This document shows positions 1-64,000 of a stretch of 64,000 bases of DNA, in pieces (position 1 is the stretch's first letter; each line of letters begins with the position of its first letter). Under the pieces are notes generated by a model that was given only the letters and a program-made list of their open reading frames with translations, was not told the DNA's origin and did not search any database. A program made the position numbers and the translations under genes. Location of the stretch: assembly GCF_004210375.1 (NCBI RefSeq), contig NC_134825.1, positions 75,445,558 to 75,509,557 of the forward strand, read 5' to 3'. The stretch is from Tachypleus tridentatus. Taxonomy: Eukaryota; Arthropoda; Merostomata; Xiphosura; Limulidae.

Positions 1-79
1 TGAGCCCTCTGACGGAAATTAAACCCCTGATTTTAGCGTTGTAAAACCGTAAACTTACCGCTGTACTTGCGGGGGGGGG
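1..79 (-). repeat. SINE-B copy, cut by the window edge
   Basis: Reverse-strand copy of the short tRNA-like repeat called SINE-B here. It shows the inverted B-box region (aaacccctgattttagcg), the run to cttaccgctgtac and a G-run at its 5' end. The tail side is missing because the window starts inside the element. Confidence 0.75.
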
Positions 80-581
80 GATTTGGTTCGTCAGCAAGAT
101 AATAAAAAATATATATTTATTTTCATTTTTCCAAATTTTAATTTATAGTTTTTAAATCAGCATTAACAACTACATATATTTCTATATGTACGCGATGCAT
201 GAAACTGAAAAAAATATGTTAGAAATTTTTATTTTAATGCGTATTAATTCATATCACAAAGTTCGTCACATAAAACTGTCTTGATTAATTTATGAATTTC
301 TTTCTAGTTTTGACTTATAGGATTTGCTTGATTGCGATTAGAATTTCCTCAATAAATATTCGCATAAATAATTATTCTGTATTGTGTGACTAATTACATC
401 AGCAGATGGTCTGATGTAGCTTTGTTATAAGAAAACACAACATATCTAACGTTATGCAGAAGTTGACGCGTCTTACCCATTAGTTAATACTCATTACCAT
501 AATTTCTTTTAGAACAGGATTAGCTTGAAGTGTAAAAAATAATAATGTGCACAAGTCCTGTGAATCATTGTTCAAATGTTT
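80..581. other. AT-rich intergenic stretch, nothing recognised
   Basis: No open frame with protein-like composition, no RNA gene and no recognised repeat. Confidence 0.5.
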
Positions 582-1021
582 TACAATAAACACTGTCGAG
601 TTTATGGCTAATAATTATGGTAACAATAAACACTATCGAATCTGTGGCTAATAATTATAGTAACAATAAATACTGTCGAGTTTATGGCTAATAATTATAG
701 GAACAATAAACACTATCGCGTATGTGGCTAATAGTTATAGTAACACTAAACACTATCAAGTTTTCGGCCACTAATTATCATCACATTAAAGCTATTCAGT
801 TTCTGGCTAGTAATTATAATAACAATAAACTTCGTCTAGTTTATGACTGGTATTTATAATAACAAAATAAATCCAGTTTTTTGGCTAGTACTTACAATAA
901 CAATAAACACTATCAAGTCTGTGACTAATAATTGTAGTAACAATAAACAATACACAGTTTATGACTGTTAATTGTAATAATAATAAACACCATCCACGTT
1001 CTGGTTAATAATTATAAGAAT
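582..1021. repeat. Minisatellite, about 40-bp unit, about 11 copies
   Basis: Head-to-tail units of about 40 bp that begin aacaataaacact and continue through ggctaataattat. The first units are close to each other and later ones diverge more. One isolated unit of the same sequence lies at 3645-3695. Confidence 0.85.
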
Positions 1022-1460
1022 GCATCAAAACATAATGGATATTGTATGTTAGAATACATTTAATGAATTATAAGTCGGTGTTTTTGTAAAAACCACAAAA
1101 TAATTACATGGACGCGTTCATTTGTCTAATCGTCATTTTCAAGGTCTATAATACGCTTTCCAAAAAGAACCAAGTTTAAATTTTAGAATTTCGTCTATTA
1201 TAATACCCTTTGGAAAACCGGTAAGGATTAAAACAAAATTCGTGTGTTGTTTTTTTCCAATTTCCCACGCTTTATAAAAAGTCTAATCATGAAAAAAATC
1301 CGTTTAAAGTCCCACACGAAAAGAAAGTTATCAGAAAGATAAACTCTGACACGCTACACATTTATAGGTACTTCATTTGTTAAGGATATCACAACTGGTG
1401 TTTCGCATTTAGGGAACCCGTTATCGTATGCCTTCCGGATTACTTAAAACACTGAAATGA
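1022..1460. other. Intergenic stretch, nothing recognised
   Basis: AT-rich sequence between the minisatellite and a short duplicated segment. No gene-like signal is visible. Confidence 0.45.
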
Positions 1461-1557
1461 CGTTGTCAACAACACCGTCCTGTGTAGGTAGGGTATCAAC
1501 AGTGTTGTAAGGTAGAGGAAACAGTTACAGAATTTTGAATGACGCTGTAATATTTTC
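1461..1557 (+). repeat. Short dispersed duplication, copy 1
   Basis: Shares with 3513-3620 the string tgtgtaggtagggtatcaac, followed by agaggaaacagttacagaat and cgctgtaat with small indels. It is a local duplication or an old repeat of unknown class. Confidence 0.65.
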
Positions 1558-2267
1558 GTTTCATTACTAATATAGTGCGCTGATGTGATAAACCCTACAT
1601 CATTTTCTCACATTATTTGATATGTAGTATTATGTTACGTAATATAATTTATTTCGGACCGGTCTCCGATTTACAATGTTAATTAACTGATATTTTCACA
1701 CACCTCACTCAAGCTAGCTAGCTTGACTGGCCTCAAACTCTTACAAGCCTACTTTTTCCGAAGGAGATTTTTAATGCCCTCGTAAAAATAATAACGTCCG
1801 AAGTAATTAACTGGAGTTTAACAGTTTGTAATGTTCGAAATCTACCAACGTTCCTGGTCCATTTCTGTAGTTTTCCAATTAAAAGGCGTTAATTACAATT
1901 ATAACTTCCTATGCCTAATACACACTGACCGTAGCTGACGAATAATATTCTCTCCTGGCGCGTCGATTTTTATATACCAATCACACAAGTTTCGTAATAG
2001 TTATAAAAACACTCTCGGATGCAATTAGAAATCCTTTCTCAAAATGCAAACACAAAGTTAGCACTAACTAGGCGACTGGCACTGATAGTTCAAATTGAAA
2101 GACCGAAGTTGAAGCTGATATAAGCAATAGCATTTTGGAATTGAAATAAATAAAATTATACCGTCACTAAACGAAAGAAGCAATACTAAATTGATATAAC
2201 ATGCCTAATTTACGCGAAGAATATCACAAGAACGACAGAATTTGGACGACTGTCTCACCAAATTACG
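1558..2267. other. Intergenic stretch, nothing recognised
   Basis: AT-rich, without a supported gene or repeat. Confidence 0.4.
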
Positions 2268-2522
2268 ACCCGTCATGGCCAGGTAGGTTAAGGTGTTCGA
2301 CTCGTAATCTGAGGATCGCGGGTTCAAATCCCCGTCGCACGAACATGTTCGCCCTTTCAGCCGTAGGGGCGTTATAATGTGACGATCAATCCCACTATTC
2401 GTTGGTAAGAAAGTAGCCTAAGAATTGGCGGTGGATGGTCTAGTCTTACACTGCTAAATTAGGGACGGCTAACGCAGATAGCCCTCGTGCAACTATGCAC
2501 GAAATTCAAAAAACGAAACAAA
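2268..2522 (+). repeat. SINE-A copy (tRNA-derived SINE)
   Basis: The tRNA-like head (catggccaggtaggttaagg, ...ctcgtaatctgagg, gggttcaaatcccc) resembles tRNA-Thr(CGT) with A and B boxes of an internal RNA polymerase III promoter. It is followed by the SINE-A body (cactattcgttgg, gctaaattagggacggcta) and an A-rich tail. There is an internal deletion between ggcggtgga and tggtctagtc. Confidence 0.9.
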
Positions 2523-3512
2523 CTCACCAAATTATCACATGTGCGTTACTGCCAGAGTGTTGTTTACGTTAACAGATTAATAGATGGCGAGTACTTTCTT
2601 AAAGAGTTTAAAATCGGTGGTTACTTGCAGTTTTCATACCATAAAGTGTTTATGTATGTGAAACACGATTATCGAACAGCAGGTTTATTGAAAAGAATGA
2701 AAATGTAGCATTTACAAACTTTATTGGGTCTATTTTTTTCGGGTGATAATACATGTTTTTCGCCGGAGACGAATCATTAAATCAATATATATTCCTACAA
2801 AAAGACCTGGAAACGTTTTACAAGGGGCTAATGAAACGATCCGGCGATTCTACGGTTGGGACACTGCTTCGAACAATCGCAGATAATTAAAACTTTGTTC
2901 TCAGTGATAATACGACAGGCTTCTATCCTTTATAATGTGCATTTCCATAGTTATTTCACTTTAAAAACGTCCATCATATTTATAGTTAATTATAACCGCT
3001 TATTTTAATCTTATCTATAACAAAATTTCCCCAGAAGTATCTGACATTTTTATAAACCAGAAACCTTTACATCTGATAACTGAGGTCGATCAGCATGTAA
3101 TTTCATATTGTGTTCATGGGTTTAATATTGCTTGCAATCTTAGCTTTGAGTCAGGCAATATATGATTCTTCCCCACAGTGATATTGTTTTCACATCTTAC
3201 ATCTTAATAGCGTTTATCCTACCAAATGTTTATTCACTACACTATTTTCCAGTCACAAGATAAGCCTACTTTATATTTACTTACTGTTTAGTCAGTGTTT
3301 GTTTTTCACAATACCGATATTATAATATTCTTACTGAAATTACGTTGTAAATAACGTGATGTTGTCATACAAAATTTGTAGTGCATACTGGAGGACATTT
3401 ACACATTTTTATAAAAGTTAAGGAAAACTACTTTTGCACTCCAAAGGAATATAAAAGAATATATTTCTTTATTCATCTGGGGCTTACCGGTCGTTTTTCT
3501 TAACTTTTATCA
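2523..3512. other. Intergenic stretch, nothing recognised
   Basis: AT-rich; the only open frame, 2487-2708, starts inside the SINE tail and is not protein-like. Confidence 0.45.
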
Positions 3513-3620
3513 CGTTGTGACAAACATCGCCCTGTGTAGGTAGGGTATCAACGTTGTCGTTTAGGTAAAGGAAACACAGTTACAGAATTTAAAAATATAT
3601 AAATAAATGGCGCTGTAATT
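3513..3620 (+). repeat. Short dispersed duplication, copy 2
   Basis: Second copy of the segment at 1461-1557, with an extra AT-rich insert before the shared cgctgtaat end. Confidence 0.65.
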
Positions 3621-3644
3621 TTAACATTTTAAATGTATTGTGTC

Positions 3645-3695
3645 TGGTAATTATAGTAGCAATAAACACTATCCAGTTTGTGGCTGTAATTGTAC
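3645..3695 (+). repeat. Stray unit of the 40-bp minisatellite
   Basis: Contains aataaacactatccagttt and the flanking taattatag of the 582-1021 array, as one isolated unit. Confidence 0.7.
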
Positions 3696-4215
3696 ATGAG
3701 ATAAATTAACTGATAGAAAGACATATATATTAAGAAAACAGTGTACATAAAGTTTATAATGAATTATGTTATTGAACATGGAAGGATGAATTGATAGATA
3801 GTGTAACGGATTTACTGTTATACCTTTAATTGGATACCTACGTTTGCTTCGGTTTCATGTGTGTGGCAGGTATTGTTGAATGTGTTTTGTGCAAGTCCCG
3901 CCTATTCTACAAATTTTTAAAAGATCCTTGGGAGTAAAAATCAATGATATTTGTGTTACGAAAACGCGTATCTGTTCGAACATTATTGAATGTTATAGAA
4001 GCTCACCTAAAACTATATGAACCAACGCACCAAGAAATATAATATTATTATTGGTCAGCCACTGTCAGTGTGCTATAGGCCTCGGAAGCTATAACTGTGA
4101 TTTTCGCTTATCAATCGGAAAAGTACAGAATTTGACCAGGTACTTATAGATTTCGAACATACAAACCGTTAACTTCAGTAAATTATTTCAATGTTATTAT
4201 TTCTACAAGGGCATT
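3696..4215 (+). repeat. Unclassified dispersed repeat D, copy 1
   Basis: Collinear with the sequence at the right edge of the window. The block around 3881 (tgcaagtcccgcctattct, then aagatccttgggag) matches the block around 63655. The block around 4063 (ctataggcctcggaag to gggcattaaat) matches that around 63838, so the two blocks sit about 182 bp apart in both places. No coding capacity, TIR or tRNA-like head was found. The left boundary is uncertain. Confidence 0.65.
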
Positions 4216-4743
4216 AAATATCTTTGCCGGGAAAAGCTAACTTCTAAGGATGTGAGGCCAAACAAGAATAGAGCTAGATAACATTCTCCTTAGTAAAGTA
4301 TACTTGTGTATCAACATAAAAGTAATTTGTGTCCCGTGGACCTGGATAATCGATAAAATATTAAATTCCACACCAGATGTAAAACTCAGTATTGTTTGTA
4401 AGTTTATAAAACTCTCATGTATAAACCATCATTTGTAATAACTATTAGTAATGATTGTTATTATAAATTGTATTACTATTATATGTGTATTAATATATAT
4501 TTGTGTTAAGAAAGAAAAGTTTGTGTATTAATCTTGTTAGCAAATATAATAAATTTGATACATATTAACATTTAATTAACTTCTAAATTAAGATTCAAAC
4601 TTCCATTTGTTCAAAATCGTAAGTACGTGACATAACAAATCGGAGACTCGTTCGAGATAAATTATAATATGTAACAATAAATACATTTGGTTATCCAATA
4701 AAGAAAATTATTAGAATTAATCATTTATTAAGAAGGGTGTAAG
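4216..4743. other. Intergenic stretch, nothing recognised
   Basis: AT-rich; may include the unrecognised 3' part of repeat D. Confidence 0.4.
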
Positions 4744-4913
4744 CAGTAGCGTATTTAGGTAGAGGCTAGAAGGGGCTCAGCCCCAGGGCCTATGGTCTTA
4801 ATGGAAGCTCATTGACAATTTTATTCTATGTAAAATTATATGGGATGTAGGGTCCACAAAAATTATTAGTGCCTGGACCCACACAACCTTACATCCGCCA
4901 CTGAGTGTAATAC
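4744..4913. mobile_element. hAT-type MITE
   Basis: A 170-bp non-coding element with imperfect terminal inverted repeats: cagtagcgtatttagg at the left and the complement of cagtggcggatgtaagg at the right. Flanking 8-mers ggtgtaag and agtgtaat share six positions, which suggests an aged 8-bp hAT target duplication. Confidence 0.6.
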
Positions 4914-5225
4914 TGTAGTTGGTTTCTGAGAGAATAAATGTGGTGTCTGCACGCTTAATTATTTTTATTGAAAAATAACCCGATAAAGTTATTAGAGAAT
5001 TGAGAACTTGTTTAAAGACTTCCATTTTCCAGTTTGACATTTAAAACATCAAAGGATAGTTTCAAAACATATCCTATGATGCCTCAAATGAATAATACTT
5101 TTCTCGACCTTGTTCTGGTTTTACACTGAGGACATTCTTACAATAGTTACAGTTCTTACAGTTCGATGAAAGTTGCGGTTACCTGATGAATGAGTTTAGC
5201 GTCCTAATTTAAAAAAGTATCAAAG
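4914..5225. other. Intergenic stretch, nothing recognised
   Basis: No supported gene. Confidence 0.4.
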
Positions 5226-5301
5226 TCGGTTACTCAGCAGATAACTCGCGATGTGGCTTTGCTATAAAAAAAACAATAAAACACACAAACACACACACAC
5301 T
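5226..5301 (+). repeat. SINE-B copy, 5'-truncated
   Basis: Keeps the 3' part of SINE-B (ctcagcagata, gatgtggctttgctata), followed by an A-rich and (CA)n tail. Confidence 0.75.
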
Positions 5302-6682
5302 CAACAAATAAAATTACCAGATGTTATTAAACGAAACATCAAATGTGTTAACTCAGTCAAGGAAGTCATACTTTGTCACCTATTCAAGCCAGTTATCACA
5401 TATATCTAATTACCAGATACAGTTATAATTTTTTATTATTTAATTACGATAATTATCGGATTCAGTTACGAAATTTTAGAAAATAAAAAATGCAAGTGAC
5501 AATTGGAAATTGGATTACATTTTCATTAAACTCTTACACACACATTTTTATGAACACTATGACGGAACTTAACTCAAAAACAACAATAAAAATAATTTGA
5601 AAACAATTCAACTGCTTGAATAAGGTAACTGACAGAAAAACGCATATTATTATAATTTTACATTGATTATTTTCTGCCCAAGATTTGTTCTTTGACAAAA
5701 CTGAAAACTTACTTTCATAAAATAAAAGTGCGTTGAAAATATACAAATTTTAACTCTTTTGTTAGTTTTCGTGTCAAAAGCATCATTCTAAAAGGTTTTG
5801 TTTCTTTCAGTGGAGTATTACCAACCAGCTACAAGGTATTTGTTAAATGTTTTCGTTCCTAAAAGTTTTTTAACACTTTCATTTTTCAATTTAAGGAAAT
5901 GAAATAGAGTCAAACTGAGCAACGAAGTATATTTCCAGTTTTTTGTATTTAGTTTGTGGGCAATAGGATTGCTTGTTTAAAACATTCACAGATACTAAAC
6001 TCATTAGTAATCATTTTTTATTGAACTTAATAAAGTCTTCTACTGATTTAGTGGTTGAACGATTAATGAGCCCAAATTAAATAATTTTAAGTATTTTTGT
6101 TGAAAAAAAGATTTCAGATTTGTTTTGAATATTCGCATAGATTATATCAGCACAAGATCTATCTGCGCTGGACGTCCCTAATTTTGAGCAAATTTATATA
6201 CTATAATGAATGAATCAGGTCAGCAACACTCATCGCAAACTCTTGAGATTCTCTAATAGAACAGTGAAATTTTGCTATTACTGTTATAAAGCACTTACAG
6301 CTCCAAAGTGCAAAGCACAGTTTTGCAACACTGAAACATGAATAATGAATTTTCGGGTTCACATTCCACGACGCTAGCCTCTAGGCTACTCTCGGTTAAT
6401 GTTAGGCTTACGTTTGTCAAAAATACACAAATACAGGTTTGTACATATCCAATATACTTATTTTACATAATCTCGATCAAAAACCCTTTTTCTAAACCTT
6501 TACTGAAACTGGTTAAAACTGCAAAATAGATCTAAAAATTTAATATTTACCTTCACCACGCTCTAATTAAATAATTTTTTCTCTTTCCAAATATACCATT
6601 TAACCAATATAAAGTCCTTTATGTGTCATGTCACACTTGATTTCTCTTCATTCCTCGAAATAAGAGGAATCATAAAAGCCTA
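5302..6682. other. Intergenic stretch, nothing recognised
   Basis: AT-rich. Short open frames at 5534-5746 (-) and 6338-6529 (+) have no protein-like features. Confidence 0.45.
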
Positions 6683-6966
6683 GGCCCGACATGGCCAGGT
6701 GGGTTAAGGCATTAAATTCGTAATCTGAGAGTCGCGGGTTCGAATCCCCGTCAAACCAAACATGCTCGCCATTTAAGCTGTGGAGGCGTTATAAGTAACG
6801 GTCAATCCCACTATTCGTTGGTAGAAGAGTAGCCCAAGAGTTGGCGGTGGATAATGATGACTAGCTGCTTTCCCTCTACTCTTACACTGCTAAATTAGGG
6901 ATGGCTAGCGCAGATAGCTTTCGTGTAGCTCTGTGCGAAATTCAAAAACAAACAAACAAACAAACA
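6683..6966 (+). repeat. SINE-A copy, full length
   Basis: Complete order of tRNA-like head (ggcccgacatggccaggtgg, B box gggttcgaatcccc), body (agttggcggtgg, gatgactagctgc, aattagggatggctagc) and an (AAAC)n tail. Confidence 0.92.
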
Positions 6967-7031
6967 TAGAAGCCAAAATGAATTTATCCAGATAGAGTAG
7001 TTGATTACCGTCTGTCCATTACGACTTTAGT

Positions 7032-7160
7032 GGTAGCCCAAGAGTTGGCGGTGGGTGGTGATGACTAGCTGCCTTCCCTCTAGTCTTACACTGGTAAATT
7101 AGGGACGGCTATCACAGATAGCCCTCGAGTAGCTTTGTGCGAAATTCCCCAAAAAAAAAA
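7032..7160 (+). repeat. SINE-A copy, 3' half only
   Basis: Starts within the body at gtagcccaagagttggcgg and runs to the poly(A)-like tail. It lies 65 bp after a full copy in the same direction, so it may be a separate 5'-truncated insertion or a partial duplication. Confidence 0.88.
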
Positions 7161-7649
7161 AACGACTTTAGTGAAGAGGATGCAAAGAAACCGTGAGAAG
7201 AGGGTAATGTAAAACCTTATAAGTGTGGTGAATGTTTGTAAAATAAGTATAAAGTAAAGAAATAATGGGATCACCTAGCGTAAAGTGCAAACAATTTATC
7301 ATGAAAGTAAAAATAGCTATTCAATTGTAAACTTAAAATTGTTTCTAAATTAAACTATTTTCTATTATATCACCAGCGTCTATAATGAAAAACAAACCTC
7401 TTTATTTGACGGAGACTCTAAATTAAGAAGTTAACAAATATTTTTCCAGTTTTGTTGTGCACACATTCCATTTTATACTTTCAGTACATAAACTAACAAT
7501 GATATTAATTTATACTCATGTTGCTAAGTGGCATGACATAAAAGCTAATGTTACTAAAACGCACTGGCTTTTCTATATACCAGAGGTTGTTAATCTAACT
7601 GATTTGTATCATTAATTATTCTATACATATGCCACGAATTCATTTCATA
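7161..7649. other. Intergenic stretch, nothing recognised
   Basis: AT-rich with no supported gene. Confidence 0.4.
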
Positions 7650-7766
7650 GTCCCCTGGTGGTACAGTAGTAAGTCTACGGATTTACAACGCTAAACCCAG
7701 GGGTTCGATTACCCTCGGTGGACTCAGCAGGTAGCCCGATGTGTCTTTGCTGAAAGAAACACTTAT
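7650..7766 (+). repeat. SINE-B copy, full length
   Basis: Clear SINE-B order: cctggtggtacagtagtaag (A-box-like), tacggatttacaacgctaaa, B-box-like ggggttcgatt, then ctcggtggactcagcagg and tgtctttgctgaaag. It is tRNA-like, but the anticodon arm is distorted and no functional tRNA is implied. Confidence 0.88.
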
Positions 7767-8165
7767 TTCATAAGTGAACTTAATTTTGATTGGCTCTCAA
7801 ATGAATATGTCGGCTTTTGACTGGCTCGATTGCACTTTCCTGCCTCTTTGTTGGTCAAACTTGGTATTGCAAAATGTATTTATTTCAGTTCGCTCTGAAA
7901 TGTGAGGTTAGGGTGTACGACATTTTTGATGAGCTATACGCTTGTAATAAATAATGACTCGTTTATCTGACATCCTTGTTTGATCTTTTTTTAAAAGGTC
8001 GGACGATATCAAATATTAACATTTCGAACCTAATTCTTAAAGATTCTTATTAACATTTTTAGATATAACTTTCATGTCAAAGTAAAATATGTTTATCTTT
8101 TTTGTTCTTGTTGTTAGGACTTACTTGCCTCTTTCGGTTTTAGCAAGCGTTGAATACTAATGCAT
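7767..8165. other. Intergenic stretch upstream of the hairpin
   Basis: AT-rich; nothing recognised. Confidence 0.4.
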
Positions 8166-8275
8166 AACATATATGTCTCAGTATTTGTTGTTGCACTGGT
8201 AATCAATTATTTTGAAAAATCTTTCATTAAATAATTGATTACCAGTGCAACAACAAATACTGAGACATATATGTT
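8166..8275. repeat. Perfect 47-bp inverted repeat (hairpin)
   Basis: Arms 8166-8212 and 8229-8275 are exact reverse complements, around a 16-base loop. The loop holds a further short pairing (tgaaa with tttca). Zero mismatch in an otherwise much-mutated region suggests recent formation, gene conversion or selection. It could be a foldback mobile element, a hairpin-RNA (siRNA or miRNA-like) locus or a structured upstream element of the cytokine gene whose TATA box lies 320 bp downstream. Confidence 0.95.
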
Positions 8276-8595
8276 TATTATTCTTATTGGTGGTCTGTAC
8301 AGGTCTGCGGAAATGAACGATATCGTAGCAGTGATTCACCGGTATTCAATATTTAAAGTCACACAAACATGAATATTTCTTGCGACGGTCTGGGTATTTT
8401 TTGTAACGGAAATGCTTCTATAGGGAAATTATAAAAATTAAACATTTATATTTTTACTGTTTAAATAAATTTGTGGATATTCCTTCAAATATATATATAT
8501 ATATCACAAAAAAAGCAATTACTGTAACTTGGAAAATACAACTGGAAATGCGCCACTAGCCGTTGAGCACATAATATTCGTAGGTGGATTTTTAC

Positions 8596-8603
8596 TATAA
8601 ATA
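8596..8603 (+). promoter_or_regulatory. TATA box of IL-17-like gene 1
   Basis: TATAAATA stands 106 bp before the chosen ATG. A start of transcription about 30 bp downstream would give a 5'UTR of roughly 70 bases. The second gene of the pair has a TATA box at nearly the same distance. Confidence 0.55.
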
Positions 8604-8701
8604 TTTTGGCTGATATTCTTCATAATTATTCTGAATGTTCTCTATATTGTTTGTTTATAACTTCAAGCATTTTCAGACTTAATACAAATTACCCAGACAA
8701 A

Positions 8702-9298
8702 ATGTTTATGTTTTTCAGTTTATTGTGCTTCACAACACTAACAATCATCGCAAGAACAACCAACGGTTATCCTACGCATGATAATTCTAACGACAGCGAG
8801 AATGACCATCAACTATCTTCTACTATCAAGACCTTTGATGTCGAAGCCGAAAGTTTATTCCTTCTTCTTAACTCACCAAAAAACGTTGACCTTTTTATTA
8901 AAGATAATCTTACACATTGGTACTTGACAAATGATAAAGAAGCTATTTGTGATAGTGAGTCTACTAATGAATCCAGAAGTGTCGGAAATCGATTGGAATA
9001 CAGGGTAGATTGTCCTTTTTTCTGGGAAATGGACTTCAACTCTGACAGAATCCCAAAGTTCATGATGCGTGTAAAGTGTTGCTCTACAACTCCAGTTTAT
9101 AAACACCAGACTCCAGAATTTGAAGAACGTTGCGAAGAAGCTAAGAATCCAGTTCCAGTGTTATGGCGTCAAATCAATGCTACAAATGATTTTACTATTG
9201 AGTTTCAGCATGGCTGGGAAAATATATCCTTTGGCTGCATTAAAACATCTACATTAATAACTTTCTCTAGAAACAATGGGGATATTAGACCCTCTTAA
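8702..9298 (+). CDS. Secreted IL-17-like cystine-knot cytokine, gene 1
   Basis: A single-exon frame of 198 codons. The open frame extends upstream to 8606 but only with a TTG; the ATG at 8702 is followed directly by a hydrophobic signal peptide (MFMFFSLLCFTTLTIIA), so it is taken as the start. After an acidic spacer and the segment TFDVEAESLFLLLNSPKN comes the cystine-knot region, with Cys104 (in DCPFFWEMDFNS), an R-I-P motif, Cys126-Cys127, Cys144 (ERCEE) and Cys179 (GWENISFGC). The 22-residue C-P...R-x-P...C spacing is that of IL-17 cytokines, which act as extracellular dimers on IL-17 receptors. Possible N-glycosylation sites are N69, N89, N159 and N174. The usual C-x-C at the end of the IL-17 domain is absent. 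It is a diverged paralogue of the gene at 15624. AATAAA stands at 9784. The IL-17 assignment rests on spacing and motifs, not on a search. Confidence 0.8.
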   Translation: MFMFFSLLCFTTLTIIARTTNGYPTHDNSNDSENDHQLSSTIKTFDVEAESLFLLLNSPKNVDLFIKDNLTHWYLTNDKEAICDSESTNESRSVGNRLEYRVDCPFFWEMDFNSDRIPKFMMRVKCCSTTPVYKHQTPEFEERCEEAKNPVPVLWRQINATNDFTIEFQHGWENISFGCIKTSTLITFSRNNGDIRPS

Positions 9299-9324
9299 AT
9301 CTAAGGATATTTTATGATAGTGGC

Positions 9325-9429
9325 GTGTGGTTTTCTTACAGCAAAGCCACATCGGGCAATCAGCTGAGTCCACCGAAGGAAGTCGAACCTCTGATTTTAG
9401 CATTGTAAATCCTTAGACTTATCGGTGTG
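9325..9429 (-). repeat. SINE-B copy in the 3' flank of IL-17-like gene 1
   Basis: Reverse-strand SINE-B (cagcaaagccacatcgg, cgaacctctgattttagc, cttatcggtg). It is flanked by exact 10-bp duplications tgatagtggc at 9315-9324 and 9430-9439. It begins 26 bp after the stop codon, so it is probably part of the transcribed 3'UTR. Confidence 0.9.
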
Positions 9430-9439
9430 TGATAGTGGC

Positions 9440-9930
9440 TTTCACACACTGTAGTTAACTGGCATGTTAATTGTATAGTGACACCTGCACATTTTATTTG
9501 ACTAGTATGTTTATATAACAGTGTTACGAATTTCACTTAACTGAATGTTATTTTTATAGTCATTGTTCATAAACAATATGTTGGAAGAAAAACTGTGATA
9601 TTTATTTTTGTTTTTCTTAGTTTTGTGATACTATTTAAATTTACTGTTTATGTGTGTTTTTCATATTTATTTCTTTATATTATCATAAGATTTTACTTAT
9701 TTCAGATAAAGATTTTTCATATACAATTGAAATTAAATAATAAGATTTCTTGAATCTATATATCCTGTTTTTTATATATTTATAATAAAATTATTAAAAT
9801 GGTTCTGATGTCTTCGCTTTACTCCTTGTTTAAATAAAAACCTTCTTGAAATTATCTTATATTTAAATATTTACTCTCAAGAACCCCAGATTTTCTTCAG
9901 AAATATAATCTCTGATATTAACTATTTCAA
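9440..9930 (+). other. Probable 3'UTR and flank of IL-17-like gene 1
   Basis: Very AT-rich, with several scattered ATTTA pentamers (around 9632-9670) and AATAAA hexamers at 9784-9789 and 9833-9838. Where the transcript ends cannot be told from sequence. Confidence 0.4.
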
Positions 9931-10165
9931 GAGCCCAGCATGGCCAAGTGGTTAAGGCACTCGATTCATAATCTGAGGGTCACGGGTTCAAATCTCCGTC
10001 ACGCCAAACATGCTCGCCCTTGCAGCCGTGGGGGCGCTATAATGTATCGGTCAATCCTGCAATTCGTTGGTTAAAAGAGTAGCCCAAGAGTTGGCTGTAG
10101 GTAATGACTAAATTAGGGACGGCTAGTGCGAAAAGCTCTTGTGTAGCTCCGCAAGAAATTCAGAC
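9931..10165 (+). repeat. SINE-A copy
   Basis: Head cccagcatggccaagtggtt, B box cgggttcaaatctcc, and a body with a deletion between ggctgtaggtaatgact and aaattagggacggctag. Confidence 0.9.
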
Positions 10166-10466
10166 CAAACTGTTTTAAATCCTTGTAATTTAAGTAACGA
10201 ATATTACTTTTCACAAGTCTGATAACTTGTTTCTTAAAAATTCGCCGCTTACTATAACTTTGAAAAATCTGATACTGTTAATACGAAGCTGCTAGATATT
10301 TTTCAAACTACTGTGATGCAATTACGTCATTTAGGGTGCATCTATATTCTTTAGTTTTTCCTGCACACAAAAAAGGATATTTGACACAACAGGAGTATAA
10401 ACAGGAAAAATATAGTTGAGGAGTTAAGGTAGTGTCAGTTTTTTAATAAATAAAATGAAGACCAGA

Positions 10467-10590
10467 ATTTGTTTGTTTGTAATTATGCAAAAAGCTACAT
10501 AATGGGCCAACTGTGTTCTGCCCACCATGACTATCAAAACACAATTCCCAGCGTTGTACGTTTGCAGAAATACCACTTTGCCACTGGAGG
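10467..10590 (-). repeat. SINE-C copy, degenerate
   Basis: Reverse-strand match to the third tRNA-like family: agctacataatgggccaact, gttctgcccacca, agcgttgtac and ccactgga. Open frames over this interval on both strands are shadows of the repeat. Confidence 0.8.
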
Positions 10591-10677
10591 AAATGTTGAA
10601 GAATTTTACACAGATACATGCACACATACACACTTCATAAGAATATTTTTTGTTGTTTTTTTTCATTTTTGAAATTG

Positions 10678-10768
10678 CACGCTAAAATCAGGGGTTCGAT
10701 TCCCTTCGGTGGGCTCAGCAGATAGCCCGATGTGGCTTTGCTATAAGAAAAAAAAACACACACACACA
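10678..10768 (+). repeat. SINE-B copy, 5'-truncated
   Basis: Begins inside the family at cacgctaaaatcagggg, then has the B-box-like ggttcgattccc, ggtgggctcagcagatagcc, gatgtggctttgctataag and an A-rich (CA)n tail. Confidence 0.85.
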
Positions 10769-12299
10769 TTCTTGAAAAATGCAAATTTCTTTTAACATAT
10801 CTGCAATAGCTAATAAACAAACCTCTCTTTCGTATAAGAATTACCAAATTGGTATTTAATTGGAAAATTTTATTTCGCTTTGTCTATATTTTATTTATCG
10901 AAACATGCAGCGGGAAAAAAAGAAATTGGAAAAATCCCTTCAAAGCCAACCAAAAAAGCATACTTGTTTGTTCTGTGTGTGGTGGGGTGTTTTCTTCTTC
11001 TTTTTGAAGAAGAAAGAATAACTTATTAGACGAGACTGGAAAATAAGGCTTTATAATTATGAAAACAAAAATAATAAAATCCAACAAGAAATCAATTTTT
11101 TTAACCTTTTTCTGATTATAACCGACACATATTAAGAACGTTTTTAAATTTTTGTTATGTATACAAACGAACAACACATTTACAGTAATAATAACAAATA
11201 TATATCATCTACTTTCCTACGAAATTAGTGATCATTTAAATAGGTACATGGAATTGGCTAAATTAGTTACAAAGTTATTTTGTAGTTCTGATTTATACAG
11301 TTAGGTTTGCTTATCTAAATTTATCGATAATCACAAGAATAAAAAGGTGTAAAGCAACTTGCGAAACTAGTATAAAAAGATGGGAATCTATTGTTCAAAG
11401 ATTAACAAAAATTATAGAATTTGATTTAAACATTTGTCTTACCTCTAAAGTACAACTACTCTTCACTTATTTAATCAGTTGCAAAGTAACTATTTAATCA
11501 CCACATTTTTATAAAATGTTATCGTGAACAAAAGTACGTGTGCACTTTGAAAGAAACTTATATAGCACCCTTAAGCCTTTTCACTGTATTTTAGGTCAGG
11601 AAGTAAAAAAACGTAGTGCGGAAATTCCGATACAAATCTTCAAGTCTTTCGACTGTACAAAGGATGAAAAATATTTGGTAGTAGTAAACGTTTATTTTCT
11701 TTATGTTTTAAGACCAAGTAGATAGTATATGTGTTAAATTACCAAAATAATTTTTATTAATTAACATTTAATTAATTTCACTACTTAATTTTTTTAATTA
11801 CTTACTCTATAACGTTATTAATAACAAACATATTTGTAGTCTAATTTAAGCATTAACCGTAATATATATATATAACATAAGGCTTAGCAGAAACAATACT
11901 TGATCAATTTTATTTTCCTTTTAGCTCCACCTCAATATCATTAAGTTTCTGAATTCAACTATTTTGCTGTTATCAAAACAAAAAATTACAGAAAATCAAA
12001 CCTGTCTAACAAATCAATATGAATATTGAACATTCAACATAAACACCATAGCTGACTTAAGAACAATCAGGCGATAGTTTTGTTGCTAAGCGATGATGCG
12101 TATTTTTGAGCATTGCCAAAAACAGAGAGCGAAAGCATTTTCGACAGAGTGAAAAAGAGAATAAATCTTTTGTAGTTAGTGATTATAACAACTGGAAAAT
12201 ACTCAACAATGTTAAATACTTATAGCGATAAATCGATTTTGAAGAGCAGAATGTGGCCGATGACTTTAGATAAAACATAAACTTTATTCATCCGTTTTT
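10769..12299. other. Intergenic stretch, nothing recognised
   Basis: AT-rich. Open frames at 10884-11177 (-) and 11540-11725 (+) lack codon bias, domains or conserved-looking motifs. Confidence 0.45.
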
Positions 12300-12552
12300 C
12301 TGATATTGGTCTAGTAGATATGGTACTCGACTCGCGGGTTCAAATTCCCGTCTAACCAAACATGTTCAATCTTTCAGGCGTGGGGCATTATAATGTGATG
12401 GTCAATTCAACGATCCGATTCGAGTAACTAACAGTTGGCGGTGGTTGATTAACTAAATGCTTTGCCCCTAGTCTTTCTCTTTTAAATTAGGGATGGCTAG
12501 CATAGGTAACCCTCGAATACCTTTTCGCGAAGTTCAACAAACAAAACAAACT
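12300..12552 (+). repeat. SINE-A copy, strongly diverged
   Basis: Parts of the head remain (ctcgcgggttcaaattccc), with a partial deletion of the anticodon region. The body has cagttggcggtgg and aattagggatggctagc, and the tail is caaacaaaacaaac. Confidence 0.82.
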
Positions 12553-12679
12553 GATTAGTTTCGTTTAAATTTACCTACTATATATAAACATTTTTTTTAG
12601 AAATTATTTAAATATGACCGCATAGTAAATCCGAATAATTTGTTATATCAACCATTACCATAAAAAAAAAAGAGTCTAC

Positions 12680-12765
12680 ACTGTGGGCGCGCTATAAAAG
12701 TGACTGTAAAATCCCATATTCGTTTAACAAAGATTAGTTATTTTCCTCTAGTCTTTCGGACCAGA
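12680..12765 (+). repeat. SINE-A remnant
   Basis: Only gtgggcgcgctataa, atcccatattcgttt and ttcctctagtctttc are recognisable, in the SINE-A order. Confidence 0.5.
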
Positions 12766-13739
12766 AATTTGATCACTAAAATAAGGAAGGATTTTATAAA
12801 AAAGTAACGATAAAGTAGGGTAACACTATGACTTAGCTTTCCATGACTAAGTGTCTTCTTCTGGCTCCCTCACGATATAATTATATATTTTGTGAGTTTT
12901 ACTAAACATTTTAAGTGAATCACCATGAATACTCTGTCTAATCAAGACAAGTAAGCAAGAGGAGCATAGAATACTTCCCTTGGTTTTCCTCGGTGGGTAA
13001 AATAAGCCTAAATATCATACCGTTACACATCTTTCATTTTTTTCCACATTTCTTTCAACTGACGACACTAATCACAGGAAACTACCACAAGTTGGCTTCA
13101 ATTTGTCACAGAAATGTATGGGTATTCTGAGTGAAAATAGTTGAAATGCAATATTTTTTTCCCCAGAAACGAAAGGAATACTTATTTATTTTTTTTAATT
13201 AGGGAAGCCACAGAAAAGTTAAAAAGTAAGACCTGTATGTAATTCTTGTAATTCTCGGTTGAAATATACTATCTACATCGGCATTCACAACGACTAAATA
13301 CATAGTTTGTTGTTGTTTGTTTGTTTTTTAAAATGAAACTTTCAAATCAACACAATTTGAGTTGTGCTTGTTTACATTTTTATCCAACATTAAAAAATTC
13401 CATCTGTTCGCACTGTCAGAGCTTATGAACGATTGTACTTCAATTACTTCAGATGTCTTTACAATATCTTAACCTCTATTACTATGACTGAAGTAACAAG
13501 AATCTTACATGGTAGAATCATACAGTAAAGAAATCACGACACGGAAATACATATTCACCTTATAAGTTAATGTGTAAAATTAAGTCTCCATTCATAATAT
13601 AATGCTTACCATTCAAGAAATTGTTGAAAATGTTTTTTTTTTTGTAAGCGAAGATCTTGAACAGAGTAAAGATAAAAGAAAAAAAACTTCAAGTACTACT
13701 TTCCAAAATGCATGCACTTCCATTATTTGTAAATTTTTG
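12766..13739. other. Intergenic stretch, nothing recognised
   Basis: AT-rich with homopolymer runs. No supported gene. Confidence 0.45.
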
Positions 13740-13852
13740 TTTGTTGATAAGGGAAAGCTAATATAATGGGCAATCTGTATTCTGCACACCGCGGATGTCC
13801 AAACCCGATTGTGAACGTTATTATCAAACTTACATCTGACCCACTGGAGGGC
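13740..13852 (-). repeat. SINE-C copy, degenerate
   Basis: Reverse-strand order agctaatataatgggcaatc, gtattctgcacaccgcgg, then acccactggaggg matches SINE-C. Confidence 0.7.
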
Positions 13853-14263
13853 GTCATCTGTAATATCCTGGAGTTGAGAAAGTTAATGTGAACGTGATTC
13901 GCATGTGTGTTATTTTCTTAATAAATGTACAAGTGCTTTAACCAACCTAATTTTCGCGGTTTGAATCCAGCTTTAGAGCACTTGTGTTTACCAGGTGCTC
14001 AGTACTTACATATCATGTAATTCAATAGAATAAACTAAGTTTGATTTTTCTTTAAATTTCAATTCTGAACAGCGTTTTATACGTCTGTGTATTTTCTCCT
14101 CTCCCCCCTCTTAAAAATAGACTGCTCGGAAATATAATTTGTCAAACTATATGATGTACCGGCTATATTTAATAAACACGGTGTATTTAACATAAAATAA
14201 AGCTCTACACCAGGGCTGTGGGAGGGAGCTGAGATGTATTTAACTAAGAGAAGAAAAAGAATG
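13853..14263. other. Intergenic stretch, nothing recognised
   Basis: No supported gene or repeat. Confidence 0.4.
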
Positions 14264-14346
14264 CGCTCCCCAGTGGCACAGTGGTATGTCTGTAGACTTC
14301 TAGCGCTAGAAACCGGGTTTCAATACCGCAACTGGATAGAGCACAC
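14264..14346 (+). repeat. SINE-C copy, 3'-truncated
   Basis: The head part ccccagtggcacagtggtat, ctgtagacttctagcgctag and gggtttcaatacc is present. The usual continuation into the tail is lost after gatagagcac. Confidence 0.7.
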
Positions 14347-14472
14347 TTTAATCCTGTAAACTCTTGATTTCTGGATTAAATTTTAAGCATTTTCCAACTT
14401 TTTCTTAAAGAAACTTTGATAGATTTTACTATCCCCCAGCCCATCTGATCCCCACGTTACTGTAAACAGTTA

Positions 14473-14590
14473 GTGTGTATGCGTCTTTCTTATAGCAAAG
14501 CCACATTGAGCTATCTGCTGTATTCACTGAGGGGACTCGAACCTCTGATTGTAGCGTTTTAAATCCGTAGACTTACCGCTGGATCAGCGG
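14473..14590 (-). repeat. SINE-B copy with target duplication
   Basis: Reverse-strand SINE-B (tcttatagcaaagccacatt, cgaacctctgattgtagc, cttaccgctgg). Flanks gtaaacagtta (14462-14472) and gtaaacaatta (14591-14601) differ at one of 11 positions. Confidence 0.88.
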
Positions 14591-14601
14591 GTAAACAATT
14601 A

Positions 14602-15490
14602 ATAAAAAAAATCTTTATTTAAAACTATGGACTTTACTCTGCGATTTACGAAGAATAAATGGAATAAATTTTACCTTTATTTTATATATGTTATTTTAAC
14701 TTAGTTCTATAGCTTGTATTTTCATAGTCAATGATACTATCTGATAGCTAATACGAAAATTAAACATTGATTTCATGTAATATAAAAGAGTAATACTGGA
14801 AGAAGCAAAATAAACCCTCTTATGATCTTTATGGATGGAGTTGAGGGGTACGTATGTAAACTGTTGTCGCTTACACTCATTAGAGTGGAAACTGTAGACA
14901 AAAAAAAAAGGCCAATATGCTATAAAACTTAATTACATGATTTCTATTTCATTTAATTCTGAAAATCGTAACAGTTTTGTGTTTTTGGCAAGGCAGTCTG
15001 TCCTGTTTATAAGTCGCTTACAAGAAGTTCAATTGTAATAATATAATTTAAAGCAATCCTTTAAAAAAAAAAGATTAAATTAGGAAGATCCTCAAAATTC
15101 CTTGGGTGTTAGATACGTTTTTTTAAGACTGTTGTGACGTCAACAAAACTGTTCTCCAGTAGACGCAGGAAATTCTATTGTGTGAATCATGCTCATTTGT
15201 GTACTCGCTCCACGTGATTAGGGAATAACCAAAACATCAATATACAATATCATGTGCTAGGTATCTGGGGGGCCTTTTGTAAACATTACTTCGAGTCATC
15301 TTCAGATAACTCAAAATATGTAGATGACTATGGGGTTTTGTAAAAATGTTTGGAAAGTCAGAAATCAGAGCTCTCCTTTCTTAATCCCCCATTTAATCAC
15401 GCACATGAAGTGAAATAAAGTATTATTGAAATTACTGAAAATGAATCATGTTTAAAGACAACTGGGAATTACAATAGTTTTATTACCCAT
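14602..15490. other. Intergenic stretch upstream of IL-17-like gene 2
   Basis: AT-rich; no supported gene. Any distal control elements cannot be identified by eye. Confidence 0.4.
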
Positions 15491-15493
15491 TGT

Positions 15494-15529
15494 CCAATGC
15501 ACACGTGGTCTTTTTGTCACATATATAAG
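15494..15529 (+). promoter_or_regulatory. CCAAT and TATA boxes of IL-17-like gene 2
   Basis: CCAAT at 15494-15498 and TATATAAG at 15522-15529. The TATA box is 102 bp before the ATG, close to the 106 bp of gene 1. The predicted 5'UTR is about 70 bases and needs no intron. Confidence 0.6.
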
Positions 15530-15623
15530 CTACCCATAAGATTATTCAAATTCATCTGAATTTTTGAAGAACTTCATTATTACATCAAGCAAGTAACTGA
15601 GTCGTTTAGATTGGGTTCGAAAG

Positions 15624-16226
15624 ATGTGGACTTCTGAGATTTTTCTAATTGCTTTAGTAAAGGCATTCATCGTATGCAAAGGCATTGGTCATCCCATGTC
15701 TGATCCTCTAAATTTGAACAATAATACTACTGACCAACCACCATCTTCAACAATACAAACAATTGACGTTGATGAAGAGACGTTGTTTGTACTTATTAAC
15801 AGCCCTAGAAATATCAACAGTGTGATAGCTGAAACTATGCATGAAAACTACGTAAGAGAACTCAGTCAAACTTTTTCATGGACTGACGGAAATGGAGAGT
15901 TAATTGCTCCAGGCAACCCAGTAGAGTACAGAGCAGATTGTCCGTTTTACTGGGAAATGGATTTTAACTCGAAAAGAATTCCACAGTATATGATGCAAGC
16001 AAGGTGTCTCTCTATGGTCCCACAGCATCAACACAAAACACACGGTTTAGTAGAAAGATGTGAGGAAACATCGCATTTAGTGCCTGTGCTGTGGCAAATT
16101 AATACTCAAACGTACAACTTTATTCAAGAATATCGCCATGGTTGGCAAGCAGTGTCTTCAGCATGTGTCAAAACGTCTACTAAGATCTCGTTCGCTCTGC
16201 CTTCGATGACAGCCAGACAAAGTTGA
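15624..16226 (+). CDS. Secreted IL-17-like cystine-knot cytokine, gene 2
   Basis: An intact single-exon frame of 200 codons. The ATG opens a signal peptide (hydrophobic around IFLIALVKAFIVC, cleavage likely near residue 20). The segment TIQTIDVDEETLFVLINS follows, then Cys106 (DCPFYWEMDFNS), R-I-P, M-M-Q-A-R-Cys128, Cys146 (ERCEE), VPVLW and Cys181 (GWQAVSSAC). Cysteine spacings of 22, 18 and 35 residues are identical to those of gene 1. In the 29-residue block ending at Cys128, 20 positions are the same in both. C-P, R-x-P and A-x-C occur at offsets 0-1, 12-14 and 20-22, as I recall them in IL-17 proteins. NNTT near residue 34 is a possible glycosylation site. The role inferred is an immune or developmental cytokine signalling through IL-17 receptors. 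Other cystine-knot families (Spaetzle, trunk) fit the motifs less well. Confidence 0.82.
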   Translation: MWTSEIFLIALVKAFIVCKGIGHPMSDPLNLNNNTTDQPPSSTIQTIDVDEETLFVLINSPRNINSVIAETMHENYVRELSQTFSWTDGNGELIAPGNPVEYRADCPFYWEMDFNSKRIPQYMMQARCLSMVPQHQHKTHGLVERCEETSHLVPVLWQINTQTYNFIQEYRHGWQAVSSACVKTSTKISFALPSMTARQS

Positions 16227-16294
16227 ACAACAAACAAGATTCAATATCTTCCTGTTTTGTTTTTCATGTATTTAGACATTTTAGTGTTAGTGTC

Positions 16295-16310
16295 ATTTAT
16301 TTATTTATTA
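16295..16310 (+). promoter_or_regulatory. AU-rich element in the 3'UTR of IL-17-like gene 2
   Basis: ATTTATTTATTTATTA, three overlapping ATTTA pentamers 69 bases after the stop. Clustered AUUUA motifs are known to destabilise short-lived mRNAs such as those for cytokines. Here this is inferred from sequence only. Confidence 0.5.
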
Positions 16311-16507
16311 TAAATGTTGAAGTAATTTGATCCAAGCGCTGAAAGCGTTGGAGGAAATCTAATCCAATACTGTGATAATATTTTCATCAATGAACAAAGT
16401 ATATTTTTAAGTTTATGTGGTAGCTTTATATCCTTTATTCGAGATGTAATTTTATAAAGTGTTTGTCTACGTTTCGTAAGCGTTTACATGTAATAATTTA
16501 AACATAG

Positions 16508-16513
16508 AATAAA
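16508..16513 (+). terminator. Poly(A) signal of IL-17-like gene 2
   Basis: AATAAA, 282 bases after the stop codon, giving a plausible 3'UTR of about 300 bases that includes the AU-rich element. Confidence 0.5.
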
Positions 16514-16817
16514 TATATTTATTTTTCCATACAAATGCTCCATCTAGTGCTGAAATGTAGATTTTATTTTCAGCTTACAATGATTCTGACCTAGTTACAC
16601 CTTGAACTAAACACTTACGTAGATATCATTTATTATAAATTTATCATATGACCTAATGGCTTTACAGTTTGGTTGTGCTTGAATCACACGCAGGTTTTCC
16701 AATTATTATTTGGTATTACTTCCTCTAACATTCATAGCGTCATTTCCTTTGTAACATTAAGGACTGGAATTGTGGGAAATTATTCACTTGAAAACGTTAT
16801 AGGCGTAAACAAAGCGT
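16514..16817. other. Intergenic stretch after the cytokine pair
   Basis: No supported feature. Confidence 0.4.
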
Positions 16818-16866
16818 GCGTATATGTTTTCTTATAACAAAGCCACATTGTGCTAAGGGCTGAGTA
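16818..16866 (-). repeat. SINE-B fragment
   Basis: Only the tail-proximal part remains: ttttcttataacaaagcc and acattgtgc, with ggctgag. Confidence 0.65.
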
Positions 16867-17097
16867 AACAAAGCACTTGACGCTGAAAATAACATTGCTG
16901 ATAAGTGTCTATGCGTATTATTAATACATTTCCAAGCTGCAACAACATATCGTTAAACTGAGACCGGTATCTGAAATTAAGAAAAACATAACGAAACTGT
17001 GTTAATGCCGTAAGTATACACGTCAAATTAAGTGAAATTACAAAACTCACCAATTATCACATTTAGTGTCATCTTATTTCCATATTTTTACCACCTT

Positions 17098-17603
17098 CTG
17101 TTCATGGTTTATATAGTTAGTGTCGACATCTTTCGATATTTGTAGTTACTGTTATTGTCTCTTTACAGTTTATTCAGTTAATGTTATACTCTTCTCACAC
17201 TTTATATAGTCAGTGTAACTATTTTTATGGTTCATATTTACTTTCACTGCCTTTTGACAGGTGAGAAAGTTTTTGTCACAGTTTTATATTTCATACAGTT
17301 AATGTCACCCTCTTAACGGTTTATACTGTTAGTATCACTATCTTACAACAGTTTATGCAGTTCGTGTTGCCGTCTTCACATACTTTATACATTTAATGTT
17401 ATAATCGTTGAACACTTTATATAGTGGGTGTCACAGTTTTTTTACATTTTATACAGTTAATGTTATCGTCTCCTCATACATTATATATATATATATATAT
17501 GGTTAGTGTCACAGTCTCTTGACAGTTTATACAGCTATTGTTGCGATACTTTCATACTTTATATAGTTGGTGCCATCTTCTTTTGACACTTTATACATCT
17601 AAT
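17098..17603. repeat. Degenerate minisatellite, about 33-bp unit
   Basis: Repeated wording of the type tttatacagttaatgtcac, followed by a pyrimidine-rich cttttgacac-like part, recurs about 15 times with many changes. It includes a short (TA)n run near 17483-17501. The same wording resumes at 17873 after the SINE. Confidence 0.75.
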
Positions 17604-17872
17604 GTTGGCCAGATGGTTAGTGATCTTGATTCGTAATCTGAGAGTTTCGGGTTCAAATCCCTGTTACATTGAAGATGCTCTCCTTTCAACTGTTGGGGCG
17701 TTATAATGTTATGATCAGTCCTACTATTCGTTGGTAAAATATTAACCCAACAGTTGATGGTGGGTGGTAATGACTAACTGCCTTCCCTATAGTCTTACAC
17801 TGCTAAATTAGAGACGGCTAGCACGGATAGCTCTCGTGTAGCTTTGCGTGAAACTCAGAACAAACAAACAAA
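17604..17872 (+). repeat. SINE-A copy inserted in the minisatellite
   Basis: Head tggccagatggttag, B box cgggttcaaatccc, body (cagttgatggtgg, gactaactgccttccc, aattagagacggctagc), tail caaacaaacaaa. Minisatellite-like sequence continues on the far side. Confidence 0.88.
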
Positions 17873-19174
17873 AATTTAGTGTCACTGTTTTCTCATTGTT
17901 TAGTACAATAAGTCAAAACAGTATTGAATATACAAATGATTTAATAATGTAACAACTTCGACTAATATAAAATCATGGTAGAATAATGTATCAGAGTTAC
18001 ATTTTTACATGGTTGTATTTTCATATGTAATGTGATACCACTAAAAAGAAATCGCGTTTGAGAAAGCTATGCAATAGTCCTTTCCAATAAAATATAATTA
18101 CACAGTGAGATCATGAAAACTGAAGATCCACGCGCACAGAAGAATGTGTTGAAAGCTCTCCACGTGCCTCAGGTAACATCAGGTAATGTAATAAAAATGA
18201 TCTTCGTCAAGAAAAGCAACAAAACTCACGTACACCTAAGTTTCTTCCACGACACATCCGTTGAATCGTCGCACATCTCAAATAGCTAAAGAATGAAATC
18301 GGTGTTTCTACTATTCCATATGAAAAAATAATACAAGCAGTCAGGTCGTCGGCCAAGAAGCCCATAGATATATATGTGATTTAACTGTTGATAAAGTCGT
18401 GGAAACCGTCGTTTTCGTAAATTCAACAGCTTATAAATTCCAAAACAGAGAAGGGGTATGCTTAAGACATGGCGGCCACACAATAGAGATTTTGCAATAA
18501 AAACTAAGCTGAAGAACTATTGTTAAGAAACACAGTCATCATAGAAAGCATAACCTGGCATAGACAATATTTTAAGTCATTAGAAAGTGATTAAAGTGAG
18601 ACGGAACAGCAGTGGCCTTTCTAAGTTCAGTCTTTATGGAGATCACAAAATTCTCTTCTGTTATGAAACGTTACAGTTAATGACTAGATACAAGACTCAC
18701 TTCCTGGTTGTGAGAATTGGATTAAAAGTTCAATATCCTAAAGGAAGAAAGCGGTTCAGAATGTATTAGGGAGAGATATATAACAACAGGAGCAATTATC
18801 CTTACCTGTGGCAAAGAACCCTCTCACCTTATTTATTTTTATTGTGTTGTGTTTTTTTTTACGAGGAAGGTGATGCCTCATTCTATGTATAGTAATTATT
18901 GCAGAAGAGGGAAAATACTTATCAGAGATATCTCTTGGGGTGACCATAAGCCTAAGTGACTGTTGTAGACAGGAATACAGCCAAAGTTAGGTGCTGCCCA
19001 CTATCTGAAAAGTGGGTTATCATCAAGTATCAAAATAGCAGAAAAAAAGAAATTATGCTCAAGAAAAGACACATCAACTATAAAGTGTATCGTCAGAAAG
19101 CGTTAATCCAGTAGAAGTCCTAAATATTTTCTAAACTTTGTAGAATGAAAAAAACAACAACACCTGTCCCTGAA
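17873..19174. other. Intergenic stretch, nothing firmly recognised
   Basis: Somewhat less AT-rich than its surroundings. Short open frames at 18286-18483 (-) and 18587-18769 (+) do not resemble a family I can name. An old transposon is possible but no terminal repeats were found. Confidence 0.35.
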
Positions 19175-19458
19175 GATTTGGTTTGGTTTGAAATTCGCTC
19201 AAAGTTACTCGAGAGCTATCTGCGCTAGCCGTCCCTAATTTAGTAGTGTAAGACGAGAGGAAAGGCAGCTAGTCATCACCACCCACGACCAACTCTTGGG
19301 CTACTCTTTTATCAACGAATAGTGGGATTGGCCGTAACATTATAAAGCCCCCACGGCTGAAAAGACGAGCACGTTTTGGTGGGACGGGGATTTGAACCCG
19401 CGACCCTCAGATTACAAGTCGAGTACATTCACCACCTAGCCATGCCAGACCGCCCCTA
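19175..19458 (-). repeat. SINE-A copy, full length
   Basis: Reverse-strand order tail, body (gctagccgtccctaattta), then head with inverted B box (gggatttgaacccgcgac) and ccatgcca. Flanks cctgaagatt and cctaaagatt look like a slightly decayed target duplication. Confidence 0.92.
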
Positions 19459-20056
19459 AAGATTCTCGGGGAAATACTTCATCGCAAACGTTTGTTTGTT
19501 GTTTTGAAAGGGAGCAGAAAAAAAAAAAAGGCCAAGTCAGATGTGAAAACGAAAGATATACAAAAAAAAAGTAACAACACACGTTTTGAAAATAAATGAA
19601 CAATAAAGAGTATTTATTTTGCTAAAATTACTTGCAGAATTAGTTGCTTCCCTTAATATGAATAAATATTATAGTCTATCAGGTAGTTGTGTTTATTCTA
19701 ACCTTGAAATGAAATTAAATATATATGAAAAATTCGTTATTAAATAATATTAATGCATTCCAATGTATATGTTTGCACCCTCTATAAATCGTACAAAAGT
19801 TAATTGAGAAAACAATCTCACAATTCTATAATAGAGGAAACTGTTTATAGTAAATCACAAAACTATATAATTTTCTATTCAAACTGTGCTCACCATGGGT
19901 ATCGAAACTCAATTGTTAGTTTTAAATCTTAAGACTTAACATGATGCCAATGGATGGTCAGTTGAAACTGATAGAAAATTATGATGTTATTTTTTAACAT
20001 CGTGTGTAGTTTCAGCCATTGGTTAGTTTGTTGTTACCTAGTGTTATTATATTAAT
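19459..20056. other. Intergenic stretch with a SINE-C fragment
   Basis: At 19884-19955 (-) the phrases gtgctcaccatgggtatcg and tagttttaaatcttaagac resemble part of SINE-C. The rest is unrecognised. Confidence 0.45.
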
Positions 20057-20328
20057 AACCCAGCATGGCCAGGTGATTAAGGCACTCGACTCGTAATCCG
20101 AAGGTCGAATACCCGTCGCACAAAACATGCTCGTCCTTTTATCCGTAGGGGCGTTATTATGTGAAGGTCAGTCCCATTATTCGTTGGTAAAAGAGTAGCC
20201 CAAGATTTGGCGGTGGGTGGTGATGACTAGCTACCTTCCCTCTAATCTTACACTGCTAAAATTAGGGACGGCTAACGTAGATAGCCCTCGTGTAACTTTT
20301 CGCGAAGTTCAAAAAACAAACAAATAAG
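20057..20328 (+). repeat. SINE-A copy
   Basis: Head cccagcatggccaggtgatt, ctcgtaatccgaaggtcg with a short deletion in the B box, complete body and caaacaaa tail. Confidence 0.92.
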
Positions 20329-21540
20329 AGTAAATACTCTATTATACGAACTACTACTGATATGCAGTGTTAACTTTCTGAAAAAAAAAAAAGCTTAAAT
20401 ATTACTGTATAAATAATGTGAGGATCTAAACAGAGTAAGTTTATGGTTAGAGTCTCCGTAGTACTAGTTGCAATAGATTTGAGATTTGGGAAATGGATGA
20501 TAATATATTTCAAATTCAAACATTATCAAGAATATTATCTAGAATTAGGCTGGAAATAGGTAAAATGTAGTTGACTTCGCCAGTCAAATGTCAATTCACC
20601 ATGCAACAAAGGCATTCTTAAACTTAATAACACTTATACTAGCGTTTCTACTTCTAGGTATGATGAAAAACTCATACAGGTAAAGCAGACGGATATAAAA
20701 AATACTCAATATATTACTCAAATTCAAGTAGAGATATTTTCTGAGAAAGTTACTCAAGTAAAAGTAAAAATGTTCATCCTAAAATTTACATAAGTTAGAA
20801 TAAAAAAGTGTCTACCAGATATGTACTCAATCAACAAAAGTAAAAATTCTCTCAAACCCTACATGTACGTTTCGGACCACAAGGTCTAGAAACGAAACAT
20901 AACATATATTATGGGGACAGATAATTATTTACAATGCGTTTAAACTTGAACAGTTTATGAACATATGGCCAAGATTCCTATTATCTTCAAAGAGAAGTGA
21001 TGTTGAATTCGGACAATCTGCACACACAAGCTACCATTGTAAAAGATTGATGCTTGCGGCTTGGTCAGCCGCTAAGAGGACAGCAAATCTAATGATGTGA
21101 GAAATGCACGCGATTGCCTGATTTAAATTTCCGTTTCAGCCCCGAGTTTTGACTGCTTGCCACAAATTTGAATTTTAATGAAAATATATAAAATGAAAAG
21201 TTGTGGAGTGGAGTAAAAGTATATGTAATTCTTCTAATAATATTATTTAAGTGAAATTACTGCGTTACCTTTATTGTTTACAGCCATGGCAAAGCATGCT
21301 CCAGATCTCATACATAGAAAGAACAAACAGAAAAATAAGCACTGATGATATGATATGTCTGTTAATCGTTGTTGCATCGTGTATCGACATAACCTTCAAA
21401 AATGGCAAAATTTAGGACCAGAAAAACAGGGTCTATAAACGCTTAAGTATTATGTGCTCTAAATTAGCTCTTTTAGTACTAGTAACAGTACTATTTGTAG
21501 AGTTAGATTTAAATGAAATATAGTTTTTCTAAATCAATTA
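20329..21540. other. Intergenic stretch, nothing firmly recognised
   Basis: Around 20690-20850 phrases such as actcaagtaaaagtaaaa recur, which is common at ends of hAT MITEs, but paired termini were not found. Confidence 0.35.
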
Positions 21541-22867
21541 TCGTATTTCTTTGAATTTAAGACGCGCCTTTGTTCACATTTTTCCGAACTGAAAATTAGG
21601 GTGCGTCTTAAACTTGAGGTATTATTTTTCACTCTTCAAAAGTCTCGAAAACATAATTTTTCCCGAACAACAAAGATTTTCGAAAAACTCTGCATTAACA
21701 AACAGATTGGGCTATATTTTAAAACGAACTTAGCTTAGAAAAACTAAAAGCAAACGAACAAAACATGAAATTTGCCGATGTCAGCACCTCTAGCGGTGTG
21801 GTTGGATACCACCGTCCTCAGTCTTTGTTTGAGTTTCCTGATGTTCAGATCCTATTTTATTGTGTTTTTTAGCCATTGGAAAGCGTTTGACGTATGATGC
21901 AGAATTTAATAGAAAGGTTATTTTGTTCGCCGAATAGATTGGAAATCGTATAGCCGGTAAAAAGTATAGGGTGGCCCGTAAGTCCCTACCCATCCATATA
22001 TCTTATGTATCCAATGTATCTGTGTGGTATCACCAGTATTCTTGCGCTCATGTACCTTGTCACAATACGCTCTTCAAGTGTAAATGGGCTTACATCGGCC
22101 ATATTTTTCTGAAAAAAAGAAACAAATTTATAATATATGCGTAATTGAATATAGCATAATAACATATGGATGGGTTGGGACTTACGGGCCACCCTGTATA
22201 TAGTGAATAAAATAAATGTACGTTGTTGGTGTGCTGTGAAAAACAAGTTGTTTTCTTGCAAGAAAAGTAGAAAGTCATTTTCTGGCCCAAGAAAAGGAAG
22301 ACATCCTGAAATTGATGCTGCTGTTTTAACATATTTCAGAGAGCTACAAAATTAAGGACTGCCTGTAACCAGAGAAGTCTTAATGTTAAAAGCAAAATAA
22401 TGTGCAGGAAATAGTAGTATTTTTTTCAAATGCTAGTCGTGGCAGGTGTGAGAAATTTATGAAAATGTTTATCATTACGGCGAAAGACAACAATTAGTCA
22501 GAAATTGCCGTCAGATTTTGAAGGTGTGGAAGATGGAACGTAAGATGACATTCTTTGGAATTACAGTGACTTAACCGATGAAGCTGCTTTAACTTTAGAA
22601 TATAACAGTGAATCAGAAGAAGCATCGAAGTAGCATTCTGATTAAATAAAGAAAGCAGGAAGAAACGTATTTGTAATGAAAATTTTAATTTTCCTGTATA
22701 TTTTATACATTTTTATTATATTTCATTTAAAATACATGATTAACATTTTTGATTCGTTAATGAACTCTTTTAAAACATATTTACTCCTTTCTAATTATCA
22801 TCTGAATTTTTTTTCCCGAAAATCCCTTTTTGAAAGTGGGGTGCGTCTTAAATTCAAAGTATTACGG
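21541..22867 (+). mobile_element. pogo/Tigger-like DNA transposon, internally deleted
   Basis: Terminal inverted repeats of about 28 bp (left ctttgaatttaagacgc, right its complement gcgtcttaaattcaaag) with TA at both ends. Between them lie decayed pieces of a pogo-family transposase: LTYDAEFNRKVILFAE at about 21880-21940, then after the MITE a CENP-B-type DNA-binding part with GPRKGRHPEIDAAVLTYF at about 22286-22340, GLPVTREVLMLKAK, a piece like the start of the catalytic core, and an acidic C-terminus. The DDE core is largely missing and stops interrupt the frame, so it is dead. Confidence 0.8.
21967..22196. mobile_element. mariner-type MITE nested in the pogo-like element
   Basis: A 230-bp element with TIRs agggtggcccgtaagtccc and its complement at the right end, and TA duplications at 21965-21966 and 22197-22198. 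It splits the transposase coding part of the surrounding element, so it arrived later. Confidence 0.85.
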
Positions 22868-23030
22868 TATTAAAAAAAAATTATAAAATTAGATTTGGAG
22901 CTTGAATTTTGGAGTAATGGTGTCACACAGGGCTAAGAAAATTATTTGTTATTAACTAACTTAGTTTTATATTTAAAGGTAACTAAATGTCCTCGTACAG
23001 AGCCCTCGAAAGTGTTCTGTTTCAAGAATA

Positions 23031-23317
23031 TATTTATTCTTTACCAATATGGCCAAGCGCGTAAGGCGTGCGACTCGTAATCCGACGGTCGCGGGTTCGC
23101 GCCCGCGTCGCGCTAAACATGCTCGCCCTCCCAGCCGTGGGGGCGTATAATGTTACGGTCAATCCCACTATTCGTTAGTAAAAGAGTAGCCCAAGAGTTG
23201 GCGGTGGGTGGTGATGACTAGCTGCCTTCCCTCTAGTCTTACACTGCTAAATTAGGGACGGCTAGCACAGATAGCCCTCGAGTAGCTATGTGCGAAATTC
23301 CAAAAAACAAACAAACA
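23031..23317 (+). repeat. SINE-A copy, CpG-rich young type
   Basis: Head with unusually intact CpGs (gtcgcgggttcgcgcccgcg), complete body and caaacaaac tail. Exact flanking 10-mers ttcaagaata at 23021-23030 and 23318-23327 mark the target duplication. Confidence 0.93.
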
Positions 23318-23681
23318 TTCAAGAATAAATAAAATCAAGACTAAGGCTAACAAATATTTTCGTTTCTTGCATTTGAAACACGTATGTCATGCTATATTGT
23401 CGCCCACAGAGTGTAATAATTATTGTAATTTGTGGTATGTGCACATCTTAATGACATCGTAACAGTACAAATTGCAACATTAAACGTTTCTTATGTCATT
23501 TTATTTTCTATTGATAAATAACATACCATTGTATACTGGTGTTATAAGTAAAACAGGTGGCCTTCAGTGCTATCCTTTCAGGGAAATGTTCTGTAATCTG
23601 AATCCCGTGTCTACATCGTATTGCTTACTGGTTGTGGTAACAATAGCACAGTGATCATAATTCAGATCAGTTTCTTTAAAC
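23318..23681. other. Intergenic stretch, nothing recognised
   Basis: No supported feature. Confidence 0.4.
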
Positions 23682-23839
23682 CAGTGGTTTTCAACCAGGG
23701 GTGCGAGATAACATTTCAGTTTTTTTACTTGTTTATATTAAGGAGTACTATCCTATGTATTCAAAAATTACTGTGAAGGGTGCGAGAACATATTAAATTT
23801 TTAAGGGGTGCTGTGTATAAAAATGGTTGGGAACCACTG
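23682..23839. mobile_element. hAT MITE
   Basis: A 158-bp element with TIRs cagtggttttcaacc and ggttgggaaccactg. The 8-bp flanks ctttaaac (23674-23681) and ctttaagc (23840-23847) match at seven positions, as expected for hAT. It is non-coding. Confidence 0.88.
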
Positions 23840-24159
23840 CTTTAAGCTGTTCATAACATGGTCTGTGTAGTTTCTACTACCACTGTATGTTAGTGCTAAT
23901 TATGACCACAATATGCTCTACAGCTTTTTTTTTCTGAATTATTTGATTTTTGTAGATTTTGAAACATTCGAAGATTAAAATATATTCAGACAATCAGTAC
24001 AAAATTAAGTTTTTTTTTCATTAAAAGTATAGATCGTGTAATCCCTGAACCAATCTAAAGTTTCTTAAAAGAATGTAAAATATTTTACCAAATATGAAAG
24101 ATTTAAGAAAGATCACTCATCTTACTTGCTCAACACCCATTATTAAATGAAACCCTTGT

Positions 24160-24272
24160 CATGGTCCCAGTGGTTTACATTTACAATGCTAAAGTTAGGG
24201 GTTCAATTCCCATTGGTGGACTCAACAAATAGCCCAATGTGGCTTTGCAATTTGCCATAACAAAGCACACAG
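24160..24272 (+). repeat. SINE-B copy
   Basis: Wording cccagtggtttacatttac, ctaaagttaggggttcaatt, ggtggactcaacaaatagcc and aatgtggctttgc matches SINE-B with scattered changes. Confidence 0.82.
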
Positions 24273-27200
24273 TGGTTTACATCATAAACTGATGTTGCTG
24301 TTTTAGCTACACCACTAACATACTAGAAATTATTTGTTTTTAAGAATAGTAAATACCAATAAAATTTCTAGCCTATGATCTTAAGGTACTTGCACTATTT
24401 ATTTTATAATTTCTTTTTCACATTTATGTAAACAGGATAAAGAATGAGAATTCTCACAATATATAAAGAGTACAAGTATCTTCAAAACATGACAGTTATT
24501 TTTTAACACTAATCATTGAATAAGAACAGACTATATACAAAAATACATCTTCAAATCAGCATCTATAATTTGGTGTTTACTCTAGGTCACCATAAAGTGA
24601 TAGATGGCATTTAACATTGCCACTGTCTTCCCTTTTCTCAAAGTATAATTACTTGGCACTTAAATATAACAAAGATTTTTGTGACACATTCTGTTTGTGC
24701 CTGACGAACTATAAACAATTTTTGTTTCTTTTTGTTGTTGTTTAAGAAAGATTAATATTGTCTTTGTGTGTGTTATGACTTATGAAATAGAAACCTTTAC
24801 TTAGTGTTCTTGGAATATTTATAAATAGTTGAAGTTTAACAAATACTAGTCAAACGTGAATTAAGATACAAGTTGTATATCAGTTTTATTCATCTTCTGT
24901 TTGTTTTTTGAAACTATTTAATTTGTTTATGATGTATTTCTAACCTGATTTTATTTTAAATACATTATTTATATCTTTATAAAAGATGGGAAGTGGGAAA
25001 AATGAAAGAATAAGTTTTGAGGTTATAATCTCCAATAAAGTATGTTTTATATATTTTATTATCTTCTAAAGAACTACAGTTTAGCATTTTCCTGGATTTA
25101 ATTCTTTTACATATCAAAACGTTTTAACTTATTTCACCGCAATATCTTAGGAGTTTGAAAACTAAAATGCATGTACTAACTTAAGGCAAATATGTTGAAA
25201 ATATATTCAATGATATATTCCTGGGATTGAGATGCAGTATGGTCAAGAAATTTGTATTAAGCTAGTTTTATGTGAAGTATACTAATATATATATATATAT
25301 ATAGCCACAGACCATACAAACTTACCTAGTGAAGTTTAAAACATTTTAAGTTGGGATGTAGAGCCCACCTGAGGGATCCAGGTAGGTCTAGGTAGTAAAG
25401 GTCCCAGAGGCTAGGGTGTTTTAAAATTGCAGGAGCTAAAATAACTGGTTATCCTCACACAAAATCGCCTACTTTTTTTATTTGAAAATCAAGCTTGAAA
25501 AATGGTAAAGAAAAGTGGAATATCCACTATTACAATTAGACAACTAATCTTAGATCTCCACAACATTAAAAATATTCTTCAAACATTTCACCAAAAAGAA
25601 AAACTACTAAATTTTATTGCTGCTTAAAAGAATTAGAGCATTGAATATATTATATTACAATAATCTATGTATCTGTCATGCTTTTTCTGATGACTGCACA
25701 GCTAGATAATAGCCCTGCAGCATAATGTCCATTGCATAAGACTCTGTTGTGTGACAGTCATGCACAAAGGACAACACTTGCCATCATAGCATAACGTAAT
25801 TCATCTACTTTACAAGGATTACTATTTTATAGCACTTGTTTCAATAGTTTGATCACAAAAATTCTATATAGGAGCATATGGCAACTTGATCGTTGTGTGT
25901 TTGTATGGAATAACATATGCCTAATTTGCACTCCAGCTACTTCAGGTATACAGTGGTTTTGTGTCATATCTTATTTTTTGTGACACTGAATTTTTTATGG
26001 GTCCATGGGTTTCAAACTCATATGTATTAAGAGTACCTATGACAGTGTTTATAAACATTTAGAACATGTTTTTGTTGCAATTTTGAGATCAGCGTCATTG
26101 CATGTATGTTAGGTATTCATGCATTGTTAAAGTTAGTGCAATCAATTGCGTGTTGCTCAAAATGAACAATGAAAATTTAAAAAATTCTGAAAATATAAAA
26201 TTTCAAATGTATTGTAAGCATTCCAAAAAATCATTAATAAAAAACTACACCTCCTAAGTGAGAAATCTTTTCAAAAAAGCTAGCCTGTATTTGCTGAAAT
26301 GAGTTTGGCACATGCAGTTACAGCTGTTGTGAAGAATATGGTTCTGATACTTCAGATGTGTATATGAGGACACTGTTTTTTTTAAATCTTGAATATCAGA
26401 AAGACACAAGATATTCTTAATTACATTAATTTCAGGAACAAGGATAAAGAAAAAAGCATCACTTATAGAAAATTAAAGAAACATTAATGAATTATAGTAT
26501 CATAACTTCCATGATAGAGACTGGTTTAAGATAGGCACATCTTTTATGTTATTGAACACTTTGTAGTTACACAACATATTTCACTTTAATATACATGAAA
26601 ATGATTAGGAAACTATAGTGGAATGATGTGAAATTGTATTAATGACTTTCATGGGTATCTTGATTAGGAAGAAAAGTAAACTAATAATGATTGGTGAAGT
26701 TCCAAAATACACATGATCAAAAAAATCTAAAACATACGGTACTTATGAAGAACAACATTGATCTTATTAAAACAAATTTTAATTCATCTTTACATACTTA
26801 CCTAAATGAAAGTTTAGTTCACAATAAGTGAGAATTTAAAACATAATACACAATTATTGCTGTGTTAAAGGTGTACATTTCAACACCAGAAAACATGGAT
26901 TTCAGAATCATATTTCAACTAATAATAGCTGAAGAATGACCTTACATTATGTGAATTATTCACTGTAAGAACATGTGGTATAAATAACACATCTTACTCA
27001 GACCAAGACTCTCTTTAAATGAGATTGCTTAGTTTCTGATATGTATGATGTTAGGGCATGATTACAATATAGATACTAGCTCTTATAATGTTAGGTCTGA
27101 ACTATTAAATTATGGGAGTATAAATGAAGAAGACCTAAATGTATTATTAGTTTGCTTTAGTTTGGCACTTTTTCTATAAAATATAACCAGTACTTTGATT

Positions 27201-27458
27201 AAAGAAACAGACAAAAAAGGAGATTTACTTTCTGTAAATAAGGCTACATTTCTCTTCCTCCTAGAGGTCCATGTAGTTGAGCTTCTAGTCTATGGGCTTT
27301 TGACAATATAAATACCTTATCCAGAGTTAGCTTCTTCAAACAGCTAAAACTGTTTTCTTACTTCTTCCAGAATTTACTCATACACGTACACATTAACAAA
27401 AACTTTATTTTTAAGTTTGATGTCTCTCTTGAACCCAATTCTAATTATATATATAAAT
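24273..27458. other. SINE-free, featureless stretch
   Basis: About 3.2 kb of AT-rich sequence without a SINE, transposon end or open frame above 60 codons. A (TA)n run lies at 25282-25303. It could be intron or long 3'UTR of an unseen gene; no exon could be supported. Confidence 0.4.
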
Positions 27459-27633
27459 AAAAACAGCTGGGATGGGTAGAGAAAGCACTATGTAGAGGAG
27501 TGAACAATGTTTCGACCTTCTTCAGTCCTCGTCAGTTACCTCTTTCTTTCTTTGTGAACCTGACGATGACCAAAGAAGATTGAAATGTTTGCTTCTCTAC
27601 ATAGTGCTTTCTCTACCTATACCAACTGTTTTT
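27459..27633. mobile_element. Inverted pair of Penelope-like terminal repeats
   Basis: Left arm 27459-27535 and right arm 27560-27633 are imperfect inverted copies (both carry agagaaagcactatgtagag) around a 24-base spacer. The same sequence occurs at the end of the PLE remnant at 43985-44060. Each arm holds, on opposite strands, a hammerhead-ribozyme-like order CTGACGA, short stem, GAAA. PLEs are known to have such pseudo-LTRs and hammerhead motifs. The right-arm copy has a damaged stem. Confidence 0.7.
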
Positions 27634-29439
27634 TACATATGTAATTTTCTCTACAAGTGGGTTTTCTCATCATCATTGATCACCAACACTAATTACATTC
27701 TTTCATATAAACTGTGATGGTTTTGTTCAATAGAATAAACTGGATAAATATGAAGTTTGAATTTTACTATAATAAATTCCATATTTTATATTGCATGTAG
27801 TATTAGCTTATTATCTTGCTTAAGAACTAAATATATCTATTAACAACCATAGTAAATCTTATTTTTAAAGGATTATATGCAAGTTTGCCAAAATATTATT
27901 TCCTTATTTTGAAAAAAAAATCCATTAATCTCACATTCTATACTTTATTATATTCTGTTATGCATACTTAGTTCTTTAAGTATAAAAGTATTTATTTTAA
28001 TAAAGATAAACTGAAAAAACTAGTTTATGAAAGTCATTATTAATTAATTAAAGAAACAGTAGCTTGGAAAATAATGTGTTTTTAAGATGTATATTTTAAA
28101 TGTAATCATTATAAAATACATGTTTACATAACTTGAGAATGAAAGGAAACATTTCAATACTTATACCTTTTTTTCTTTTTAGTTACATTAACCATATATT
28201 TATATATGCTACAGTATGAGATTGTTTATTTAAAATAATTATTTACCTAAAATATACCATACTTAAAGTTATTAAGAGCTTCATTCAAGGATGTGATTTA
28301 TTTGTGTAAGTATATTTGGTTTTTGTAAGCATATAAGATTTGTTTTAGTTAAGGTTTTATGAACTTATTAATGAGTATTTTGAATGGCTTATTTATTTTA
28401 CATGATTCTTGATTATGTAGCCCAATATCTATCAACTCATTATGAAAACTGATTAATTTATAGAAAAGAATACAACAAGCTATTTCAAAATTTATTAATA
28501 TACATTTTGAACTTTATTTTACTTTAAGACTTCTTATTCCCCCTTCATACAGTTAGCTCATACTGTTTTCTGTTCTATGTTGCTTTGCTCCATGAAAGTC
28601 CTCTATTTTGTATTTTAAATTATCGCTATTTTAATTTCTTATAGTAAATTACACAATAAAGAAAACATGAAAAAGGAATAATAACTTTTTACTTATAAAT
28701 GTTTAAAGTTCATATTTAAATTTTAACATATTAAAGAATAAGCAATTTATTTAATATTTTTATTACTTAGAATCCTTTCTATGAATATGTGTGTGTCTGT
28801 GTGTAATCTTAACAGACAATCCAAAGTAATGGACGAAGAAAACTGGAAAATGTATTGAATAATTGCCCTATAGTGTAAATTAATAAACTATGGAAACTCG
28901 AAGATAATAAATAAAACCATCTCATCATAGCATATGCTCTATAGTTTCTGTATTTTTTAATTAAACGTTTAAGCCTAGGACTGATAATTTTAATTATTTT
29001 TGTAAGTTTAAAATATTAAAATAAAAATTTATATTGTACCACGTGTATTTTTATTTTATAGAGCAATGAAGTTTTTTTACATCAGTTTGGTAAAACTCAT
29101 AATATTATTATTTCCTTTATAGACTTAAAAGCGGCATGTTGCCCAGTAGAATGAAACTGTCCTCTTATATATTTTACTCAAAGTAATACCTTAACTGATG
29201 ACAAGTATGTTAAAGTATGATCCTTCTGGTTTATTTTATATGATAAATGTTGTGAATATTTAATAGTTTATATTGTTTTTAATAGATGGCACCCTCATTA
29301 AGTATCAGACTATACCTTGTCTGATGAAAGCTTCATCCAAAATAATATAATAAATTATTAGCCTAAGTATTATCATTAATAATATTTTGTCCAGTATAAT
29401 TAATGATAATCATGCTAAGTTGAACATACAAGAATGTCT
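27634..29439. other. SINE-free, featureless stretch
   Basis: AT-rich without recognisable gene or repeat; continuation of the quiet interval that began at 24273. Confidence 0.4.
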
Positions 29440-29572
29440 TAAATAATATAATTGTTTATTATTAACCACAAAGTATATTGGACTCTGTGTTGTGCCCATC
29501 ATACGAATCGAAACTATATTTTTTAGATTATAAACTGTAAGGCATACTGCTGAACCGCTGGAAGGAATAATA
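29440..29572 (-). repeat. SINE-C copy, diverged
   Basis: Reverse-strand order ctctgtgttgtgcccatcat, cgaatcgaaact, aactgtaaggcatactgctg, aaccgctgg matches SINE-C. The overlapping open frame 29410-29610 is a shadow. Confidence 0.72.
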
Positions 29573-29720
29573 TAGTGAGTACCTGAATACAACACATTAA
29601 TCTGTATCATGTAATATATAAATAAAAATGAATAATTATCTTCACCATAAATAAAATGAATAACAATTATCTTCTTCTATTGACATAAATGCGAATTTCC
29701 CATTTTTTTAACGTTTAGAA

Positions 29721-29988
29721 TTGTTTGTTTGTTTTTGAAATTCGCACAAAGCTACTCGAGGGCTATCTGTGCTAGCCGTCCCTAATTTAGCAGTGTAAGA
29801 CTAGAGGGAAGGCAGTTAGTTATCACCACCCACCGCCAACTTTTGGGCTACTCTTTTACCAACGAATAGAAGGACTGATCGTCACATTATAACGCCCCCA
29901 CGGCTGGGAGGGCGAGCATGTTTGGCGCGATGGGGATGCGAACCCGCGACCCTCAGATTACGAGTCGCACGCTTGGCCATGCCTGGCC
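29721..29988 (-). repeat. SINE-A copy with exact target duplication
   Basis: Full reverse-strand SINE-A from a gtttgtttg tail to ggccatgcctggcc. Flanks aacgtttagaa occur at 29710-29720 and 29989-29999, exact over 11 bases. The body is close to the most complete copies here. Confidence 0.95.
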
Positions 29989-29999
29989 AACGTTTAGAA

Positions 30000-30481
30000 A
30001 TAAGGATCTTTCTATCAGTGCAAACGAAACTGTTGTTTCTGAAAATTGCTGTTTTAACTGTACAATTTTGAGCCAGTTTCCAACTCTACATTTTGTTTTG
30101 CAGAAATACATTTCGTCAACAGTCACTAGAAAACTTCACTACTGTGAAAAATTAATGTTAGTTGTAAATTCATATTTACATTTTCTGTGGATTGTGTTTT
30201 ACGGAAGAAATGTTCATATATTTTCGAAATAAATTAAACTCTTGTTTAAGTATAAGTTGAAGTGTGACTTTTACTTTAAATACAAATATCTAAGCACTGT
30301 GTAGATGTATGCATAACAAGTATTTAAAATTAAATTTTATATGTATCACAATAATATGCAATACAAAAATATAAAGTGTAACAGTTCTACTGAAAAACGT
30401 AATTTTGTGCAAAATTCTTGGTTCAAAAAGAGAATTCAAGTGAAATTGGTGAGATCATTAGTAACTCATGTCACAGCTAGG
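30000..30481. other. Intergenic stretch, nothing recognised
   Basis: The open frame 29918-30232 begins inside the SINE and is not a gene. Confidence 0.45.
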
Positions 30482-30768
30482 GGCCTGGCATGGCCAGGTG
30501 GTTAGAGCGCTCGACTTGTAAGCTAAGGGCCGCGGATTCAAATTCCCTTCATACCAAACATCATCGCCCTTTCAGCCATAGGAGCATTATAGCGTTAAGA
30601 TCAATCTCACTATTCGTTGGTAAAAGAGTAGCCCAAGAGTTGGCGATAGATGGTGATGACTAGCTGCTTTCCCTCTAGTCTTACGCTGCTAAGTTAGGGA
30701 CGACTATCGCAGATAGCCCTCGTGTAGCTTTGAGCAAAATTCCAAAAAAGAACAAACAAAACAATCCC
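30482..30768 (+). repeat. SINE-A copy, full length
   Basis: Head ggcctggcatggccaggtgg, gctcgacttgtaagc, changed B box (cggattcaaattccc), complete body and caaacaaaac tail. Confidence 0.92.
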
Positions 30769-30905
30769 CAGCCCGACCGGAACAGAAACAGTTAAAGTTA
30801 GTTCGAAAGATAACCACGAAGAAACGTAGTGCACGATGAGCTTGTGCTTATAACACGTTTGTGGAATGTTCTACTTCATAAAGAATGAGTAGAAACGTGT
30901 AGAGC

Positions 30906-30955
30906 AGGGGCGGGCAAAGTATCTTTTATAGTAGCCAACCTTCATCTTAGTTATC
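30906..30955. mobile_element. hAT terminal fragment
   Basis: caggggcgggcaaagtatc and the following ttttatagtagccaac match the left end of the hAT at 42330 (caggggtgggcaac... catagtggtcac). A matching right end was not found, so only a remnant is claimed. Confidence 0.5.
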
Positions 30956-31849
30956 TCATCAAGAATTCCTTACTACGTCTTTCCGACTCACTCAGAGTTA
31001 ATCCTTTTACAGAAATGATGCAGCATTGGAAATTGTAATATTGGTGAGCGGAATTTTGATAAAAGAGGCAAAGCAAGTTCCTTATACTTTTTTTCTGCCA
31101 GAGACTGAGTGTGCAATACTGGACACACATTGTTGCACAATCACGTTCATTATTTACAACACAATCCACAACACGTGTAATTGACCTTCATTAGAGAGAG
31201 ATAAAAGTGTAAATTCTCAATAACAAATAAGCATTATCTAAATTAATCTATCCTTTAAAGTAGAATATATTTTTAATCTTCCGCATTCTGATTATAACTG
31301 AGAGAAGCTGCCACAAATAAAACAAAGGCCAGACTGCTTGAGGCTTCATATCACCCACGTGGTTCAGATCGTTCGAAATGTCCTTTAGGCATCATACGAC
31401 TCCCCTGCAGTAAAGACTACTATCTGTTTTGGTGCATCACAGATTGCACATCACACTTTTTCTATTTCCTTTGTTTCCGGGCATCCGTAATTTAAAAAGC
31501 AATTAAAATTTAACTCGTGAATGTGTCAAAAATCAGAATAACCTATCGTCACCCTTGCAAAAAAATAACAACGCAAAAACGACAAGCTGCAACATTATAG
31601 AAAATATTAGGAAAATACTCATGATTTTTTGTTTTTGCAGAACTGATTCAGTCTGCAAGATTGAAAAACACTTATTTACAACCAAATAAAACATTGGTTT
31701 AAATATTATTTTTTGTTAACTTCACATATATAATGTTATTTATTTACAAACAATTCAATTCCATTCATTTGAAAAAAAAATTGTTAGCTACTATTAACAA
31801 AGTAACAGGCTAAACTGTTTTCTGGTTAACATAGGTTATATTTTCTGAG
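30956..31849. other. Intergenic stretch, possible hAT interior
   Basis: The open frame 30951-31169 (-) may be eroded transposon sequence, but I could not recognise a domain. Confidence 0.3.
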
Positions 31850-32038
31850 GCCTTTTTAAGGCTCTCGATTCGTAATACCAAACATGCTCACTCTTTCAGT
31901 GGTGAGAGCGTTATAATATGACGGTGAATCTCACTATTTGTTCGTAAAAGAGTTAGCGTCGTCTTTTACTGCTAAATTCGGGAACAGCTAGTACAAATAG
32001 TTCTCTTGTAGCTTTGCGCGGACTTCGAAACAAATCAA
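31850..32038 (+). repeat. SINE-A copy, deleted and diverged
   Basis: ttaaggctctcgattcgtaa joins directly to accaaacatgctcactcttt, so the B-box region is missing. The body is shortened as well (ttagcgtcgtcttttactgc). Confidence 0.8.
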
Positions 32039-32978
32039 ACCTTATTTATAAAACTTCACTTTTTGTCAAACATTCAAATGTAGAAATTGAAATATTCTTT
32101 CTTTTCTCAATAATGAAAACAACAAACTTTCTGTATCTTCAAATAATGCTTCGCACCCAAAAGTCGCTGTTAATTTCATACTTAGCATCCAAGTCAAATC
32201 TCCCCTTTCATTTAAATGTTACTAGTTTTTTATTCGGCAATTGTTCCTTTTCTATTTTACAACACTCTGTAATGATCTTATTGTAAAAATACGTGCACGC
32301 AACATTGTACACACTTGTACTCACTGGTACGTGTATATTGTATTATACACATATTTCCATAGTATGTATCATCACACGTTTTAGTAGACTAGAGACTAAC
32401 TCGAGCTATTCTGTGAACTAAGTATCGACAGTTACAGTGTTGTAATATGCCATTATCTGTGAGAAAGAAAACTCAATACGTTTTCTAACGAAAAATTAAC
32501 GAGATTAACATTTGCGTTGTAGTTACCTTATACATCAATTACAATCTCATATCAATCGCAATAATCCACAGAAATATATTTCTATTGTCTTAGTTTCCAA
32601 CATCAATAACCAAACTAATAAACCATCGTATCCCCACAGACGAGTCAACCAGCTTGTTAAAGGGTCACAGAAAAATAAATACGAGTGAATCCATAGAAAT
32701 AAGAACTGTTCCATTCAGATTCACTGCCACCTAACTTACATTCTGTACTAATAAAGTACAAGTCCAACTAATGAGAGTTCTATACATTTTGGTGAGCTGT
32801 ATTACAAACAGGCTCACCCTGGCTTCACAGGACCGACACCTTCAACACACTGTATGTATTGTTTTGCGTGTTGTTGAAAAAACACTTTTGTTGGTGACGT
32901 CGTTTACCAACTACATCTCCTTATTTCCTCTTTGAGTTTTCAGTGCTATGGACTAAAGCTGAGACTGTTCCCTTCTGT
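32039..32978. other. Intergenic stretch, nothing recognised
   Basis: The open frame 32014-32286 (+) starts in the SINE tail and shows no domain. Confidence 0.4.
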
Positions 32979-33141
32979 CTGACAAGTGCCTGGGAATCCT
33001 CTAAAACTGCCTCGTTTAGTTTTGGACTGTCCCATCTACACAGCACTGTAACAATTTTCCTGACAAGTGCCTGGGAATCCTCTAAAGACTGCTTCGTTTA
33101 GTTTTGGACTGACCCATCTACACAGCACTGTAACAATTTTC
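32979..33141. repeat. Tandem duplication of about 81 bp
   Basis: Unit 32979-33059 (ctgacaagtgcctgggaatc ... cactgtaacaattttc) is repeated at 33060-33141 with only a few changes, so the duplication is fairly recent. Confidence 0.92.
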
Positions 33142-33784
33142 AGTCATTGTAGCTTCCTGTATAGCGAGGCTAAACCTCAGGAGAAGAACCTCATACACTA
33201 TTCTAGGTACTCTAGATAATGCCGGTTCTCCTTTCTGATTCTGAAGCATTACTAAATATATAAAATAGAACTCTTAGACTCAACAACTCTCTTTGACGGC
33301 CACTGATCTTTGGGACCTAACTCTTCTCCTTGTTCTACATAAGACAAGTGTAATTTTCTCGTCTTAGAATCTTTAACTTAATAAATCAAGAGGTTGAAAG
33401 AATGCAGATAAATACACCCATCCAGAAAAACAGACTACTATAATATCAGTATCCCATGGTTATGGCACCCAACTTTCTTCTTTCCTAACTACTCTGAGAT
33501 ATTCTCAGTTTGCCCTGATTTCCCTCAGAGTATTCTGCAGGATCCGCAAGATATGGACTATCAAAACAACTGCTAGACTGCTCAGGGTTCGTACATCACA
33601 CAAGTGACTCAAGGTCACTCTCAAAGTAGGCTTTTACCCATAAGACATCAAATAACTCAATGACAGAAAAAAAATCTGCCTATTTTGGCACATCTTGTGA
33701 GAAAGTACTTTTGATGGCCCTTTGCAGTGACCTTTATTCTGTGCTTAATTCTCTGGATATGAGTAAGTCAAAGTGCAAATGTCA
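33142..33784. other. Intergenic stretch, nothing recognised
   Basis: No supported gene. It may contain more of repeat D beyond the recognised limit. Confidence 0.35.
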
Positions 33785-33962
33785 ACTTTTTCAATTTCAA
33801 ATATAAAATAGTTAACTGCATTATAAATGTATATCAGTTAACTTGGCATCAAAACACAGTTAATAAATCAAGTTTTCATATCATATGAGTTTTAATTTCT
33901 TATTTTTAAAGTATTTAAATAAATTCTCAATCTTCACTTCTCTGTATCACGTGACACTTGTG
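33785..33962 (-). repeat. Unclassified dispersed repeat D, copy 3 (partial)
   Basis: Reverse complement of this stretch matches 63430-63580. The strongest part is agagaagtgaagattgagaa followed by tttatttaaata; further on, acttgatt and tgatatacat recur in the same order. Confidence 0.6.
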
Positions 33963-35923
33963 TGTTACGAATCGTCCACTTTAGATATATTCTTTTTATC
34001 CTTATATAATATTCTAAGTTTAACATGAAATGCAAAATCATGGTATAGATATCATTAAGATATAATCTAAACTTACAGACTACATTCTAACAATCTTGTT
34101 TCTTTACGTAGATACAATTTACATGTCACACCCTCCTACCACATAATTTCTGTCAAAAATATCAATAGTTCTCTGAAATGCCCTATTGTATTATTTATAA
34201 CCAGCAGAAAAGAAGATTTTGGTTTACTGAGTTCTTTATAAACTAGTTTGTTACGACAGTAAGTTTTTAACCAATCGGCACATGGATTCATTAATACTGT
34301 TGCCAAGGTCACCTTGAGCAGGCAAAAAAATTATTTTAATCCATTTATATGTTAGTTATAAACCTTTTAAACTATAATAGCATTAAGCCATCATTTTCCT
34401 TTTTTACGCTAATATTTTGAATTAATTACTGCGTAATTGAAATAAATAAATAATTATGTTATGTTCTACCACCATACGTACATAAAAGTAAAGTTTCTTT
34501 GGTGCACAACAGAAGAAAGGCCAAGCTTATGAACAAGATTTCATGTTTTAATGTATGTGTTTTATCTGATATTATAAAAATAACTTAAATGTAAAAATTA
34601 GATGTTGAATAAGAAAACATAAATAAAAATGAATTTATCGACAAGGTATGCACATAAGCTGCTTATTTGTTACGTAATTCAATACTTTGTTTACTGTACT
34701 GGAGCTATTGGCTCACCAGGTGATTTATATCTTTGTTACGCAAATTAGCAGTTAGATAGGCTTTAAAGAACACTAAAACAGTACAATGAAAACGGGTCTA
34801 AGTTATTACGAATTGATGCTGTTTTGGATAAATAGAGTTGTAATTTTCTGTTACAATCTGCAGCCATTTAAGAAGTCAAAAGGATAATTGAGATTTTTCT
34901 TGTTGTTACAAGGTTGGTCAAATAGACCAAACCCATACAGTGTTAGTTAACACTGGCAAGAACTTGCTTTCTCTCTTTACCGTCTTTCTATATAGGAATG
35001 TAAGCATACTAATTATGCACAGAAAAAATAAAGAGTTAGAAAACCCACGATATGGTTGCATATTACAGATTATCAGGTAAATTTTAAACTGCTTTTTATT
35101 TATACGGGTTGGATTCTGAAATGTTATCTAACCACGAGTTAGACTAAGTCGGAGTAAGTGAGCATGACTTGAATTATTTTAATATTAATAAAAACAATTA
35201 TATTTTATTAAATTGTCTTATCTCAAATAAGGTATTGCGTCATTTCCGTTAGTTGCATAGCTCGTATCCGTGGGATAATCCAACAAAATTAACTGAAATT
35301 AGAAATATTATATTGAATAAAGCAAAATATATTTAGTGATTTACACAACGTTTCTTATAAATATTGTAGAATATGATTAAAAAATCGTCTTTCTCAGAAT
35401 TTCTTAGTGCAAAATATTCAAGCTAATTCATTATGTTTCATTTCTCGTGCCTTGCTTTAAATATTGTCTGTAACAGTTGTATACGTTTTCAATGTGAATT
35501 ATCAAAAGGAATTGTAAATACTGTTTTAGGTTAACTTTTTCAGACATACAGAATAAATATTTTTGTTGTAAGGCTGGACGATCTGTATCGTAGGTGGGCA
35601 AGAAAACAACACTTCGTTAAATACTTCTGGCATTTCCAGGTACTCTTGAATGCAGTTGAAACACCTTTTTGTAAAGTAGAAACAAACAAACAAAGAGCGT
35701 AATATTCGATATAATTTTTTATTACTAGTTGGACAATAGTAAGGAATAAAAGTTATTTGGATAAATATAAAATTGTTGTTTTTCGTATCCTTAAATAAAA
35801 CTAAGTTAATAAGTGTATATATCTCACATGGGAATGACTTGTTTGTTACACTTGAATGAATAAACAATAAAACAAAGTTTGTATGTGTGTGTGTGAGTGT
35901 ATTCTGTTCTGTTTTTCCTGCAG
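33963..35923. other. Intergenic stretch, nothing recognised
   Basis: AT-rich. A 156-codon open frame on the - strand (35526-35996) looks accidental in composition. Confidence 0.4.
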
Positions 35924-36055
35924 AGCAGAGATAAAAGTTCATCCGTCGAAGGCGCACGTGAAACTTATAATAACTACAGCACGAGTGACAACCCAATATT
36001 ACGAAGATTTAGAAAGCCGTTCTTTACATATTCTTCTCAAAAAAAAAACATATGA
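35924..36055 (+). CDS. Candidate 3'-terminal exon of an unknown gene
   Basis: A strong acceptor (tctgtttttcctgcag) is followed by 43 codons and a TGA. The peptide begins SRDKSSSVEGARETYNNYST and ends PFFTYSSQKKNI, a polar, tyrosine- and serine-rich tail without a known domain. No upstream exon was found, so the reading phase (taken as 0) is a guess. It may equally be chance. Confidence 0.25.
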   Translation, partial: SRDKSSSVEGARETYNNYSTSDNPILRRFRKPFFTYSSQKKNI

Positions 36056-36292
36056 CAGGAAGCCACGAAAAAGGACCATGTTAAGTAATTAAAAACTAGT
36101 TGTGATAACAAATTCGTTGCTCTTAGTCGTTGAAGATATATCAAGTTAAAGCTGTCATACTTTATGCCTATTGTTAATTAGTGTACAAGAACGTATTAAA
36201 AATTACTTCTCTTATTACTATATGAATAAGTGAACATTTTAAGGACTATTTCAAATAACTAAAAGGGATTACAAGGCGTTAGCCTAAGAGTT

Positions 36293-36418
36293 GTCTGTGT
36301 GTGTTTTTTTTTTATAGCAAAGCCACATCGGTCTATCTGCTGTGTCCTTCGAGTGGAATCGAACCCCTCATTTTAGCGTTGTAAATCTGAAGACTTATCG
36401 CTGTCCCAAAGAGGGACA
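36293..36418 (-). repeat. SINE-B copy
   Basis: Reverse-strand order ttttatagcaaagccacatc, gaacccctcattttagc, gttgtaaatctgaagac, ttatcgctg. Confidence 0.85.
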
Positions 36419-36525
36419 AGAGTTCTGTGTTTAATATACTAAAACTAACTCAAGCATGTAAACGTATTATATATAATCATTAACAATCTGTCAATTACAA
36501 TACTGTATTTTTTCTATGTTATTTC

Positions 36526-36726
36526 GGCCCGGCATGGCCAGGTGGGGGCGTTATAACGTGACGGTCAATCCCATTATTCATTAGTAAAAGAATAGCCCAA
36601 GAGTTGGCAGTGGATGGTGATGACTAGTTGTCTTCCCTCTAGTCTTACCTGCAAAATTAGGGACGGCTAGCGCAGATAGCTCTCGAGTAGCTTTGCGCGA
36701 ATTTCAAACCAAACCAAACAAACAAG
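36526..36726 (+). repeat. SINE-A copy lacking most of the tRNA head
   Basis: ggcccggcatggccaggtgg runs straight into gggcgttataacgtgacgg. The anticodon region, B box and adjoining body start are deleted, with the junction in a G-run. The remainder is complete to caaacaaacaag. Confidence 0.9.
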
Positions 36727-36811
36727 CTATGTAATTCCTAAAGTAGTGTATAATATAGTATTACAATTTATTAAAATGAAGTTCTACACTGATAAGCATT
36801 CCTTTCAAGGG

Positions 36812-36960
36812 TCGGACATGACTTGGTGGTATCGTGCTGGGCTGAGTTTCGTGAAAATCCACGGTTTCGATAAGCCACTGGTCGTGCTTTGCTTTTGCAA
36901 CTGAAGTAGCATCATGACCGTTGACAGCCAATCCCGTTGTTCTAGTTTATTCGACCTGAC
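36812..36960 (+). repeat. Degenerate tRNA-like repeat
   Basis: gtcggacatgacttggtgg, tgctgggctgag, cacggtttcgataagcc and ttgacagccaatcccgttgt suggest a tRNA-headed SINE related to but distinct from SINE-A. This call is tentative. Confidence 0.4.
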
Positions 36961-37949
36961 AAAACATTTCGTGCTTTTTTTGTTAATTAGTGCCTCGAGC
37001 TTCTGTTAACGAATTCAAACATTTATTTCATTTTTTTATTCACAGTTTCTATTTCAGTTCCACATGGAAGCTCTATTTTATTTTTAATCACTTCTGAAAC
37101 TTCCCTAATTTTGTTCGTAATTTCTCGACAGTTTCTTAGCATTGCTTTAGGTTGTTTTACTTTATTAGCGATAAAAAGTTCAGATTTTCTTTCCAACGTA
37201 CGGTGATCTAGAAATATAGGTATATAAATATTACATATTTATATATATATCCTGTGTGTGTACATCTGTAGCTTATTTCTAATTAAATATTCGCTGAAAG
37301 ACTTCTTACACGTGCCTAATTAACCTTAAACGTGAGAGATATATAAGTGTATTGATTGGTTTATTTTTATTGTATTGGAACCGATTCTACCATTTTTGAG
37401 GCCTTGGGCTCTCATAACTTTCGCTGAAAACGTCGCTATTCAACCTAATTCGTAATACAGAGAGCAAATAGAAGGCTTTTCTTCACCCCATCTCTCTTTA
37501 TATCATTAATGTTGTTCGCCCAAAGACATACAAGGCGTTAGCAGGCACTCTTGAGGTGCTTCATACCACGTCTAACATAATAATGACAACATTTCGTGCG
37601 GAATGATAGGACTTGTTTGTAAGATAAGAAAGATAACTGAAATGTGCGTGAACATTCGTGATGTGTCCACTTTGAATTACAGGAAAATAAAATTGATAGT
37701 GTGAAATATTATAATTTTAAGTTATTTCAGCTTTGGAATCTTGATTAGATTTTCTCTAAGCTTTCCATGTTCAGCGCACGAGGAATTATTACAGCATATA
37801 TCATCCCTATATTTTTCACTTAACACAGTCATACCTTCTGGTTTATCTATTATCAAACACGAACTCCTAGCACGTTCTTACTTTTAATATTACTCAGTCT
37901 CCACTAATAAAATGAAATAACGAGCGATATTGAATGTGTGTTGGAATGC
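36961..37949. other. Intergenic stretch, nothing recognised
   Basis: AT-rich with no supported gene. Confidence 0.4.
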
Positions 37950-38199
37950 TTTTGTTTGTTTGTTTGGGAATTTCGCACAAAGCTACTCGAGGGCTATCTG
38001 TGCTAGCCGTCCCTAATTTAGCAGTGTAAGACTAGAGGAAAGGCAGCTAGTCATCACCACCCACCGCCAACTCTTGGGCTACTCTTTACCAACGAATAGT
38101 GGAATTGACCGTCACATTATACACCCCCATGGCTGGGAGGGCGAGCATGTTTAGCGCGACGCGGGCGCGAACCCGCGACCCTCGGATTACGAGTCGCAA
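37950..38199 (-). repeat. SINE-A copy, 5'-truncated, CpG-rich type
   Basis: Reverse-strand copy ending within the tRNA head at cggattacgagtcgca. Flanking duplication tgttggaatgc at 37939-37949 and 38200-38210 is exact. Head CpGs (gcgacgcgggcgcgaacccg) are preserved, which suggests youth. Confidence 0.93.
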
Positions 38200-38210
38200 T
38201 GTTGGAATGC

Positions 38211-38693
38211 AGGTATCGTCAGTGTGGAGAACTAAAATTTAATTTTTGTTATTTATACTTTACTGAAGCAAATACAATTTGTAAATATGTAATATACTGT
38301 TCTATATAGTGGGTTGAAAGACATGGAAAAACTGTTAGAATGTAAGTGCTGCTGTTGGGGTAAGAATTTTATATTGATACACGTGACTAACAAAAATAAA
38401 GATGTATATTGTTCTTATAACAGTACATACTGACACGTAACATCAAAAACAACACACACTGTTCTTCTGACAGTATGTGCTGACAATGGCATACATTGTA
38501 AGATAGCGAATTCTACTTTTATCTTATTATGGTTTGTTTACTGTTCATATATTATTCCTTCTATCTTTTAGTTCAACTATGAATGTTTAAGTTATATTAA
38601 GAAACTTAATCATCTTCTTGCTAAAGGACGTTGAATTTCAGTGTGTATGTATTGTGAAACTGACACAAGTTCACTTAGCGGTGACGTACAGAT
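38211..38693. other. Intergenic stretch, nothing recognised
   Basis: No supported feature. Confidence 0.4.
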
Positions 38694-38709
38694 ATTAATA
38701 TTGTGAAAG

Positions 38710-38832
38710 TTGTTGTTTTGAATTAAGCACATAGCTACACAATGGGCTATCTGTGCTCTGCCCACCACGGGTATCGAAACCAGAATTTTAGTGTTGTAAG
38801 TCCGCGGACATACCGCTGAGCCACTGGCAGGC
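38710..38832 (-). repeat. SINE-C copy with 16-bp target duplication
   Basis: Best SINE-C example: cacatagctacacaatgggc, tatctgtgctctgcccacca, cgggtatcgaaaccag, ccgcggacataccgctgagc, cactggcagg. Exact flanks attaatattgtgaaag at 38694-38709 and 38833-38848. Confidence 0.95.
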
Positions 38833-39045
38833 ATTAATATTGTGAAAGATTATGTAAATTAGCTGGTCACATGAGATGTAATATCGTGATCCAACCATTA
38901 GATAAAAACGCTGTCTTAAGCTTAAACAAGTTAGTTCACGAGATTAGTTAAAACAAGTTATTGTTGATTGCTGCTCGATGTTGTTGAAATTCGTAATATT
39001 GGAATTTATTGGAATTAAGTTTGTTTGTTTTTTCTCTGGTTCTTT

Positions 39046-39319
39046 GTTTGTTTTGGAATTTCGCACAAAGCTACTCGAGGGCTATCTGTGCTAGCCGTCC
39101 CTAATTTAGCAGTGTAAGACTAGAGGGAAGGCAGTTAGTCATCACCACCCACCACCAACTCTTGGGCTACTCTTTTACCAACGAAAAGTGGGATTGACCG
39201 TCACATTATAACGCCCCCACGGCTGGGAGGGCGAGCATGTTTGGCGCGGATCGGGCGCGAACTCGCGACCCTCAGATTACGAAGCGCACGCCTCAACGCG
39301 CTAGGCCATGCCAGGCCCA
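39046..39319 (-). repeat. SINE-A copy with exact target duplication
   Basis: Full reverse-strand copy from gtttgttttggaatttcgc to ggccatgccaggcc. Flanks ctctggttcttt at 39034-39045 and 39320-39331 are identical. The head is CpG-rich. Confidence 0.95.
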
Positions 39320-39331
39320 CTCTGGTTCTTT

Positions 39332-39636
39332 TCCATAATTTCTTTGTTTATTGAAATGATTATTAACATCATTATATTTAAATATGTTGTATTGTTCACT
39401 AACGTTAGTATCAAATTTTGGCCAGACGCTTGTTTAATAACTATGTTTTTGCTAACCTATAAACTTTATATTCCAATTGTTTAACATTTTTATTTGGAAT
39501 TTCTATAGTTGTCAAAGTTTAATAAACTAACTGTTAATTTTAATTCGTTACAACATGACTAAATAATAATAATATAAATTGTTTTTCTGACAGTATGTAC
39601 TGATACACACATGGCTAAAACATAATAAACAGTTAT
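39332..39636. other. Intergenic stretch, nothing recognised
   Basis: No supported feature. Confidence 0.4.
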
Positions 39637-39647
39637 TCTGACATTAT

Positions 39648-39775
39648 GCCTCCGCTTGTACAGCGATAAGTCTATGGATTTACAACGCTAAAATCAGGGA
39701 TTCGATTCTCCTCGGTGGGCTTAGCAGATAGCCGGATGTGGTTTTGCTATAAGGAAAAGACACAAACACACATAC
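39648..39775 (+). repeat. SINE-B copy with exact target duplication
   Basis: Full SINE-B (gtacagcgataagtctatgg, caacgctaaaatcaggg, cggtgggcttagcagatagc) with a (CA)n tail, flanked by tctgacattat at 39637-39647 and 39776-39786. Confidence 0.95.
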
Positions 39776-39786
39776 TCTGACATTAT

Positions 39787-40120
39787 ACAACAATGCAGAT
39801 GACCAATAAAAAATGAGATACAACGGGAAAGCCTACAAGACGCTCTTATCCAACTTCCCTTACCCACCCATCCCTAGTAAGTGAGAGCTAAAATGTGCTA
39901 AGAAAGTCACACAGAAATAATAAAATATAGGAGGAGACCTTAACCTGTTCCTTGTCTTTCATCGGATCCGTGGGGCGCCATGTTTGAAATTGTGTATTTC
40001 GGACAGATGTCTTCATAGGGTTTGTTTTCAGGTACGAGCCTCTTTGGCATGGCTATAGAAATAATTGGGGATGATGAAGGAGCAAGTCGGTACATTGGGT
40101 TAACTTATAGTAGTTCTAAA
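39787..40120. other. Intergenic stretch, nothing recognised
   Basis: No supported feature. Confidence 0.4.
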
Positions 40121-40122
40121 TA

Positions 40123-41392
40123 CAGGGTGTCCCAAAAAATGTATACACATTTTGAATGACTATAAATACAATGTTAATTAAGATATATCTAGGTTTTATG
40201 ATCCAAGTTTAAGAAGAGAAGTGTAGAATCTTTTGAGTTACCGCAGGTGTTCGAAATGATGACCGTTCTGATTCAAGCATTACTGATAACGCGGACAGAT
40301 GGAATTGTAAACTTCACGAATCATTTCATTTGGTATTTTGGTGCATTCTCTTTCAATTGCTGCTCTCAGCTCATTGATTGTTGCAGGTTTTTTGCTATAA
40401 ACCTTATCTTTGACTATCCCCATAAAAAAAAGTCCAGAGGTGTGAGGTCTGGTGAACGTGGGGGAAATTCAGTTCTACCTCTTCGCCCAATGCATCCGTT
40501 CGGCAAATTTTCGTCAAGATAGGCTCTCACATTACGATGGTATTGGGAAGGTGCTCCATCTTGCTAGAAATAAAACTCCTCATCTCCAAATTGCTCTCGA
40601 ATGCGTGGCACGATAGATTCTTCCAGCAAGTTCAGATAAACGAGACCAGTGACTGTGTTTTGGAAAAAGAATGGTCCATCACGTACCACGCTGATAATCC
40701 ACACCAAATTATAACTCCTGGTAAGTTTACGTGGCATTCAACCGTAACATGCGGGTTCTGAGGTGCCCAGTAGGTGCAATTGTGGCGATTAACTGAGCCA
40801 TTTAACTTCAATGTGGCTCCAGAAATGGCTCCAGAAATCTTGTTTGGAAACTATGTATCCTCTGCAGATTTTTCCAGGTACCACTCACAAAATTCATCTC
40901 TTCGGTCAGGATCATCTTCATTGAGGGCGTGGACTAATGCCGGAATAAAACTTTTCCAATGAACGTGCTTTAACATGCGATGGACGCTCGATTTTGGGAT
41001 TCCTGTCTCACAGGTTGTTTGCCGAACAGATTTTCTTGGGGATCGATGGAGACTTTCTAACAGCTCTGCTTCTCGTGTGAGACTGATTGACGGTCGCGGT
41101 CTTTCAGAACGCCCTTTATAGACGTTTTGAACAGTTACATTTGTTTCAAACTTATCTCTGATGCGAGTAATGGTGAGTCGCGTTGGTGGATTTGTTTGAA
41201 ACTCCCTTCTAAACCGTCTTTGCACTTCAGCTACGTTCTCGCACTTCCAGTACCATTTTAAGATAAATTTCGTTTTCTCAAATTTTAGTCTTGCTTCTGC
41301 CATTACTTCAAATCAGTTTCACCTGTAAAAAAAGAAAGTTTTACTGAATTATAATCATTCAAAGTGTGTATACATGTTTTTGGGACACCCTG
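40123..41392 (-). mobile_element. mariner-like (IS630/Tc1/mariner) transposon
   Basis: TIRs cagggtgtcccaaaaaatgt and its near-complement (acatgtttttgggacaccctg) with TA at 40121-40122 and 41393-41394. About 1.27 kb with a decayed transposase on the - strand. Complete termini and a recognisable gene suggest moderate age. Confidence 0.93.
40250..41303 (-). pseudogene. Decayed mariner-like transposase
   Basis: Starts with [10 protein letters not shown] at 41303 and is open for 150 codons. It contains a helix-turn-helix region ([27 protein letters not shown]), a second binding region ([20 protein letters not shown]) and [19 protein letters not shown] before the catalytic core. Further on, in other frames, come QDGAPSQYHRNVRAYL with the second catalytic Asp and FPPRSPDLTPLDFFLWG with the third. 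Part of the core around the first Asp is missing and frameshifts and stops interrupt the end, so no active enzyme is made. Confidence 0.88.
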
Positions 41393-41394
41393 TA

Positions 41395-42329
41395 TATTTA
41401 TTGATATTCTTATTATTTCCTTGGTAAATATTCGTATATCATTGGGTGAGATCTTCAGCCGACAGAAAAGGGTAAAGGTGCATAAGTACATAAAAATAGC
41501 TTTGGTATAAATAAAGCTAAGAAAACTAAACCGAAATGGTCACAGACATTATAGCTTTGTAACTTTCTCTTCAACGTTGTGGCAAAGCGAAACGCAAGTT
41601 TAACGAAACGAATAACTCATTATACATCTCATGTATTATGGATATCTTTAAAAACTGCATGCTTTACGGAATGAGAATCAGAAATTATATTAAGAATATT
41701 TTAGATATGATAGAGGGTATTTCAAAACCGTTTCAAAAGATGCTTCTGTGTGTTTCCCATCATTCTCAATTAGCATATCACGTGCAGTTATCATCAGTTC
41801 TGGACAGTGTTCATTAGTCCACACACGTATTTTACGTAAATCACCAAACAGCCGTGTAATGTTCAAACTTACTTCAATAAATCTCAGCATCTGATTAGAG
41901 AAATATTGCCCACTTCCCACCCAACCCCAGACCAACTACCTTTACAGATGTAATAGATTTTAAGTGTTTGATTTTCTTTACAAGCATTTTGCATATACTA
42001 GGTAAATCAAAAGTCCTGATTTTCTTTATTGTTCTGAAATAGGGGTGAAATACTGAGATATGTTGGCATATTGGGAACTGTTTGTTATCCAACCTGATGT
42101 CATGGTAATAAGGTCAGTCAAATGTTTTTACCGAAACTATCACTTGGGGGTAAAATGTGTAAAGAAAAAAGTTGTAGCGCATAACAATATTACCCCAGAA
42201 ACGTTATTTTTATTATAGGTTTCCATTAGATATGCATACATTTTTAATTGAATATATTTCGCTTTAATACAATATGAGTTGTAAAAAAACATGAAATTTA
42301 TGCAAACGAGAGACAGCATTAGGACAGAC
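41395..42329. other. Intergenic stretch, possible relic coding sequence
   Basis: The - strand frame 41690-41935 contains ITRLFGDLRKIRVWTNEHCP, which reads somewhat protein-like, but I cannot place it. It may be transposon debris. Confidence 0.3.
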
Positions 42330-42459
42330 CAGGGGTGGGCAACATATTTTTCATAGTGGTCACAACTGTGCCTAATGAAAACAACGTTGGCCACACTATT
42401 CAAAAAAAAAAAATTGAAAGATGCTAGTTTAATCAAAATAATTGCATATCAACCAACGT

Positions 42460-43950
42460 TCAATGTGAAAATTGGTGGGGGTTTTCTTCAACAAGTTTCG
42501 TGAAATTTGGTTTAATATCTGTGCTCAATGAGCATCTTAGCTCTGCCTTTAAATTTATGTCAGTAAGTCGAGATCTGCATCGAGACTTGAGAAAATCTAG
42601 CGAACAAAATGTTGACTCACACAACCATGTGGATCGAAACATGGAAAATAATTTTAAAATTGCTATTTTTAAATTTGGAAGTATCTCATTTATCAGAAAA
42701 GTGAGCCACATCTCTCTGATAGAACATTTTTGTTTACCTTTTATGTATTCTACACTTTGCAGGGTAAGCATCTCGTTTTCAAATTCACACTTACCCAAAA
42801 CAAAAAAGATGTACTTACTGAAATTTCCTAAGTCAAATTGAAATGGATCTTTCAAATATTCAAACATCAATTTCAAATTTTTAAATTCGAAGAAACATGA
42901 TTCAAATTTTTGAGATAGATTTTTGATCCAGTTTACATAGAGATCATCTTTAGCATCAGAGAAATCATAGTCTTTATTATTTTCTTGTAAAATTTCAACT
43001 TTGCAGAATGTGTCAAATCATTCTTTTGTGCTTGTTCCGCAAGGAGGTTTAGCTTTAATTGAAATTCATGAATAGACTGTGATTGCTCGCTTATTTTATC
43101 TCTTCCCTGAAGCTTCGTGTTCAAATTATTTAAGTGAGCTATCATGTCACAGAAAGTGCAAATCACACTACCATGACAAAGTTTCGATTTCAGGGAAATT
43201 TTCAATCTTACCTTTTTCAACAAGATAATCTTTTATTTGAGGAAATAAGGAAGTAAATCGTTCCAAGACTATTTCTCTACTTAACCATCTAACATTTGCA
43301 AAATCAGTAACATCATCAAAAGTACAGTCACTGCTTTTCTTCAAAGACTCAACAAACTTCCACTTCTACTATAATTCACAATTTTTACAACAATGTCTAT
43401 CAAATTTTTCAATTCATCACTTTTAGACATCAGAGCATGTACATTTTCCTGATGCAAAATGCAATGGAAAAATGGCAGCGTGGACTTCACATTATTTTCA
43501 ATTAAATGCTGCTTCAAAAGAGAAACAAATCACAATTTCCTCCAAGTCATGGCGGGAGCATCGTCTGTTGTGACAGAAGTCAGTTTTCTTAAATCCAGAT
43601 TGAATTTTTTGATATTTCAAGAATTTTTTAAAAGATGTTTTTTCCACATATTCGATCTCGTATTCCACAAAGTCCAAGCATTTCTTCCCTCACTTGAAGA
43701 TCTGAAGTTACATATCGAACCAAAAATATCAACTGTGCAGCATCACTAACACCTGTTGACTCATCTAGTGCTAAAGAAAAATACAAACAGTTTTTTATTT
43801 GTTCAAGCAACTTATTTTTATGTCTTTCGCTTTAGTATTCTGCGAACAATTGTTCTTCGACTTAATTGCAAATTATTTAGCTTTGGAAGAATATCTTATT
43901 TTATTTTTGAATCATAATTCTCCAACAGAGTTTCAATGACTACAATCAAT
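42460..43950 (-). pseudogene. Broken hAT transposase
   Basis: From upstream to downstream on the - strand: CLYFSLALDESTGVSDAAQL (43628-43810), matching the start of the hAT catalytic core, further pieces in shifted frames, and the C-terminal hAT dimerisation region with STWLCESTFCSLDFLKSRCR and SRLTDINL (42460-42876). It resembles the transposases related to GTF2IRD2/ZBED-like genes. Multiple frameshifts and stops make it non-functional. A possible N-terminal piece (KDKWIIRKRKNPHNGEHLEN) lies near 45050-44980, beyond the nested insertions. Confidence 0.85.
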
Positions 43951-43984
43951 TTATATGCAAAACCGGCTCGTTTGGGTTGATAAA

Positions 43985-44773
43985 ATATTTTACATAGAAG
44001 AGCGAACAACGTTTCGACCTCCTTCGGTCATCGTCAGGTTCACAAAGAAAGAGGTAACTGACCGGAAGCAGACCACATGTTTGAAAGGGGTTGTACAACT
44101 GAGTGTCGAAATGTAGAGGGCGGTATTAGATGTTTGAATATATAATTTTATTTATTTTATTATATTAATATAGGTATAAAGGCGTTCCTTTATATTGGTT
44201 TATTTTGGGTTTAAGTTGTTGTATAAGTAAGGCTTCTTTAATTTTGCGTTTGTTTATGTTTGTTTCTTTATTTAGTATTTGAGTGTTTTCTATGGTTGTG
44301 TTTATTTGACTTGCAGTGTTCGAAAACGTGTGAAGGTGACTTTTTTATGTTCTTTGAATCTGGTTTCCATTTTTCTACTTGTTTCTCCCAATATAGAAGT
44401 CGTGGCAGTTATCACATTGTATTTTATAAATAATGTTTGTGTGGTGTTTGTCAGTGTAGTTTTTACATAGTATAGACCTCAGTTTTGTGCCTGGTTTTTG
44501 AATAAATTTGGTATTAACTGGAATGTCATATTTTGTTACTAATTTTTGCCAAATGTTGGTTATTTGTTTGCTGATGTCAGGAATATATGGTATACAGCAG
44601 TTTATGGTTTCGTGGTTTTTTCGATTCGTGAGATATATTTACTTTAGTTGGTTGATTTTGCTTTCTGTCTAGGTGTGTGCGTATAATGTTTTCTACGGTT
44701 TGTGGAGGAAACTTATTGATGTTGATGAAGTATTGTTTTATTTTGTCTAATTCATCGTTAATTTTATCTGGTT
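43985..44773 (-). pseudogene. Penelope-like element 3' remnant (RT end and GIY-YIG)
   Basis: On the - strand 44773-44577 encodes KIKQYFININKFPPQTVENI and IRTHLDRKQNQ, typical of the region after the PLE reverse transcriptase. Downstream, in shifted frames, come IIYKIQCDNCHDFYIGR, the GIY-YIG endonuclease start (here Y...YIG), HLHTFSNTASQIN and KIKEALLIQQLKPKINQYKG near 44250-44165, the usual PLE C-terminus. The terminal repeat follows at 44060-43985. It is 5'-truncated where the SINE begins. Confidence 0.82.
44002..44043 (-). ncRNA. Hammerhead-ribozyme-like motif of the PLE terminal repeat
   Basis: On the - strand the order is stem I half GTGAAC, CTGACGA, one extra T, GACC, loop, GGTC, GAAA, CGT, T, stem I half GTTCGC. 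GAAC/GTTC pairs (with a G-T and G-C extension) and GACC/GGTC pairs. Stem III would be only A-U and C-G over ACGU, as I recall for the minimal hammerheads of PLEs that work as dimers. The extra base between core and stem II departs from the canonical form, so activity is uncertain. Confidence 0.5.
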
Positions 44774-44922
44774 GTTCGTTGGTAAAAGAATAGCCCAAGA
44801 GTTGGCGGTGGGTGGTGATGACTAGCTGCCTTCCTTCTAGTCTTCCACTGCTAAATTAGGGGCGGCTAGCACAGATAGCCTTTGTGCAGCTTTGCGCAAA
44901 ATTAAAGAAAACAAACAAACAT
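44774..44922 (+). repeat. SINE-A copy, 3' half only
   Basis: Begins in the body at ttcgttggtaaaagaatagc exactly where the PLE coding similarity ends, and runs to caaacaaac. It is nested with the PLE inside the hAT. Confidence 0.88.
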
Positions 44923-45354
44923 TTCACGTTTTTTCCAGTCACGCGCCATTGTCTTTTCGACAGTAATGCCAGAATCAATTAAATTATCTTTATTTTCTAA
45001 GTGTTCACCATTATGAGGATTCTTTCGTTTTCGAATTATCCACTTATCCTTATCATAGGATTAAAAACAAAATATATTTAAACACTTGAAAGTTGCACAA
45101 AACAATATGTTTGCAAACATATAAACCAGACTGACGTTATAGAATGGGCGGAGTCTGGAGCAGTGATGAAGCGCGCGACATTAGCGATGACGTGAGGTAG
45201 TGCAGTTGCTGATTACCAAATTTGCGATAAAAAAATAAATGATGGAAAAAGTTGATACCCAAACTCGAGTTGGCCACAATTATGCTATCCACTGGCCACA
45301 TGTGGCCATTGGCTATGGATTTGCCTGCTCCTGGGATAGAGTATGTAACGTGTT

Positions 45355-45550
45355 GTCTTTTGTTTATGTATGTTGTCGTGGTGTTGTATAACATATTGCC
45401 ATCTGTTTATGTACACCATTGTGTTGTTATATAACGTTGCCTAGTTATACATATCACTGTGGTGTTACATCACATGGATTATCTGCTTATGTATATCATT
45501 ATGGTGTTATGTAACTTACTGTTATCTGTTTATATGTACATACATATATC
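45355..45550. repeat. Short degenerate minisatellite, about 43-bp unit
   Basis: About four to five units with tctgtttatgta, atatcattatggtgttat and gtaac wording, just right of the hAT end. Confidence 0.65.
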
Positions 45551-46649
45551 GCTATGATATACATATATCACAGGATGAGAACTGAAGCCATATCTACTGT
45601 CAAACTGGACTTATATTCAATTATCTGAAGCTGTTCAAGACAAAATGATTCAAGACTGTCTTGTTTGCTTTGGTCACGGATAAAACATCCTAATTAAAGT
45701 AGTCTATAGTAATGCGTCACACGTATCTGCTATATGCAGTGTTGACGAGGTCTTTCACCGAATATCAGTGGATACTAAAGAAACAGTAGCGACTGAGATG
45801 TTATTTGCATTAACAGTTTTCTTGAACTTAACCGTTTTTGTGTGAATTGAATTTATAAGCTTTTGAAATGATTCTAATAACTTAATGAAAGTGAAGAAGT
45901 ATGTATAACAATTGTTATGCTAAACTGTAATCAGTTTTAAAAGCTAATTTTTCTGGTTGACTAAGTCGAAAGTGTCTGTACTTATCGGAAGTGCACGAAC
46001 TACAGTAGCGAACAATAATCAAATAAATGATTCACTGTATCTGATTTTTTTACACCTACACCTTTGGCCTCTTCCTTCCCCCTAACAATAGATATTCACT
46101 CTTTCGTTTTCATTGCTCCATCAGATATTTCAGGTTTTATGTTTAATTTGTTTTACCTCTAAGATAAGTTTGTACTTTTTATTATTTAAAAACTCTAGAG
46201 TTTACTCCGCAAGATGTCTCTACAAGTTGATGAGGTTTTATTTAATCCACATACAATTTTTCTGGTGAAACTTCCCACACTTACACAATGCTAGATATAT
46301 TTTCTTAGCGTCCGTAAATAGAGTTTTGCATTGTCGTTTAAAGGCCTTGTTTATATTACAGGCTCATATCATCAAATTAAACAAATAAAGGATAACATAG
46401 CGGTAGAATTTAAATCTTTTTCCATCAGCCGTAATGATGCGTTCTTTTTGCCTATTATTTTAGGGTAACATGAAATATACATTTAATTTGTATCGAGCAT
46501 TATTTTTATATATGAAACTATTTATTAGCAGCATCAAATGGACAGCGATAACCATAATTGGATGGCATTTTACAAAATTATCAAAACTGTTTTTAATAAT
46601 TAAAGGATTTTTTTGTTTCAAGTAAAACATATTAGAAACGTATTTATAA
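45551..46649. other. Intergenic stretch, nothing recognised
   Basis: AT-rich with no supported gene; the open frame 46460-46675 (-) runs into the SINE. Confidence 0.4.
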
Positions 46650-46884
46650 TGTTTGTTTGTCATAATTTCGCGCAAAGCTACTCAAGAGCTATCTGCGCTA
46701 GCCGTCTCTAATTTTGCAGTGTAAAATTAGAGGAAAGGCAGCTAGTCATTACCACCCACCGCCAACTCTTGGGCTACTCTTTCACAAACGAATAGTGGGA
46801 TTGACTGTCACATTAAAACGCCCTTACGACTGAAAGGGTGAGCATGTTTGGTATGACGGAGATTCGACCCCTTGACCCTCAGTG
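46650..46884 (-). repeat. SINE-A copy, head truncated
   Basis: Reverse-strand tail and body (gctagccgtctctaatttt, cgccaactcttgggctactc). The head is cut within the anticodon arm after ccttgaccctcag. Confidence 0.9.
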
Positions 46885-48301
46885 ACATTGTAGAGAAGAA
46901 ACAAAACTAAGAATGTTCGATAACGCAATCAACAAACTTCCCATGATGACGTTCACGGAATGGCTGGGATCTGCAAGTTCAATGTTACGGCTGGGAGCAT
47001 TAAGCCCAAGAGTTCCTTTGAACTTGCTGTGTGTGTGTGTGGGGGAGTGCCTCAAGAAAACACACTTTTACAGGACAGACGCCAAATATTCTACCTGTTC
47101 TGTACCCGATGCTGAAATAAGAAAAACGTAAGAAAGTATTAGTTTGTACATGAAATTAAGTTTTTATCAGAGGTTGTTTTAAGGTGTCTTGGAGGCCATG
47201 TATGTACTGTATGGAGATATTGTTTTGTGTGGGGCAGTAGTCAAGATATGTAGTGTAGTAGCTAAGATATTCCTTGTTTCTGCTGTTTGTAATATTTGTG
47301 AGCCTGTGTTGTTACCAGCATTTGATCCGATATTTTATTTAAGGGGTGGAGCGGCTATTTGATGTAATTGGGTCATGGTTTCCCGGAAAATGTTTCAAAG
47401 AATACAAAATGGTTGATTCCAATACGTTAAGCAGGAAGAGGGGTCTGGTTAGCCATTTTTCCTGGATTAGCTTCTGTGTATAATATCACACAGTGTAACA
47501 AAACAAAACTTATCTATGTTAATAAATATAAAACACATAGTTTAATTTTTATTTTGTTGTGTAAAATGATTAAGTTTAAGAGACAATTTTTAGGCCTAAC
47601 CAATGATTTTTATGACCTTTTGTAGACATAAATAACAACCCATTTGTATTTTATTTGAAAAAAAATACTGTATACACCACAGCAATGTATACAAAGAGAT
47701 AATAAGTCATTACATATAGAGAGATAAGAAGAGCAAATAAAACTATTGGCTGATCTTGAGTTCCTCCTCTTAAAGGCCAGTGGCCAGCGAGGCCTAGAGG
47801 GACTAAATGTTCATATTACTGACTAATAAAATGGTCAGTAAGCAAGGAACTTTTACCACTTTAAATCATATTCTATTAATCAGAATCACAGATCAATTAG
47901 CATACAACATGGTCATTTAAGGAAATAATGAGACAACGTTTACAGATCAGTTTTCACTAGGGTAAGTAATCAACCACTTAGAAGCTGATTTTTTAAATTT
48001 TATTTTCAAAGGCATACATGTAATACTAAGAGTCTTGATCAGTAAGTATTTGCTTATTCTATTTTATTTCCAGTTCTAAAGCAAACTGACGAACGCTGAA
48101 AAGTATATGAATTGTATCATAACTTTTTCACACTTTTTAACTGCAATCATTTTTGTTTTTATGATACATGCCAAAAATTGATGTAATATTTTATTCGATC
48201 TAAAAATTCTCCATTGTAATACATAATCAGATCATTGGATCAACGAAAACTAACAAAATATGAGACTGAAAATAATTTTGGAATATATGACATTATAAAT
48301 G
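46885..48301. other. Intergenic stretch, nothing recognised
   Basis: AT-rich. The open frame 46913-47131 (+) includes a (GT)n run and is not convincing. Confidence 0.4.
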
Positions 48302-48566
48302 AGGCCAGGCATGGCCACGTTATTAAGGCGCTCGACCCGTAATCTGAGGGTTTGAATTCCCATCGCACAAAACATGCACGCCCTTTCAGCCGTGAGGGCT
48401 TTTTAATGTGACGGTCAATCCCATTATTCGTTGGTGAAAGAATAGCCCAAGAGTTGGCGGTGAGTGATGTTTACTAGCTGCCTTCTCTCTAGTCTTATAC
48501 TGCTAAGTTAGGGACGGCTAGCGTAGATAGCCCTCGTGTAGCTTTGCGCAAAATTCAAAAACAAAC
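48302..48566 (+). repeat. SINE-A copy
   Basis: Head ggccaggcatggccacg, ctcgacccgtaatctgaggg with a short deletion in the B box, complete body and caaacaaa tail. Confidence 0.92.
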
Positions 48567-49577
48567 AAAAATATAATAATATAAAGCACTAATATAAACA
48601 AATAAAATTACCGCGAGCGAAACAAAGGGGTACAATAGTAACTCTGGCCACCTTTCTTTTAAAAAATAAATTCCTGCAACGATTTTATTTTTAGTTTCCT
48701 GACATATCTTACAAAGAATATTATCCGTGCACTGTTGCGTACATGTTATTCATTGGTCATCCTTACAAAAAGTATTCTGTAAATATATTTATTTATAATT
48801 TTCAGTGCATACACACTTAGATGTGAAAGGAATGATGAAATGTCGCGGATTTATGATGCCGAATTATGTGGACAAATACTGTCCCAGGAAGACTTTTCAT
48901 AAATAACGTTACATTTTCCTAATATTAAATGAAATATCAAGGTGTGTAACATTTACTGCTGTAAAGACAGTAACTATACACTGGATTAAAATATCTGAAA
49001 TTCATTCACGCAAATGTGAAGCAGATATTCACGTGAAGAAACGACGTTCACTCTGCAATCACTTTAAGACTGTAGTTTTGAGCAATGCCAATGCAACTCA
49101 CTAGTTGGGTGGAAACACATGTTGTTATTAGTTTTTGTAATACACTTTCAATTCTCGAACACGCTGTCAAGCTGAATAAACTCACGCTCTCGTTTGAACT
49201 GACAAGTTTGGTACATTTCAGCATGATGGTCATTCGTTCTGTCCCGAACTTTGAAACATTCTTGGTAGGCTAATGAGAGATTAATAGTTTCTAAAGGCTT
49301 TGATTTTTTTTTAGTAACCTTGCGCTAATGCAGTTGTCCATATCGTGGTAAACGTGGAAAGCACCTCCCGTATCACCATACATCGTGTTCTGAATGTTTT
49401 ATCGATACTAGGTATTTATTAGTTGACTACTCTACATGTGTATAAACAAGTAGTATTTGTTTCAAGAAAGACGATACAACTTCTGACATTGCTAAATGGT
49501 GTGTAGAACGTCAGAAATTGGAACCTCTTAAAATTTGTTTGTTTGTTGACTACGTTTTTTTTATGATACTTCCATAT
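48567..49577. other. Intergenic stretch with two weak exon-like segments
   Basis: 48806-48906 (+) and 49186-49269 (-) each have a splice-like border and a short open stretch, but they lie on opposite strands and neither has support. They are discussed among the rejected items. Confidence 0.3.
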
Positions 49578-49856
49578 ATAACGGTTTGTTCGTTTGTTTT
49601 GAATTTCGTGCAAAGCTGCACGAAGACTATTTCCGTTATCCGATCTTAATTTAAGCAGTGTAAGACTAGAGTGAAGACAGCTAGTCATCATCACCCACTG
49701 CCAACTTTTGGGCTAGTTTTTTAACAGCGATTAGTGGGATTGATTGTAACATTATAACGTCCCACGGCTGAAAGGGTGAGCATGTTTGGTGTGACGGGGA
49801 TTCGAACCAGCGACCTTCAGATTGCGAGTTGAATACCTTAACCACCTGTCCAAACA
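49578..49856 (-). repeat. SINE-A copy
   Basis: Reverse-strand tail gtttgttcgtttg, altered body (cactgccaacttttgggcta), and head with ggggattcgaaccagcgacc. Confidence 0.9.
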
Positions 49857-50274
49857 TAATGCTCGGTTCAGTTTTTACACAACGGATATATTTTTGAAAC
49901 TCCAACTGGACGGGAAGATTTTAGGAAAGTAATCTATTTTTGAAAACGCAAATAATGTAGTGTGTATAAAAGTAAATAAATACAAATATGCCTATTGAGC
50001 TTAATATGTTGATACGCGATAGCTGATTTTTTCAAATGCTAATTAAATTTAATATCGTTTCTCTACCGTGCTTCGGTATTTTATCCACTCCTGCCAGTAA
50101 TTAATTATTAAGTACTGAGTTCAACTGAGTGCTCTTTAAATAAGGCGCACAATTGATGTCACTTATACGGAAACTTGTTCAAGTTCTTCAGGCTCTTAAT
50201 TAAAAATAATATTCATCGAACCAATTCGTCTGTTCTTAGTCTGAGATTACGTTTTTACTCACTATTTTTGCAAT
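49857..50274. other. Intergenic stretch, nothing recognised
   Basis: No supported feature. Confidence 0.4.
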
Positions 50275-50553
50275 CTAAAGAATCATGTATACGAGATAAA
50301 CATTTAATATGATTCGAAAAAACTTGTTGGTTAGCATTTTATGGCGCAAAGCATCTAAGTTATCTGCGCCACAGAAAGTGTGGAAAACTCCAAGGAATAT
50401 CAATTTGGCTTTAGCATTCAATAATGCAAGTTCCTTAGTGATTGGCTGTAAACGATTAAACCGATGATCCATCATTGGCTGGTTTTTTTGTATTCTCATA
50501 GTTCTTAGTGAAGGTGCAACGTCCATGATACGCACACTCGCTGACATATACAA
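50275..50553 (-). CDS. Unrecognised 92-codon open frame
   Basis: The middle part (ITKELALLNAKAKLIFLGVF, HTFCGADNLDALRHKMLTNK) reads like ordinary protein rather than translated noise. The ends are hydrophobic and AT-driven. It points away from the orcokinin promoter and ends 9 bp short of its TATA box. It could be transposon debris or an exon of an unknown gene. I do not recognise the family. Confidence 0.2.
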   Translation of the reverse strand: MYMSASVRIMDVAPSLRTMRIQKNQPMMDHRFNRLQPITKELALLNAKAKLIFLGVFHTFCGADNLDALRHKMLTNKFFRIILNVYLVYMIL

Positions 50554-50561
50554 ACGTTATG

Positions 50562-50569
50562 TATATATA
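50562..50569 (+). promoter_or_regulatory. TATA box of the orcokinin gene
   Basis: TATATATA-like run 69 bp before the ATG. Initiation about 30 bp downstream would leave a 5'UTR of about 40 bases. Confidence 0.45.
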
Positions 50570-50630
50570 CGAGTGGAGAAAAGGCAGGTTTTCGAAGACC
50601 TGAAAACTATACTTATAAACTATTTACAAG

Positions 50631-52618
50631 ATGAGTAAGATAGTGGCGTTATCATTTATGTTTCTTGTAGTATTCATCCAGAATGTGAATGGGCAGCACT
50701 TAATTCAGGTAAACCACGTATAAAATGTTATTTTCTTATCATATATTTCAGAATTTTAATTATCACTCAAATAAAGAACCGGCTTTCATAATTGTAAATC
50801 TCGTTTATCTAGTTCTGTAGTTTTTAGTGTGTTTTTAACGCTACCTGTACTCGCTACTATTATTATGATTAAGTTAATGTAGACAATCAGTTATTGTGAA
50901 AGTTCCAAGTATGTCTTAAGTCGTTGTTGGCCTTTCTTCTTCTGTATTGCAAGAAACATCACAGCCAACAGTGGCTAACAACGTAATAATGTTGATTGAT
51001 TATCAATAAAGACTGGTAATCCTAAACCCTCAAACACATGTAGTTGCTTTATTAGATACATAGAATGTTTTCAAATTTCAGATTGTACAGAAGTTAAGTA
51101 AAATTTAAAATACAAATAACATTATGTCCATTGTCATACGTGTTGTATTAATAAACCAAATAATTCTTGTATAAAACTCGTTTTTCTAGCTTTAAACAAT
51201 ATGCCAGCAAGAGTGTCATATGAAAGAAATACTTAAGGTAGTGAGATTGTTTAGTAACGTAATCAGCTCTGTAGGAATAAAGGTAATGTAACGTTAAGGT
51301 CAGTGAGATTTGGAGCTAAATGTATAAATGTCTGTTTTCTCTAACTGAAAAAGACAGAGTTCCACATGTAATTTTAACCTTTTAAATTTCCACTTTTAGT
51401 ACATTTCCCAATGAAAAAACAACAACAAGAGAAAAATTAAAGCACAACATGCTAATTTAATTTCGTTCAAAAAACATGGATTGAAAATAAGAAACTGTAT
51501 CTGTTCAGCATACTTCCGGCTGTTATCATATTGTATTTTATTAACTTTATTGAAAAAACAAACAAACAGACATTGTTAAATGGTCGAAGTCTAAAGCCCT
51601 TTTACCAACTTATAATTTTCAATTTTACGTAAAACGAATATATTGTCATATTTCACGGACAATCCCATGCCAAGCTATTTTTAATATCTTTAATAAAAGT
51701 GGCAGCATTAACCCTCGGAACCATTTTAGTCTTAAAATAAACCTTTACATTATAGCTTTCCAACTTGCTCCCGGCTGGTTTCATGTGGTTATCAAGTATA
51801 GGAAGGATCACTTAGTTAAAATTTAATTTTCTAAAATAAAGTGTAAATCACTTATTACATATTTTTAATGAGCAAGATATTCAAATAATAATAAAAAAAG
51901 AGACAGTTATTTTCTTTGAATTTATAAATGATAGTTTAGAAGCTAAACTAGCCTGATCAAGCTCAGATCTCCTTTATGAGTAAGTTTTCTTTTATACGGA
52001 GACTTTTCGTCATTAGTCCTTGCGTAGTTCTTGAGATAATTTGAATAGATGGCCACGTCTCACTCACCTCTGCTCTAATACATTTCATTTATTTGATGTT
52101 CTTTCACTAGCGTCATCATAACTCGGGTTAGTATGACTTTTCAACTATCAATATCTTAAAAGGCAAAGTATTATTTGTATATTACTGCTAATTATCTATT
52201 ACGGAGCTATAAGTATACGGTGTTAATTGCTAACTAACAGTCTACCAACTGTTTCGAAGTTGAACAGTCCTGCTTTATACCAAATATCATAACCTTATTG
52301 TAAACAATTATAGAATGTTGTTGTTATTGATTTTAGAATAATATCGAGCCCATTCCGAGACATTTTAAAAGACTGAATCGCATGTTTGAAGAGTATTATG
52401 ACACTCCAGTCGAAGGAAATGTGGAATCTTTCCTCACTGTAGGGCAACAGTGGCCTCTGTGGTCCAGACGACACCTGATCAACAACGTAGAGGATAAAGG
52501 ATCATACAAGAAGAGAACCTTTGACGAAATAGATAGAGCTGCCTTTGGAGGTCTTAAAAAACGAAACTTCGACAAAATTGACATGGCTGCATTTAGTGGT
52601 CTCAAAAAGCGCGAATAA
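50631..52618 (+). CDS. Orcokinin-type neuropeptide precursor, two exons
   Basis: Exon 1 (50631-50708, 26 codons) encodes the signal peptide MSKIVALSFMFLVVFIQNVNG and ends at donor CAG|GTAAAC. Exon 2 (52337-52618) follows acceptor ttgattttag in phase 0, giving a 119-residue precursor. After an acidic spacer (42-69) come cleavage sites RR (70-71), KKR (84-86), KKR (100-102) and KKR (116-118) with one final Glu. They release TFDEIDRAAFGGL and NFDKIDMAAFSGL. Both are 13 residues and follow the orcokinin pattern N-F-D-E-I-D-R-x-x-F-G-x-x known from crustaceans and insects, where orcokinins are secreted neuropeptides acting on gut and clock circuits. The second peptide is unusual in having K4, M7 and S11. 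Having only two copies is few for this family. A further spacer exon in the intron cannot be excluded. Confidence 0.87.
50709..52336 (+). other. Intron of the orcokinin gene
   Basis: 1,628 bp between GTAAAC and TTTTAG. It has no SINE, which is notable given the density elsewhere, and no recognised exon. Confidence 0.75.
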
Positions 52619-53714
52619 TGGTCTTGCTCCAAATGTTTATAAAGTTAAAATTTCCAATGTTTTGTTCACTTAAATGAACAATAGAAAATCGTAGTTAATA
52701 TTGTAGCTCATGATATGATGAAGTTGAAATTATCACAAAAATGATAATATATTGATCGTTATATGTACATAATTCTTTTTTAATGAAAATACAACAGTAC
52801 TTAATGTGTTTACTTTTGATCAAATCAAAGTAAATTATTAATTCGTAAAGCATTTAAACAAACTCCAAGCCTCACTTAGAATTTTATTGTAATTTAAAAT
52901 TGAAATCTGTTCACGCACATTTTGAATGTTTACACGTAGCAATTGAATCTTCCAACTGGTACCCTTTATATTCTATACGTTTATGTTGGATTAACGTGTG
53001 CACAAACTGGGAAATTTTACTATAATAATATGCTCTATGTAAGAACATATATTATTCAGAGAAACTAAATGTAATAAAATCATAGCCTCTTAGGAAAGCT
53101 AGAATTTTGAATTTACCGTTTGAAAATAAGTTTTTTTCCTTATACCGTAACCCCTGATCAGCAATGGCTACAATTTTCCTTTTTCTTACATGCTTAAACA
53201 GATTATATTCGGTTTCCCTTTAATTTTATGGTAAATGCTTTTAATATAGTTTTGAATCATAATGCGTATTACCATATGTGGGATATAAAGACAAAGAGAG
53301 TTGTTCTTGTAAGCTTGTGTATGAAATAAAATCAATTCTTTAGATATTCGAAATTAAAAACTTTAGCTAATCACCATTCCTACTGTTGGAATAGATTTAT
53401 AACTGTGTGTGCTTTTTGTATGTATTTCTATATAGTCAGTTGGGCTTTATATCCAACAAAACAAGGACGTTTTCATATTTACTCCAATGATGAGTGACGT
53501 AGCAACGGCTAGTAACTAAATTTGGCATCAATCCGCGAATACAAGTTGTATCTGTTTCAAAATGCTCGCAAAACTACGATAGTCATACCTCATTTTTAAC
53601 TGAAAGTTTTAAGGTAAGACAACTGATCAACGGTATTCTAAGATAAAAGAACAGGAGTTTTGACCGTCACTTATATAGTGTACCTTTGACCAAAAAGTGC
53701 AGAATACCTTTTTG
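52619..53714 (+). other. 3'UTR and flank of the orcokinin gene
   Basis: AT-rich. AATAAA hexamers stand at 53073-53078 and 53325-53330. The transcript end is not determinable here. Confidence 0.4.
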
Positions 53715-54960
53715 TCTGGCCTGCTCAGGTGGTTAAGGCACTCGACTTGCAATCTCAGGGACGCGGGTTCGAATCTCCGTCCCATCAAACATGTTCGCTC
53801 TTTCAGTCATGGGGCATTATAACGTTACTGCCAATTCTACTATTCGTTAGTAAAAGAGTAGCCCGAGGTTGTGGGTGGTGATAATGATGACTAGCTGCTT
53901 TCCCTCTATAGAGTCTTTTACTGTTAAATTAGAAGTGGCTAGCGCAGATAGAGTTCGTATAGCTTTGCTCGAAATTCAAAACAAACCTTTTTGATAAAGC
54001 ATTTGAAACTGTATGTCATAAGAGTCTGCGGTTCCGTAAGTCAGAAATGAAACTATCGCATGGTATTATTCGTTGGCTGTCCAACTTGTCTAAAGACAGG
54101 AAATGTAATATAAAAGCGGAATAAACCTTTTCGAATTCATTTATTCAGACAGGTGTCCCACATTCTCTTCATCATGAGCGTTAACAATATGTCTCTAAAT
54201 GATACAAGTCATGGTTTTTCGTCGCAGTTCGCAGATGATGTAGCAGTTTGAAAAGTGTTCCAGCCTCGTTTACTGCAGCCACAAACATCCATTCTTAATT
54301 AAATAAAACAACATAATTCTGCCAAAAATATCGTATTAAAATCAATGTAACCATACTCGTTTTCGAAAAATTAACTACACACACACAAAAGATCTACCAG
54401 AACTGTGTATGAATGGAGCACTTCTCCAAATTAAAACATTAGCTAAATACCAAGGTCTAATATACATCACAAAATTAACTTGGGTTATACACCTAAACAA
54501 TAAAAAAAACCACCAAAGTTTAGCAATGCGCGAACTATGCAGAGTCTAACAGGTAAAAATAGCGGAGTGACAGCTAAAAACATAGAAAAAAATTCTATAA
54601 AGCATACATCAACTGCTTGAAAAACATACAGCACCAAAACAAATTAAAGCTAAATTATTAATACTACATAATACACTATTTACAACATAATAGCTAAACC
54701 AATTTCTTCAACATTTACGCACAAATACGTAAATATAAAAATACCAACCGACAGACTACTACACAGCTCATTAAATTATTTCGTAAAAACATTTGCAAAA
54801 TAACAATCTACTATGTGAACTCGAGCGTTTTTGCATACATGATGAAAATAGTCCTAAATACATTTTCCCTATTAACGTCAGAGAAAAAAATTACAGCCAC
54901 CTACTATTAAACATAGGTACAATGAACAATTCTAATTCACTATGACAAAATTAAGAATGG
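53695..54960 (+). pseudogene. LINE reverse-transcriptase relic, split by a SINE
   Basis: Pieces of a non-LTR reverse transcriptase in shifting frames: DKAFETVCHKSLRFRKSEMK and LSHGIIRWLSNLSKD just after the SINE, then FNSFIQTGVPHS-like wording, and the catalytic box FADD at 54228-54239 (QFADDVAV). After that come EFCQKYRIKIN-like and LCMNGALLQIKTLAKYLG-like wording. It resembles Jockey/CR1-type elements as I recall them. Stops and frameshifts throughout show it is dead. The 3' limit is uncertain. Confidence 0.75.
53715..53984 (+). repeat. SINE-A copy inside the LINE relic
   Basis: Head tctggcctgctcaggtggtt, B box cgggttcgaatctcc, altered body, tail aaaacaa. Exact 9-bp flanks acctttttg at 53706-53714 and 53985-53993. 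Removing the insert restores a continuous LINE reading (...LFDKAFETV). Confidence 0.92.
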
Positions 54961-55170
54961 CTATATATGCAACTGCTCTTGCTGATATTTAAAATAATTG
55001 AAAATGTAAAAAATACAACTGGAACTGTTCGTGTTGTATTTTTAGCACAATCGGATAAAGTGATAGTGTATTCAACACATTAATATAATTGTACACATCG
55101 ACATGACCCCGAGAAGGGTCAGAGTGAAAACATGGACCAGCTAAACTCTGGTAGTAATTAAATAAATATA

Positions 55171-56198
55171 CTCTTCAAAACAAGAAACGCAAAAGGGATA
55201 TTTTTTTTATTTTAAAGAGAAATATATGTAATAACGTTACAAGCTCAGAGTATGTGATGTTACACGTATTAAGGCACTGATTGTCAGACCAAAATGACAA
55301 TAAAAGTTGTGCACTTTGAAAACGGTAAAAAACAACGGAATTCTCGCCAAAACGCATTCGTGTCCAATAAATTTGTATGAGAGATCTGCATGTTCTGCAA
55401 GTGCAACATGTGCAAAATCCCTATAAAAGTGACGGGTTCTCGGTTTCCATAGCTCAGTGTTAAGCGACCGACACGCAATACACTTACGCCAAGACTGACT
55501 GAAGCACAACGCAACAACGCCATTGGTCGCTTGAAAGCAGGCGAATCTCGATCAGATGTTGCCAGAGCTGTGCATGTCCACCCAAGCACCATCACAAGGT
55601 TATAGAATTGTCACCAACAACATGGATCAACTCGTGACTGTCCACGATCTGGCAGACCTCGTGTGACCATGTCCGCACAAGATCGCTACATCCGGTTACG
55701 TCACCTTCGGGATAGGACCACCACTGCGACGTCTACTGCCTCAACCATACCAGGGCTGCGTAGGATTTCCGATCAGACCGTACGCAACCGTCTACAAAAT
55801 GCAGGAATCCGACCTCGACGTCCAGTCAGAGGAGTCATCCTCACCCAGCAACATCGTCAAGCACGGCTGCAGTGGACTCGGGCACATCGGGTATGGATGG
55901 CCTCATCGACGATGGAGGCATGTTTGGTTCAGCGATGAATCACGTTTTATGCTTCGTAGGCAAGATGGAAGGACTCGTGTTTACCGTCGCCGAGGTGAAC
56001 GTTTTGCAGCAAACTGTGTGCAGGATGCTGACAGATTTGGTGGTGGCAGCGTCATGATGTGGACTTCGCCTTTGCAGACTTTAGATGTTCAGCACTGAAT
56101 GTGCAAAGTTTCACACATGTCATACAGAACTACCCGGAATAAACTTGTTAACAATTTGTCTCAAATTTTGCCTTTTGCGTTTCTCTTTTCTTGAAGAG
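55171..56198 (+). mobile_element. Tc1-like transposon, internally deleted
   Basis: TIRs ctcttcaaaacaagaaacgc and its near-complement at the right end, TA at 55169-55170 and 56199-56200. Only 1.03 kb because the second half of the transposase is missing. Confidence 0.92.
55490..56070 (+). pseudogene. Truncated Tc1-like transposase
   Basis: RLTEAQRNNAIGRLKAGESR starts the DNA-binding part, which is broken by one stop (STITRL*). SGRPRVTMSAQDRYIRLRHL and the second helix-turn-helix (RRISDQTVRNRLQNAGIRPR) follow. After a frame change comes WFSDESRFML with the first catalytic Asp, then GERFAANCVQDADRFGGGSV. The sequence stops at GGGSVMMW, so the second Asp and the Glu of the catalytic triad are absent. 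Confidence 0.9.
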
Positions 56199-56200
56199 TA

Positions 56201-59200
56201 TATTTAATAGAAATTAATCAAGTGCTGAAGGGAGAAAGAGGTCAATTAAACCTGGCCTTCCCAGGTCTACAAGACCCAAATATAGATACCTGAAACAGTA
56301 ACGTCTGGAGTGGATTTAACGTGCTCGGACTGTGAATCCACGCGATATACAAAAACAAACATTATAAACAGTATTCTGTACTGAATAGCTTGAGCTGCTT
56401 TCGAACTCAAATTAGTCAGTTTTGTTTTTACGTGTGTTAACAAGAGTTAATCTTAACTGAGTGTTCTACTGAAACTTACAAATGGGAAGTTTATTTAGAT
56501 CACATTTCATGAAATTATTACACATCCTAATTTGGTGTAACTATTTTTTTGTTGTTGTTGCCTGTATTAATTTCCATTTAACCGTGGTTACAAATTCATT
56601 CAATCACCTATGGTGGAAACTTAATTCCTCCACTCGAAAGTATGGTATAGTAGTTGGTAGTATAACAGGTTTTAACGGCTAACTTACAAAACACGTATAA
56701 AAAATCGAGGTTTAGCGACACCATAGTAATTTAACTACACGAATTATTTAATATATTACTCAATGGAAAAACTGTTTTAATGATGCAAAATGCAATGTTG
56801 GTTTACATTAATATCTATCTTAGTGACCAAATTCGTAAACCGAAAAACCTGGACAGTTCAGCCTTCTCCCCCACTTCGAAAATGGTTATTACAAATATGA
56901 AATTTAACTTTATAGAACTGTTCCACAGTATTTTCAAATACTTTTTTTGATGATAGACACAAAATAAATAATAAAAATATTCAAATTGTACTTAGAAAGA
57001 CATCTTAATTATTCATTTTGTTCAATATTCTTAAAATGAGCTACTTCGTATCCGTATTTATTTGATAATCTTTAACATTTTCAAACATTCTACGTTTTTA
57101 GCATTACTTTTAAGCTTTTTAAACATATTTTTGTGAAGACTTAATGGAACGCAGAAATTTTGTTTTCATCACGTTATAAAAGTAACTATAGTGTTTTGAT
57201 TATGCGGATTACATCGGCTTTCTCCAAAATTCAGACCGGCGCAGAAATGGGTTTCTTACGCGTATAGAGTTTGACGGTTGGAGAGTACATGTTAACAACA
57301 CTGAGCAAGTTCATTAAGCCTACTACACGTTTGTGATGCGATGTGACTGAGTTTGATGTCTTTATTTAAAAACCAGAGTTTTGTGCATCTCAAGAATTTT
57401 ACTCAGGATATTGAGGCAAACTACCGAAAAACGGGACATTTGGTCACCCTATCACTGATGTAGGAAGATGCAAAGTGAGGGATACTTGGCTAGACATGAA
57501 GAAAATATAATTAACAGTTGCTATACAAGTCAAATATGTAAGGGAGATACAGCACCACTGGTTTCGACGACTATCCTATTAATACCACTCCTTTAAGTAA
57601 TCTGAATAATAGCAGTTACAAACGTAGATAAAACTTGTATCCACTCTTGTCGTTCCACATACTTCAAATTCTTTCTTGAAGGTTTGCCATTGTTTCATTA
57701 TAATTTATTTTTCCACACTAAAAACAGTTTCATTTTAACTACTTTACGAAACGATAAAAGCCTTAAAATAGATCGTATTTTAGCAGGTTTTACTTTTCCT
57801 TCATGTAATTTCATCTACCTTGCAAACTCTAAAATAGAAGCAAATATATATAGAGAAAATACGAGCGGTTTTAACTGTAAAATCAAGTAGCCTTCAACTG
57901 TCGTGTAAGGGCCATAAATTAAATCAGCCAATTTTATTCTCTCAAGTCCACGTAAAATGACAGAACTATCCTAATCGACCTAGCAAAATTTATGTATTTG
58001 TCAGACGGTCGCGACAGGAGTTCATTTATACTCGTATAGTCTTGTACATGTATTTCCACACTTTTTCACAAAAGTGTGGGGTTAATCATTAGAAACAAAA
58101 TGCATAAGCATTTTTATCACACAACACCAAGTTTTTAACAAGGATTGCTAAATGGGCGTTTAAAAGTGGAATCTGATTTTAATGGTTTAACCTACACGTC
58201 TTTATCGTGACTAAATACCACTTGGTATCTTATTATTTCAGTTCATATCTCTCTACCTCAGACAAAAATCATGTTGCTATGTTTACAACCACATTTTTTG
58301 TTAACTTTAAGTTCTGATGATATGACTACATTTTAAAAGTCAAATTCCATGCCACACCTAACATATAACGTTCATAAGGTGTGTATTTGTACGTTTGAGT
58401 TCTTCTAGGATCACTGGACAATAACATGCTCTGAAAATGTATATAGTTATGGAATATCGTCTAATTTGTTTGTTTCCAGATATCTGAACTTCATGTATAA
58501 AACTGAAAAATATCCAGAAAAAATTCCCTGGTAACATGTTGCATCAGATCAGTAATCCTACAAATCCACATCATCATGATATATTTGACATCACTGTTTG
58601 TTCTACAACATAATTTAAAGAGATTATTCTATGAAACAGGCCACAAATAATAGCCTTCAATCTTCTCTGAAAAATTAATACAAGATATCAAATACACCAA
58701 TATAATGTATTCAGTAAGAAAAAGACTGTGCGTAATCTTGCAAAGAACTAATGTTTCAGATATTTAGGGTACAGCTGATTAATATCCATTTCATCTGTTC
58801 TACCAGTATTCATAGAAATACTATATATACTACAGCAAAAAATTCCAAGACTTACAATGCTTTCTAATTTTATTGAAGATATACTTGGTTTACTACTATT
58901 AAAAATGTGTTTCAATCAGACACCAATTAGGTATGGAACATATTCAAGCCATTACCACTAAAAGCATAAGCTAGCAAAAAAAAAAAAAAAAAGGTATAAT
59001 ACAAATACAGAAACTACGATACAGTGCTGAACAATTTTTGTAGAGAAAATGAAGTATTATCAGTAAGTAATAAAAAACAACAATTGAAGTTCAACCATTA
59101 ACAAACTTTACTGTGATACACATAGGACTGTAACAAGGAAATCTTTCTAGTCGGACATGGAGAAGGTAGCTTGATATTAGATAGATCACGGGTGACCAAC

Positions 59201-59719
59201 TTTAATGAAGAAAAAAAATGGTAAGTGTAAGTGAAAATTTACCCTTCTCACAAGTGAGGTCTTACTAAAATCAAATATATACATATTGTATCCAACTGAT
59301 TACAATTAAATTTTAGATTAAGTTAAACGAAAATAAATGAATACATGTTCTACTTGTAAAAGGACTGCTGTGTGAAACCCGGTTCTTTTTTAAAACCTCA
59401 ACCCTTCTTTTATATATGAAAGCAGCAGTTTTAATGGGCATATACTAGTAGGCATTAATATTTTTTGTATTACAGAATCCTGTATTTACAAAAGTGGCTT
59501 TAATTTATAGAAATAATTTCCATTCAACCAAATTCCTTTGTGTTTTCTTCTGATTGGAAATTTTAAAAATCCACAAGAATCTTTTCTTCCAGGTGATACA
59601 AAACTGAATTTGAATTAAAACTTCTTGAGTGAAATAAATAATCCCTTGTCAAGCTAATTATAAAATGTTTGACAACAGTTTGCTATGAGTAGTGTCATAC
59701 AATGGAAACAAAAATGTTC
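56201..59719. other. Quiet AT-rich stretch, nothing recognised
   Basis: About 3.5 kb without SINEs or transposon ends. The open frame 57684-57890 (+) shows no domain. The right part may be intergenic space beyond the 3' end of the eIF4G gene. Confidence 0.4.
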
Positions 59720-59950
59720 ATTTGTTTGTTTTTTTTTCAAATTTTATACAAAGCTGCTCAATGTTGAAGTGACAGACTAGAGTGAAGGCAACTAATCAAC
59801 ATCACCCACCTTCACCCATTAGGCTACTCTTACCAAAGGGATTGGCCCTGACATAATAATGCTCCCATAGCTGAAAGGATGAGCATGTTCAGTAATAGGA
59901 TTCAAACCTACAAGTTTGAGTTTAAAGTAAAGACCCTAATGACTGGGTCA
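59720..59950 (-). repeat. SINE-A copy, old
   Basis: Strongly diverged reverse-strand copy: gtttgtttttttttcaaatt tail, cagactagagtgaaggcaac, catcacccacctt, ctgaaaggatgagcatgtt, gattcaaacctacaa. Confidence 0.78.
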
Positions 59951-61076
59951 TCAAAAGGTGATTCCTGATGAGCCAGTATAAGAATACTGTAAGTTATTTT
60001 AACACAGTTACTACTTTATAATATCAGTTTGATTTAATTGTAAACTAATGCCTTGTGTTGTATGAACTGATGACATGGACAAGAAAAAAATTAAAACAAA
60101 AACTTCCTTCCAATATTTAATTTTCTGGTTAGCCACAATACTAGAGTAGCAGTTACATATATATATTTATATATATATGTACACTTTCAACATTTTTATC
60201 ATATGCAAGCGCATGGTCAGGTTTTACCTACCTAATCAAATAAAGTATAAGATTAAACCAAATCCTATTCCCATTGGAAGGAAAGCCATTTGCTACTTTA
60301 AATGTAATCAACTTATTACAACCAATAAATCACACTGAAATATCTGTCAACATAATACTTGATATAAGACTTCTTGTATGAAATATAGAAAGGATAACTT
60401 GTAGGTATGCAAGACATGTTCTACTAAAGTTTCATGATTAAGCACACAATATGTCCTTATGCCCTTTAGTAGAAGTAGCATTGTAGCAAGGTAGGAAAGT
60501 GAATTTTCACAGAATTAGCCCTGCTTTACATTAAATACCTATCAGTTTATGTACAGTTTAAACTTAAATAAACCATTCAGAAAGTTACTATAAATTTACA
60601 TAATCAACATGGAATTTGTGTTATCAAATAAGTTTTGTTCTTTAGTTACTTTATCACTACTAAAATACCACACGACAGTGATGTATAATTTATTCTTACT
60701 TTTAGTTGAGGCCACATGGCCAAGTAAAATCATGTCAGTAATCAAAATAAAATGTTAAGGAGAAAAAAACAACTAATTACAACTCATTGCTATAAACTTA
60801 TGTATACAAATTACCCATATCAATTTTTGCTACATTAAAAAAAAGAATTGTTATTAAAATATGTTAACACTTAGTAGTTTTACAAGCTTTGAGTTTAAAC
60901 ACTTTGTGTATGTCAAATTGCTTCTGATCAGTGCATTTTTACCTTTCCCGATATTTTCTGAAAATTACAAATATTTTGTAGATTTTGTGAGATGAAGATC
61001 ACATTAAACCCTAATATTTTATTAAACAACTTGTTTCACGAAAAGAGAGTTCATGACCTATCCTTTAGCACAGAGG
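59951..61076 (-). other. Probable 3'UTR or downstream flank of eIF4G
   Basis: Lies directly after the eIF4G stop on the - strand. It is AT-rich without other features. Several TTTATT hexamers (AATAAA on the - strand) exist and none can be singled out. Confidence 0.35.
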
Positions 61077-61261
61077 TCAAGTAGATTCTTCAGACTCTTC
61101 CTCTGCTTCTTTAAGCCATGTGAAAAATGCCATCACTGACTTTAGTGCAACTCCTTTTCCTTCCTGCTCAACAGGGTCTGTGCTCTGCTCCCACTTTTTA
61201 AAGGCCTCATCCGAGACCAAGTCCAAATTGTATAAGACATTGAAAATGTCTAGTAACAACC
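61077..61261 (-). CDS. eIF4G: eIF4G, last coding exon (C-terminal W2 domain end)
   Basis: Runs on the - strand from an acceptor (tttttttttcatag|GG) to a TGA. After a codon split by the intron, the exon reads [20 protein letters not shown], then [40 protein letters not shown]. This matches the end of the eIF4G1/eIF4G3 W2 (MIF4G-type HEAT) domain, whose hallmark is [23 protein letters not shown]. eIF4G is the cytoplasmic scaffold that joins cap-binding eIF4E, eIF4A and eIF3 during translation initiation, and the C-terminal W2 region binds Mnk kinases in animals. DAP5/eIF4G2 is less likely because its tail differs. The preceding exon is not within the remaining 2.7 kb as far as I can see. Confidence 0.92.
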
Positions 61262-63429
61262 CTATGAAAAAAAAATATACTTTTTTTTTAATTTACAGGC
61301 TGAATAAGCTTTTGACTTAAACTTCAGATATACAAATATGTAAAGAATAAAATTAAGTGTTGCTAATTATTATTATTAGATACTAAATCAATCATTCATT
61401 AATGTATAATTACCTTTCAGTCACTAAAAATTTGTTCAAACATATGTAAGAATAATTATGGGCCAAAGATTGCTTGGGCATTAACAAAACTGATGAAAAG
61501 GTATTATATCTAAGTTTATTCAGTTTCACAACAGCTTTATCATCTATATTTACATTTACAACAATTGTGCAAGATTAATATGCAAAAAGACAATAACTTG
61601 AATGATGTATTGTTCAACTATCTAGTAAAATACTCTTTTCTTAATATTAAGTCAACTCTTATAGAACTAATACATCTCAATATGACCTTATTTTTACATC
61701 CAATAAAATCCTTGGTGCTAAAGCCTCAAAAAGAAAATTTTTTGATCAATTTAATTTCCTTAAATCGACAATTCTGTCTCAAGCTAGTGCTTTTGCCACC
61801 AGTAAAATAATAAAACACTGATGAGTGAAATACGTTTCATAATCCATTTTAGTTAGATCAATTAAACTGCTGTTTGTTTTTGTTTATCTTGTCAAAATAT
61901 TGTTTGTGTATAGTTTTACATACACACACACACACCTTAGTTTTTCAATGATAAATCATTATGGACACAAACAAACTGAACCAGGAATTAAACTCATACC
62001 TAAATAATCTTATACCTAGAATAACTGGTAATAGATGACAACAGAATATGAAACTGGTTTAAATACTAACAGGATTAATGCAGGATTTTACAAAAATAAA
62101 CATTTTTGGACTTTTATCACAGTCCAAACTCAAACTCTGAAGAATCTTCAATTATGCCATACAGGATTAAACCTCTATTACTTATCAAACATGCTCACCA
62201 TTCAGAAATTATAAGAGGCACAATGGCCAAGATAAAATATGAACAAGCATGATTGTGATACCTAAACCTTTTTCTTTATAGAAATGTTATTATTTTTTTT
62301 GTACTTAACCAACATTAAGAACTAGTAACCACAAAACTATACATACCATAACTGAATTTACTAAGTATATCTAAATAAAATTTGGCAAGCCTTTAATAAA
62401 GCCCTTATTGAGTACAAGATTTTATGACAGGACTAAATATATTTTTTTCTCCATCTTACAGTTTCATATTCCCTTTACATAATCTCCAGAACCTCTTAAC
62501 TGGGTATCAAGCCATCCTTGCATATCTGTTATTTTTTTCATTTTAACATTGTATGCAGGTAAGGTCCATTTGGCTGATCTCATAACCATCAGTAAAAATA
62601 CAAAGCTGTATTTCCTTTTTCTAGAATGACTACAAATTATAACAGACAATTAACAGTTATTTATCCTAAAATTTTCAGTCCTTTAACCTTTCCACAACAT
62701 TTTTTCTTTCAATGTTACTGTTTTACTGCTCTTTGAACCATGCATAATTGCTATTCTGCCATGATAAGCAATGAATTATTCAGAAGCAGTTCACATGTAT
62801 TCTTCACAAATATATTTTCATTAACATCTTCTTATCTAACTTTATAAATTTCTAACATTTAAATTTTGTTAGTTTTATTACAATAAAAAGAAATATACAT
62901 AAAAAACGACATTTAGTACTTACATATGAATCTTGTAAATTTTGGCAGTTGAAATCTCAATGAAAGTTAACCATAGTTTTTGATAGGGTTCACTTAAGTT
63001 TCATTTCAAATATCCAACTATGAACCTACACTATTAAAATGAGAATAGACTACCAATATACTATAATAATTGCAATTTACCTGACTTTCTAGGTAAGCTA
63101 TAAATCATGCTTAGCTGTTTTTGTTTTATCAGAGAGATGTATCTCATTTATCTTAGGGATAGCAACAACAGATTTGTACAATAAAAAATTCTTTCTGTTG
63201 GTCACAAATAATGGGAAATGTCAGAGCTAACTTCTGACAGGCTTTGAAAGACTGAATGTAAAAGGAGGGCATGGGATATGGTTTGATTTTCTAGTTTATA
63301 TATTAGTAAAGTGAGAAAACTGGAAGCTATACATTTAGATTATGTCTTAGAAATACTTACACTAAAATGAGTGATTCATATTTAAATTTAGGGTGGAAAG
63401 AATATTTAAAATTGACAATTTAGAGTGAA
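61262..63429 (-). other. Intron of eIF4G (partial), no exon seen
   Basis: AT-rich with a polypyrimidine tract before the acceptor at 61262-61263. Donor-like sites at 61396 and 63081 were tested and did not give an in-frame eIF4G exon. Confidence 0.55.
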
Positions 63430-64000
63430 GAAGTGTCATGATGCAGAGAAGTGAAGATTGAGAATTTATTTAAATATTTCTTTTAGAAGTCGAAAATCCA
63501 AAATAAAAAAAAATATATGTACTTGATTATAAATTGATTTTGATGAAAAGTTTATTGATATACATTAAAAAAGTAGTTTGTAATGGATTTAATATTTTTT
63601 AAATTACTGTGTTTGTTTTGGTTTAATATATATTCAGAAATGTATGTAACTTAAATGTGTATTGCATAAGTCCTGCCTGTTCTCTAAATTTGTAGAAGAT
63701 TCTTGAGCATAAGAATCAACAATGTACAAGCTGTGTATGCAATACTAATGACCAAGTGAACTTTTTTACAACTTTGCCTGAAGAGTATAACTCAACATGT
63801 CAAGAGACAGATTAAATAATATTGTTAATATGCTAAAGTCAGTATACTATAAGCTTTGGATGATATAATTGTGATAAATGATTATTAATTGAAACACTAC
63901 AAATATTTGACCATGAACATTTATAGATTTCAATCATTACAATTCATTTAATTTCAGTGAATTAACTTCAAACATTAGTATTTCAAGGAGGATATTAAAT
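63430..64000 (+). repeat. Unclassified dispersed repeat D, copy 2 (runs off the edge)
   Basis: Matches copy 1 (3696-4215) over 63560-64000 and copy 3 (33785-33962, reverse) over 63430-63580, so the three together outline an element of at least 570 bp. It lies in the eIF4G intron. Confidence 0.65.

Follow-up and report, generated by a model that had tools for sequence, protein, structure and literature searches.

A tandem pair of apparently single-exon genes coding for divergent IL-17-domain proteins in Tachypleus tridentatus

Are two neighbouring genes of Tachypleus tridentatus members of the IL-17 family, and if so, what kind of ligand do they code for? The initial annotation of the window (here, the whole stretch of 64,000 nucleotides that was analyzed) described a tandem pair of intronless IL-17-like cytokine genes, with products of 198 and 200 residues, located on the same strand and some 6.3 kb apart. 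The open reading frames agree with this layout (Table 1), the end of gene 1 and the ATG of gene 2 being separated by 6,325 bases. We have recomputed the spacing of the cysteines in both products (22, 18 and 35 residues; proteins P0001 and P0002), and the 20 of 29 identical positions in the block ending at the second common Cys, and obtained the same values. The absence of introns holds for the coding part: both frames lack internal stops, and the protein alignment downstream of the signal peptide contains a single gap of two residues, so that the coding part looks intronless, while the 5'-UTR might still contain an intron.

Table 1. Features of the gene pair, with positions counted from the first letter of the window.
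Feature	Position	Strand	Details
TATA-like site, gene 1	8596..8602	+	106 bases upstream of the ATG; its start is the reported limit 8596
Gene 1 coding sequence (P0001, 198 aa)	8702-9298	+	Predicted signal peptide about 1-22, variable linker, IL-17 domain
IL17 domain, gene 1	9011..9241	+	Residues 104-180, PF06083 positions 3-78 of 81; C104, C126, C144, C179
First polyadenylation-signal-like hexamer (ATTAAA) after gene 1	9732..9737	+	Others at 9784, 9793 and 9833
TATA-like site, gene 2	15522..15528	+	102 bases upstream of the ATG
Gene 2 coding sequence (P0002, 200 aa)	15624-16226	+	Predicted signal peptide about 1-22, variable linker, IL-17 domain
IL17 domain, gene 2	15939..16169	+	Residues 106-182, PF06083 positions 3-78 of 81; C106, C128, C146, C181
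Polyadenylation-signal-like AATAAA after gene 2	16508..16513	+	Its end is the reported limit 16513

The two proteins are paralogous, with 42% identity over 179 aa (blastp, E 1.35e-54). The IL-17 domain is better conserved between them (49 of 95 positions identical) than the linker (24 of 73). Over 195 aligned codons there were 266 codon-position differences, 74, 79 and 113 of them at the first, second and third positions. The NG86 estimates were 0.54 for dN and 2.4 for dS, a saturated value that makes the comparison a pointer to constraint only. The genes are probably old tandem duplicates, as far as age can be read from a saturated dS. No convincing third copy was detected within the window, the best other tblastn match having an E value of 0.068 and stops inside.

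The initial annotation had proposed a profile search with PF06083 (IL17) as a check. P0001 passed the curated cutoff of 24 bits (24.7 bits, E 3.2e-5; 24.1 bits with the whole open frame) and P0002 fell 1 bit below it (23.0 bits, E 1.1e-4; 22.8 bits with the whole open frame). Pfam reported no other family for P0001 or P0002 at E values up to 10, a nominal limit given that the HMMER filters remove most matches above about 0.1. NCBIfam gave no match for either protein, which carries little weight in a library that serves bacterial and archaeal genomes. Comparison with solved IL-17s gave weak, negative or out-of-register results. A sequence search of the PDB with an E limit of 10 gave a single weak match for P0002, to IL-25 (E 0.3), extending over R-x-x-(S/C)-P ... 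E-x-D ... R-x-P-Q ... A-R-C, and nothing for P0001 or for a profile made of both rows. The best local alignment of P0001 to human IL-17A (score 50) was reached by only 1 of 1000 shuffles, but in another register, with the first core Cys region of P0001 paired with the C-terminal end of IL-17A; hhalign gave the same out-of-register pairing with a probability of 0.9%. The best alignment of P0002 to IL-17A was in register, yet 134 of 1000 shuffles reached its score. These alignments to human IL-17A do not support the proposed register, and vertebrate IL-25/IL-17E, IL-17A and IL-17F as a group have no significant in-register pairwise similarity to the pair. A search for relatives in viral contigs left none confirmed among 30 pattern matches.

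Similarity to solved IL-17s that is weak, absent or out of register is what would be expected if the PF06083 match were due to chance and these were unrelated secreted proteins with four cysteines. We consider this highly improbable: the E values are low (although, coming from paralogs, the two matches are not independent), both proteins match the same range of the profile, and none of 10 shuffles with the cysteines kept fixed matched it.

The pattern of cysteines points to the same family. The first two intervals of the four common cysteines, 22 and 18, are those of the Ser-22-Cys-18-Ser arrangement of IL-17A, and the last one is 35 residues long versus 32. The interval of 22 is also kept in ungapped alignments to IL-25, IL-17F and IL-17A, and the one of 18 was confirmed for IL-17A. 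The pair also has the R-x-P ... C motif in common with these vertebrate proteins. Both P0001 and P0002 have Cys at two columns where IL-17A has Ser, located 22 and 18 residues from the first core Cys (the first and third cysteines of the pair). On the other hand, only the first of each pair of core knot cysteines (C-x4-C ... C-x-C) is found in either protein, and the two missing columns are Pro and Lys in both. Judged from these residues, the second core disulfide, present in IL-17A, is missing from the pair. Because two core knot cysteines are missing, we have filed the proteins as divergent members of the IL-17-domain superfamily and not as canonical IL-17. The description as IL-17-like therefore stands for the family relationship, on account of PF06083 and the Cys spacing, with the canonical core cysteines incomplete; the residues support divergent IL-17-domain proteins, not textbook IL-17.

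These two missing cysteines, together with IL17 scores so near the cutoff, could also fit membership of another family of cystine-knot growth factors (Spaetzle, Trunk/PTTH, noggin-like or NGF-like) whose resemblance to IL-17 is convergent. All these families have Pfam models, and Pfam reported none of them, within the usual limits of the HMMER filters. The R-x-P ... C motif and the 22/18 spacing also fit IL-17, and we regard such a membership as improbable.

The extra cysteines of this divergent IL-17 domain have a parallel in other invertebrates. A third disulfide has been described in invertebrate IL-17s, formed by two Cys at positions where chordates have Ser (PMC4517768). Motif 3 of that work, LN[SC]VP, fits the second Ser/Cys column of P0001 and P0002, and the first column would correspond to the serine of SPW in IL-17A. 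The IL-17s of invertebrates such as Daphnia, molluscs and sea urchin resemble our pair in having a C-terminal domain of about 77 aa and apparently Cys at both columns of the third disulfide; some members have 0 introns, among them genes of D. pulex and several of P. fucata, and tandem arrays are found in sea urchin (PMC4517768). The second core disulfide (C-x4-C with C-x-C) separates them from both window proteins.

Both proteins start with a hydrophobic stretch with a plausible cleavage site around residue 22, by hydropathy and the -3/-1 rule only, and are predicted to be secreted from this secretion-like N-terminus. The layout of a predicted signal peptide followed by a C-terminal IL-17 domain is present in the two of them. 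Neither protein has a dibasic site in the stretch that joins signal peptide and domain; P0001 has no dibasic pair at all and the single one in P0002 is located within the IL-17 motif.

These features bear on a different reading, in which the pair would be hormones of the kind of crustacean female sex hormone (CFSH), i.e., neurohormones or gonadal signals involved in sex differentiation or moulting, instead of immune cytokines. CFSH has an IL-17 domain and has been named the decapod IL-17 homolog by its authors (PMC10604874). CFSH types 1 and 2 are, like our pair, arthropod proteins with repeated duplication; paralogs are common for this gene, and two of the three Eriocheir sinensis genes (CFSH 1 and 2b, with 2a unclear) have one coding exon (PMC4888303). 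Since CFSH, a neurohormone, carries an IL-17 domain, the domain alone gives no immune role. The three strict kappa-B patterns had no site in the whole window, which would suit a hormone. A loose kappa-B-like match located 279 bases upstream of the ATG of gene 1 (8423) goes in the opposite direction; it is one of 7 such matches in the window (6 on the plus strand, 1 on the minus strand), and the kappa-B sites taken together are not informative. The cysteines fit CFSH poorly. Using the positions published for Carcinus maenas CFSH (PMC6158917), with the columns matched by us, the distance from the first Cys to the core is 25-27 versus 22 here, and that from the core to the next Cys is 12-14 versus 18. 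Types 1 and 2 have eight to ten Cys and keep C-x4-C and C-x-C, both missing here, and comparison with these three C. maenas proteins showed that P0001 and P0002 do not have the CFSH set of at least eight conserved Cys at its characteristic intervals. Neither has the dibasic site that frees the precursor-related peptide in type 1 CFSH, and without it such a peptide is not expected, although CFSH-like 2 also lacks one (PMC6158917). Overall, we take a CFSH-like hormone to be possible, though rather unlikely.

The reading frames, the paralogy, the domain match and the Cys spacing were observed directly, and the explanation built on them that we consider likely is a pair of secreted IL-17-superfamily (PF06083) ligands, with single-exon coding parts and a reduced knot, acting on a SEFIR receptor, for which an immune role is favoured. 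Each gene would give rise to a secreted ligand of roughly 20 kDa. Once the signal peptide is removed, the C-terminal part would adopt a reduced form of the IL-17-type cystine knot, held by two intrachain disulfides. In gene 1 numbering, C126-C179 would be the counterpart of the first IL-17A core disulfide, and C104-C144 presumably the Cys pair reported in other invertebrates. The ligand may dimerise and would act on a single-pass receptor with a SEFIR domain (IL-17R type); in a crab, a SEFIR protein bound CFSH in a pull-down (PMC10418988). Local immune or epithelial signalling is our first choice of role, held with about even confidence, with a CFSH-like endocrine or developmental role as the main alternative. 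The label of cytokine for both proteins is accordingly to be taken as putative.

The statement that IL-17 genes are absent from Drosophila is disputed: no homolog was found in arthropods beyond Daphnia in one survey (PMC4517768), whereas another reports one sequence of D. melanogaster, of 218 aa, with an IL-17 domain at an E-value of 4.7e-05 (PMC8353272). In what is available of these two surveys, the arthropods named include insects and crustaceans, and 'chelicer', 'limulus' and 'horseshoe' do not occur in that part of PMC8353272. That the family is little described in chelicerates is in line with the literature search: none of the matches listed, judged by title and start of the abstract, dealt with IL-17 genes of chelicerates. 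For Tachypleus hemolymph, the part available of PMC7878551 gives a KEGG 'IL-17 signaling' enrichment only. In the part available of PMC4833078, cytokine and interleukin are mentioned once each. We tentatively suggest that chelicerates, or another non-crustacean arthropod lineage, might have their own expanded clade of single-exon IL-17-domain ligands whose knot was re-wired, keeping the invertebrate third disulfide and losing one vertebrate core disulfide, an idea to which we give somewhat less than even weight. If true, it would link immune IL-17s with the CFSH hormones of crustaceans and indicate an IL-17-type ligand system already in early arthropods. For an arthropod outside the insects and crustaceans, such a tandem pair would be of use both in dating the IL-17 system of arthropods and in testing whether the crustacean hormone CFSH arose secondarily from an immune ligand. 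The change in the set of disulfides is concrete, structural and testable.

The surroundings of the genes provided little more. The TATA-like sites are suggestive only as promoter elements of both genes, since, of 9115 anchors placed at regular steps along the window, 262 (2.9%) have a TATAWAW starting 95-110 bases upstream, a range picked post hoc. The best local alignment between the upstream regions, just past these sites, was equalled by 231 of 996 random pairs, and that between the downstream regions by 591 of 996; conserved flanks are therefore not shown. Scans of the window for tRNA and Rfam families gave no matches. Among its other long frames, 7 were scanned for domains and 2 contained transposase-type domains.

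Judging by their sequences, the two genes that the initial annotation had described as a tandem pair of intronless IL-17-like cytokine genes (gene 1 and gene 2 in the table) are paralogs. Their proteins (protein 1 and protein 2) share 42% identity over 179 aligned amino acids (E 1.35e-54), higher in the domain (49/95) than in the linker (24/73) and the signal region (5/19). Third positions account for 113 of the 266 codon-position differences, with dN 0.54 and a saturated dS of 2.4. The earlier observation of two paired genes is real, and its details, a Cys spacing of 22, 18 and 35 in both proteins and 20 identical residues out of 29 in the block up to the second shared Cys, were confirmed. 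No convincing third copy was found within the 64-kb window. Each frame begins with a hydrophobic N-terminus and stays uninterrupted as far as its stop codon, which supports the description as intronless for the coding part; the genes may still have a 5'-UTR intron. A TATA-like site lies 106 (gene 1) and 102 bases (gene 2) upstream of the ATG. Of 9115 anchors distributed across the window, 262 (2.9%) have such a site 95-110 bases upstream, a distance range set after the sites were seen; against this background, finding one in front of both genes is suggestive. Locally, the two upstream regions align best just past these sites, but without significance (an equal or higher score is reached by 231 of 996 random pairs).

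Features located in the window (feature, positions, strand, evidence)
Gene 1 open frame, 198 aa	8702-9298	+	ORF scan
Gene 2 open frame, 200 aa	15624-16226	+	ORF scan
DUF4817 helix-turn-helix, E 4.2e-13; HTH_IclR, 8.2e-05	40854-41312	-	domain scan of long frames
Tc1/Tc3-type transposase fragment	55606-55935	+	HTH_Tnp_Tc3_2, E 3e-12
Minisatellite, 40-base unit, 10.9 copies, 73% matches	583-1016
Tandem repeat, 82-base unit, 2.0 copies, 96% matches	32979-33141

Both proteins likely belong to the IL-17 family, although as divergent members. The Pfam search that had been proposed as a check returned IL17 (PF06083) as the sole family for each, above the 24-bit cutoff for protein 1 (24.7 bits, E 3.2e-5) and below it for protein 2 (23.0 bits, E 1.1e-4), covering positions 3-78 of 81 in both; with the whole open frames as queries the scores were 24.1 and 22.8 bits. 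None of ten shuffles with fixed Cys matched IL17, and two gave other weak matches (E 0.12 and 0.18). Sequence searches of the PDB yielded a weak IL-25 match for protein 2 (E 0.3) and nothing for protein 1 or the two-row profile. Direct alignment with IL-17A lent no support: protein 1 aligned best in another register (score reached by 1/1000 shuffles), which hhalign reproduced at a probability of 0.9%; protein 2 aligned in the right register, but 134/1000 shuffles reached its score. The kinship therefore rests on the PF06083 profile and the Cys and motif columns.

In IL-17A (a reference whose full 88 residues match PDB chains) a spacing of 22, 18 and 32 separates four columns: the serine of SPW, the first core Cys, the serine of SVP and the Cys of GC. 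Four Cys of each window protein are spaced 22, 18 and 35. According to excerpts of PMC4517768, invertebrate IL-17s form a third disulfide from two Cys at columns that are Ser in chordates, and motif 3 of that paper (LN[SC]VP) places one at the SVP serine; the SPW serine is, by our inference, the second column. Both proteins would conform to this pattern. The second core pair is gone: its two columns in IL-17A, five residues past the first core Cys and at the second Cys of C-x-C, are occupied by Pro and Lys in both proteins. A reduced knot with two disulfides, C104-C144 and C126-C179 in protein 1 numbering, is predicted from the columns. Protein 1 has additional Cys at positions 83 and 127, and its gene encodes five N-glycosylation sequons where gene 2 has two, so disulfides and glycosylation may be unlike between the paralogs.

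As to role, an immune or epithelial cytokine is our first choice, at about an even chance. Decapod IL-17-domain proteins include the crustacean female sex hormone (CFSH), a neurohormone (PMC10604874, in part), and a CFSH-like hormone role comes second, as a possible but distinctly less probable reading. Excerpts report one coding exon each for E. sinensis CFSH genes 1 and 2b (PMC4888303) and, in a crab pull-down, CFSH bound by a SEFIR protein (PMC10418988). The cytokine role is ranked higher because the Cys pattern of three C. maenas CFSH proteins, spaced 25-27, 12-14, 29-31 by our own column matching on positions in an excerpt of PMC6158917, is not matched by the 22, 18, 35 found here, and because neither protein has a dibasic site ahead of the domain. 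Among the matches listed in the openly licensed literature, no paper on chelicerate IL-17 genes was found.

The frame with DUF4817 is read by us as a putative fragment of a mariner-like transposase. Dispersed repeats surround both genes (9332-9427, beginning 34 bases past gene 1; 14486-14581; 10679-10750; 7688-7759; 9980-10033; 12332-12385), some inverted relative to one another. They look tRNA-like or SINE-like to us and may resemble horseshoe crab elements; ARAGORN and Rfam scans of the window found no tRNA. An inverted repeat (8153-8288; 60-base arms, 90% complementary, 16 bases between), which we read as MITE-like, precedes gene 1 by about 0.4 kb.
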